Shown here piece after piece: positions 1-64,000 of a stretch of DNA of 64,000 nucleotides. The DNA is from Rhizophagus irregularis (Eukaryota; Glomeromycota; Glomeromycetes; Glomerales; Glomeraceae), in the NCBI RefSeq assembly GCF_026210795.1, contig NC_089446.1, forward strand, positions 3,625,001-3,689,000, read 5' to 3'. Both the position numbers and the translations under genes were made by a program. The notes under the pieces were generated by a model. That model saw only the letters and a list, made by a program, of their open reading frames with translations. It was not told the origin of the DNA and ran no database searches. How positions within the stretch are numbered: position 1 is the first letter of the stretch; each line of letters starts with the position of its first letter.

Positions 1-1784
1 TGTTTTGATTCGGTAATGTGAATTTTATTAATTTATTTAACAAATATCATAATTCTTCATTTAGTTAATTTCTTATTTCCCATAGCGTTGACTTTAACGT
101 TCCTTTACAAGACGGAAAAATATCTAATAACCAACGTATAGTTGCAGCCTTACCAACTATTAGATATGCATTAGATAATGGTAATTGAATGTTTCTACTT
201 ATTTTATAGTAACACCTTTTCCATAGTAATTAATATTTTTCAAAATAGGAGCTAAGGCTGTTATTTTAATGTCCCATTTGGGCCGCCCGGACGGGAAATC
301 AAACCCTAAATATACATTGAGACCTATTGCCGAGGAAGTCAGTCGTTTACTTGAAAAAAAAGTTATGTTCTTAAATAATTGTGTAGGCCCTGAAGTCGAA
401 TCTGCCGCGAAAAATGCGACTGGAGGTAGATTTTCTCATATTTATGTTATTCACATAATACAATTTATGATACATTATGATGATAAAACCTTGTTATGTT
501 AGGCCAAATCATCCTACTTGAGAATCTTCGGTTTCATATTGAAGAAGAAGGTTCTGGCAAAGATGATGAAGGAAACAAGGTACTTTACAACAATCATATT
601 CGTTATATTACGTTTTTACTTAAATTCTTTATATAATTAGATCAAAGCCAGTCCTGAAGATATAGATAAGTTTAGAGCATCTCTTTCAAAACTTGGAGAT
701 ATCTATGTTAATGATGCATTTGGAACGGCACATAGACCACATAGTTCTATGGTTGGGGTAAACCTTCCAGATCGTGCTGCTGGTTTCTTATTAAAAAAGG
801 AACTAGATTTCTTTGGCAAAGCCTTGGAAAACCCGGATAGACCTTTCTTGGCCATTCTCGGAGGGTAAGAATAAATTTTTGTTGTATTTTATCCCCTTAG
901 AATTAATGTATATTTTGTGTGTAATTAATTCATAGAGCCAAAGTTTCCGATAAAATTAAATTGATTAACAACCTTCTCGATAAAGTTGATTCTATGATCA
1001 TCACGGGTAATTTATCCTGAACTTAATGATTTTCAAGTTGGACATAAATTCTCATATACATATATAAAAAAATTTTTTTTTCATTAATAGGTGGAATGGC
1101 TTTTACATTTAAGAAAACTCTTAATGGCGTTAAGGTTAGAATCGAAAAAGGATATGTTTACGTACGAAGGAAGACAGAATGATAATGAATCTTCCAATCC
1201 TTTTTTCTTAGATCGGAAATTCTTTATTTGACGAAGAAGGTTCCAAAACGGTTGCTGATTTAGTTGAAAAAGCTAAGAAAAAAGGAGTTAAATTAGTTTT
1301 CCCAGTAGATTATGTAACGGGAGACAAATTTGATAAAGATGCCAATGTATGTATTATATTTTATCATAAATTATATATTTTAAATTAATAATTTAATAAA
1401 AAATTTATATTCTATCAGACTGGATACGCTACAGATGAAACAGGAATTCCAGATGGATGGCTTGGGCTTGATTCGGGGAAGAAGACAAATGAACTTTTTA
1501 AAAAAACAATTCTTGAAGCTAAAACTATACTATGGAATGGACCAACAGGAGTATTTGAATTTGATAAATTCGCAGCAGGTACAAAATCAGCTTTAGATGC
1601 TGTTACTGAAGCTACACAAAATGGAGTTATAACTATCATAGGAGGTGGTGATACTGCAACTGCTGTTGCTAAATGGGGTGCTGAGGATAAGATTTCGCAT
1701 GTATCAACTGGTGGTGGAGCGTCTCTCGAATTACTTGAAGGCAAAGAATTACCTGGAGTAGCAGCTCTCTCTGCCAAATTGTAG
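1..1784 (+). CDS. PGK1: Phosphoglycerate kinase, 5' partial
   Basis: Glycolytic enzyme of the cytosol that transfers phosphate from 1,3-bisphosphoglycerate to ADP. Nine exons can be joined with GT..AG introns: 1-12, 86-180, 249-425, 503-579, 641-864, 936-1006, 1091-1134, 1212-1346 and 1419-1784. They give 399 residues. The family is about 416 long, so roughly 17 N-terminal residues lie upstream of the window. Visible PGK motifs are VLIRVDFNVP at the N-terminus, [30 protein letters not shown], the hinge-side NGPTGVFEF and the nucleotide-binding GGGDTATAV followed by [13 protein letters not shown]. Exon 1 is only the last 12 bases of an upstream exon, recognised because it supplies VLIR before VDFNVP. 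The stop is TAG at 1782-1784. It converges on the MFS gene, with 155 bp between stops. All key motifs are intact, so this is presumably the functional copy. Confidence 0.96.
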
Positions 1785-1939
1785 TTATTAATTATAAGTA
1801 AATATTTATTTAATTATATTAATATTGTTCTTTTTATTATCATAGCTTTTTGGAAATAAATTTGGTTTAACATTTATTATGCGATTCGATTTTTTTTTTT
1901 TGATTTTTGCTTTGTAAAAGTAATTTTTTTTTAAATTAT

Positions 1940-3639
1940 CTACAAAATTAAAGACCCCAAAGCAAGAGATGCCATAAAAATACCAGCATTAGCCCAAAAT
2001 ACAATTTCTTCTATTCCGTAATTAACTCCCTGATTGTACAATTTATTCATCCATAAAGGGCTTAAAATACTTCCTACACTTTCTATTACACTAATAGCAC
2101 CTAAAATTTGACCAGCTTGTGTTGGCAAAACATAAGTAGTAAATAAACTTCTCATAGCGGGGGAAGTTATAGTTGCCAAACTATTAATTACACAAGCAAA
2201 ATAAAACCAAAAAGGTTTTGCAGCTATAGCAAATAAAATGAACCCTATTATTTCCATAATGAGACCACCTCGCATTGTCCATATATCTAAAGAACGAGCA
2301 TATGATGATTGATAACGTGAACGAATTAAACGTAATAATGGTAATAAAACAATTAATGCTATAAAACGCGTAAATGCTTGTAATGATAAAAAATAACCAT
2401 TTTCTAATGATGTCCAATCAAATTTATATTTTGTATATAAATTTATGATTTCATTTTGAGCTGAATGATAATAAAATATGTTAGTGAAAAAATTGGTGGC
2501 TTTTTGATAAATAAAATAATTTTGTTTTTTTTATAACTTACCAGCTTGTGAAATTCTATAAATAAAATAAATTACAGCTAAAATATATATGGTATTTTTT
2601 CCTCTCCATGATCTATTTCTATTTCTATCACTATCACCTATTTCAACTGGTAATCTAGTAAGAATAGTTAATGGCGAAAAAATGTGACTAAAAGAAGTGG
2701 GTGGAGATGTTGAATAATTTAGTTCGCGTATATTAGAAGAGACTGATTCTGGTACAATAAATGAAACTACAAATAAAAATATAATAAGAGCACCAATTGC
2801 TATATAAAATACCGAAAGAATCGATCCTGTAACCTTTATAAATAAAATAAAATAAGTATGTATATAAATAAATTAGCTTAATGAAGTGAAACGTTCTTAC
2901 CTTTACAATTAAACCACCCAAAGTAGGACCGATAGCCATACCACAAAATGCCGAAGCATGCATCAAACCAAAAGCAACACTTCTATTTTCACTACTGGTA
3001 CAATCACTTAAATAAGCATGACATGCCGTGTTTATAGCAATTACACCCCCAAGTAATCCTTGAATAATTGATCCAACATATAACATCTTAATTCCTACTA
3101 TCCTCCAATAATGAGCAACTATTATTATATTTATTATACCCAATATTATACCGAATGTTGATAATCGAAATATAAATTTACGTCCAAAGTAATCTGATAA
3201 CGTAGAAAGATATCCAATTGATAAAGTCACTATACAAGTTTATATAAAATAATTTAGTTTTTATTTTAGAATAAATTAAAAAGAACTTAATAATTATTAA
3301 TTAACCTGCGATATGTGATAAAGTCGCATACCACATCACATAATTTGATGCTAATATCCGAATTTCACGTAAATTACAATCATCATCATTTGATAGATTT
3401 TTATGTTGTTCTTTGAACTCTTTACATGCCAAATCCGAAATAAAGTGTATTATGGGAGCTTCGATTGAAGTCATGATTATAGATAAAGTTATACTAAACG
3501 GTATCATCCATAATAAATGGGGCCTACGAAGTCTTTCTAACCATGATTTTTGAACATTGTCATTATCATCAAGTAAATAGCTGGTTTCTGAAACGTCTTG
3601 TGAATTAAGGTCTGTATCATTATAACTTGTAGAAGCCAT
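1940..3639 (-). CDS. Major facilitator superfamily transporter
   Basis: Multipass membrane transporter of the MFS. Four exons on the minus strand, roughly 3639-3306, 3237-2900, 2836-2543 and 2460-1940. The N-terminus is a soluble tail with Ser/Thr/Asp (about 35 residues), then a first membrane segment (LLWMIPFSITLSIIM). The loop after the second segment carries the MFS motif A pattern, SDYFGRK. A hydrophilic loop lies at the middle, around the third exon, before the C-terminal six-helix half. The start was chosen at the first ATG preceding this tail. The general shape resembles the fungal drug/tetracycline-resistance-like or SLC46-like branch, but the substrate cannot be read from sequence. 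It is divergent from the ARF6 gene over 578 bp. Exon ends are judged by eye and may shift by a few bases. Confidence 0.85.
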
Positions 3640-4217
3640 TGCACAATATAATATAATTTAACAAAATGTTACAATACTAAAATTATTAAAGACATTTGAC
3701 GCAAATGACGTAACCAAAGTTTTCTCTTTTTTTTGCCTTTTCGCTCAAAATTCAAGGTTAGGTGCAAAAAAAATTTTGAAACAAAAAAAAAATTATTCGA
3801 TTGCAAGATTACGCTAAATTTACTTTGTACATAAAAACTTGTGCATTATGACCTTGTTTTTTGATACTACCAATAAAAATTCTGTGTAATCTTGGTACGA
3901 TGTTGAATATTTCGTTTCTAATAAACTTTTTAAATAATACACTGTATTTTTTTCATAAAATAAAGTATTACTAAATGTTAAAAAAAAAAAAAACTTTAAA
4001 CCCTACTTTTCTTTCTGGTGCTCTATTATATTTGTGGTCTTTCTAATACACCACCACCACCAGTTACTAATTGACGATAAAAAATATTTCCGCGTTATAT
4101 TCACCCTATATACCATCTTTTACATTCTTTCTCTCCTCTCGACTTATCTTCTTCGCGGAAATCATAGAGTACAACCGTTTCGACTAATCCAACCAAATTC
4201 CTCACGATATATACATA
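3640..4217. promoter_or_regulatory. Divergent intergenic region MFS/ARF6
   Basis: 578 bp between two divergent start codons. It holds homopurine and homopyrimidine runs, and a CT-rich stretch with TTCTCTCCTCTC just before the ARF6 start (about 4120-4150). That is the kind of pyrimidine tract often seen at fungal transcription starts. No defined factor site was recognised. Confidence 0.4.
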
Positions 4218-5100
<883 letters not shown>

Positions 5101-6081
5101 AAGATTCTTTCAATTGTAAGGTTGTAAGGTTTATTCTTTTTGTTCGAATATATAGATTAAAGATATTGGCTGGACCTCACATACGAGTTTGAATATTTAT
5201 TATTTTTATTATTATTTTCCTTCAATAAATAATAAAATAAATTGTAACAGTATAAACGATTGATGTTATTTCGCCAATTTATAATATAATGAAATGGTTT
5301 AAATCCTTGATTTAAAAGAATTAATTGAAATTGAATATTTACATCAATGTAACAAACATTTATGCGTCTTTTTTGTTGGAATAATAAACCAATAAAATGA
5401 AATAACGTAACTTTTTCGATTGGTAATTAACAAAATCATTTTTTATTTTTTGCATTCATTGAATGAAAGTAAATCTAGTCTATCTATAAAACACATATTG
5501 CATTAATACAAATAAATAAACCAAAAGAAGATAATTTAAGGAAATTAAACACATATCTAGCAGTTATCTAGTATAGTGACTTCAAAGCATGCACGATTAT
5601 TTAAAAACGAAAAAACTATTCTTCAATTAACCTTAGTTGGTAAAAGTCTCATGAATATTTATTATGCTACTAAATACTTCCGTGAATAGGGTCAAATATA
5701 AAAACTACGTTTTCAAAACTAATAAAGAGAGCGAACATTCTCAAATCTAATTTATCTGAAATTTTCTTTTTTTGTCTTTACTAATTAAGTGTTAATTTAT
5801 ATTAAATGAATTAAGTGAGGGATGCTTGCATAATTTGAAATCCATATTTCTATTTTTGACATCAAATTTTTTTTTAACTAATTATAACCGAATATTAAAA
5901 AAGGATCGATGTCGTGTAAAGTATGCAAGGTAAGACAGGTAAGACAATTGTTTGTTATCAACAAAGAGAAAAATTTTGACATAAATTTCGGAAGATTAAG
6001 TTTGATTAAACTTCTTTCCATCAAAATTTTTGTTCCTGAACAAAAAATTTTCAAATATTATTTTATTTTAATTCATTAATA
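5101..6081. other. Intergenic region ARF6 to GMD
   Basis: About 980 bp, AT-rich, on the 3' side of ARF6 and upstream of GMD. No open frame, inverted repeat or RNA gene stood out. A TCTCTCTCTCCTGAAG pyrimidine run lies just inside the following gene. Confidence 0.5.
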
Positions 6082-7693
<1,612 letters not shown>

Positions 7694-8779
7694 AATTATA
7701 ATATATACATATAATATTATATATAATTTTTTTTTTATTTTTATTAAACTTTTTGTGAAAAAATTAAAATCATTTTTTAACAAAATACCTGAAAGTCAGA
7801 TTTCACGTGATTTGTGTTTATCTTTAGCAAACTTCTTTGTTGAATAAGATCGATATCATCTTGCGGGTCAAAAGGATAATCAAATGCACGTCGCATTTAT
7901 TTTAATATCAAATTAAATTTTACTGTCACACAAACCTACGTTTAAATAATATACAGTATTAACATAATTATTCGCTTTTTATAATTAACTTTGATTTAAT
8001 TAAACATTTAGCTGGCGAAAAAAAATTTTTAAACCACGATTTTAAAAAGAATTACTTATTTGAGAAACATGTTTTTCAATTTTACCGAGCATAGAATGTT
8101 TTACACGGTGGTTACTGATATTTTAGCGTTCTGTGCTGAACTGCTGATGTGAAAAATTAATTTATCTAAACTAACAAATTAATCTACTATCTTCAGTTTT
8201 AGTCTTCAATTTTGTTTTAGTTCATCGAAAGTGTTACCCTTTTGTTTGTATCTCAATAAATGATGTTTTCTCGATAAAAAATTAAAAAGATGCGAAAACA
8301 TTTGGTTTAAATTTTACAAAAATGAATATTTTCATAATTTTTTTTAACATGAAATATTTCATAATTATTAATTTCAAAATTATTTGCCTGATGGGACATG
8401 GACAGGGTCACAGGAGTGTCACAGGGACATACCGTACGTCTGTACCGGAATGTCCCGTACAAAGAGGATAATATATGGTCAAATCACTTAAATTGGGTGG
8501 TTGGTACCAGCTTACCAGATGGAATTCCGTTTTATATTTTACGATGGGTCAGTCCTCCGATCTTCCTTGCAGTACATAGCAGAAATAATGCGTCATTAAA
8601 ACATTCGAACTTTATTTTAAATAATTATCAATAAAATATGTAATCAATTTTAAAACTACATTGAAGTTGGTGAAGATCCAAATGTAAAAATATTTCGTGC
8701 ACAATAGCACTTTCACACGTTACAATCCCGAATATTAGTAATTATATATTTTAATAGACTGTAAGGAATTTAACCCACT
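7694..8779. other. Intergenic region with a short iterated-word palindrome
   Basis: Convergent 3' flanks of GMD and the membrane-protein gene. Mostly featureless AT-rich DNA. Around 8393-8460 the base composition changes to GC-rich: the word GGGACAT occurs twice and ATGTCCC once, with GTACGT and GTACCG between them, so this stretch can fold back on itself. The open frame that crosses it (8398-8634) has no recognisable domain and I do not call it a gene. Confidence 0.4.
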
Positions 8780-9607
8780 TTATGGGATATCTGAATCAAG
8801 AAATTTCTTTCTTGGAAAAATTAGGTAATAGGCACTACGAAGAACATTACTCAAAGCAAAACTACTGAAAAACAATAATACTGAAGATAAATATCCCTCA
8901 TTACAATATAAAAAGAAACAAACATATCCCACATGTAAATAAATTTGAAAAATAAAAGGGTATATAAATATGTATAATAATCTGCCTTTATGAAATTTTT
9001 CCTTCATAATAAATATAAAGATACAAATAAAAAACAACGGGATTGCAAGCAATATAGAAAGAATACTAATCCATTGAAATACAATCATATATCCTGAGGG
9101 TGAGAAATTGATTTTAAAATAGATTTGAAAAATTATTTGAATAACGTAAAGCGGAACAAAGAAAAAGCCTCGGACAATATTACGCCAACGTCTATTAGTT
9201 ATAACCTGCGTTAAAGTAATTACACCGCATAAAGAATACATTATGAGGGAACATATATTGATAAAGCTAGGTACGATTTTATCATTTAATGAGAAGAATC
9301 TGATCGTCATGTAGGTCATAAGGGCCAATAATACCATAAATTGTATTACTGCAGTTCGGATTACGAATCTTTTTAATTTAGCGATAAACCCTTCCTCGTC
9401 ATCAGGAGGATTTGAGAAGAAAGTTAGCAGTAAACCAATGGTGAAAGATAAATAATTTCCGAATGCAACGTGTGCAACGTCACGAACTATGACATAGCAC
9501 ATAGTTGAGGCGGAAGATACGTTAATTAAAAACATAAAAAAAATGAACCATGAAAAAGATTTAATTAGATGTGATTTCTTCATCATAAAGTTACAATTAT
9601 TAATCAT
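8780..9607 (-). CDS. Multipass membrane protein, unknown
   Basis: Intronless frame of 275 codons. I do not recognise the family. About seven to eight hydrophobic helices can be seen, roughly residues 16-36, 38-62, 82-104, 113-135, 146-165, 174-200, 208-234 and 240-262. They are joined by short basic loops, for example TNRRWRN at 137-143 and FPRKK at 264-268. A small acidic loop (NPPDDEE) lies near residue 68. The layout could be a seven-helix receptor-like or small transport protein, but no diagnostic motif is present. The start is the first ATG; MM at residues 8-9 is an alternative. The predicted product is plausible because hydrophobic segments are regularly spaced and no stop interrupts it, although AT-rich DNA favours such residues. 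Confidence 0.6.
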   Translation of the reverse strand: MINNCNFMMKKSHLIKSFSWFIFFMFLINVSSASTMCYVIVRDVAHVAFGNYLSFTIGLLLTFFSNPPDDEEGFIAKLKRFVIRTAVIQFMVLLALMTYMTIRFFSLNDKIVPSFINICSLIMYSLCGVITLTQVITNRRWRNIVRGFFFVPLYVIQIIFQIYFKINFSPSGYMIVFQWISILSILLAIPLFFICIFIFIMKEKFHKGRLLYIFIYPFIFQIYLHVGYVCFFLYCNEGYLSSVLLFFSSFALSNVLRSAYYLIFPRKKFLDSDIP

Positions 9608-10782
9608 TTAGTAATTCCTTAATTGACTTCAATGAAGAAATAATAAAAAAAGAGATCGTAATTAATTAATTAAAGAAATGATAATAATAATATATAAATT
9701 CAATAAACAAAAATTAAGAAATAGAGGTCATAAAATTCGAAGAAATGAGAAGGAAAAGGAAGGCTCATTTAAAAAATAAAAACTTTCGCGGTAACACTGC
9801 TTTCAAATTCATTCTCCAAATGACCATAAAATTGGGCTGTTTATCATTACTTTATGAAGAAGAATCATTGAAATCTAATTATATAACAAGATTTTATATT
9901 TAGGAACAAATGAAGGTAATTACTTATTAATATTTATACATCTAAATGGGGAAACAAATCCGGGAATCATATAAAAAAGGTCTTTCATTTGTAATTGTTA
10001 TAATTTTGGTACAAATTTATTAATATTCTTAAAAAATGTATAATTTTCAAAATATAAAAATATTTGAAAGAAAAATACAATGACAGACAAACAATAACTA
10101 TTTATAGAAGATATAAACTACAATATTATTAATATTATTTATTATTAATATTAAAAATTAATTTTGGTTGTGTCTTGTGATAAAGTTGCAGTGATGGTGA
10201 CTAATAAATGCGCGGTCCCAAAGAAATTGTAATTGTAAACCAAATTTGATCATTATATTTAAAGACTAATAAACGATTGACAGTTGAAATAATTTATTCG
10301 ATTTGAGAATTTTTGAATCTCAAATATCCGACTGATTTTTGTCCATCAACCATACACTTATATAAGTATATACATTATGCATTGAAAAACTAAAGGGAAT
10401 TATAACTGGAAGGGAATGGAAAATCCAATTCCAATGAAAAGTTTCCAAGGAAATCACTGTCAGCATACCAATTAATAGTTAGTCATATCTATAATTAAAA
10501 CTGCTGCTTTAATTTTCGTAATAATATTGGGGCAGACCTAATCGAATAATCGTATAATAATAATAATTCATCACTCTTTCAGATTGTAACTGCCGTTACT
10601 TTCGCAGGGTCTGTACGCAAACAATTGGTCTAAAACAGATTTTATTTATAAAAAAGACTACGAAATTATTATAATTAATACAACTTTTTAAAGCCCTATT
10701 TACAATAAAAAAAAAAAGACTAATAAAATTAAAATTGTTCTATAAAATAAAATACTATTCATAATTTATATTAATACTGATT
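9608..10782. other. Intergenic region upstream of the membrane-protein gene
   Basis: About 1.2 kb of AT-rich DNA between two minus-strand genes. It holds the promoter side of the membrane-protein gene and the 3' flank of the flippase gene. No open frame or repeat was recognised. Confidence 0.5.
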
Positions 10783-13700
10783 TTAAGTTGTCTCAGCTTT
10801 ATCGTTATTATCTAAAGTTTTTGATTGTTCTTGTTCTATTATTGGTTGATTTTGTGTCTCACCTGAATCATTATTGTTCTCATTAACTTGTTCATTTTCA
10901 CTTTCATTTTCACTCATATGACTACTTGATTGAATACCAAGTTCCTCGCTAACGTATTCACTATTCACTCTCGAAGTTATATTTGTTGTCGCCGTTGAAT
11001 CCCTAAAATGTACCATTCTAATTCTTTCCTCTTCTCCAAGGACATCGATTAAATCCCTAGAGGCCCTTACTTCTGGCAAACTTCTACGACGTAAACTGAG
11101 ATCATTAAATTCAATCTTGGACGTACGCCCAATAGGGCCAGGATTTGTTTTACGACGTTTTAAAGGTGGTGCCATTATACGCCCTGTACCTTCTTCTTGT
11201 GAGAATGCATATCCTCGCATTGGTTCCGTTAATCCTGTTCGCATAAATGTCATGCTTGTAGGAACCTCTGATACTTCTAAATTATTATTAACATATTCTG
11301 GTGGTATAGGAGGAACAGGTGGTGTAGGTGATCGAGTATCTAAATTTGTACGATCCGTAGCAAAACTTGGACGTGTAGAATATGTCACTACTCCTCCTTC
11401 AGCAAATATGGGCGATATTGATTCATTTCTTGAATACAATGATTCTTTCGTTGATTGCCTGGCTAAGCTTACGCTTCTATATATAAGTGGATCTCTCGAG
11501 AAATTATGTTTTGGATCGGTCTTGATAATTTCTTGAATAATATTGACATCTATAGGTCTGTAGTTTCTTTGGTAATATTTCCAAGAATATCTTGGAAGCA
11601 TGGAAATAATTACAGTTAATAATATACAGAACCAAAATACCCCTCCACCAAACACAGAATAGTTAAATCCATAGATCGCTGCAAACGGGATTAAACTATA
11701 GACAGCTATGTAAAGTAAAATTAAAGCTATCGATCCAAAAACTGAAATATAATGAAATATTGTCCAACATTGTGCATTGAATCCGGTGAACAAGTTTGCC
11801 ATCGTGATACATGCAACTGCCATTGTCGTTCCCATTTCAAGATAATCAGGTGTACGTCCTTTATCATTGACACTTCCTTTTTGATAAGCAAAATATGAAA
11901 CAAAGAAGCATATCACGGATTGATAAATACCTTCAAGCATATAATATAAAAATGTTAGCATCGTATAAGCTTCTTGGTTAATACCTCTCTTGTATAATTC
12001 AGGTACTTCAGTAGCAACATTATCGGGCACATCCCGATCGAATACACCAATTGAAAGTACAGCTACACATGTGAAAAATAAATTCCAAAATAATGTATAA
12101 GTATATTCAAAGACAATAGTTGTAGAGTACCCGCAAAAGAATTGATACCAAAATAAACTCCCAACCCCTATCATATTTTTATAAAAGAAATTGAGAATCA
12201 TGGAGGAATTTCGAATATATGCATAATGTCCATGAACTAACAAAAGACGAGTAAGATATCGAAACTGTGCAATAGCATAATCTGATGCCATAACAGCCTG
12301 TAATCCTTCTTCTCCCGCAACTCCTATACCAATATGTGCGGCTTGAATCATACTAACATCATTAGCTCCATCTCCAATAGCACAAGTCATTACATTCTTT
12401 CCCTCCTTAACTAATTCTACAACTTTAGCTTTTTGTAATGGTGACACACGACAACAAATGACTCCTTTGCATCGACAGGCCAAATCTAATAACAAGTTCC
12501 TACTCCAAGGTTCTTCCAGGGCATACTTTAATGCTACTCCATCGATAATTAAAGCATGTCCTCCAGGTCTTGGTGAATTGGATACACCTGAAATAATGGA
12601 AAGACTTCTTCCCAAACTCATTTCACGTGCATGTGAAGTTGATGGTCGAGGAACACTGTTGACCGACATAACAGGAGGAACTTGAGAGCGTATATTATTT
12701 TGAATATCCTGATCAGTGGGAAAGAATTTTTCTACGGCATTACGCATTTGTTCGTAAGCGCTACCCGATTCTCCATAAGCACCTCCACGAACAATAATAA
12801 GGTTCATGTCTCTACTTAATAAGCATGTCGAAAATCCGATACTTATTGCAGTTTCCATCTTATCACCAGTCAAAACCCATATTTTAATACCTGCGCGTTT
12901 AAGAGTTGCAATACACTCTGGCACACCATCTTGCAAGCGATCTTCGATTGCGGTAGCACCAAGTAGTATTAAATCTTTTTCAATTTGATTGCTAACAATT
13001 TCAACTCTTTTGTCACGGTCTACAATTGAAGATGATGCTTCCCGAAACTCGATATTCCATTTTTGGTAAAAACCAGGATCAATATCTGCGTAACCTAAGC
13101 AAAGCGTCCGAAGACCTATTTTAAAAGAAGTTGTTAAATTAAAAATCATAACAAATTTGAAATTTAGATATTAAAAAAAAAAGATTTTACCTTCTTTTGC
13201 AAAATCTTCTAAGTGCTCGCCAGTTATATTTGCCCTATAATCTTGGCCACTCTTTAGTCTTTCAAAAATGACATTATCAGCTCCTTTACAATATAAGGTT
13301 ATACGGCCATCCGTTGGTGATCGTACAATAATACTCATCCTTTTCCTTGAACTTGTAAATTCAAGAATATTTAATAACTCAAAGTGGACTTCCTTACCGT
13401 CCGGTGTAGTAATAGTAATGTTATCAGTTTCGCGAGAACGAAAAGTATAACCCACGTCTTTAGCAGCTTGTACAAGTGCAGCTTCATCAGGCGATTGGGC
13501 TTTATATTGTTGTTCTCCATCAGAATTTGTATTGACCAATACGGTATGACAAATTGCAAGAAGGGTGAAAAAATCATTAATAGTTTTCGAATAATCAGAA
13601 TTAGTCATATCTTGTTTAAGCTCATGGTCGGTAAATGGCTTCTTTTCTTTCTTTTCTTTCTTTTCTTTCTTTTTTTCATTAATTTTTTTAGAAGATCCTG

Positions 13701-15607
13701 ATTTAGGAATATCTGATTGAGAAGTTTTTGCATTTGATACTAGAGATGGTGTCGATTTACTATTATCATTGGTCGGAGTGGTTATAACACCTTCGGAGTC
13801 ACTCTCTGAAACTTCACCTTGATAAACTTTCCCACCTATAGAACATTTACGAAATGCCATTACATTTCGTGTTAAAGTGCCGGTTTTATCGGAAAAAATG
13901 TATTCAATTTGACCTATATAATAATTATAAATTAATATATTAGCAAAAAATGTATCTATAAAATATCGCTTAATATAATGTACCTAAATCATCTGATAGA
14001 TTCCAATTTTTAGGAACGCAAGGCGTATCAGTTTCAGGATAACGCATTTCATCATCCATGAAAATAAAGAATGCCTAAGAATATTAAATATATTTATTTA
14101 AATAATGTATTGAGTGTAATATCTAAAGCACGTGACCATACTTACTTGAACCGACTTAACAAATTCAATTGACAAATACAATGAAATGGGAACGATGTTT
14201 TGAAAAGCAATTAAGGCATTACTATAAATCAACACAGTTAATAAAAAAGAATAAATATAATATAAAAAGGAGAAGGCGAGAAATCAAATAATTATTTACC
14301 AGAAGGCTAAAAAGGCGTTTAGTTCAATCCCTCTACTCCCTTGTTCAATATAAGTTGCATTTCTTCCTAAATTATTTGTCTCCCAAATTTTGCTACCAAT
14401 GGCACACAAAGCACACATAGATCCCATTATGGCCAAGTTCGCAAGGCTAAATAAAAAAACTTTACTTAATTCGACTACAATAGAATTTAAATAGCTACGT
14501 GAATAAAAATAAATAAACAACGTACACTTGCGGATTCATCATTTTTTCAATACGACTTCTTTTTGAAGGTGTATCACCAGAGTTTAATGAAAGCTTGGTA
14601 TCACTGCCAGTAAAAACTACCAAACCAATGACCCATTCAGTATTTTTTAACACGCAGCCTCTTAATAACATAGAATTCAAATTTATTGGAATTTTGATAG
14701 GACCGCCGCGAGAGCGCGGTCTATCTGGTAGTCCAGAAGGAAAAACCAATGTAGCGTTATATGAAAATAAGTTTGTTGTAGGAGGTTCCGAGTCAACATA
14801 GAACCGAACATGTGTACAATCATCTGGTGTCGTTAAATGATCAATTTCTGGGACACTTGATCTTATTTTTAAATTTGTTTCACCATCAAGATTTTTTGTT
14901 TCAACATAACAAAGTGAATTAGGTTCGGATGTAGAAAGAATGATAATGTCTAACAAAAGGGTATGATTAAATAATTTTCAAAAAAACTAATCAATAAGGA
15001 GCATTAATTATTTTGACCTACCAGCTGGAATAAAATCATCATTATGTAATTTAATGAAATCTCCTACACGTACATCTTTGAATAATGTTTCCTTCCATTC
15101 CGGACTTTCTCTTCCTGCCGGTTCACCAACTGGGGTTTTTTTGTTAAATAAGGATATTATAAAATTAATGAAGGAATTAGACGCTGCACCAGTATAATTT
15201 ACGTTCTTCCAATTCCCCAATGTCCGTGTTTTCCTATTGTTAACGGACCTATCAGTTACATGACGTTTAAAATCTTCAAATCCATCTTTAATTGAAGTTA
15301 TACCCAAAATTATAAACATGGGCAATGCTGCAACTACGGGTTCAATTGTAGCAAATTCTGGGAACCATTGTAATACGACTAATAACAAGAAGAAAAAATT
15401 GGCAATACGCCGAAATTGTTCGTACAAATTTTTTGGGATAAAAGTAAAAATACTATATTTTGAAGTTACAACTTTATTTGTGACATATTTTTGTTTTGGA
15501 TTTCCATTTTTATCAAGTTTTGCTTGAGGTAAAGGTTCGTTGACATATACTTGACGAGCATTTAATTGTGGTTTTCTAGGCCTCCAAAATTTTAGACGAG
15601 AGAACAT
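10783..15607 (-). CDS. P4-type ATPase, phospholipid flippase
   Basis: Large P-type ATPase that moves phospholipids from the outer to the inner leaflet of plasma or endosomal membranes. About seven exons; the join points restore family motifs exactly. In order: N-terminal basic tail; first helices (RIANFFFLLLVVLQ); actuator loop with DGET (ETKNLDGETNLK); the P4-specific helix-4 stretch QNIVPISLYLSIEFVKS; the phosphorylation motif DKTGTLT at about 13890; a Lys/Glu-rich insert (KEKKEKK repeats, about 13640-13680); KGAD; VLTGDK; GDGANDVSMIQ; and about six C-terminal helices. A long hydrophilic tail of about 240 residues, rich in Ser, Pro and Arg, ends ETT. The catalytic Asp and hinge are intact. 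The N-terminus (VYVNEPLP, FIPKNLYEQFRRIANFF) resembles the Dnf/ATP10 side of the family, but I am not sure of the subclass. A CDC50 partner would be expected elsewhere. Start ATG at 15607. Confidence 0.93.
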
Positions 15608-15981
15608 CTCTTTTGACCCAATACTTTATTTAGATCGGGTTGGAAAAAAGAAAAAGATGTCATTTTGTCATTTACTAATAGTTAAACAATTAAATATTCC
15701 GAATTCGGTAAATACTATCATCCAATTTTTCCGGAAATTTCAAGTTACAGAGTTACGCTATTTATAATTAGATCTTGGAGACAGGATCTATTATTAAAAT
15801 TTTAACCGGGTTATAAACCTGATTTTCCAAGATCACGTGAAAACTTAATTTGTCTTAAATAATTTTCCTTTTTTATCATAAATCAATTTATATTGTGTAA
15901 CATTTCGAATTTTTAGGAAACTCTGAAATCACTCTTACCTCAACATTTTTTTTTGCGGTTCGAAGCATTTTGATATTTAAT
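15608..15981. promoter_or_regulatory. Divergent intergenic region flippase/glycosyltransferase
   Basis: 374 bp between two divergent ATGs, probably holding both promoters. It is AT-rich with no clear TATA or factor site that I would defend. Confidence 0.4.
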
Positions 15982-17937
15982 ATGTTGGACAAAGACCAAA
16001 TACGAAATCCGGCACCAAATTTTAACCGTTTATTTAGTCGTAGGAGTAGCACTATCAGGCTCACACTTGTTACTTTATTCATAGGCACAATAATATGGAT
16101 CATGATCTTAAAACCTTTAGCTGAATCTGATACTTTAACTAGTGATACAGCGAAAATTAAAAAAGAATCTACACAACCAACATGGCAAATAGACTTGAAG
16201 AAAACAATTGATGAACGATTTAGTGTATATAAAAAGGAACAATTTGAAGAAGTAGCTTTAAAAAAGAATAGGATGATTCCAGTAACAGCAGTATTGTTAA
16301 ATTGGAAAAGAATGGAGGCTCTGCAAACAGCAGTTAATTATATTTCAAAATATCCATTTATAAAAGAAATTCTTGTATGGAATAATAATAATAAAACTAG
16401 GATTTATTCTAAGGTAACTGTTACTTTTAATTATTTTGTTGGAGTCATCAAATCACTTGTTTATTCCATTTACCTTTTCTAGGATTTTAAGCTTAATAAT
16501 AGTGATGTTGAATTAAATGTTTTTAATTCTGAAGAAAATCTTCATGATCTTTCAAAATATACAACTTGTTCAATGGCAAAATATGATTATTGTTATTTTC
16601 AAGATGATGATTGGTTAAATTTATACATGGATAGTTTATATACAAATTTCCTTGAAAATCCAAATTTAATTCACTCAAATTCAATGCCAGTTATCTATTT
16701 AGAAAGCAGAAGATGGATGTTTGCAAACGCAGATAAAAATCTTCATACAGGATTTACATGGCTTGGATGTGGTTCTTTTGTATCACGGGCAAAAGTTCAA
16801 AGATTTTTAGGGCAACTTGGTTCAATTTCCTTAATTAAAGATAGGTTAAAGCTTGCAGATAGGTATTTTTCTTTATGGACTAATCAATATCCATATCAGT
16901 TATCAAATCCATTAACACCTTTAGATCAAAAGGATGGATGGGGTGTGGATCAATGGAATATGGTCTACAATAATATTGTAAGTCCTAAATTTAGGCGTAT
17001 TGTGAATATGATAGCATTTTATTAAAAAAATGAAACAAATACCTATATAATTTAATTTTCAGTTAGATGCAACTCAAAAGTTATATACAGCATTAGCTGT
17101 AAAATCGAATTCTGAATTTTTCGCTCGTGAAGAAGAGAAACCTTATTATAATGACAGAATTATCAGGTAATTTAACTTAATGGTTTAAATAAATCTTTAT
17201 TGTAATTTTTAATTTTTTTTCTTTTATCAATATTATTATTATTAGGGCTCCATGTTTAAATGATAAATGCCTTTTTCTGACGAATATTGATCCATTTCCT
17301 CATCCATCTCGTGTTTATTATGCAAATAATATTACACATGTTCGTGATCAGGAATCAAAATTTAATAAATTAGATTTCCCTAGTAAATTTTTTTGGAATA
17401 ATTATGCATATCATTATGCTGTTGATTCTGATGAAAAAACATGCTGGAATTCATTTAAAAGTAAGTTCAAAATACTTTTTAATTAGTTTTTTTAGAGAAC
17501 AAAAGAAATCTCAACTTTTTTTTTAAATAAATTTATAGTTCCAAAGATTGGTGATTACTTTGGATTACAGTTTATTGAACCTAGATTTCCAAAAAAGATT
17601 ACGGTTATATCATCAAGAGATTTTGATGCGTCTTTTTATATTCGAGTTTCTTCAGGCGGAAATAGATGGGTAAACAAAAATTATTATTTAGTCTCTTTCT
17701 TTGGTAAAAAATAAAAAAAAATTATTCATATATTATTTCTTTCTCCCAATTTAGCGGACATGTAATATAACTAGTTCCAATAATACCGATCACAAAAATA
17801 GAAATACATTTGAATTTGATTGTTCGAATACTGTTAAAAATAGACAACTTATTAGATTTATAAGGATTGAAGCTTCAAGGGATTTTCTTGAACCATTTGA
17901 AATTTGTTCTTTAATTTTAGATGAATTAAATGTATAA
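15982..17937 (+). CDS. Putative type II membrane glycosyltransferase
   Basis: About six exons. The product starts with a basic cytosolic tail (about 26 residues) and one membrane anchor (about residues 27-43, LTLVTLFIGTIIWIMIL), then a lumenal stem and domain. The segment PVTAVLLNWKRMEALQ followed by KYPFIKEILVWNNN is the usual start of a GT-A glycosyltransferase fold. YCYFQDDDWLN supplies a DxD-type metal and nucleotide-sugar motif, and DGWGVDQWNMVY is a plausible catalytic segment. The last about 150 residues (YAYHYAVDSDEKTCWNSF, then EFDCSN and FIRIEASRDFLEPFEIC) resemble an F5/8 C or discoidin-like carbohydrate-binding sandwich. This suggests a Golgi enzyme with an added lectin-like domain. 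Family and donor sugar are not certain; GT64/EXTL-like is one possibility. The first ATG was chosen because it precedes the basic tail. Confidence 0.65.
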
Positions 17938-18119
17938 TAAGTAATAATATTATATTTATAAAATTAATGTTATATATTCACAGATCCTGTATACATACAC
18001 TTTGATAGTTTAGATAATAATAGACATCAGCAAGCTTTGTAATAAATCAATTGTATATTTTTTTTTTAGTTTTATTATTATCCTTTTTTAGAGGAGACAT
18101 TAAAAATACAATTAATAAT

Positions 18120-21100
18120 TTATTTCTTAAGTTCAATTTTCTCAACTAATCCATTACCCAATCTTTCTATTTCCAATATAATAGCTTTAGTATTTATGAT
18201 AACCATTCTAGAATCATCATTTTTTTTCTTTTTATCATTTTGAATTCGTTGTATTTTAGAATCATCTTTATTTGCTAATACCTATTTAGGCATTAAAAAA
18301 AATAAACACGCAAATAATTATAAATAATATTGATACAAAAATTAAAAAAAAATTATAATTAATTAATTACTAACCTTGTTTCTTTCTCCACTTGGTATTA
18401 AACCAACGGGACAACTAGAAAATCCAGTATTAACCTTCCATGGTTTAGGAATAAAATTTATAGGATTCCAAACTAAACCAATAAATGATCCACCATATTT
18501 ATCATAAAAAAATAATGCTGTATCTGAATATATCTTTTTTAATTCATTTACATAACATTCTACTGGATCAAATCCAATTAATGGCCATTCTTCCTCTTTT
18601 TTATTTACATTATTTTCTGAATCTTTCGATTTACCTTCATTTTTATCATCAATACTCGCATTATTATTACTAATACTATTATTATCATCATTATTATTAT
18701 TGCTTCTATTACTAATTCCCGATTCCAATTCAAAAAGTTTTAAAATATTATTCGATTTTGTATTATTCAAGCTTTCATTATTCTTTTCAAAATAAGATTT
18801 ATCAGGATTTAAGTTTTGATAATAACGCGTACATAAATTTGGATTCAAATGTATTATTGCATCATAATCTTGTAATGGTGTAATAAATAATCTCTAAAAG
18901 TATTCCATGACACGAAAAAAAAACCATTAAATATTTAAACAAATGATTAAAAAATCAAAATTACAAAAAAAAAAATTTTCTTTCCTTACTTTGAACTCTT
19001 TATTATCAACTTTTCCTCCTTTAAAGATAATTTTATCGACACATTCAATAGCAGCTTTAGCCAATTCTTTAATTCTAATAGCTACAACTTTACTAGGTTT
19101 TTCTTCTCCCCATATAATTCCTTCATTTGAAATTGTGTTAATAGTAGCCAAAAACATTGAAGAATGTTTATAATTTCCATCCTCCTTTCTCATATTTTTG
19201 AATCTCTCTAAGAGATTTTCGAAAATATTTTTCTTCGCCGTCTCGTTCGTTGCAATTGTATTACTAGAAGTACCGATTACAACATTACCTCCTCTTTTAC
19301 TATCATTTGATTCATCTAAATCAACTATAACAGGATCATTTTTCAAATCCCATCCAGCAATAAACTTTAAAACCCTCAAAAATCCTACGAATCCACTTGA
19401 AGGCCTTTCCCACGGACTAGGACTTAAATAAATTACAGCACATAATATTTCAATAAATTCTTCTTCAATATGTATTGATGTTAATAAATGCGCACCAAAC
19501 CATCTTTTAGTTAACCTAATAGCTAAAGAAAGAGATGGATATTTATTACATAGTGTTTGTATTTGTGTATTATGTAAAGGTAGGTGAATAAACTTTCTTT
19601 TTAAACGTAATAAAGCATTCGTATAAATATCTCTCTTAATTGAAGTAGTCATCTTATTTTTTATACCACGATCCAGTAAAATTAATTCCCGTTCATGATG
19701 TATAAAACATCTAAACGAGAATCCTGTTGTAGTAGAAAATACTTCCAAAAATGCGTCTGTTGATATAATCGTATCTAAATTTGGTTTAGCAACAACTCTA
19801 GTTTTTGTTTCAGGAAATTGTTTTTTAAATTGATTTGATAATAAAATATAAAAAGCTATCTTCATTTTCTGTATAGCAACGAGATCATCAGGCCACTTTG
19901 TTGAATATTCAAACTGGATAATAATGTCAATAGGTTCAATGTAATGAGATGGAAAAATAATAACTCCATTCTTTCGTTTCAATTTAATCGGTTGAGGTGT
20001 AAATACAGATGAATATCGAAGTGAAGGACTTGAACCTTTAATACTTGATACCCTCAAAAGTAAATCCTCTAATGCATAACATTGCTTTACCAAGTTATCA
20101 TATGCATTCATGACATGCTGAAATCCTTGATTACTTAATTCTGGATTCCAAATATTTCTTGGAACATTACTGGAAGGCATAACAAATTTATTCAATTGTT
20201 CTGCCCAATATTGAATCCCTTTGTTCTCTTTAATTCTATAATGTAATGCCATCAAATGTAAAACTATTTGATTAACAATTAAACTTCTTGACTCAATTCC
20301 TTTTTGAGAATCCCAAACCATACATTCCAAAATATTTCCATCTTTAAATCTTCTAGTTTCTGCTTTTTTCCCCCATAATTTACGAAACTTCGCTACCGCG
20401 ATTTCGTCTACAGGTGATGGACCATAATCGACAAGTCGATTTGATTCATCAGGATTAAATATAAACCCAATATAAATATGTATATTTGACGATGAATAAG
20501 TTTTTGGTTGTTCAGAGGTTAACCAAGATGATAATTTGCTATAATTTACTGCAATTAAATTGACCCTATTTGTAAGTCCTTGCTTAAGCAACTTTGGCAT
20601 TGTCCTTGCAAAGTGTATAAAACTATCAGGGAAGTTCAATTTTGCAGATTCATCATATTCATTATACGACTTTGGTAGCTGAGTTATTCTAATATAGAAG
20701 GGAGGGAATTTAAGATTTTGAATCACGAAAAATATTTCAAAAATATTGTAAACCTTACTTTGCAACATTATCATATCTTAATTTAATATCATCAACCTTC
20801 TTCAAGAACAAATCTTCAAATCTATCAACATGAGACTCATTAAGATAATCCATCGCCAACTTAGCCTCATGTTGTAGCTAATTTAAATATAAAAAATCAT
20901 TATATCATCTAATTTTTAATATATAATACCAACAATTAAAATTACCTGATCTAGAGAGGCTTTTGACATTCTACCAAATAAATTCAATGTTCCATAATCA
21001 TCAACAAATACCACTTCAAAATTATCCTTGAACGTATTCTCATTAAACTATAAAAAGAATATAATGATTATTTTTATATTTATGGATATGGCACAAATAT

Positions 21101-23297
21101 CATTTATCTATCGTTCCAAATCAAATGCATATTTCGTTCCTCTTATTATGAAATACATACCTCATCAGTTTTAGAACTCTTATTCATAAAAACAGGATTG
21201 CTAACAAAATCATGTTTCGCTATAGGAAAATTAATGGATCTTTTAATATTTGTTACAAAAAAAAAGACCTATACATATTGAAATGTGTTTTTTTACCTAA
21301 AAAATCCATAGTCCCTTTCATTAACTGATAAGAACTAAATCCATTGGCTAACTTTTTTTCTCCATTATGACCCCCACCTTGTAACAAATATTTCATCAGC
21401 ATTGACCAAACAAATCCATTAAATCCACTAGATCCATCTTCATCTCCACCAAATCCTCTTTGATTAAGCCAAACTTTAGCTAATTTACATGCATCGGCGA
21501 AAGCAGCACATAATTTTGATTGTTTATAAAGATCATGTAGATTTCGTACATAATACATATCTGATAAAATTGCATTATTATATTGAGGCGTTGGTGGAAG
21601 ATCTGAACCGGAATTTTGAGATTCATTTATCTCATGATATGGTCGAACGTTGTTACGTGAAGGCGATAATCTTTTAGAGGGAAATGTTTCTGGTGAAATG
21701 CTTGGCAACACTCTAATCACACAATTCAACTTTGAGAAATCTGTATCCGTATGATCTAATTTTAAATAATCTTTCGAATTTAATATTTAATTATATATTC
21801 AAATTATTATATTAATATTGTAGACATGTACTGACCCCCAGATGGTTTAAGTAAAAGGATAGGACGACGATTATCACCATCGAGTGTTCCAAATTCCACT
21901 TTAACATTCAATCCTAATTTATTATTTTTTAGAGCAGCGGCTAATACTGCAAGATAATATGCCCTCTTATGAAAATATCTATAATTCATATAATCTTTCT
22001 CCTGAAATAATGACTAAAATAAAAAAAGAAGAATTAAACATAATATTGTTAAGAGAATACATGACTAAACATAAAAAATTTACCCGAGGCATTATAACAG
22101 CTACATCTACATTAAAACAATCTTTTCTGCGAACTACAGATTTCAAAGGATAACTTCCGACTAGGTAGAAAGCATTCGGTTTCTTAAAACCAAATTTGTA
22201 CTTGATATCATTTGTAGGACGTGGAACCGGAAAAGGAATGACAATCTTATGATGTTTTAACATTTTATCTGTGATCTCTGATATCTATCAAATAATAATG
22301 TGTAAGTTCAACATTAAATAAAATTTTTATTCTTACAATTGATTTATTGACTTAATTTACCGTAAGTTCTGGTTCATTATCAATATTCTCAAATATTTGT
22401 TTTAACTTATGTAAAGCATTCTCCAAACGTGTTGCTGCGTTGTAATCAATATTCACTTCAGATAAAAGTTCATCAATCTATTTAAAAATTTCGTATGTTA
22501 AACTATTTATTTATAAATTTATAATATTGAAATATTAACTTACCTGAAGTTTAAATATATTGGATTTAAATAAATCAGCGGTTTCTCTTAATTCTTGAAT
22601 TTCTTCGTTAGTTGGAGCTTTAGTAATTGAAGAATTTTTAAATCCAGAAAACTTATTATTAGCTACTGCTTCATCTGTTTCATTGTGTGCCTCTTTCGTT
22701 TTTTCTTCGTTCAAATTATCTCGAATTTTTTGTAAAGAACCTATTCCTGTATAATCTTCTTCCTCTTCATCATTTTCGATATAATCATCATCACCTTCTT
22801 CCTCTGCTTCAATATCCATATACTTATGTACACCTTCATCGTCCTCGTCGTCGTCGTCGTCGTCATCATCATCATCCGCTTCAATATCCATGTATTTATT
22901 CACATCATCATCGTCGTTATCATCATCGTCATGATCCAGATACTTTCCGGCTTCAAGTAAATCAACATCATCATCACTTATAAAATCTACTTCCTGCTTG
23001 GAAATTTTTTTCGGTTGAGAAATTGAATCAGATTTTTTAGTAATTGATCGCTTCTTTGATGGCGGAGATAAATCATCATCATTATGCTTTGATTTCGAAT
23101 TATTCGAATTGTTATTCTTGATTTTTTTAAAAAAAAATTTAAATTTTTTAAATTAATTTTTAAATTGAAAATTTTTTTTCGATTAGACACGAAATAAAAA
23201 ATGAAAACGAGAATAATGGAATTAGTACATTATTTTTTTCCAATTCAGTATTAACAAAATTTGGATTTGATTTTCTTTTTCGTTTCGATCGAGCCAT
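18120..23297 (-). CDS. UTP22: Nucleolar protein 6 (NOL6/Utp22), ribosome biogenesis
   Basis: Component of the small-subunit processome (UTP-C complex) in the nucleolus, needed for early 18S rRNA processing. The gene spans many exons. The first is a short basic exon (MARSKRKRKSNPNF), then a long acidic low-complexity segment (Asp runs at about 22790-22880). The Nrap body follows: VGSYPLKSVVRRKDCFNVDVAV (a nucleotidyltransferase-like start), KLAKVWLNQRGFGG, the long exon with WGKKAETRRFKDGNILECMVW, RLTKRWFGAHLL, and the C-terminal FFYDKYGGSFIGLVWNP, ending VEKIELKK. These are hallmarks of NOL6. The acidic run between residues about 40 and 130 is species-variable. An Asn/Ser-rich insert lies at 18600-18780. 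Exon borders were judged by eye. It converges on the glycosyltransferase gene with 182 bp between stops. Confidence 0.9.
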
Positions 23298-23955
23298 ATT
23301 TTAATTAAATTTTTTTATCAGGAGAAAAAGTATTTGTTTTATAACTATAAATAAATTTGAAAAAAAAAATCGTGAAAAAAAAAATTTTCGATCAGTCATA
23401 AATGATATCTAAGAGTTTTAATTGGATGAAATCTTAACGTGGCGTAGTTTTAAAAATATTAATACAAAATAAGTATAAATGTACTAACTATATTTTTCTT
23501 AATTTTTGTAGCAAGTGAGGAAAATTCATGTTTGGCTGGACTGTTCCATCAATATATAATTCACTAATTCACGAATAACAAATATTACGAAATTCTTCAT
23601 TCGAATAGAAACATTTCGCTATCCTCGGTGAACGAACTTATGGTCCATTTTCAATGGTATTAGGTAATCCTGTTTAATATAAGGAGATATATAAAAAGAT
23701 TAATAAACTTGAATTCGAGTCTAAGAATGAATAAAATTTTTTGACATTTATATTTAAGTATTCGAAAGATTACGCGCGATTCTAAAGAAAGAAATTTAGT
23801 TATATATAAACGCAAACAAATAAATAAATAAAACAATTATGTGATACTTTCGACAGTCATATTGTAGCTAAATAAGAAAAAAAAGTGGAGTAAAATCCCT
23901 ATTATTTGTTTTGCTCGTAAATAATTATATAATAAAATATCGAAATTTGCAACTA
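23298..23955. other. Intergenic region upstream of NOL6
   Basis: Holds the presumed NOL6 promoter in AT-rich DNA with A- and T-runs close to the start. Nothing else was recognised. Confidence 0.4.
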
Positions 23956-24480
23956 CTATATATGTCCTGACGTTTGACAAGGTGATTGATTCCAAGAAAT
24001 TCTTTGAACAGTCATAGGGCGAACATATGTCCTGTTTGGCGGTCCACTAAGAAAAAAAACATTACAAAATCTTTAAATAATCATTTCAAACCAATTTTTT
24101 TTGCAACACCTTATTACGATACAAGGTTTTTCATCTTTTTTCCAAGCAATTTTAGTGATGCCAAGTCGTGTATTTGTAGTGGACTTGGATTTAGTGAAAT
24201 GTCTGGACTTCCGGAAGAGGGCGGACTTTCTGTTGGCTGTTTTAAAGAAACATTATTTTGCATTGTATTTGTGCTAGGATTGCGAACTGATGTCGATGCT
24301 GATGATTGAACAGGTTTGACTCGTTCTGCTTTACTCGACAGGAAAATTTGATGGATTAGCATTGTTAAAAGAATTTTGGATCGTTAGAAAGTATCATTGG
24401 TAGTAGACTTTGTATCGATTGTTCGGCTGTTAAATTTCGTATTGAAGCGGTATTGAATTGACTTGTCCAAAATCTAGAAT
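23956..24480 (-). pseudogene. Relic of a Ser/Pro/Asn-rich protein gene
   Basis: On the minus strand three stretches look coding but do not join in one frame. The first is 24370-24480, beginning after a TAG 3' splice-like site and reading FWTSQFNTASIRNLTAEQ. The second is 24120-24360, reading NPSTNTMQNNVSLKQPTE then SPPSSGSPDISLNPSPLQ. The third is 23956-24050, reading NRTYVRPMTVQRISWNQ and ending SGHI then stop. A one-base shift at about 24362 and a stop at 24114 separate them. The Ser/Pro/Gln/Asn-rich composition is typical of a transcription factor linker, but no DNA-binding domain is visible. It may be a decayed gene, or the 3' exons of a gene I could not assemble. Confidence 0.3.
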
Positions 24481-25067
24481 AGCTTTAGGTATTTCTGTTA
24501 CACATCTCATAAAAATAATAGGAAAAAGAAAATCTACCCTGTTTCATTATTTTTTAGAAAAAAAGAAAATTTTTTAAATGAGCAGGTTTGTAAAATTTTA
24601 TTTCTATTTATAATTGAGCCAAGCAATAAAGACGTAATATTTGATTAAAATGACGGATATTTTTATGATTGATTTAAAATTTTTTTCTATTTCATTTGAT
24701 CGTATCTTTTAAAGTTAGATAAGTTGTACCATACACGGTATTACTCCCTTCCGTTTTTCGAAGAAAATTTGCGTCTTTGAATTATCAATCTATCGGACTC
24801 TATCCTAGTGTGATCGTTATTTTTATAATAATAGTTGCCTTTGCCAATACTTAAAAATCAAAAAATCAATTTATCTGCGAGATTACTACAAAGTACTAGT
24901 ACTGAATTGAAATCATTTTTAAGCGCACAGTCGAAAAGATTCACAGTAGCAATAATTACAAATCGTATGCTGTAGTCAACCCACGTTTTGCGAATATAAA
25001 CAAGCAATGAGAAGAAAACTGTATACTAATATCTCAAGATTTATAGAATTGTCTATTCAGTTTTATT

Positions 25068-25210
25068 CAGTCAAACTCCAATATATAACGATATGTCGGG
25101 ATCCATATGAAAATCTTTGAAAAATATCGCTATATTAAAATTATACCGATATTTATATGTTCTCACTTCTCACATATAGTGAGAAGTAAATTTTATTGTT
25201 ATATCGAGTC
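25068..25210. mobile_element. Possible degraded pogo-like MITE
   Basis: Left end CAGTCAAACTCC followed by ATATAACGATA. The right side reads TTGTTATATCGAGTC. This echoes the better-preserved pogo-like elements further along (CAGTC ends, ATAACG words). Inside is a perfect 8-bp hairpin, CTTCTCAC/GTGAGAAG, around ATATA at about 25166-25186. No clear TA duplication. Confidence 0.3.
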
Positions 25211-25327
25211 TTTATAAGATCAGTATATCGATTGTAATAATGTCACTTTATAATTTTATTAATAAAATTAGGAGGTAACAAAATTTATCTGTACAAATTA
25301 ATAAATATGGTTATACCAATTTTCAAT

Positions 25328-27642
25328 TCATATTGAAACTTCCATCATTTCAACGCACATTTTTAATGATACAAACATAATAATCTCATGATTTTCCTCA
25401 ATATTATCATACACTTCTTCCTTTTTAGTTGTATTTCCTTCATTCTCAATCTTATTCAACATAAGTAGAGCTAATCGAACAGATTGTTCCTTAGTTTTAG
25501 TCATAGGAAATATAGGAACATTCCATAGTGCATATTTATGTTCACCCTTTTGTTGAATACTTTTTATACATTGTGAAAGAACAATTTTATGTACAAGAAT
25601 ATTTTTATAAATAACCAAAGAATTAAAAGAATAGCTTGCTTTCATATCATCATTTGTACCAAAAATAAATGTAACATATCCTTCTTCTTTTTCCGAAAAG
25701 GAAGAAGTAGAAGATATTTCAGAAGATGTAATTTTCCTTAAAAATGATGTAAACATACATGTATAATTTGGAACTCTGATTTCTTTTGAAATTATTAAAT
25801 CTATGTTGCTTAATATACTCCATCCACCAATTATAATCTTCTTATTCTCCTCATTAGATGTTGTACTATGAATTTTAACATTATCCAAGATTATAGGTAC
25901 GGATTCTTCGAATGATACAATATTTTCATTTATTTGACTATTCATCATACAAATATTCCCCTTAATTGAATTTCTCTTATTTAATAATTGTCCTTGAGTA
26001 AATGATACAATTCCAAGTTCATCTTTAAATTGAGGATCAACATTAACATTTATATATTCAAGCATAGTTCCCAAATGATAAAATTTTGAATTATTCAATA
26101 TTAAAACGTTCAATTCCCTATTATCAGATGAATAAAGCTTTTTTATTATTGTTAATTGAGCTTCTTCTAATGGTGTCATTTCTTGTGGTATAGAATGTGC
26201 TTCGAATTTAGTTTTTAAGAAATCTGACCATGCCTCTAATTCATATGTTAATGGTTGAATTTCATCCAAGATCTGTCGAATATGTTAATTAGAAAGTTTT
26301 TAGTAATTAAAATAATTGAATAATAAATTTATACTTACCTCGAGAAATATTTTAATTGTGTTATAATCAAAGAAATAAGTACTGTCAGTATATACAAATT
26401 CGTTTCCATTCTAATACAAAGTAAAAAAAAATAAATTAATTAAATGAATTTACTATAATAAAAGTCAATATTCAAATTATAAATTTACATTATCTAAGTG
26501 AATAATTTCTTTATGAAATCTCATAATTTCAATGGATGGTTTATGTAAATATTCTTTACACAATTTAATTAAGCATTCACGATCTTTAGGTTGTTTCTTT
26601 ATATCATTTTGACATTGATTAAAATCATCTTGTATTTTGTATACACCATGTGTTGAACCAATGTGTAATGTAGATGGGTGAGCCAACGCTACTAATGATG
26701 TATTTTGCAAAGATGTTTCTTTCACTGTTATTAAAGATTTGAACGTAGCATTAACATTTTGTAAGAAAGAATAAAAAAAAAGGGAAAGAAATTAATTATA
26801 CCGTTAATTGACATTAATTCAATTGTATCTGAACTAGTGAGAAATACGGTCTATTAAATTTATATATACATAAAAAAAACATTGTTAATATTAATAAATT
26901 AGAAATTAAAAATACGTAAATAACTAACCCCTTTTTTTAAATGTTTAATTAATTCAATATAAATAATTAATTTCAAATCAAATAATTCTACCCAATCTCG
27001 TTCTAAGAACAAAATTAATCGTAATTAATATAGATGGATGGATGGATGCTTTAAATTACGAAATAATTACCTCTTGTTGAGTCACTGCTAATTGGAACTT
27101 TCATAAATAATTTTCCTAATATACTAACATGAGGTAATCTTGTTGAATATCCTCCAGCATGAATTAGCAAAACTTTTTCTGTTAAAGAGTATTTAGTAAT
27201 AAGCTTATCATGCAGATGTAATCAAATTAAGAGTACTTACTTCGTTCTAAATTTGATCCATACTTGTTATAAAGGAACTTAATTGCCAACAATGTGCTTC
27301 CTCCACTACCTATTTGCCTTCCAGGTGGATCCGCTATCACATGATATCTATATTGGAAAATTGTTGAAAAAAAGAAATGATTTGGTAAAGTGAAAATCAA
27401 TCTTTAAAAAGAAAGAATATCAATATATACTCTAAATTTTCCAAATTTGGAATCTCATTATTTTCAAGTTTTCGTTTTATTTGACGCTCATACAATGATT
27501 TTTGGTGTAAGTTTCCTGATGTTAATACAATTATATCCCAAAATTCTTGATTATTTATGCTTTTTTGTGAGAGTAGATTATCATAATATTTTAAATTACG
27601 ATTAAATGATTCATAAAGAGTATTATTATATTCATTGGCCAT
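25328..27642 (-). CDS. FPGT: Fucose-1-phosphate guanylyltransferase
   Basis: Salvage enzyme that makes GDP-L-fucose from L-fucose-1-phosphate and GTP in the cytosol. About nine exons. The N-terminus reads WDIIVLTSGN. The junction of exons 1 and 2 restores LEYHVIADPPGRQIGSGGST, the nucleotide-sugar pyrophosphorylase-like loop. Next come LLIHAGGYSTRLPH and GKLFM, then a segment with SSDT (the counterpart of the family's CADD stretch), LVALAHPSTLHIGSTHGVY, and the long last exon. That exon has a beta-helix-like region with IIGGWSILSNIDL and ALWNVPIFP near the end, with EQSVRLALLML just downstream. The last exon is 25328-26269. Overall size of about 600 residues fits FPGT. The start at 27642 (MANEYNNTLYESF) precedes the conserved WDI by about 30 residues. 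I see no fused fucokinase GHMP domain, so fucokinase should be a separate gene. Divergent from RAP1GDS1. Confidence 0.85.
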
Positions 27643-28468
27643 GTTTTAAATCTAAATTTATTTTAAAAAAAAAAATCAATAAATAAAAAAAATAGGTATA
27701 TGTATTCCGTAAGTTGTGTAACAAATCATTTTCAGCCGCATTTTGACAATGTGCATACATAGATTTCATCCCATCTTTTGAATGATAAAGCACTTAGATA
27801 AGCAAAAAACGTTACTTCGACAATCATATCGTCAATGAGAAATTCATGACCGAATTTACGCAATTTAATTCGATTTACCAAAATTGTCTTATAAGACAAT
27901 GATCTCTTTTTTAAACGTATATCCGTTTAATATCTCTTTCTTTTCTAAATTTGGTATAAAAAGAATATATATTTTGAGAAGATACCGCAACCTAATAAAT
28001 CGTAATTATTTCTATGAAGTCTTCTGTCTCTAGACTTTTTCAATTCGCTTTTTCAAAATACAATTTACTTATCATAATAACATTAGCTATAATTATGCAA
28101 ATCGGAAATATACATATATATATACATACCACATGGTGGCATATATTACGATACGAACTTTCATTCGATCCAACAATCTTTTACCTAAAAGAATACCTAA
28201 CTAATTAGAGTTAATTTTAATAAAATTTTTATTGTTTACACCTTTTTTGTTCACTTCCCAAAATTAGTTAGACTTATTACACAAGCTCTAATAGGAGTTA
28301 TCTATAAATATCAAGCGTAATTTTTTGATACAAAAAAAAAAAAATCGTTTAAATTCAAAAGGAATCGAAAAGTTCATATATAAATCGTTGATTGATTATA
28401 AGAAAAAATATTTTTTTTTTCCTTTGAATCTTATTAAATAATTGATTAAAGTTTATTTATACAAGACA
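27643..28468. promoter_or_regulatory. Divergent intergenic region FPGT/RAP1GDS1
   Basis: 826 bp between divergent starts. A 64-codon hydrophobic frame at 28014-28208 lies inside it but has no supporting feature. No factor site called. Confidence 0.35.
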
Positions 28469-31400
28469 ATGACGGAAGATAATGGTAAAATTAATTAAAT
28501 TTATCATTACCTTATTGTAATGATTTAATAAAAGATGATAAACTTATGACATATTGCATCATATCTCTAGCAAATCAACTTGAAGAACTTGTAAAACAAC
28601 TGAAACAACTTCATATAAGTGGTAAGGCTCCTTTTGATCTTATGATATAATTGATCAATAATCGTTTTGAAAAATGATTTGATTTTCGAATTGTTACAAT
28701 TTAGAATTTGATCATGCTGTATTGTCAAATCTTCCAAATTTAATATCTGGCCTTGAGTCATGTAAAAACATTATATGTGATAATACAACGACTATCGACG
28801 AGAAAGAAAAAGCTTGGTCTCAAGTAGTAGAAACTGTTGAATTATTGGCAAATGCCGCAAAGAGTGGTAAATTTTTAAGAGAAACGTTCTCTAGATATAT
28901 AGTTTATATGTTTTTTTTTTGATAGAAAAGCTTACATATTTTTTTTTTGATTATAGACCATCCACGTGACTCTCTTGGCGCTTCAGGGGCTTTTGAGTTG
29001 ATTGTTGCGTTCATGAATCTTAATGTTAATAATCGTCCTCGTGTCGATTATCAATGTCTTCGTGCACTTGCAAATTTCTGTATAACACATGGTAAGAATC
29101 AAATATTCAAATTATCTTATTTTTATTTTAGTAGGCTAAAAAAATTTTTTTTTGTAAAAAAATTCAATTATCGGTATAGATGTGAATAGGCAGAAATTTA
29201 TAGATATCGGTGGTATCGATGTAGCCCTTAACTGTTTAAAACAAAAAAAAGATTTAGAAACAATTCGCGCGTCTAGTGCAACATTATTAAACGCGGGACT
29301 TAATTATAGTATGTTATTTGTTTATTCGTTTATTGTTTCCAATACTTATCCTTTTTTAATCATGTTTTATTTGTATTATATTTGTTTACATAGATAACGT
29401 GAATGTTGGAATAGTAAATAAAGATGGCTTAAATATTTTGGCTGAAATTCTGGATCCTGAGCATGTGTTAAAAAAATATGATGATGAAACCGCAAGAACA
29501 TGTGTATATTTTGCTACTAGGGTTATAATAAATCTTATTGGAACAGGTTTGTAATTATTTGTTTAATTAAATTAATTTTATAATCAAACCTAATTTTTTT
29601 TTACATTTTATTTAGCTGAAGGAAAGAGAGAGATCGGAAAAACAAAAATTATTACCTCTTTAGTTCAACTTTTAAAATATTCATCTCGTGAAGATGCTGT
29701 AGACGATGACGTTGATATATTAGAAAATGTTGTGGAAATTTTAGAAACTGTTGCCTTGGAAAGTGGTGTGTATATTAAAAAGTAATTACGTATTTTCATG
29801 TACTTTTATTAAATTATTTTTTTTTAATTTGTTGTAGATGAAGTGCAACAAATTCTTGTACGAGATGAATTATTTACTTATTTATTGGATTTCTTGGAAT
29901 TTTCAAAACCTCCACTTAATTGTGAACAACGTATAATTAAGAGCTATGGAAGTTGTAAAGCTGCCGTATTGAAAGTTATTGTCTCTACGGCTATGAGTGG
30001 TGAGAAAAAAATCATGAAATTTTTTTAATTTTTTATGTAGATTTATTGATTTTTCATTCTATTTTATAGATAGTAATATGGAACCATTGTTTGGTGATGA
30101 TGTTATATTGCAACGATTTCTTCAATGGCTTAATTCAGGTCCAGAACGTGATGATTTACAAATGTGTTCTGCTTTATCTTTGGGAAATCTTGCACGAAGT
30201 GGTAAATATAGTTTTCAGTTTTTCGATTTTCAAAATTGATTTATTAATTAAAGTTTCCGTTGTTTTTTCTATACTATAGATACACATTGTACAAAATTGG
30301 TTCATCAATTTAAGATTGGCGAACCACTTGCAAACGTTTTAAAAACTTCGGATAATATCAAAGTGCAGCATGCTGTAATAAGTGTACTCAAGAATATATC
30401 ACTGCCAGGTACATAAAGAAATTAATGAAATGCATATTTATAATATTATTAATTTTTTTTCAATTCTATAATTAGTTGAAAATAAGGCAATAATTGGATC
30501 GTTGGGAATTATTGGATTGTCAGCACCTTTACTAGAAAAAGACACTGTTCAACCTGTTCAATTAGGAGTTGTTGGAATTTTAAAACATTTATCATCATCT
30601 CAGAATAATAGTAGGTTACAAATTTTGTTTAAATAATGATTATATCAACCTTAATGAATATATTAACATTTCAAATATATATAAAAGTTTCAAATTCTGT
30701 AAAGATTATTCTAGGAGAAGATCCAGCTGATACAGAGACACCAACCCCTCTAAGTCGATTATTATCTTTAATTAAGAGAACAGACGAAATACCTGTTCGA
30801 AGTGAAGGAACTCGTGTTCTTGTTAACCTTGTAAAGAATCTTTGGAGTGAACTTCCTGACACAGAATCAGGTAATTATTATTAAAAAGAGAAAGATTCTT
30901 TAAATAGCATATAAATTAAAATTTTTTTCTTTTCAGGAGGAATTTCAATGAAAACTTTGCGACAAAAATTGAATAAACTGGAAATAGTTGAACCACTTGT
31001 TATTATGGTTATAGAATCTAAATATCCTATACTTCAAAATGAGGGTATAATTGCTTTAACGATATTATCAATGGATGATACTGCAAAAACTGGAGGCATG
31101 TATAATAGTCTCAAATATAATTTTCTCGATTAAAATTTACTTGTTATTGACATTTGAATCTTAAATTATAGAGTCAAATATTACTCTAGATTTTTTAACA
31201 TCAAAGAAAGAAAAGACTCCTGCTGTTGTTGAAGAACAATCAAATGAAGAATCTACAACAGCCGCTTCATCTTCATCTGCACCACCATCACAATCATCTT
31301 CACCACAAATTTTAAATTTACTAAATGCTATAACTGATATCATACTAAATGAAAAAAATGCTTATCCTGATGAAATAAGAAGCAATGCTTGTATGTTTTT

Positions 31401-31645
31401 AGAGAAAGCTTCAAAAGCTTCTAGTGGTCACCGTAAGTACAATTCTAATTCTTTCTTTCTTCTTCTTTAATCCAATTAATCCTTTGCAAGATATTAAATT
31501 TTAACTTATTAATTGTTTAGAAAAACAATATTTACGTCAGAATGTACCACCTGTAATAGAGCCTTTGATTAAAAATATTGAACAAAATCCATTAAATAAT
31601 AGATTAGAAGCTGACATTAAAAAAGTTTTAAAAAGTTTGGATTAA
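28469..31645 (+). CDS. RAP1GDS1: RAP1GDS1/SmgGDS-like armadillo protein
   Basis: Armadillo-repeat protein related to SmgGDS, which binds small GTPases such as Rho and Rap and acts as exchange factor or chaperone for prenylated GTPases in the cytosol. About 14 exons, most of one repeat each, with introns placed after the same helix. The first exon is tiny (28469 onward, MTEDN). Recognisable repeats include RPRVDYQCLRALANFC, IRASSATLLNAGLNY, LQMCSALSLGNLARS, KVQHAVISVLKNISLP, PVQLGVVGILKHLSSS and PVRSEGTRVLVNLVKN. A Ser/Gln/Pro-rich linker sits near 31230-31300. The C-terminus ends KKVLKSLD with TAA at 31643-31645. The pattern of NLxxS helices is the SmgGDS signature. Intact as far as read. Confidence 0.85.
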
Positions 31646-32623
31646 TTTAATTATTTAATTTTGATTCCTTAAATTATTTACTATCTATTATATAATATTT
31701 GTATTTATATATAATATTCTTTAAATGATTATTAAAATATTATATCATTATTAAAAAAAAAAAAATTTTTTTTAATAATATATTAGAAATTTCTTATTAA
31801 TAATTTGGAATCTTATAGCCATTTTAAATAAGAAATTAATTATTTATATAAATTGATTTTAAATTCAATGTAATATTTGATATGTAAAATTAAAATTTCT
31901 TCACATTCAATTTAATCTTTTTTAAATAATTAACTCTTTAAAATAAATAAATCTTAATTTTTTTATTATTTTGAATTACTTATAATTATAATTTGAATTG
32001 CCAAATGCCAATACTTTATAAACTAATATTCAAAAAAGTTGTATATATTATTTTTAATTTTATTTTTAATAAAAATATAAAGTAATGGATAAAAAAGTAA
32101 TACTAATTACTTACAATTGAAAAATAGGATATTAAAAGTATAAATACTCAAATTTTTAAAAAGTTTACAATTTAATGGCTTTATTAAATAATTTCAATAG
32201 TATTATCTTTAGATTAAATTAACAAATAATATATATAAAAATACAAATTAATTTACATTTTAATTTATAATATATAACTAATAAAAATTAAATTATGCAT
32301 TTTTTATATTTATTCTTTGTAATATTTTATTATTATAAAAAGATATCTTTAAAATAAGTTATAAATCACTCTTTTAACAAATTAGTCCATTTTAAGAAAT
32401 TTAAAAAATTATTTTTTATATATATCTTATTCAATAACTGTATACTGAAATATATGCAAAAAATGATTTTTTTTTGAATTTTAGTAAAAAGGGTAATTTT
32501 AACTAAAAATTTATTATAATCTATATATTAAATATTTAAAATCCTATTATAAATATAAAGTATCAATTATTTAATTATTAATTAAATACAAATATTAATT
32601 GAGTGTTAGTTTCATCATAATCC
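31646..32623. other. AT-rich gene-free stretch
   Basis: About 980 bp of extremely AT-rich DNA, mostly A/T words. No frame, repeat or RNA gene recognised. Confidence 0.6.
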
Positions 32624-32955
32624 GTACAAAATACTGAAATTCGAAAACCTGACAGTACATTATCCTGAATTTTAAATTTTGAAATGGCAAAATCTCAAAA
32701 TGCCATAATCCTGAATTGTCAAAATCCCGAATTGTTATAATCCCGAATTTTATAATTCTGACACTCCCATAATATTAATTTTCTTTCTTTTATTAATAAA
32801 TTTCAAGATTTTTTGTTTCAGTATTTTGAATTTCAGAATTATAAGGTGTCAGACTTATGAAATGTCAGGATTATGGCATTTTGAGATTTTGCCATTTTGA
32901 GATTTAGAGTTCAGGATAATATACTGTCAGGTTTTTGAGTTTCAGGATTTTGTAC
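32624..32955. mobile_element. Foldback element with iterated-word arms
   Basis: Two long inverted arms, about 32624-32770 and 32815-32955, match through nearly their whole length. Each starts with GTACAAAAT at the outside, then CCTGACAGTA, TATCCTGA, AATGGCAAAATCTCAAAATG, CCATAATCCTGA and ATAATTCTGA. Within each arm the words TCCTGA, CCCGAATT and TCTGA repeat every 10-20 bases. This makes it a palindrome built from a repeated word. No coding capacity and no clear target duplication. Confidence 0.7.
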
Positions 32956-33905
32956 CAAATTCCCATTATAATAGTCCTAATCATGTGACTTCTTACTTAA
33001 TTTTTATTGGATAAAATAAGCATAAAAATTTAAACAAAATCTGTTAACAAATTTATTGTTTTCTTTATAATAAAATGAAAAAATTTAAAAAAAATAAAAT
33101 ATAAAATTCATTATTAAAAATCAAATTTTAATAATAAGGTACACATTATTTTATTTAAAAATACTAATAATACTTTAAAAAAATGTAACATAAAAAAATT
33201 TGTGAGTAAATAACTCTATAAGTATTAAGTATATCATTATAAATTTAATATTCTAATAGTTCAAACAAATTGAACAAACTTCATTTAATAAAGAAAGTCA
33301 ATTTACTTTGACTAAAATGCTCAAATTACGCTCTGAAATTATAGAACAAAAAAAAATAAAATTCATGAGTAAGTTAATATATAGGATCTTTACAATAGAA
33401 AGGTATAAAACTCAAAAAATATCAAAAATTGAATTAATATTAAATTTGCATTTATTTCAGTAAAAAAAACATAATTAGCATATAAAGTAAAATTAAAATT
33501 TTTTTTGAATTTCCTTTCTATTGCAAAGACCCCATATCTTGAAATTTATTAATAGTATTATATAAATTTTTTTTTACAAATATGTATTGAGAAAATTCTT
33601 TAAAAAGAAAATCATATTATTAACTAGCTTCTAATTGATAATTAAGTATGTAATGTTTAATCTTAACTAAAATTAATTGTGAAAAATGTAAATTTCTTGA
33701 TGCTAATTTTATAGTTTTGATGTTATATTAATAATTATAAATGTTAACAAATTTGATAAGATGTATTTCTTCTATTTATTACTTTTCAAGATAGAAGCTA
33801 ACCTGCTATAAGTAGCCATTTTACCAGAAGTATTATTATAATATTTTTTATTTTTTTTAATTTATTAATATCAAATTTCCAACATTTAAAAATACATGTC
33901 AAACT

Positions 33906-34129
33906 AGAATCTCACTTACTTATAATAAAGGTCACCGTAGAAAATTGGCCCTTTACTAATAGTTTTTACCTTACTTTTTTTTAAAATTCTATTGGTTAAT
34001 TAGTTAAAAAGGAAAAAAATCATAATAATATAACATAAAATTTCCTTTTATAGTAGGATCTGCAAAGAATTTTATATATGATTTTTACCTTAAATCTGGG
34101 GTGACTTATCTTATAAGTAAGCAGAATCC
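33906..34129. mobile_element. 224-bp MITE with 9-bp target duplication
   Basis: Flanked on both sides by TGTCAAACT (33897-33905 and 34130-34138; the next base A also matches). The ends form imperfect inverted repeats of about 30 bp sharing CTTACTTATAA and GTCACC. The 9-bp duplication suggests a Mutator-like (MULE) origin. No open frame. Confidence 0.55.
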
Positions 34130-34194
34130 TGTCAAACTATAGACTTATTATCACAGGTTAAAATGCTAAAAATCAGCAAAAAAATTGGCACGAA

Positions 34195-34330
34195 AAGCAG
34201 TAGCTATTTTTGGCTATTTTTGGCTGTTTTTGGCTATTTGCGAATTAACCTATACTATTTGTAAATAGTTTATATAAATTTGCGAATAGTTTATGCAATT
34301 CTAGCCATTTTTTTGCCTGTTTTTGGTCAT
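34195..34330. repeat. Minisatellite-like TTTTTGGCTAT repeats
   Basis: Four head-to-tail copies of an 11-bp word close to TTTTTGGCTAT at 34200-34240, then further partial copies (TTTGCGAAT, TTTTGGTCAT) to about 34330. Confidence 0.5.
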
Positions 34331-34432
34331 TTGACGTGTGATTAATAGCATCAAAGTTTAAATGACATTTACTTATAATAAAACTATTATGTTTTGCATA
34401 TGCATTAACTTTACTCTATCTTGAACCATATT

Positions 34433-34623
34433 TCAATCATTAAAAGAATCATTAACATGAAATTCTAATAGGTCTAATAATGGATCAGAATATATATAGA
34501 CATTATCATTTACAAGTTCATTATTTTTAGCAAACAATAATATTTCTTTCTCTGAATTCTTGTTAACTTTATTAATATAAGTAATAAGTGGTTTCATTAA
34601 ATAATGTTGAATTTTGTCTATAT
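34433..34623 (-). pseudogene. Isolated coding exon or relic, unknown protein
   Basis: A 63-codon minus-strand stretch follows a T-rich tract plus AG that looks like a 3' splice site. It reads IDKIQHYLMKPLITYINK, then SEKEILLFAKNNELV and IYSDPLLDLLEFHVNDSF, and ends in TGA at 34433-34435. The residue mix is typical of real protein rather than chance AT-rich DNA. No upstream exon was found. It is probably the C-terminus of a lost gene or transposon protein. I do not recognise the family. Confidence 0.35.
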
Positions 34624-35420
34624 CTAAAAAAAAATCCTAATATTAGTACTTGAAGTATAAAAATAATGGTTAACTTTCTTGGAAATATAACTCACTTTTA
34701 GAGTAAAATATTATTTCATTAAGGTCATTTTATTTACCATAAGAAGAAAAAAAAAAGTCTAATTGTTCTGATTTCTAATTATTTCTAATTAACAATTAAA
34801 TTAGTTATATGATCAATATATATACAAATCATATAAATAAACCACCAGTAAAAATCATCACAATTATACATAATAATATTCTAAAATATATATAATATCT
34901 AAATAATAAATATAGATTTGTTTTAATTATTATAAAATTTATTTAGCAATTTAATATAGTATTATTATTTTATATATCCAAATCTATTAAACTGTTTATT
35001 TTAATTTAAATCTAATTATTAAAATTAATTAACTTGATTATTCAGTTAAAGTAAATACAGTCATTTTAATCCAATGCTATTCAGTCTAATTTGGTTTAAT
35101 AAATATAATGTAAAAATATTTTGCTATATATATTTTTAATTAATTATATAATAATACTATCTTTACATTTAAATTTAATATATTATTTAACTTTTTTTTA
35201 CTTTTATATTTACCAAATTCTGTAATATATTAAAAAATAATATTATAAAAAAATTTTAAATATTTAATTAAAAAAGTTTATTTACAATTGAATGGATTAT
35301 CAGAATGAAATTTTAAAGGATTTGAAAATTTCAGTTTTTAATTTTTTATATTTTAAAGGCTTTATCTATTTGAAAGATTTCAATTTTATTTAAAATATTA
35401 ATATATTAAAAAGATAGACT

Positions 35421-35933
35421 GTGATATTTTATATATATTATCTGAAACTTACCAATATTTTTTCACAATGTTTTTTCCAGATTTTCCTATTTTTTGTTAT
35501 CTGAATACTTATCTGTATGTATGTTAACAGATAATTACCAGGTGTTAACAGGTATTAGTAATAGATAATAAGATAATTATCTGGTATTAACAGATAAATT
35601 ATTTGAATATTGACAGATATTTAAGACAAAACACACAATTTATGTAATCAGATCAGATCACAATTTTTTCAGAGAAACAGACAAAATAATAATTTTTGGA
35701 AACTAACAATATAAAAGTCAAATTAAGCAAACATTAGATCCATTAAAATACCTTTGTTTTTAAAAAATTTCACATTGTTAATTTCCAAAAATGATTATTT
35801 ATTTAGATCGATCTGATTAGATAAATTGTCTGCAATTTGCCTTAAAAATCATATAATTATCTGACTCAGATAATTATCGATAACCAGAAAGAACATTTGG
35901 AAAGTTTCACAGATAATATATGCAAAATATCAC
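35421..35933. mobile_element. Inverted-repeat element with AGATAATTATCT words
   Basis: Ends match as about 30-bp inverted repeats: GTGATATTTT then TATATTATCTG and GAAAC at 35421-35450, mirrored at 35904-35933. The interior repeats the palindromic word GATAATTATC and CAGATAA many times. A further direct copy of the end (GTGATATTTTATCTG) follows at about 35965. No target duplication was found. Confidence 0.5.
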
Positions 35934-36444
35934 AAAAAACTACCAAAAATGGCAAAAAAATAACTGTGATATTTTATCTGTACATTAACAGACTTTGTCT
36001 GAAATGGCGTGCCATAGATATCTGTCAAAAAAAAACTGGATGTCAGATAAACGGATTGAAATATTATGAATGATATTTTCTCATACAATTTTTTAAGACC
36101 TCAATAGCATCACAGAATTCAAAACAACACAAATTTTTTCATGACATTATTAAGGTTAATGTTGGTTATTTACACATTTTGTTTATCAAGTATAGATAAA
36201 TGAAATCTTAGTGCTGTGATAATTGTACTAATATAGATAGTTTAGATTAACGAAAAACTGGTGTAGCTCCATTGCATTAGTATAGAACATTTCACTTTGA
36301 CACTTTGTAAACAAATTTGTGCATCACCATGTAACCTATTTAAGCTGTATTTTAACGGTAAAATTGGAATATCATACGAAACTTCATTCATGAGATTCTG
36401 CTTAATCTCAATTACGTTGTGAAACCAGATTAACCTCTAATCTC

Positions 36445-36820
36445 CAAAAGCTCGATCATAACCGGTATTTATCGGTTCGGTTATCGATTCGGTTTCAGTT
36501 CAGTTAACCGTCGGTTTTATATATAAAAAAACCCGATCAAAAAACCGATTGGTTAATCGAGAATACCATTAAAAATTTTGGGTTAGTAATTTTTTTTTGG
36601 CAATACTTAATTTTACGTATTGATCACGTGATTATTCGTTTCTCTATTATTATAAAAAAAAATTGCGTGAATTTAAAGGACATTATTCAATAAAACTCTA
36701 ATTAATACTTTCTAACTTTATTTATTGGTTTTGCAGTAGTTTTGCAATCGATTTTGTAGTCCAGTTTTATCGGTCGGTTTTGTGGTCGGTTCGGTTTTGG
36801 TTGACCGTTGGCATCCCTAC
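36445..36820. mobile_element. CGGTT-rich element, possibly hAT-like
   Basis: Flanked by direct repeats TCTAATCTC (36436-36444 and 36821-36829). Both ends are crowded with CGGTTCGGTT or AACCGAACCG words in opposite orientation (36455-36560 and 36725-36805). The right end reads inward TAGGGATGCCAACGG, similar to TAGGGATG ends of hAT-like elements. The left end is degenerate. Confidence 0.45.
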
Positions 36821-36889
36821 TCTAATCTCGATATCAGTCGCGTTTTTTGTGAGAGTACTTAACATAAAAAAAATATCTCATATTTCATT

Positions 36890-37045
36890 GCCAAAAGTGT
36901 CAAACATTGCCTGATCCTCACAAAGCGCAAGAGCTGTATGATCTTAGTCTATGGCACCGAGATTGTGTATTACAGCAGCTTTTTTAAACCATTTTATAGC
37001 TTCTACTATAATATTATTCAATGACCAAGCCCTTGTTAACTGTGG
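36890..37045 (-). pseudogene. Sel1-like repeat relic
   Basis: The minus strand encodes a stretch VEAIKWFKKAAVIHNLGA with the Sel1 pattern (EAIKWFKKAA..G.A), then an in-frame stop and the words TALALCEDQ. Only one repeat is visible and neither a kinase domain nor other repeats adjoin it. It is read as a fragment of a decayed Sel1-repeat gene, a family greatly expanded in Glomeromycotina. Confidence 0.4.
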
Positions 37046-37429
37046 CTATATTGAATAGTGATGAAATATATTCAAATTTATTATTATATACTTAAAAAAA
37101 TGGATCAAGAAATTTTTTTTTGTATTTCTGAAAGATTATTTGTGATTGATAATTGAACATGAAAACGATTATAAAAATAAATAAATATAAAATAATTTAT
37201 TATATAAAGGAAAATAAATGCTGTTTAACGTAATAAATAAATATCAAGTGTTTATCATGTGATGTATGACTATTTTGCTTATATAAAATTCATCTCATAT
37301 TAATTCAAACCATATTACCTCTTGTATTTGTTACCTACATATAAATGATATAATTAACCTTTTCGACTACAAACCATATTGCATGTTTTTAAACTGGTGA
37401 GTATTCGCCATTTTAGTGATTAACAATTA

Positions 37430-38260
37430 ATGGATATTTTGTTTGACTATCAAACATGGTTTACATATTTGGATCAGAGAGATGCAAGACCAAATAAATT
37501 TGATCCATTAAAGCAAATACTTTGGTTGTCACTTTCTATCCAAGTTACTTTAATAACATCATCTCTTTTATATATAGCGAGAAGAAAGAATATTTGTTGA
37601 TCGATAAAGCATCGACAGAAAGAGGTCACCATGTTGCAATTGAAGTAGCGTTTGTTGCAGTCAGACTTTTTTAGTGATTTGTATGCACCTTAATTATGAA
37701 CTGAAATCATTTCCTAAACAATCCAAAAGTTTTATGTATTCTAAGTTCGGACGATGTATTAAAAGACAAATTCGCTTTAGAGGAAACAATTTTTTACGTG
37801 ACAGTACAGTATGAATTGAATTATCTTAGGTGAAGCAGATCATCATATGATACTATTTAAAATTACTTTATAAATTTATAGTAGTAATTTCTTTCGCAAC
37901 TAATTTACATCCAGCACGTTCTTCAACTGAAAAAGTGGGTAAGAAATGTGGAGAAAGAATTAATTCACTATGAAATTGAATATGAAATTGATATTTATCT
38001 ATATTTATTTATCACGCTTATCTGTTATTACTTTTTCATATCGTTTCATGAACTATTTTATATTACAATGAGTCTACCTTTTAAAAAAAAAAGATGGATT
38101 TTTTGTCAATTCATCTCTAATGCGTTTTGCTGTGTGTAAGAGTGATGGAGTTTCTGATGTATTTGATGTATTGAATATTGATCATATGTTATCCGATATT
38201 TGGCAAAATGAGAATCTTAATTTTTCGCACATTTAATCCTCTGAATCGTATGGTATTCGT
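37430..38260 (+). pseudogene. Decayed gene, membrane-segment protein of unknown family
   Basis: A plus-strand frame begins MDILFDYQTWFTYLDQ at 37430 and runs through a hydrophobic helix (ILWLSLSIQVTLITSSLLYI) to a stop after 56 codons. In shifted frames follow LIDKASTERGHHVAIEVAF, SKFGRCIKRQIRFRGNNFL and SFATNLHPARSSTEKVGKK. These pieces have normal protein composition but are separated by stops and shifts. The parent family is not recognised. Confidence 0.3.
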
Positions 38261-38357
38261 TTTATGCGCTCATATGATGTGATAATGAAGTTTAGTCGTG
38301 TTCAAATATGTGTTTCCCGACATCGGGATTGTCTTATATGCGGTATGCGGTGTATGT

Positions 38358-39160
38358 AGCATAGCGAACATCTCTATTTTATCACAAATTTGCCGATCAT
38401 TTGCCGATCATTTATTTGATCTTATCACATAATACAAATGTCGTGACAGATCAATTTTACACAATAATAAATATAATAAATGTTTAAAATTTACAAATAA
38501 CTTCACAGAATTTTAATTTTAATTAAAAATTTATATAAAACATAAAAATTAATACAAATACTAATAATTATATTATAGTACTAATAATTTAACCATGTTT
38601 AGTATAATATTTCAAACAGATTATCTATATTACTTTCTATTATTTCTAAATTATTTTCAATATTCTCATCATTATTATCTTCACTTAAACTATTATCATC
38701 TTCATCTTCAACTAAAAGTTTTTCATTATCTTTAATGATGTAAATAATCTTTTTTATTAGAAATATATTAATAACAAATAATTGGCTAATTTCTCTATAA
38801 GCAAAAAACCTGCATTATGGGTCGAAACCTTGCATTATTTTTTTTACAGATTATATATAATAAAAGGAATGTTCATGCAAAATTTCAAGTTTCGGCTTTG
38901 CGTATTCGGCTTCGGCCTTCAATTTTTATCCCGAAACTTCAAATTATCACATATTAATAATTTTGCATATAAAAATTAAAAATTATATAAATTATTTAAT
39001 CTAAAGTTATACAACAATAAAAGGTGGCATATTTTATTTTTTTCTTATTTAGGCATTTACTTTGCCTTGCACTTTTTCATAATTTAATCATTTTTTAATA
39101 AAATGAAACTTGTGATCGGCAAATGATCGTCAAAGTGATATAAAGCATGTTCGCTATGCT
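38358..39160. mobile_element. 803-bp MULE-like element
   Basis: Perfect 9-bp direct repeats GGTGTATGT flank it (38349-38357 and 39161-39169). Terminal inverted repeats start AGCATAGCGAACAT at both ends and continue imperfectly for about 50 bp, sharing GATCATTTGCCGATCA. Nine-base duplications with long inverted repeats are typical of Mutator-like elements. The minus strand keeps an acidic reading frame of about 54 codons (38599-38760) that reads LLVEDEDDNSLSEDNND and ends NIDNLFEILY. This may be the last piece of a transposase. Non-autonomous. Confidence 0.75.
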
Positions 39161-39169
39161 GGTGTATGT

Positions 39170-40329
39170 TGAATAAAATAAGACGTATGCTATTATAAAT
39201 CGTTATCAAAATTGTAAAAATCGGAATGTGATACACTGTACCAATGCATTGGGTATATTCAAGTAAATAACTCGATGCCAGAAATACATGGGAAATGATT
39301 TGTAGACGCGGTAGGAATACTGTAGCATTATATTGTACATTGAGAAATTATATGCTTTAACAAGTATTATAAATCTGTATATATATGTCTCCAACATTTC
39401 AAATACAATTTATTATATATCTATACACTAATGGTGCTAATGACGTATTATCACATTTGAGATTGGACAATGGGGCATGTGTAAATGCTTCGAGGGAAAA
39501 AGCGGTTTATCCATGCTTTGTATGGTTGATAATTTCATTTCATGATTTAAATACTGCAGATTTTATGTTATGAAATCCCTTGACGTTGTTAAATATCATG
39601 ATTTTTGCGTGCAAAAAAATTATTGCGCGCAAATTAATAAAAGAACTATCACATCCTGACCAATAATATAGTGTCGAGAAGCTATCCTTTAAGCCTCCAT
39701 ACCAGGGAATACAGTATGATATTCATAGACATTCAAAAGTAATATTTCACAAAATGTAACTGTAAAGAAATACTATACAATATTTTTTAAATTTACACAT
39801 ATTTCATTAAATTATTCCCGATATCAAAAAAAAAGAAAAAAAAATATCATAATACGACAACGTAAGTAATAAGTTCGCCACAATACAAAGGTAAATTAGT
39901 AAATTAATAAATTTTGTTCGAATTAGTAATTTAGAATATGCATGCACAAGTGAGCAAAAAATTTAATTAGTTGGAAGTATACAAATCTTAGGCAATTAGC
40001 AAGTTCTTACGCCATATTATTTAATTTAAATTCATTGGAAAAGAATGCGTATGAATAAAATGAAACAATTTCAGTCAAAAACTTGATAATCTCATGTCTA
40101 AAAACTTTATTACTGCATTGTACTCCGTAAACTAAACTTTTTGGTCAAATGAAAAAAAATTATTGAAGATCCATTGTTTAAAACAGACAGCTGATCGGAG
40201 AAATGTCTGATTTCCTCCGAAAAATTTCTATAAAAGAAAAATTATTTATTTTTTTTTTTTAATTAAACGAAATTTTTTTACTTTTCTATTTTTTTCTTAA
40301 AGATAAAAAAAAACAAATTGAGTGTAACC
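39170..40329. other. Intergenic region upstream of the ubiquitin-like/ART gene
   Basis: About 1.16 kb, AT-rich, with short open frames lacking any recognisable domain. T-rich tracts lie immediately before the next gene (40240-40300). No repeats identified. Confidence 0.4.
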
Positions 40330-41352
40330 ATGGCCTCAAAAAATGCGATAATTCTTGCGGCTGCTATGTCAGATGTAACAAATAATAGAGTTATTACTCA
40401 TCACGATTATATAACTCGCAAATTAGGAAATGTCAGATATCAAGAATTGGATACGAACGCTCTTCATCAATCTCATTTAGTCGGTGGTCCAGTTCCAAAT
40501 AATATTCAAAATTTAAATATTCAACAACCAAATCCCACAATTAACAACAACAACAACAACAACAATAACAATAATAATGGTGAAATTACCTTATCAATTA
40601 AACCTTTGAGTGGGAAAGCTTTTAAAATAAGAGTTAATCCTACAGATACAATTTATCAAGTCAAACAAAAAATTCAAGATGAACAAGGAATTCTTCCTGA
40701 AGTTCAACGTCTTTTATTTCAAGGGAACCAATTAGAGAATGGTAGAAGTTTAACCAGTTGTGAAATTCAAGATAATACGGAAATATTTTTGGTTTTGAGA
40801 CAAAGAGGAGGAGATGAAATTTATTTTATTCATTCAGATCATCTTGACCCTCAATATGATTGTGACTTTACTACTATACGTGATGTAGGTAAAACCTTTA
40901 TGAGAGGTCCATTCGAATATAAACGACCTTGTGGATGGAATCGTATCGCATTGAATGTACTTAATAAATATGGTGAAAATGTTTGGCTTGGAGTTGGTGG
41001 AATTAGAAATAGTGGTACAGCTTCTTGTCAAAATGAATGGCCTGTATCTTATCATGGTACTTCTCGTCATAATAATAATACAATCGCTGATGAAGGATTT
41101 AATTATGCAAGAAATAGAAATTTTAATTTTACTCATGGAATTTATTCTACCCCTGATGTTAATGTTGCTCTTAAATATGCAACAAGATTCGTTCATGAAG
41201 GTAATAATTATGCCGTTATATTTCAAAATCGTGTAAATCCTGTTAATTTAGAAAGAATTACTAATCAAGAAACTGGTGGTGCCGGTGAATATTGGATTTC
41301 TCGTAATGGTGGTGATGTTAGATCTTATGGAATTTGTATTAAAAAAATTTAA
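40330..41352 (+). CDS. Ubiquitin-like domain fused to ART/PARP-like domain
   Basis: Intronless, 340 codons. The start is the ATG at 40330 in a good context (ACCATGG). Residues 1-70 are unremarkable; an Asn tract encoded by AAC/AAT follows at about 72-83. Residues 86-161 are a clear ubiquitin-like domain: ITLSIKPLSGKAFKIRV, VKQKIQDEQG, QRLLFQGNQLENGRSL, LVLRQRGG. Aligned to ubiquitin, Lys6, 11, 27 and 29 are kept while Lys33, 48 and 63 are Glu, Asn and Asp. Leu8, Leu44 (for Ile) and Val70 keep the hydrophobic patch, and the C-terminal RGG (159-161) is exact. The remainder (162-340) has EWPVSYHGTS (His242), THGIYSTPDVNVALKYA (Tyr272) and GAGEYWISRNGG (Glu320), in the order and spacing of the H-Y-E triad of PARP-like ADP-ribosyltransferases. 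Inferred role: ADP-ribosylation linked to ubiquitin, or release after RGG by a deubiquitinase. Activity is not proven. Confidence 0.8.
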   Translation: MASKNAIILAAAMSDVTNNRVITHHDYITRKLGNVRYQELDTNALHQSHLVGGPVPNNIQNLNIQQPNPTINNNNNNNNNNNNGEITLSIKPLSGKAFKIRVNPTDTIYQVKQKIQDEQGILPEVQRLLFQGNQLENGRSLTSCEIQDNTEIFLVLRQRGGDEIYFIHSDHLDPQYDCDFTTIRDVGKTFMRGPFEYKRPCGWNRIALNVLNKYGENVWLGVGGIRNSGTASCQNEWPVSYHGTSRHNNNTIADEGFNYARNRNFNFTHGIYSTPDVNVALKYATRFVHEGNNYAVIFQNRVNPVNLERITNQETGGAGEYWISRNGGDVRSYGICIKKI

Positions 41353-42937
41353 ATTTTTGTGAAATTTCAAATCAAATTTATTTTTATGTATATATATATA
41401 TATATGCGTATGTATGTGAATAATGTGATATTTTATTTGTAACATTTGTAACATTTATTATTATTATTTTTTTTAAGAAAAAATAAAAATTACTTTAACA
41501 TATAAAAAATCAAATCTATTAAAAAAAAGAAGTATAATTCAGATTTTTAGAAGGATAATAATATATGAACGATTTTTAAAAAAGCAAGAAATAATTTAAA
41601 GTAAGTAATCAACTAAAGAAACAAAATATGAAACCGAAATATTCAATACATACAGTATATACCGACCGATTGTTCTATTATAATCACTTTCTAGAATGTT
41701 TTTTTAGGAAAGCTAGTAGTTCAAGAAAATACATTGGAGGATTTCTTAGATTTACTCAGAATGTTCAACAATTTGAATCAGCTTTATTAAGCTATCAAGT
41801 GAGATGAAGAAGACTTTGAAATTTTTACAAATGTGGAAAAGTGGTTTGTGGAAAAGTGGTTCACAGAAAGGCCAAGGTTCATTAATAATCAACGAAATTG
41901 TTGAATGGTTATTTGATGAGATACAAAAAACCAGAGGATAGAGAAATGTTAATAAAATTGTATAGTCATTGAGGATATACCGGCCTTGGGATAGAATAGA
42001 AATTTAGAAATTTTTGAAATGTATCAGTAAGCTACGTCCTTTTACGTGAATATAACGCCACTCGCAATCGTGTTATTTTGAGATGAATTTTCTATTTTTT
42101 AAAATGTTTTTCTTTTAGATGACTACTGTATATCGAATAAATCGGGTTACGAAGTATTTAGACCAAACTCACACTAAAAATAAACAAACATTAATTAATA
42201 TTCACTAATTATTCAATTATTTTTACCAATTTACTAACCTTTGACTGTTCCTTATCAAAAGGAGTAATCTTCGTGCATCCCACATTTTTTTAACATTGAT
42301 TTCCATGCATAGATATGTTTTCATGAGATACATCACTATATATCAAGTCTGACCGTATTCTGGAAAAGATTGCATTATTCTATTTCCACGTAATCACAAA
42401 TAAATTTATCTAAATATTTTTCCTATTAATTCCTGTAGTTAAAAGACATACATTTGCTTTGCACATTTGCTACTAAACATTGGTAGGTTAATTATTGCAT
42501 CCGGTAGATTTCTCAACTCTCATCATCTTCATTTACTTCGATATTTGAATCCGCATGGTTGTATTATCACAATTAGTGATTATAAGTGTTTACTGATTGG
42601 GATTATGAGAAAGATATTAAAAACGCGTATACTGTATAATTGAATAAATTTTAGGCATAAAATTTTGATGAGCCATATTTCCTCTAATTGAAATTTTGAG
42701 TGGCCAAAAGTTACGATTTGACCAATGAAAAGCTTATATAATCTATTTAAGAGAATATATGCGAATTACGACAAATGTATTTACAGAAATTCTCTCTCTT
42801 GGAGTATCTGCAGAAATTCTTTGACCATTTTTTTATATCTGTTAAAATTTCTTTTTAAAGAATACTATATTCTCCCAGTTATAAGAACCTTCCGCTTTTC
42901 ACCTCATATTCGTTATTAGATTATAACAAGGGATATT
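41353..42937. other. Intergenic region with a coding relic
   Basis: AT-rich. Around 41700-42090 the plus strand reads GKLVVQENTLEDFLDLLR, then after two stops DEEDFEIFTNVEKWFVEK and, in another frame, YVLLREYNATRNRVIL. It looks like a decayed gene fragment of unknown family. No intact gene. Confidence 0.3.
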
Positions 42938-43499
42938 TGATGTTAAATATCACGTGTCGGGCAATTTCGTTATAAAGCAGATTGTATAGTAATATTTATT
43001 ATGGGATGTTGAATTTTTTTATTTTTATTTTAATTTTATTAGCTAGCAGATTGAAACATAATGATATAGTAACATAATTTTTTTTTTTTAGTTGAGAGAA
43101 TCCAAAAATAAAAGTTTATAAATATAGTTTTTAAAATTATTTTTAAACCTATGTTTAGCCGTAAATACCCAATAAGAATGCAGCATTGTTTAATAATTGT
43201 GAATTGGTGCTGCAAGCATAATTATTGGAATTTTAATATCGTGTGAAATTATGATGTTATAATTAAACTTTAATAAACTTACATTACTTATATTAAACTT
43301 ATAAATTAAACTTACTTTATTATTAATACTTCAAATAAAGTTTATCGTAATAATAGCTCAATTATAAATCAAACATCACGATAATTGATTAAAATTATAG
43401 CCTCGCCTTTAAAAACCATGCAATCGGATTGATTATTTGGTTAATTATTTTCTAGATTATTAGTAATTCTATTAAATTTTAAATCATTTGAACTGATGT

Positions 43500-43760
43500 T
43501 TTTGTGGTTCCGTTGTTATTATTGACGCGAGTTATTGTATCGGTTCTTTTACAATTTAGGTTCATTATTTGATCTAAATTATTAATAATTCGAAATAGAT
43601 TATTAGTAATGCTTAAATTTTAAAATGTTGTGGTTCCATGGCGCGAGTTATTGTATCAGTTTTTTTACTATTTATTTGAAATAAATTATTAGTAATGCTT
43701 AAATTTTAAAATGTTGTAGTTCCGTGACGCGAATTATTGTATCAATTTTTTTACAAATAT
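43500..43760. repeat. Upstream tandem units with a GACGCGA core
   Basis: Three degenerate units of about 100-115 bp. Each carries TGTKGTTCC, then GRCGCGARTTATTGTATC, then a T-run and TTTAC (cores at about 43505-43550, 43629-43670 and 43715-43755). The GC-containing core stands out in very AT-rich DNA about 100-350 bp before the start codon. It is repeated in the second copy of the duplication. Confidence 0.5.
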
Positions 43761-43858
43761 TATTTTAATAATGAATCAGTTTCTATAAATTAATCAATAA
43801 ATCATTTAATCATCTATAAATTTTTTAATTTTTTCTTCACTTATTTCAAAAATCTAAA

Positions 43859-45253
43859 ATGTCTTTACAAAAATTATTATTAAAAAATTTAAAAGTTCAT
43901 CCCCTCTTTTTTTATAAACTCAAACCAAGTTCAATTCCTGTTGACCGCCGCTATTATTTTAATCCTATCTGTAATGGGATTAACAGAAATGAATGTGTAT
44001 ATTTCAATTCCGTAGAAACTCGATCAAATCACTGGTCTCCCAACGATGTGTGTAATTTTCTCAAAAAAGAATTAAAAGAAAAGTGGACACCTGATTTAAA
44101 AGATATCATTTTAAGTCAAAGAATAAGCGGTAAAGATTTAAAATCTTTAAATATAGAAAGACTAGAGTCATTGAATTTCCCGACAATGACGTTTTTCAAC
44201 ATTATCGATATTATTAAAAATTTAAATTGTAAGTTTATTTTTTTGGTTCACTTTATAATCTGGTAATTTTTTTATACTGACCAACCATTCTTTGTTTTTA
44301 AAAGCAAAAACTATTTTTATACAGGATTATGGTGAAGATGGAAATTTATTAGAAACATTTAAAAAAATAGTATTCCATAGCGATACCGAAATTCAAGACT
44401 TCTTAAATTTGGTACAAGGAAAAGGTTTCGTGGAAATTATCGATGCTAAAGGCAAGAAATTACCAATCGAGGAAAAGCCACCATCAATTGTTAATATAGA
44501 AATGCAAGATAACTTGTGATTACTTAACAAAAAACAAAAGTTTTCCGCCCCCGTTACTAGTAATGATTCACCTAAAAAAGAGAAAATTAAGGAACGAGGT
44601 GATGTTTCTAATTTGGCCTGTAATTTACAAAGTATAGAAAATTTTAAACATTATAGAATTGAGTTCCATTTTATTTCAAAGATCAAATATGAATCAACAT
44701 GGACCGAAACAGAAGACAAAGCCATGAAAGAAGAAACTTTATTAGCAATAATGGAAGCTCTCAATAAATATGAATCAGTACCTATCAAAATTTATCCTAA
44801 AAATATCATTAAGGATCAGCTTCAAACCCCGATCATGGGATAGGATAAAATCTTAATTGCCGGAGAAAGGATGTATTTGGTTGAAGCCGAACATAATATA
44901 ACACTTGTAAGTATCAATTCACAATCATCTCTCTTTTGAATATTTGAATAAGCTAACTAATTATTTCCTATTCTCGCATTCTTTAGGAAAACATCAATAA
45001 CCTCTCAGACGAAATAAAAGAATTCAAAAAATTGAAAAAGAATGATGTAAGTAGCGAATATCATGAATTATTGGATAAACTAATGATAGAAGGCATTATC
45101 TGTGGGGTTAATTTTCCAAAAGAATTTCGAAAAATGGCAAAGGATAGAGGTTTATACCCGGGCGGCGGAAGATACAAGGTTAGAATCCCTTATGATCTAA
45201 ATCTCTTAAATTTCTCTGAAAATCATGTCGAAATTTCTTTAAAAATTAATTGA
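43859..45253 (+). pseudogene. SAM-domain/nuclease-like gene, copy 1, two nonsense codons
   Basis: Exons 43859-44228, 44305-44906 and 44987-45253 join in frame to 413 codons. Codon 195 is TGA (44517) and codon 303 is TAG (44841). The sister copy at 52960 has CGA and TGG there. Domains in order: basic N-terminus with no acidic residue before position 29 (MSLQKLLLKNLKVHPLFF), possibly a mitochondrial presequence; a SAM domain (WSPNDVCNFLKKELKEKW to IIDIIKNL); the KTIFIQDY module (GKGFVEI); a charged linker; and a C-terminal domain with GWDKILI then LVEAEHN and YPGGGRYKV. The equivalent of the nuclease motif E-x-K reads E-A-E, so the catalytic lysine is missing here. Nine bases present in copy 2 before PGGG are absent. 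Both stop mutations are G:C to A:T. Confidence 0.8.
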
Positions 45254-45308
45254 AAAATAGCCTTTTGGTCTTAAACAAATTCTTTTTCTTTTAAATTTAT
45301 ATAAACTA

Positions 45309-45610
45309 GAGATATTCTCATAATCTCGATAGTTTGGGACTTTTCAAACATAGTATTACTGTACATCACACGACCAATAAATTATATTTTTTTGTGATGA
45401 TTATTCCTACTTTTTACCCGTCTTGCATAGTGTATCTACCGGGATATTAAATTTCCTGTCTCACAGATGAGGAATGATATGATCCTGATAGTATACATAT
45501 TATCGTATCTTTATAAGTGAGCAAGTCCGTAACACAAAATCGTAAATGGTAAGGCAACCAGCGTACGATGTTTATTATAACAAACGCTGTTAAGCAATTG
45601 CGATCGATTA
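45309..45610. other. Short spacer after the SAM pseudogene
   Basis: About 300 bp of AT-rich DNA. No gene recognised. Confidence 0.4.
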
Positions 45611-46081
45611 CAGTCGGCGGCTCGGCGCTCGGTATAACGAAGTAGGCGTCCGGGCCGATCAGGCCTTCGTTATAAGTAAATTCGTTAATGCTATAACGGA
45701 TTATTCGGTATAGCGGAAAAATTTGGTATAATACAATAAAATATAGGGAAATCAATACATTTGTAAAACGTCATGATCATGAAAGGAAAAGGAAACTTTT
45801 GAAACATAAACCACCCATCTTTTGATAAATGAATCAAAAGTGGTAAAATTGCTTATTTAAAAAAAATTTCATAAAACCAACATCAAATTGCCTTTTATAT
45901 TAAAATTTATCTTGCAAAATACTAAGAAATTCGGGTCATTTACATATAAATTTTTCTTCGTTCAACGTTATACTGCATTTTATTAGTAAAATTCGGTGTA
46001 ATAAATTTTTTTTCATATGATTAAATGCGTACCAAACTAAGGATTCGTTATATCAAAATTCGCTATAGAAATGGCTGACTG
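45611..46081. mobile_element. pogo-like MITE, 471 bp
   Basis: TA on both sides (45609-45610 and 46082-46083). Ends are CAGTCGGCGGCTC on the left and, read inward on the right, CAGTCAGCCATTTC. Both ends then carry ATAACGAA words. CAG ends with TA duplication fit the pogo/Tigger branch of Tc1-mariner. No transposase. Confidence 0.6.
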
Positions 46082-47641
46082 TACATGTAATTAATGCAAT
46101 ACCTGATACTGTAAATAAGACTAAAATAATATACATATATATAAATAAAACTGTTTTAAGAATAATAATAATGAATAAAATATTATACCGTATAGTGAGA
46201 AGGTGAGAGAGAGAGTGAAGGAGAATTTCACACTTGTTTTGTTTCAGGTTTTCAGCCGTAAACAATTTGCGTAAAAAAATAACAAAAAAAAAGAAAATAC
46301 TATTGAGGCTAAATTCAAAAAATAAGATTTACTACAAAGTGATTTGTTTGATAAAAATAAATATAATTAATGTATAGAACTTTTTTTTCGAAAAAAACTC
46401 GGGTATAAAAAATTACAGTTTACAATAAATGTGACTCTCAATACAATTTCTTTTATTGTTATTACAATAATCCTCTTTTTGAAAATTATTTTCAATGATA
46501 AATATGAATGAAGTGTGCGTGTATATATATTTTATCCGCACAATTTATTTTTGAATTGTTTCGTCCATTTTTTGGGGGAGTTTTAGAATACCATCTTTAT
46601 GTAACCTTCTTAAAATGAATAATAGGTCTTTTTGTACGTACTACAATTACAACGATAAAATATTTTCCTGATACACTTTTTTTATCGGACTACTCTTCCT
46701 TTCTTTGTTTCTTGTTCTATTGTAGAAACAATAGAAAAAATGATGATTGTTAAATGTTTCGCATATACAAATCAAAATTAGACGTGCTCAACAAAAGAAT
46801 TCGGTTTAATAACCATTAAAAGCTTCATTATAGTTTGATTCTAGTTTGAGTGGTCGACCGATAGGGATATTATTATATTATTTTTTTTTCGATACAGTAT
46901 ATGATCAATTCCGCAACTCTGCGAAAAACAATTTGTGGCTTTGAGAAAGAAGGTTAGAACTTGAAATAAATAAATAAATAAACAAACAAACAAACAAACA
47001 AATACTAATAAAGAATTTTTTGATAATTTTTACTGCCTAAAAAGGAGATTCATTTAATTAGTGTGTGTCTCTGTAATAATTTAATTAATAGACTAATTGA
47101 TTAAACCAGAAAATAATATTTCGTACATTGTCAGTTCTATTTATAAATTAGCCAGGAATATAAATATGTTAATCTCATTAAGGACATTGATAAAATATTG
47201 CGTTACTAAACAATGAATTTTGAAAGTAAGAAGATGCTTGCATTCCTTATGCGTTAAGCACAAGGAAAATTATGTAACGTTTGAAAGGCATCAAAATAAT
47301 GATAATTATATAATTTATCTTTCATTTTTCAAAATTAATTTATTACCAGTTTACTTTAATTGGCTGTGCGTATCATTTGCATTTTACATAATTTAGTTTG
47401 CTAAGAACAATGTTGTATACATCATGTCGTATTGTAAGGTATTTCTTTCTTTTGATAATTGCTCTTCCGTGTAGACAAACGCATTTTGTCAATGACATTA
47501 AACCAATTTAAGTAGAATTGAAAGATTCTTTCGTTTTAATTTTATTAATTTGAACTCAATTGCTCTTGTATTTTATTTAATTTGAAGAAATAATACATTT
47601 ATATACTCTATAAGCTATAAGCTAATAATATAATTAAGATA
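46082..47641. other. Intergenic region with a small microsatellite
   Basis: AT-rich. It includes a GAGA run at 46200-46215 and an AAAT then AAAC microsatellite at about 46965-47003. No gene seen. Confidence 0.5.
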
Positions 47642-48103
47642 TTAAGATATGATAAAAAGTAGAATGTTATATATTATTGGGGAGTACATGTAGAACCAAC
47701 ACCTGCGCATAATCCATCTATCACAACATACTTTACCACAGCAATTTTGTGCACCACCTGTGCATGGCTTACCATCAAGAATACAAGTAGGTGGTGGTGT
47801 AACACATGCAAATTTTGTATGCGTACAAGTGGCAGTTTTTGTACAATGGCCATCATCATCACCATCACCATCACCATGACCATGACCATGACCATGACCG
47901 TGGCCCCTTTTATCACGCTTAAGTTTAAGAGTGGGAGTGGCTTTGCAGGTTGAAGAGGTTTTAGTGATCGTTGTTGTTGTAGTGGTAGTTGTAGTTTTAC
48001 ATTTACCATGGTTACCATGGGCATCAACAATAATAGTCAATGCCAAAAATGCTAACAGGTAGAAAAGAATAATCGAAGAAAGTTTAAGAGACTTTTTATT
48101 CAT
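47642..48103 (-). CDS. Small secreted Cys-rich protein with His-Gly repeats
   Basis: 153 codons, intronless as read. The N-terminus has a basic start and a hydrophobic core (SSIILFYLLAFLALTIIVDA), a good signal peptide with cleavage likely near residue 28. Then come a Thr tract, a dibasic KR, a repeated His-Gly and Gly-Asp tract (about 69-85, typical of metal binding) and a Cys-rich C-terminus (CVTPPPTC, CILDGKPCTGGAQNCCGKVC). Six to ten Cys suggest disulphide packing. The final part is odd: in this frame it turns to DRWIMRRCWFYMY and a hydrophobic end. The neighbouring frame instead gives DGLCAGVGSTCTPQ and a stop at 47674, which fits the Cys pattern much better. A one-base indel in the last 100 bases is therefore suspected. 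Candidate effector; function unknown. Confidence 0.6.
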   Translation of the reverse strand: MNKKSLKLSSIILFYLLAFLALTIIVDAHGNHGKCKTTTTTTTTTITKTSSTCKATPTLKLKRDKRGHGHGHGHGHGDGDGDDDGHCTKTATCTHTKFACVTPPPTCILDGKPCTGGAQNCCGKVCCDRWIMRRCWFYMYSPIIYNILLFIIS

Positions 48104-48369
48104 TTTTAAAAATTAAATTATCTACGAGTCAAAATGTAAACTTTTAAAATAATACAATGTATTATATCGAACTAAAAGGAATTTCAACAGTTTATCAGTA
48201 TAACTTTTGAACAGAGATTTTACATGGCAATGTGGTGTAATTCAAGCATCTAAAAATAAAATCGATAGAAATAAAATTCAACGAGCAATAAAAACCTTGG
48301 TTCGTTGTTCTTAGAAAAAAGTGAATTCATGATTTGTTAATTTCATATGTTGTGCCTTAAATCTAATTA

Positions 48370-48567
48370 CAGTCAGACCTCTATAATTGCACTCTCCATA
48401 ATTGCACTCACTATGTATACCCTCTCTAAATGCACCCTCTGGTTCGGTCCCAAGCTTATATGATCTCTAATTATTTTACCTCTATAAATGCACACCCTCT
48501 TTAAATGCACTATTTTGAAAATTATGCATATGGTCCCAAGGGGTGTGCAATTATGGAGGTCTGACTG
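48370..48567. mobile_element. pogo-like MITE, 198 bp
   Basis: TA duplication at 48368-48369 and 48568-48569. The terminal inverted repeat starts CAGTCAGACCTC and continues through ATAATTGCAC at both ends, 23 bp with one mismatch. Inner copies of TGCACYCTCT are repeated. It lies about 270 bp upstream of the start of the secreted-protein gene. Confidence 0.8.
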
Positions 48568-49491
48568 TAATATAAAAAAAATACTGTACAAGAAAAAAAT
48601 TTCCTTTTATATACAAAAAGGTTCAATAATATTTTTCCTAAATTAGTTATTTTCAATAAGATGAAACATGATGCATTATTATGCAATTCAAAATTGAAAG
48701 TTTGTTTGTATAGAACTATAGATATACTATATTTTCATATGACGAATATGCAAAATATTATTAGTAAATATTATTCGAGGACGTTCAATAGAGAGAAATA
48801 TAAATAAAAATAAAAAAAAAAATTTAATTAAAATAAATAAATAACAAAAAATTTTCCTTTTATATAGTATTTAATAAGATTTACTAAAATAAATTTCGAT
48901 CACAAGTATGTAGATTGGCTCCTTACTGCTACATGCTCTTATAATATTTTTTTTTCATTTTATGTTACGTTAAAGCACCTCCTTCAGAGACAGAATTTTT
49001 TCAGTGTGCGTGAATCTATTTTCACCAATTATTTGTCACTTATATACGCCAAAATGCCATTTTGTTGGCGATTGGCAAACAATGATATTTTGGTACGAAA
49101 GTCAGATATCGGCTATGCTTCCGGGATTAATTAAAATGAAACTAGAGGATTCGCCGCTACTAGTTTATCTGAAGGTTTTTTTTTTGTTTATATATTCTAT
49201 TTATTTGTTTAACATAAGACATTTTTGCGTAAATTACATGATTAATACATATATACGATAATTAAATCGTAAAGTACTATCTACGTATTTACACAATTCC
49301 CTCCAAGAGGTAGCCGCCTGCTTAATTTTGACTGAGTCAAGAGGACTGGCCCAATGACTATGTTAATCTATCTTGGGTAAAGAAGGGAATAAAAAAGACA
49401 CAAAATAAAAACTAATCTAGGTATTTTTCTTTCATTCCATGGATGCTGCGTGTAAATACTGCCAGATACAGAATGGTTTACAAATTTATTA
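48568..49491. other. Intergenic region, no gene called
   Basis: AT-rich. A stretch at 49004-49190 has protein-like composition in two frames but no recognisable domain. No gene called. Confidence 0.4.
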
Positions 49492-49643
49492 CAGTCGACT
49501 CTCGAAGCACGTGACATTTAACCAATCAAATACGACGTTATAACGAAGAAACCAATCAAATTCTTTAAAATTCTTCGCTATAGCCTTATAACGAATTGAG
49601 GTGAAAACCGGAGGGTTCGTTATCTGATATCGAGAGCCGACTG
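49492..49643. mobile_element. pogo-like MITE, 152 bp
   Basis: Left end CAGTCGACTCTCGA after TA. The right end, read inward, is CAGTCGGCTCTCGATATC, followed outside by CA instead of TA (one base changed). The interior has GTTATAACGAA and CTTATAACGAA in inverted positions. Confidence 0.65.
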
Positions 49644-50065
49644 CATATATATGCTTCCCTGCTATAATCCTAGAGAAGTTTACACTAGTAGACTCTCAAA
49701 CCAAAAAATGTTCAGAAAATGAAAAAAATAGTATGCATGCAAATATAGTAAACAGAACAAAAAAAGATGGGTTCATAAAGCCAAGGAGTACCATACTGAA
49801 TGCATTAAAATTAATTTTAAATTATTTATTATAGTCATTGAATTTTACAAATGTTCCAACTTTGCAACTTTACCGTTATTACAGTAAATAAATGATACAT
49901 GGTCTAAATTCGCAAAAAAATTAGCGACTATGAAGATTCAAAAAAAAATATGATTTGTTGCTAGTTCTTGAATTACAAATGCAAAAATAGAATTAAAAAA
50001 AATTATTTGACAAAATGAAAAAAAAAACTAAAAAATAAAGATATTTATTTTGACAGTATTTTGAC

Positions 50066-50306
50066 AGGACCGGGAAAACAATAAAGGTCACCGGTTTTCT
50101 TGGTTCGAACCCATAATTAATTTTCAAAAAGGTCACCGTAAAAATAATTAATAAAAGTCACGTGTTGGTTCGCAAGAATAAAATTTGAGTGAAGATCTGT
50201 TTTTGGAGCGAAATAAATAGCCAATTGACCAATCATAAGATGGTTCGCATTTATATGATTTTCTGAATTTTTTCCGGTGACCTTTATATATAGTTTTCCC
50301 GGTCCT
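50066..50306. mobile_element. hAT-like MITE, 241 bp
   Basis: Flanked by the 8-bp direct repeat ATTTTGAC (50058-50065 and 50307-50314). Ends are inverted: AGGACCGGGAAAAC, then a short AT spacer, then AAAGGTCACCGG, on both sides. An 8-bp duplication is typical of hAT elements. No coding capacity. It sits 26 bp downstream of the 44-codon secreted-peptide gene. Confidence 0.75.
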
Positions 50307-50332
50307 ATTTTGACCCACACTTAAATAGTGGG

Positions 50333-50467
50333 TTACGCGTCGGTTACGGAATCGGGGTGATCCCAATTGCCACAGCCGCCGCACCTTTTCGTAGCAGGGT
50401 ACGCTTCACCATTATGTACCATGGCAGCAAATAAAATAGCAGCAAATACAAAAATAAATCGGTTCAT
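50333..50467 (-). CDS. Tiny secreted peptide gene, 44 residues
   Basis: Short frame from ATG at 50467 to TAA at 50333. It starts MNRFIFVFAAILFAAM, a compact signal peptide with cleavage likely after HNGEA, then YPATKR with a dibasic Kex2-type site, then CGGCGNWDHPDSVTDA. The short stretch of locally higher GC and the balanced codon use contrast with the AT-rich surroundings and support a real gene. The mature part may be a peptide hormone-like or effector-like product of about 16 residues with two Cys. A possible 5' splice site in the last codons (GTAACC) means the gene could be longer. The hAT-like insertion immediately downstream could have cut off the rest. Confidence 0.5.
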   Translation of the reverse strand: MNRFIFVFAAILFAAMVHNGEAYPATKRCGGCGNWDHPDSVTDA

Positions 50468-50519
50468 AGTGTTTCTGAAGATAATTCGTATTAGAGAGTT
50501 ATTATTTTAGTAATTTTAA

Positions 50520-50860
50520 TCTTATAGTTTTTAGTTTTTTTTCTGTGTTCTTCATGGCCACCACCTTTTTCACCTTTTTTATAATAAAAAAAAATCGTCG
50601 CGTGATTTTTCTTAAACATTTTTTTTCTGTGAATCAGACAAAATCATACGGACTAAACATAAGAAAAAGGCTAATAAAGTTTTCTTATTTCAATCTCATT
50701 TAGTTTTTTTTACAACATTTTTATGTGTCGTATTTGGAACTTAATTTTGATGATCGATGATCCAAAAACGTTTCTAGCTTTTTTTGATCTGATTTTATCC
50801 ATATAATTATGTCGTTTACCACCACCCCCTTTGCTATGATTTAATTAAATTAAATTTAAA
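50520..50860 (-). pseudogene. Gly/Lys/His-rich coding relic
   Basis: The minus strand carries HSKGGGGKRHNYMDKIRSKK followed by a stop, then further on KKGEKGGGHEEHRKKTKN. The two pieces have similar Gly/Lys/His-rich composition, lie in the same direction as the tiny secreted gene and are separated by stops. Weak evidence; listed as a relic. Confidence 0.2.
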
Positions 50861-51007
50861 ATAACCATTTTAAATGGGAATTTCCCATTATAATAATAAC
50901 CAAATAATATTTTACCAAGTGATAGAGATCGCATGTTCGAGTCATATCATGCGCATGATGCATGTGATTTCATGATGCGCATGTGGCATGTGCATAAATA
51001 GAGTTTT

Positions 51008-51345
51008 GGTACGAAAATCATTTGAGCGACTGATACAAGACTGACAACAAAATCTCGACAATCCAATATCTTGACAAGTCAAAATCCCGACAAAATTATA
51101 ACACATTTAAACTAAATATTACATATTGCAAAAATTATTTTATTAGAACACACATCACAAAATTGTCGATATAATGACTTGTCGCATGGGCTCGTTATGA
51201 CGTTGCCAAAAATAAATATGATGATGCAAGGAAGAAACGCTCTGATATTCATAAGATTTTGGATTGCCGAGATTTCGGATTGTCGAGATTTTGTTGTCGA
51301 TCTTGTGTTAGTCGTGCAAGAGATTTTGATCGGATACCCATAAAT
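51008..51345. mobile_element. Foldback element with CTCGACAATCC words
   Basis: Inverted arms of about 80 bp: left at 51008-51095, right at about 51260-51345. The longest perfect match is ACAACAAAATCTCGACAATCC on the left, mirrored on the right. Repeated words TCTCGACAATCC, CCCGACAAAA and TTGACAA occur inside each arm. The outer ends GGTACGAAAATC are close to those of the foldback element at 32624 (GTACAAAAT). No coding capacity. Confidence 0.65.
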
Positions 51346-51810
51346 AGTTATTATAATTATTGTAAAAACGCGCACAAATTATTTGATTATATTTCATCAT
51401 GTGCATGATAAATCACATTTTGCCCATCTCTAGTACAAATTAATGCTACATTTTTCTTATTAAAAGATTATTTATGGGTTTAGGGCAAATTATTCGAAAT
51501 TGCGCATTTTAAATTGTTCTAATCGAATATTAATCTCATGTCATCAAATGAAATTTTGTACCATCGCGACTTGTGATTTGGAATATCGTATTTTCCCTAA
51601 TTACATCATACATATTTTTTGTACAATTTCGACGCTAGAAGGATTTGAAATATGAAATCCTTAAATTTGATTTATATTAGTCATTAAATATGCTGATTCT
51701 TAAAAGATAAATAGATCTAGATCTTACAAACTTGTTACTATATAAAATTGGGCAAATACAAAAAAACATTAATTAAACAAATACCTTATCGCTAGTTATC
51801 ATAATAAATA

Positions 51811-51915
51811 TAAACCGGTTGTACAATTCGGTTCCAACCGGTTTTGTAAAAATTGGTTTTAAACGAGTCAAACCGTTTTAAATTCGGTTTCCAAAAATCC
51901 AACCGGTTCCAAACT
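51811..51915. repeat. AACCGGTT-rich palindromic patch
   Basis: Short region with AACCGGTT three times and CGGTTCC or AACCGTTTT in between, in both orientations. Similar in style to the CGGTT-rich element at 36445. It is followed by two copies of CTAGGGTAGTT. Confidence 0.4.
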
Positions 51916-52040
51916 CTAGTCATATTTCTAGGGTAGTTCTAGGGTAGTTCCAGGCGCTGGCGAGTTTCCATAAATCACGAGATGATCGGCTAATCAGAAA
52001 AAAAAAGCTAAGCCACCATTAATATTCTTATATTGATATG

Positions 52041-54385
52041 AGGGGTTAAATATCACGTGTCGGGTAATTTCATTATAAAGCGATTGTAATATTGTATAGT
52101 AATATACAATTATGGGATGTTGATTTTTTTTTTATTTTTATTTTTATTTTAATTTTATTAGCACATAATTTTTTTTTTAGTTGAGAGAATCCAAAAATAA
52201 AAATTTATAAATATAGTTTTTAAAATTATTTTTAAACCTATGTTTAGCCGTGAATACAATGCAGCATTGGTTAATAATTGTGAATTTGTGGCTGCAAGCA
52301 TAATTATTAAATTTTAATATCGTGTGAAATTATGATGTTATAATTAAACTTTAATAAACTTACATTACTTATATTAAACTTATAAATTAAACTTACTTTA
52401 TTATTAATACTTCAAATAAAGTTTATCGTAATAATAGCTCAATTATAAATCAAACATCACGATAATTGATTAAAATTATAAGCCTTGCCTTTAAAAATCA
52501 TGCAATTGGATTGTTTTTATTATTAAAGATGTTTCAACTAACTATTATTTGGTTAATTATTTTCTAGATTATTATTAATTCTATTAGTAATGCTTAAATT
52601 TTAAATCATTTGAACTGATGTTTGTGGTTCCGTTGTTATTATTGACGCGAGTTATTGTTATCAGTTTTTTTACAATTTAGGTTCATTATTTGATCTAAAT
52701 TATTAATAATTCGAAATAGATTATTAGTAATGTTCCATGGCGCGAGTTATTGTATCAGTTTTTTTACTATTTAGGTTCATTATTTATTAATAATTCGAAA
52801 TAAATTATTAATAATGCTTAAATTTTAAAATGTTGTGGTTCCGTGACGCGAATTATCGTATCAATTTTTTACAAATATTATAATGAATCAGTTTCTATAA
52901 ATTAATCAATAAATCATTTAATCATCTACAAATTTTTTCACTTATTTCAAAAAGCTAAAATGTCTTTACAAAGATTATTATTATTAAAAAATTTAAAAGT
53001 TCGTCCCCCTTTTTTTTATAAATTCAAACCAAGTTCAATTCCTATTGACCGCCGCTATTATTTTAATCCTACCTGTAATGGGATTAACAGAAAGGAATGT
53101 GTATGTTTCAATTCCGTAGAAACTCGATCAAATCACTGGTCTCCCAACGATGTGTGTAATTTTCTCCAAAAAGAATTAAAAGAAAAGTGGACACCTGTCA
53201 AAGAATAAGCGGTAAAGATTTAAAATCTTTAGACATAGAAAGACTTAAATCATTGAATTTCCCGAAAATGACGTTTTTCAACATTATCGATATTATCAAA
53301 ATTTTAAATTGTAAGTTTATTTTTTTGGTTCACTTTATAATCTGGTAATTTTTTTATACTGACCAACCATTCTTTGTTTTTAAAAGCAAAAACTATTTTT
53401 ATACAGGATTATGGTGAAGATGGAAATTTATTAGAAACATTTAAAAGAATAATATTCCATAGCGATACCGAAATTCAAGACTTCTTAAATTTGGTACAAG
53501 GAAAAGGTTTCGTGGAAATTATCAATGCTAAAAGCAAGAAATTACCAATCGGTGAAAAGCCACCATCAATTGTTAATATAGAAATGCAAGATAACTTGCG
53601 ATTACTTAACAAAAAACAAAAGTTTTCCGCCCCCGTTACTAGTAATGATTCACCTAAAAAAGAGAAAATTAAGGAACGAGGTGATGTTTCTAATTTGGCC
53701 TGTAATTTACAAAGTATAGAAAATTTTAAACATTATAGAATTGAGTTCCATTTTATTTCGAAGATCAAATATGAATCAACATGGACCGAAGTAGAAGACA
53801 AAGCAATGAAAGAAGAAACTTTATTAGCAATAATGGAAGCTCTCAATAAATATGAAACAGTACCTATCAAAATTTATCCTAAAAATATCATTAAGGATCA
53901 GCTTCAAACCCCGATCATGGGATGGGATAAAATCTTAATTGCCGGAGAAAGGATGTATTTGGTTGAAGCCGAACATAATATAACACTTGTAAGTATCAAT
54001 TCACAATCATCTCTCTTTTGAATATTTGAATAAGCTAACTAATTATTTCCTATTCTCGCATTCTTTAGGAAAACATCAATAACTTCGCAGACGAAATAAA
54101 AGAATTTAAAAAATTGAAAAAGAATGATGTAAGTAGCGAATATCATGAATTATTGGATAAACTAATGATAGAAGGCATTATCTGTGGGGTTAATTTTCCA
54201 GAAGAATTTCGAAAAATGGCAAAGGATAGAGGTTTATTTAGTGTATACCCGGGCGGCGGAAGATATAAGGTCAGAATTCCTTATGACCTAAATCTCTCAA
54301 ATTTTGAAAAATGTCGAAATTTCTTTAAAAATTAATTGAAAAATAGCCTTTTTGGTCTTAGACAAAATTTTTTTCTTTTAAATTT
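52041..54385. repeat. Segmental duplication, copy 2
   Basis: Second copy of the 2.35-kb block at 42938-45308, in direct orientation. It includes the three upstream units (cores at about 52625, 52735 and 52835) and the whole gene. Small indels separate the two copies. Confidence 0.85.
52960..54335 (+). pseudogene. SAM-domain/nuclease-like gene, copy 2, 22-bp deletion
   Basis: Exons 52960-53310, 53387-53988 and 54069-54335 have the same borders as copy 1. Exon 1 is 351 bases against 370: it has 3 extra bases (one Leu codon) and lacks 22 bases after WTP, at about 53195. The loss shifts the frame in the middle of the SAM domain and causes a stop at once. Exons 2 and 3 are open throughout, without the two stops of copy 1. 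The C-terminal part reads GWDKILI, LVEAEHNITL and LFSVYPGGGRYKVRIPY, again with E-A-E in place of E-x-K. The two sister genes therefore carry lesions at different places. A later start or alternative splicing could still give a C-terminal fragment. Confidence 0.8.
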
Positions 54386-55934
54386 ATATATAAAATAATT
54401 GTTTATGTTTAATATGTGTAATTATTTAATTTTACCATATACGTACTGGAATAATAATAAATCATCGTATAAAAATATACTGATTAAAAAACAAATATGT
54501 GAATCTATGCATAAATGAATATCTTGAAAATCAAATTCATTTGCCACATTTTATTATTTCTTTTCAACTTTAAAAATGAGTTAACCAAAATATCGTATTT
54601 CCCCATTGTTAAGAACGCCAATTATGCTGCATTATGCCGATTTTGACCAGCATTGTGGTCCGACCATTAAAAAAAGAGATGCTTAATAATTCTATACTTT
54701 GATAAATGATAATACTGATATTATAGCCTTTACCTTTTTTATAGTGACTTGTAACCAGCACTTAAAAAAAATCTATACTTAAATACTGGATTAACCTAGT
54801 TTTAGTTTAAATATGATATGTATTTTTATAATAAAGTTGACTAATAGCATCTGACATCTCTTTCGCTGTAAAAAAAAAAATTTTTTTTTTCTTTTGAAAA
54901 TGGAAAAATATTTCCGATTAAAGTAGGATCAATAATCAATAATACGAAATCGGAATACGAAGTCGGAGATAAGATTTGATTAACAATAATACGCTACATC
55001 AACAAATTACGATAATTTGCACCAATTTATTTTTAATTTCAATTATTTCTTTTAATTTTAGAAAATGAATTAACCAAAACGATAGAAAACAAAACCATTT
55101 CTGTATTTAATAATACTAATATTAATACTAATATTATATATCCCTTAAATTTTTTCACTTGAATACAAAGAATTTTTCAATCAATCACGTAAAAGAAGGA
55201 TTTTGGCAAAAATCGGATGTACATATTTTTTTTTCTTAATAAAAACATATGCAAAAAAAAATATTTCTGATTAATAATTACTCCTGTTTTTGTTGCCGTT
55301 ATCTTATTATTATATTCTCATTTAAAAAAATTTGTTTACGTCATTTACATCAAAAATTATCATTTTTGGATTTAGTAATAATTATTATTATAATATCGTG
55401 TCACAAATATTGGGTATTGCGTCACTTATTTCTTATTTCTTTTTCAACGTCAAAGCACGTTAAAAGAGCTCAGCTGGCTTATATTAACCGCGCATTATAA
55501 GAAAAAAAAATGGAATTACAACCCATCTTTTTAAACATGTAAAGAAGGATTTTAATCAAAAAAAAAATCATCTTTTACGATAAAACGGAGATTAAAGGAG
55601 TATCTCTTTTTCAAATTTTTTAAGTTTTAACCAAAATCAAATCATTTCTGCACTTTAATAATACTAATAATATACATATATCCCTTAAATACATACAAAT
55701 AAAAAATAATGGGCGAAATAAATAGAACATTATTATTTTCTCCTGAATTGTTGTAATTTTTATTGGTTAAATTTTATCTAATTTGCGACGATTCACATTA
55801 TTATCATACATTATTGTATTTTTTGCAATCTTTTTTTTTCAATATCACAAGTTGGTTTTTTTTCTTACAAAAAGGCAATGTGATCGCGAATTTTTTCATA
55901 AACTTCTCGTGAAAAAAAATTTTGCAATCAGAAA
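54386..55934. other. Intergenic region upstream of the intact SAM/nuclease gene
   Basis: About 1.5 kb of AT-rich DNA. TTTCTGTATTTAATAATACTAATATTA near 55096 and TTTCTGCACTTTAATAATACTAATAATA near 55649 are two degenerate direct copies, each followed by ATATATCCCTTAAAT. No gene recognised. Confidence 0.4.
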
Positions 55935-57446
55935 ATGTCGTTACTTGCATCTATTCGATCTATTCGACAACTTCAGTCACGTCAATCTTCTCGATTTTTT
56001 AGATCGACTACTATGTGCCTAAAAACATATAAGAAGGCATCTGATCCCTCTGAATTGTCGTCTGAAAGAATTGTCGAACGTTTAGGAACCTACCTGAGAC
56101 AATATCATCATCGTGAAGAAGATTGGAACACTCAGTCATCGAACATCATTAATGTCATTCAGAATAAACTCACTAAGAACGACCTGTTAAATATAGATGA
56201 TAAGGAATTCCAACATAAAGGAATTATATCACAATATGTTTTGAAAGCAGCCAAAGAGTTAAATGGTAAGTTACCAAAATTCTTGAGTGATTGTAATTAA
56301 TTGTTTATTAAAATTATGACTATAACTCAATAATATTATTTAAATTTAACAGAAGATAATTCTATAAATGAAACGGAAATGCCCTTCCATACCAAAATTG
56401 ATGATTTGAATGTTAAAACCTGGACACCAAAAGAAGTTAAACAATTTTTGAAAGAAAAATTAAGTAGTATGTGGACTGCAAAAGAAGAAAATTTTTTTGA
56501 CAAATTTCAAATTAATGGACAAGATTTGTTAAATTTGAGAAGTGATACCACACGACCATTAGGTTTGGCTCGCACGTTCGATAGTGAATTACAAAAATTA
56601 GTAAAACCTCTCAATGGTAAATTACAAACATTAAAACATTTTCCTAAATGAATAAAGTTGTTTTTACAGTTTGAGATAACATTATTTTTTTTTTTTATAT
56701 AATTTCATTAGCAAAAACGATTTATATTAAATCTTTTGACAAATCATTTGTAAAACATATTATACATAACAATAACGATCTAAGAAATCTTTTAAGAAAA
56801 TTTTATGGAAAAGGTTTAGAACCTATTAAAGAAGATGCTGGAAACTATTGCGAATATCCGACTTTAATAAGATCGTTTCAAGGAATTAGAAATAATGAAT
56901 TTTACCGAGTTGATCTTTCGGAATTTTTCCTTCGAAATAAGTTTTCGGAGAGAGTAAATTGGAAACAGATCGAAGACAAAGTAACAGAAGATGAATCATT
57001 TTCTGCTGTAAGAAATGAAATCCAGATACCAACTTTACTATATGATCGAATAATTACGGATGCTAGTGGGATAACAAAAATAGAATGGGATGGCACTTTT
57101 TATGATCATAAGAGATTATTTTTGTGCGAAGCTAAGCATAATATGTCAGAAGTAAGAATTTTTATTTTAAAATCATTTTGTAAATTACTGAATGAATGAT
57201 TTTTGCTTATTAGCTTTGCATTCTTAGAAACATTTGACTAATCTTGTTAAAAGAGTAAAAAAATTTCAAAAAGGCGATTACGATGATCATATCACGTCCA
57301 AGGTTAAAGGGAAAACGTGTATTGGTGTCGCATGCGGTACCTATTTTTCACAAGAAGAACAATCTTTAGCGGACAAAAAGAAATTAATAAGCGTTTTTCC
57401 TGGTGGAGGCAGATATAGAGTAGACTTTCCGTTCCGTGGCAGATAG
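55935..57446 (+). CDS. SAM-domain protein with PD-(D/E)XK-like C-terminus (intact)
   Basis: Four exons (55935-56265, 56353-56616, 56712-57151, 57228-57446) give 417 residues. The N-terminus MSLLASIRSIRQLQSRQSSR then FFRST is basic and Ser-rich, with no acidic residue before position 37: a strong mitochondrial-presequence pattern. Exon 1 continues with a helical region (residues 38-110). Exon 2 carries a SAM domain (WTPKEVKQFLKEKLSSMW to LQKLVKPL), usually a protein-protein interaction domain. Exon 3 starts with the KTIYI module (GKGLEPI, ending FYRVDL) and continues to KIEWDGTFYDHKRLFLCEAKHN. There the D...E-A-K spacing matches PD-(D/E)XK nucleases with the catalytic lysine present. The last exon ends with VFPGGGRYRVDF. 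Inferred: a mitochondrial or secreted nuclease-like effector. The genuine function is unknown. Confidence 0.75.
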
Positions 57447-57843
57447 GCTTTCCGTAGTCAATATTTGCAAAAAAAATATATTTCTGTAAATTGTTTTTTG
57501 CATATATAAATTTCAAATAAAATTTCAAATTTTTAACAGTTAGTATAACCAAATTTTAAACTATTTTAGTAACTATTTCAAAGAGCAATTTACATAAAGA
57601 AATTTAATTTTGATTACTATTTAATAAATTATTAATATATTATCGGCTTAAATATAAATTTGTTTTATTAGTAAAATTGTTGCTTTACAATGTTTTAGAT
57701 AAACTATTCAATAATTCAAAGAGGAAATATTATGTAGAATCAATCAAATAATATATATACTGTACAATGTACATGGTGAATCAATTTATTTCATGTGATA
57801 ATTTCTAAATATAATCAAAGATCGTGAACCGTTAATCAATTAC

Positions 57844-59217
57844 ATGAGAAAATTTTTTACTTGTCTTGTAAATATGACTTCAAAAAAGATTTTATGTAAA
57901 AATCTTTATCAAACTCTCTCATATCCACAAAATTTATATTCCTCATCCCTTTTGAATTATTTTTTACGGAATGGTATTTCCAACAAATTTCTAACATTTA
58001 AAAGAACATTATCTATTACAAAAAAAATTGGCTTGATTATCTCTTCTCAAATTTTAAAAATTACATCACCTTATTTAAAATTTAATAAAAAACCTCAAAT
58101 TAAAAATCCTTATTATTTTCAAGTTAAGAACTGGACATCAGAAGAAGTTAATCAATTTTTGAAGGAAAGAATGGGTGATAATTGGACTACAGAATTAAAG
58201 GAGTTTTTTGAAAAGCATAAAGTTACTGGAAGTGAACTTTTTATGCTAAATAACTATAGTAGATTTTCTGAATTATATGCTAAAGAAATTGGAATTACAT
58301 ATAATCTTAGGAAAATTATCAGCCAACTTTATAGTAAGTTTTAGTAATTTCTTATTTATTATAATTTTAAATTATTATATAACTGATTTATATTTTCTTT
58401 TAATAGCAAAGACAATATATATTCAAGATTATTTTAGTAATGATTATATTCAAACAGATATACATGATGATTTGGAATTTTTTGAATTTTTAAAAAAGCT
58501 AAAGGAAAAGGATTTGTATCTATTAATGATAATAATAAAATTCCAGAACATATTATATCTTTAAAAGATCTTCAACATAATCAATACTATTATATTATTA
58601 AAGATTGTTATTCACAAAAAGAATTAGATAAATATATATATCCACACCATACTTTAATCCATTCAAATAAAAAAATTAAGGAATTTAAATACTGGTCATC
58701 AGAAGAGGTTATTGAATTTTTAAAAAAGGAATTTGGTAATCATTGGACTACAAAAGTGGAATATTATTTTAAAAATATGAAATTTACTGGAAATCATCTA
58801 TCAAAATTAAATTTAAATAACATATTAAATTATGATAAAATATTTAATAGATTTTTACCAATTATGACTAGTATTAAATTTCAAGAAATTATTTGCCAGT
58901 TACAAGGTAATTATTATAATTTCTTACAATAACTTTTATATTTACTTTATATAACTAATTTATTTATTTTTAAAGCAAAAACAATATATATTCAAGATTA
59001 TAATTATGAAGGTGAAATAAAAGATAAGTTTTATAAATTGAAAATATATAATAATGAACATTTTAAAGATTATTTATATTTATTATGTAAAAGATATATA
59101 TTAAAACCTATTAATTATAAAAAAAAATTGGTTGAATTTGGATCTTTTAGAAAACTTTGTAATAATCGATATTATCGAATTGTTTTAAAAAAAAATTTTT
59201 TTTTAAAAAAATTTTAA
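57844..59217 (+). pseudogene. Double-SAM family gene, copy A, single-base frameshift
   Basis: Exons 57844-58333 (490 b), 58407-58906 (500 b) and 58976-59217. The exon-intron plan is the same as in the intact gene at 60565, whose exon 2 has 513 bases. The 13-base difference is a 12-base in-frame loss plus one missing A in an A-run near 58495. That missing base shifts the frame and ends the protein early. Restoring the frame would give: a basic N-terminus without any acidic residue before position 100 (FKRTLSITKK is presequence-like), SAM 1 (WTSEEVNQFLKERM), the KTIYIQDY module, SAM 2 (WSSEEVIEFLKKEF) and a second KTIYIQDY module. No nuclease motif is present. A sequencing error in the homopolymer is an alternative explanation. 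Confidence 0.7.
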
Positions 59218-59489
59218 AATAATTGAATTACTAATAAAAGTTTTAATAATAATATTTTACATTTATATCTAACTTTATATTTATATAATTAATTATATAT
59301 TATTACTACTTTTTATTTTTTTTAATTATTTTTTTAAAAAAGAAAATTAGCCAATTTTGAAAACCTTTTTTTTAATTTATAATTAATATTAAACTTTATA
59401 AAATAAAAAAATTTTCATTCAAATCAGATTACTAAATACTAAGATAATTGCAAAAACAATAAGTTTTATATTAAATGTTCAAGATTCTA

Positions 59490-60260
59490 TTGAATTATAA
59501 AAATTAGTAAAACTTTTTAATAATAAATTACAAATATTTTTTTTAAATAAATAAAATTATTTGTTTTTATAATTTAAGATTATATTATTATTTTTTCTTA
59601 TATATATGCAAAAATGGTTAATATTAAACTTTTTAACAAATTATTTGTAAAATATATTATATATAATAATAATAATCTTAGAAATCTTTTAAAAGAATAG
59701 ATTTAAAACCTATTAAAAAAGATGCTAAAAATTATTGCAAATATCTGACTTTAATAAGATTATTTTAAGAAATTAAAAATAATGAATTTTATTAAATTGA
59801 CCTTTCAGAATTTATCTTTTAAAATAAGTTTTTAGAAAAAACAAATTGAAACTAACTTAAAAAAAAAGTAATAAAAAATAAAATATTTTCTACTGTAAGA
59901 AATAAAATCCTAATTAAATTATATGATTAAATAATTACAGATGCTAGTGAAATAACAAAAATAGAATAGGATAGCATTTATATAAAGTATTTTTATGTAA
60001 AATTAAGCATGCATAAAATATTAAAAGTAAGAATTTTTATTTTAAATCATTTTGTAAATTATTAGATAAATAATTTTTGCTTATTAGCTTTACATTTTTA
60101 AAGTTATTTACTTAATTTTATTAAAAAAATAAAAAAATTTTAAATTGAAAATAATATGTTTTATAAATATTGCTTTTTGCATATATATATAAATTTCAAA
60201 TAAAAAATTTCAAATTTTTAACAGCCAGTATAATTGATTTTAGTAACTACTCCATTAATT
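59490..60260 (+). pseudogene. Heavily decayed copy of the SAM/nuclease gene (B')
   Basis: Aligns by eye with 56590-57570: the end of the SAM exon, the intron, the KTIYI exon, the part around the nuclease motif and the 3' flank (TTTCAAATTTTTAACAG). Most of the last exon is deleted. Stops and shifts are numerous. Most differences change G or C in the intact copy to A or T here, for example GAAGATGAATC reading as AAAAATAAAAT. It lies between copies A and A', so the order repeats as B-A-B'-A'. Confidence 0.7.
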
Positions 60261-60564
60261 TGATTACTATTTAATAAATTAATATTATATTATCAGTTTA
60301 AATATAAATTTATTTTATATGATAAAATTTTATGTATTACAAGAAGTATATTAATCATTCAAATAATATAATATATTGTATGTCAGATGATGTCAATCTA
60401 CATTATCAACTCAATATTATAATGCCTTAAATGGATTGGCTAGTATTACTAGCATAACATATATATGTTGAAATAATGAATAATTATACATCAATTCATT
60501 TCATGTGATAATTTCTAAATATAATTGAGGATCGTGAACCGTTAATCGTCATATAAGCAATTGC

Positions 60565-61925
60565 ATGAGAAAATTTTTTTCTACTTATCTTATAAATATG
60601 ACTTCAAAAAAAATTTTATATAAAAATCTTTATCGACCTCTCTTATATCCACAAACTTTATATTCTTCATCTCTTTTGGATTATTTTTCATGGAATGGTA
60701 TTTCCAACAAATTTCTAATGTCTAAAAGAACATTATCTATTACAAAAAAAATTGGCTTGATTATTTCTTCTCAAATTTTAAAAATTACATCACCTTATTT
60801 AAAATTTAACAAAAAACCTCAAATTAAAAATCCTTATTATTTTCAAGTTAAGAACTGGACATCAGAAGAAGTTAACCAATTTTTGAAGGAAAGAATGGGT
60901 GATGATTGGACTACAGAATTAAAGAAGTTTTTGGAAAAGCATAAAGTTACTGGAAGTGAACTTTTTATGCTAAATAACTATATGTTTTCTAATTTTTATG
61001 TTGAAGAACTCAAAATTACATATAATCTTTATAACATTATCAGACAACTTTATAGTAAGTTTTAATAATTTCTTATTTTATTTTATTATAATTTAAATTA
61101 TTATATAACTGATTTATATCATTTTTTAATAGCAAAAACAATATATATTCAAGATTATTTTAGTAATGATTTTTTTCAAACAGATATACAAGATGATTTG
61201 GAATTTCGTCTATTTTTAAGAAAAGCTAAAGGAAAAGGATTTGTATCTATTAATGATAATAATAAAATTCCAGAGCATATTATATCTTTAAAAGATCTTC
61301 AACATAATCAATACTATTATATTATTAAAGATTGTTATTCACAAAAAGAAAGAAAGAAATATATATATCCACATCATACTTTAATCCATTCAAATAAAAA
61401 ATCTGATTTTCAAATTAAGGAATTTAAATACTGGTCATCAGAAGAGGTTATTGAATTTTTAAAAAAGGAATTTGATAATTATTGGACTACAAAAGTGGAA
61501 TATTATTTTAAAAATATGAAATTTACTGGAAATCATTTATTAAAATTAAATTTAAATAACAAAATAAATCATGATAAAATATATAATAGATTTTTACCAA
61601 TTATGACTAATCTAAAATTTCAAGAAATTATTCGACAGTTACAAGGTAATTATAATAATTTCTTATAATAACTTTATATTTACTTTATATAACTAATTTA
61701 TTTATTTTTAAAGCAAAAACCATATATATTCAAGATTATAATTATGAAGGTGAAATAAAAGATAAATTTTATAAATCGAAAATATATAATAATGAACATT
61801 TTAAAAAATATATATATTCTTTATGTAATAAATCTACATTAAAACCTATTAATTATAAAAAAAAATTGGTTGGATTTAAATCTTTTAACAAACTTCGTAA
61901 TAATCAATATTATCGAATTGTTTAA
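60565..61925 (+). CDS. Double-SAM, double-KTIY-module protein (intact, copy A')
   Basis: Exons 60565-61054, 61133-61645 and 61714-61925 give 404 residues with no stop. Both introns are phase 1. The N-terminus is basic with one Asp before position 100; MSKRTLSITKK near residue 50 resembles a mitochondrial cleavage region. SAM 1 (WTSEEVNQFLKERM to IIRQLY) ends exon 1. Exon 2 begins with KTIYIQDY, continues through KAKGKGFVSI and YYYIIKD, and ends with SAM 2 (WSSEEVIEFLKKEF to IIRQLQ). Exon 3 is a second KTIYIQDY module ending YYRIV. There is no nuclease motif. The pairing of module and SAM inside one symmetric 1-1 exon suggests the second pair arose by exon duplication. Function unknown; SAM pairs often mediate polymer or adaptor assembly. 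Confidence 0.75.
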
Positions 61926-62102
61926 AAAAATTATTTGTTTAAAAAAATAATTGAATTATTAAAATTATTTAATAATAATAAATATAAATTTTGTAATAAA
62001 ACCATAAAAAATAATTTAAATAATATATATTTATATAATTAATTATATATTACAAAAAATTATTATATAAAAAATTTGTATAATTATTATATATTATTAT
62101 TA

Positions 62103-62266
62103 GGATGCTGTCAGATATTACTTAATATTTTAGGAGAAGGAAATAACTAAAAATTTTAGGTTACATACAATACTATATAAAGAATTATATATATAACATA
62201 TCTTACTTAGGAAAGGGGGGTAAGCTCTTATATTCAAGTGATATTAGGTAATATCTGACAGTGCCC
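62103..62266. mobile_element. Tourist-like (PIF/Harbinger) MITE, 164 bp
   Basis: Flanked by TTA (62100-62102 and 62267-62269). Ends are inverted: GGATGCTGTCAGATATTAC on the left and, read inward on the right, GGGCACTGTCAGATATTACC. A 3-bp TTA duplication with GG-starting ends fits PIF/Harbinger. The paralogous 3' flank of copy A (about 59305-59330) lacks the insert and reads straight through. Confidence 0.85.
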
Positions 62267-62394
62267 TTACTTTTTATTTTTTTTAATTATTTTTTAAAAA
62301 AGAAAATTAGCCAATTTTAATAAACTTTTTTTTAATTTATAGTTAATATTAAGTTTTATAAAAAAAATTTTTATTTAAATTAGATTAATAAATG

Positions 62395-62590
62395 TTAAGG
62401 TAATTGCAAAAAAAAAAATAAATAAATAAAAAAGCAAATTGAATTAATTTTAACAAAAAGTTATAAATTTTATATTAAATGTCCAAGATTCTGAATATAT
62501 TTGGCTTGCAAATTCAAAACATTTTTTTAAATAAATGAAGTTATTTTGTTTTTATAATTTAAAATCTTTTTTTTATATATAAATCATTAG
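62395..62590 (+). pseudogene. Fragment of a third decayed B copy (B'')
   Basis: Resembles 59445-59600: TTAAGGTAATTGCAAAA, TTTTATATTAAATGTCCAAG, then AAACATTTTTTTAAATAAATG and TTTTTATAATTTAAAATC. The similarity then stops. This is the last trace of the repeating unit and marks the end of the array. Confidence 0.5.
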
Positions 62591-62744
62591 TAAATTTTGT
62601 TGTTAATATGTCAGCTGACTTTTTCTTTACAAGAGCTTTTAATTTTTCATATTGCATAATTGCAAAGTAGATAGTAAAATCTTTGTAAAGCAGAAAAGAT
62701 ATATAAATTTTATATTATTTACACCCAAAAGTACAAGTTTGTCT

Positions 62745-62945
62745 AAATAAGATTCAAAATAAAAGGTTCATAAAGTATTTGTATACATTTAGGACAACTC
62801 TTTTGAAATATGGCAGTATTGCTGAATACACAAAGTTTCTTCAGAAATACTTCAAAAATATTATAAAGGTCATTTCTAGTAAAGTTTTAAATTAAGTTGA
62901 TAACTTCATCAAAGTTGAAATTTATTTCATTATTATTAGCAGCAA
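62745..62945 (-). pseudogene. Coding relic with one stop, unknown family
   Basis: The minus strand reads FNFDEVINLI, stop, NFTRNDLYNIFEVFLKK, then CVFSNTAIFQKSCPKCIQ and LYEPFILNLI. The amino-acid composition and a CPKC pair look protein-like. No family recognised. It may be a transposon protein fragment. Confidence 0.3.
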
Positions 62946-63208
62946 AACTTATTTTTTTAAATATTTTTTTAAAAAAACTATTGCTGAAATTTCATAAAAA
63001 AATGATCTATACATAGGATCATATATAGTAAAATTTTATAGTTATCTGATAGTATTTTATATACAATATCAAATATGAAATTTATTTTATTATTAATTAT
63101 ATATGCAATAAAATATATTTATATACATTATCAATTATATAAGCTAATTAATGTGGAAAATTAAAAGTATAGTTATTAAATATAAAATTACTCCTCTTAA
63201 TAATAGTT

Positions 63209-63212
63209 AAAA

Positions 63213-63242
<30 letters not shown>
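63209..63242. repeat. AT dinucleotide microsatellite
   Basis: Uninterrupted TA repeats of about 30 bases in AT-rich DNA. Confidence 0.8.
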
Positions 63243-63245
<3 letters not shown>

Positions 63246-63310
63246 TTGTCTTATTTAATGTAGATTTATTTTTATTAAGGAATTGCTTTTTGACTTTTAT
63301 TTAGTGCTCC

Positions 63311-63500
63311 AAAAAAAATCCGATCTGATCTGGAATCTGCAGATTTGATCTGAGTCAAATCGGTTCAGTTTTCAAAATTTTGATTCGTAGATCAGATCAG
63401 ATTTAAAAAAAATCTGATCTGATCAGATTCAGATCGGATCAGATCAAACACGAGAAAATCTGATCTGATCTGAACAGATTTCAGATCAGATTTTTTTTTT
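63311..63500. repeat. Iterated GATCTGATC palindrome
   Basis: The words AATCTGATCTGATC and GATCAGATCAGATT alternate about a dozen times in both orientations, so the region can fold into many hairpins. It is the same style of iterated-word palindrome as at 32624, 36445 and 51008, with a different word. Confidence 0.6.
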
Positions 63501-63624
63501 AAATTTTTTAAAAAAAAAATTTTTTTTAAAAATCCTTTCCTAGACGAACGGACGCTGGACGACCAAGATTTATTGCCATTTTCAGAAATGTTGACATTAG
63601 AATGTCGATCATTTCTATAAATCG

Positions 63625-63985
63625 AACACACCGAACACACACCGAACACAGCAATTAAAATTAAAAAAAAACAAATTTTCCTTTAAAAAAAGCAAAATTA
63701 AAACTTTAGTAATATATTTTTAGGTAGTGTGCATAAAAAAATGTATAAAAATTATATTATTTGCATATATGTATTCACTTGTATTTGCTTGTATTTGCCA
63801 ATGTTCGGTGTGTTCGGTGTGTTCGTTTGTATTCAGTGTGTGTTCGGTACAAATTTTCATATTTTCAATTTTATTCATATCTAAAAAGTGACAAAAATAG
63901 TTTTTATATAAAGTTATGCATGAATACTTCAAGTTTGCATAATTTTTTGTATGTGTTCACGGTGTGTTCGGTGTGTTCGGTATAA
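63625..63985. repeat. Inverted clusters of GTGTTCGGT
   Basis: Three clusters of the 10-base word GTGTTCGGTG: 63625-63655 (as ACCGAACAC), 63800-63852 and 63955-63985. The first is inverted relative to the other two. The repeat may continue past the window end. Confidence 0.6.
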
Positions 63986-64000
63986 AATGGTCAAAATTTC

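What the first reader, a model, noticed from the sequence alone, without database searches (positions are those of the whole stretch)
43859..61925. Unnamed multigene family: presequence-like N-terminus + SAM + KTIYIQDY module, with or without an E-x-K nuclease motif
Seen: five gene-size copies in one direction plus relics. All begin with basic, acid-poor N-termini, have SAM domains, and share a module of about 75 residues (KTIYIQDY ... FL..GKGF..I ... YYRI) I cannot name. One subtype (B) ends in D..E-A-K and PGGGRY; the 43859/52960 pair has E-A-E; the other subtype (A) has two SAM+module pairs and no nuclease motif. Known: nuclease-type effectors of the CRN class and SAM expansions occur in these fungi. 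Inferred: an effector- or conflict-type system acting in mitochondria, with catalytic and non-catalytic (adaptor or antidote?) partners encoded side by side.
Basis: partly seen in the sequence, partly recalled or inferred. Interest (0 to 1): 0.88.

Follow-up and report, generated by a model that had tools for sequence, protein, structure and literature searches.

The report
SAM–ubiquitin-like–nuclease gene cluster, mycorrhizal fungus
A small gene cluster in a fungus that lives with plant roots encodes one intact predicted DNA- or RNA-cutting protein with a mitochondria-like address tag and a protein-assembly domain, next to sister proteins that lack the cutting part; what they do is open but can now be tested.

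Summary
Five gene-size copies lie in one direction on a Rhizophagus irregularis contig, but only two are intact in the window: B3 (55935-57446) and A2 (60565-61925). All five start with an acid-poor basic stretch and have SAM and the KTIYIQDY module. The cluster continues past the window; a B-A unit occurs four times, with B dead in three.

The module looks ubiquitin-like (beta-grasp), nearest doublecortin-type domains. The C-terminus looks like a PD-(D/E)XK nuclease (D325, E338, K340), nearest EndoMS/NucS; its first helix and strand are modelled poorly. Both C copies have lost the catalytic Lys and their frames.

Module plus nuclease also occurs without SAM at dispersed loci; at three, N-terminal pieces match Crinkler best, below the cut-off. 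So the CRN link is suggestive, and the SAM/presequence form may be re-headed. Relatives exist in R. clarus, Diversispora and Gigaspora.

Best reading: a SAM-assembled nuclease, probably mitochondrial, with nuclease-less A partners. The mitochondrial address rests on charge, not on amphipathicity. A as partner or antidote is untested, and two of three A pairs diverge nearly neutrally. New variant of a known kind.

The parts
43859..45253 (+). C1: presequence-like N-terminus + SAM (43859-44228), module + first nuclease half (44305-44906), last exon 44987-45253; two in-frame stops (44517, 44841), catalytic Lys replaced (E-A-E)
52960..54335 (+). C2: close copy of C1 (89.8% DNA identity over 2.4 kb with flanks); frame shifted by a short deletion in the SAM exon; E-A-E
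55935..56265 (+). B3 exon 1: presequence-like N-terminus (first acidic residue is 37) and a stretch predicted helical at low confidence
56353..56616 (+). B3 exon 2: SAM domain (residues about 128-199), phase 1 introns on both sides
56712..57151 (+). B3 exon 3: KTIYIQDY module (56714-56914, residues 200-266) and first half of the nuclease: conserved E286 (56972-56974), D325 (57089-57091), E338 (57128-57130), K340 (57134-57136)
57228..57446 (+). B3 exon 4: second half of the nuclease with FPGGGRY
57844..59217 (+). A1: presequence-like + SAM, module + SAM, module; frameshift in exon 2; no nuclease
59488..60144 (+). B-type relic (module to nuclease) between A1 and A2; 99 of 127 substitutions against B3 are C-to-T or G-to-A
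60565..61054 (+). A2 exon 1: presequence-like N-terminus and first SAM
61133..61645 (+). A2 exon 2: first module and second SAM (phase 1 introns on both sides)
61714..61925 (+). A2 exon 3: second module, ends ...YYRIV stop

Best explanation
The cluster encodes (B) a nuclease built as presequence - SAM - ubiquitin-like module - PD-(D/E)XK domain, and (A) nuclease-less relatives with two SAM + module pairs. Most likely B is a metal-dependent nuclease that is imported into the fungus's own mitochondria, gathers into assemblies through its SAM domain (perhaps with the module as a second contact surface) and cuts nucleic acid there; A proteins share the address and the assembly domains and so can co-assemble with B and tune or hold it. 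The module-nuclease half belongs with CRN-like loci dispersed in the same genome, and was combined with SAM and a new N-terminus. Shown by computation: domain order, fold assignments at moderate confidence, conserved catalytic residues, dispersed SAM-less relatives, B-A unit duplication. Inferred: mitochondrial location, assembly, A-B interaction, substrate, re-heading.
Confidence: 0.42

Rival explanations
1. A CRN-like effector branch: the proteins leave the fungus and the nuclease acts in plant cells (nucleus or plant mitochondria), with the SAM and basic N-terminus serving in place of a CRN header.
For: Same module and nuclease pieces follow weak Crinkler-type N-terminal matches at three dispersed loci; at least 150 Crinkler places over cut-off in this genome (capped list); R. 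irregularis CRNs carry REase domains in print (PMC6131194, passages).
Against: No Crinkler match on B3, A2 or C1 exon 1; no strong hydrophobic core in the first 40 residues of the six SAM-bearing proteins (highest mean hydropathy over 12 residues 0.37-1.17); the nuclease profile finds nothing in the 18 Crinkler loci L015-L032 fetched, out of at least 150.
Confidence: 0.2
2. A toxin-antidote or selfish pair: B is a nuclease toxin and A its SAM-module antidote, kept together as a duplicating unit.
For: B-A unit in four copies, with B dead in three and A intact in two (A2, and A3 past the window); same-length contig for A and B in R. clarus.
Against: No test of toxicity or neutralisation. The only intact B lies beside the broken A1; near-neutral divergence in two of three A pairs. 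Diversispora has a B-type protein; whether it has an A was not searched apart.
Confidence: 0.15
3. A mitochondrial DNA repair or degradation enzyme (EndoMS-like work), with A as by-products of tandem duplication.
For: Nearest nuclease folds are EndoMS/NucS; relatives in R. clarus and Diversispora with SAM, and in Gigaspora without SAM in the model as annotated.
Against: Fold likeness shows no function; divergent family (47% identity between two Rhizophagus species).
Confidence: 0.18
4. A family on its way out: tandem duplicates decaying with no present role.
For: C1, C2, A1 and three B units broken; dN/dS near 1 for two of three A pairs.
Against: B3 intact, its 90% cluster holding 6 deposited sequences, A2's likewise 6; catalytic residues kept in B3, R. 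clarus, G. rosea and D. eburnea; A1-A3 dN/dS 0.28, Fisher p 0.007.
Confidence: 0.15

Closest known systems
CRN (Crinkler) proteins with REase C-termini (e.g. RiCRN1, put with CR-REase 5 in PMC6131194)
   Same: Modular; ubiquitin-like domain ahead of a PD-(D/E)XK nuclease; same genome; dispersed relatives with weak Crinkler-type N-termini
   Different: No Crinkler match in the cluster's genes; SAM and a presequence-like N-terminus instead; the nuclease profile does not pick up the 18 Crinkler loci fetched
EndoMS/NucS endonuclease
   Different: No sequence match found; no SAM or presequence there (recalled)
Doublecortin and other ubiquitin-like (beta-grasp) domains
   Same: Predicted fold of the KTIYIQDY module
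   Different: No Pfam match of that kind; binding partners untested
SAM-scaffolded enzymes such as SARM1 and SAMHD1
   Same: SAM joined to an enzyme domain; their SAM folds are among the matches
   Different: Different enzymes and domain order; assembly here is not shown

Membership tests
PD-(D/E)XK nuclease superfamily | alpha-beta-beta-beta-alpha-beta core | tested here: met
PD-(D/E)XK nuclease superfamily | Catalytic D and E-x-K on the central strands | tested here: met
   D325, E338, K340 on strands 320-329 and 333-342; E-x-K in 8 of 10 sequences examined, lost in C1 and C2
PD-(D/E)XK nuclease superfamily | Nuclease activity | not testable with these tools
   bench assay needed
CRN/Crinkler proteins | Crinkler N-terminal header (PF20147) on the protein itself | tested here: not met
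   No Crinkler match for B3, A2 or C1 exon 1
CRN/Crinkler proteins | C-terminal domains shared with header-bearing relatives | tested here: inconclusive
   5 of 12 N-terminal pieces, from 3 of 5 dispersed loci, have Crinkler as best Pfam match, E 0.002-0.015, under the cut-off; a profile from 19 own-genome headers sees, of the dispersed loci, only the C13 one, E 0.0056
SAM domain proteins | SAM sequence or fold | tested here: met
Mitochondrial presequence proteins | Basic, acid-free N-terminus | tested here: met
   exact rank test p 0.002 for 6 against 5 related proteins; P0012 was left out and does not fit as annotated
Mitochondrial presequence proteins | Amphipathic helix | tested here: inconclusive
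   Not above shuffles in any of 11 N-termini
Mitochondrial presequence proteins | Import in vivo or a trained predictor (TargetP, MitoFates) | not testable with these tools
   not available
Doublecortin/ubiquitin-like fold | beta-grasp topology | tested here: met
Toxin-antidote pair | Toxic member and neutralising partner | not testable with these tools
   only linkage seen

The most novel reading that the evidence does not exclude
A two-part mitochondrial conflict or quality-control system of arbuscular mycorrhizal fungi: a CRN-lineage nuclease re-addressed from effector duty to the fungus's own mitochondria by gaining a presequence and SAM, held in check by nuclease-less SAM-module partners, possibly policing mitochondrial genomes when hyphae of different strains fuse.
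Probability: 0.12. Interest if true: 0.88.

Novelty: new variant of a known kind. Interest (0 to 1): 0.55.

Why it matters
If the mitochondrial reading holds, it would show an effector-type nuclease module turned to an organelle of its own cell, with a non-catalytic partner family beside it. AM fungi fuse hyphae and can come to hold mixed mitochondria, and how they sort them is open (recalled). The predicted folds and catalytic residues make direct tests possible now.

Tried and rejected
Profile search of nuclease and module against sequences of solved structures: best rows E 1 and 0.029, taken as chance. NCBIfam and PADLOC with four proteins (P0001, P0002, P0003, P0014): PADLOC none, NCBIfam two rows at E 0.18 and 0.22 far below their cut-offs. 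NERD in Pfam appears at E 0.058-0.07 for three relatives (L004, L008, P0014) over the nuclease region, under cut-off; not for P0001. Metallo-beta-lactamases in the Foldseek list: set aside, because the PD-(D/E)XK rows come first and score higher on realignment. Module against own-genome Crinkler headers by hhalign: no match, so the module is not shown to be a header copy. Tree of eight module-nuclease exons: B3 and R. clarus apart from the other six (100/99); the rest unresolved, so whether SAM was joined once or twice is open. Papers: no paper holds Rhizophagus irregularis + SAM domain + crinkler, Rhizophagus + sterile alpha motif + expansion, crinkler + restriction endonuclease + SAM domain, or any of six locus tags of this family; one paper, on a fungal SAMHD1, holds arbuscular mycorrhizal + SAM domain + mitochondrial + nuclease (listing only). 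Other listings seen. Zhang et al. 2016 is not held and is known here only through passages of PMC6131194 and PMC5289972. PMC10234402 and PMC8647823: passages only.

Full report
What is there. The window is 64 kb of one 4.29 Mb contig (C18) of a 146.7 Mb, 32-contig genome; B3 and A2 are identical or nearly so to deposited Rhizophagus irregularis proteins. Between 43.9 and 61.9 kb lie five gene-size copies on the + strand. I call them C1, C2, B3, A1 and A2 in order. B3 and A2 are intact; C1 has two stops, C2 a frame-shifting deletion, A1 a frameshift. The cluster runs on past the window: A3 at C18:3693115-3694477 is open in all three exons, and an A relic follows.

Unit structure. DNA comparison shows that C1 and C2 are copies of each other (89.8% over 2.4 kb), and that B plus A form a unit present four times: B3-A1, relic-A2, relic-A3, relic-A4 relic. 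The A1 and A3 stretches are 97% identical, A1 and A2 84%. B is intact in one of four units, A in two of four. In R. clarus the B relative (P0002) and an A relative (P0012) each come from one contig of the same length, 226390 bases, so probably from the same contig.

Gene build. The intron before each module is in phase 1 in B3, A2 (both) and C1, and so is the intron before the SAM exon of B3; the intron inside the nuclease, just after E-x-K/E-H, is in phase 0 in B3 and C1, and a GT follows the same residues at four dispersed loci (C4, C13, C17, C18:1656950). The SAM exon of B3 and the module-SAM exon of A2 are symmetric 1-1 exons, which could be duplicated without breaking frame. A is best seen as a nuclease-less form with SAM and module doubled (inference).

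Catalytic residues. D325, E338 and K340, with a conserved E286 ahead. E-x-K is present in 8 of the 10 sequences in which I looked at this stretch: B3, R. clarus, G. rosea, D. eburnea, C4, C13, C17 and C18:1656950; C1 and C2 have E-A-E. C10 and the B relics were not counted.

Family range. Protein searches gave 3, 11 and 15 hits, overlapping; those with an organism name are R. irregularis, R. clarus, R. diaphanus, Diversispora eburnea and Gigaspora rosea, all Glomeromycotina. D. eburnea P0014 has N-terminus, SAM, module and nuclease; G. rosea P0003 has two modules (the first cut by its start) and nuclease. In the own genome eight dispersed places carry module pieces (C4, C13 twice, C17, C10, C18 twice, C32); only C4 has the module-nuclease frames open, by eye. 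SAM searched with one sequence is found in the C18 cluster (9 of 10 matches) and at one weak place elsewhere (C27, E 0.0098).

CRN link. Twelve N-terminal pieces from five dispersed loci were scanned. Five pieces, from C17, C10 and C13, have Crinkler (PF20147) as best Pfam family, best E 0.0034, 0.0022 and 0.014, below cut-off; the other seven do not, among them all from C4 and C18:1656950. C17 and C10 look like close copies, so this is about two independent signs. A profile from 19 own-genome Crinkler headers sees, of these loci, only the C13 one (E 0.0056). The nuclease profile finds nothing in the 18 Crinkler loci L015-L032, out of at least 150. Passages in PMC6131194 and PMC5289972 report REase domains in R. 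irregularis CRNs and a ubiquitin-like header; the parts list is alike, but membership is not shown.

N-termini. First acidic residue: 37, 58, 33, 57, 39, 29 in B3, R. clarus B, D. eburnea, the unnamed P0013, A2 and C1; 11, 11, 5, 12, 4 in SAM-less C4, C13, C17, C18:1656950 and G. rosea (exact p 0.002; sequences related, starts of the SAM-less ones guessed, the G. rosea model probably cut). By each protein's own composition the acid-free start has P 0.005, 7e-5, 0.007, 5e-4, 0.026 and 0.056. Left out: P0012 (R. clarus A; acid at 11 as annotated), the other strain copies and near copies (A1, A3, C2, P0005-P0011, P0015-P0018) and C10. Amphipathicity is not above shuffles in any of the 11 (lowest p 0.144). 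So an import signal is plausible, not shown.

Selection. dN/dS: A1-A2 0.85 (p 0.54), A2-A3 0.92 (p 0.76), A1-A3 0.28 (p 0.007), C1-C2 0.73 (p 0.61). Power is low. Constraint on A is thus doubtful; for B only protein comparison between species was possible.

Verdict. Observation confirmed. New variant of a known kind.

Noticed in passing
59488-60144 and L003:3119-3683: B relics differ from B3 by C-to-T or G-to-A in 99 of 127 and 92 of 114 substitutions, in all contexts, while only 25 of 479 and 21 of 412 A/T sites changed (C/G transitions to transversions 99:3 against 23:7 in C1-C2, Fisher p 0.001). The A4 relic leans the same way (41 of 56), A1-A2 does not (52 of 205). RIP-like or deaminase-like; the two relics differ from each other at only 68 of 554 sites, so this may be one event. 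A passage in PMC8647823 says RIP signs were not detected in Gigaspora margarita.
   Followed up: partly
40327-41352: Open frame with a ubiquitin domain (Pfam E 8.4e-21) followed by a weak PARP match (E 0.028, below cut-off).
   Followed up: no
L014:581-1327 and L031: Crinkler genes whose part after the header may be another beta-grasp type (a guess by eye). The first lies about 3 kb upstream of the C4 module-nuclease locus, and another Crinkler about 3.7 kb upstream of the C13 one.
   Followed up: no
L004, L006, L007 after the N-terminal frame: The stretch after the N-terminal frame is alike in DNA at C4, C17 and C10, by eye, hinting that the C4 N-terminus comes from the same header-bearing lineage.
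   Followed up: no
47642-48112 (minus strand): Short open frame with a hydrophobic start, a His/Gly/Asp-rich repeat and a Cys-rich end, possibly secreted.
   Followed up: no
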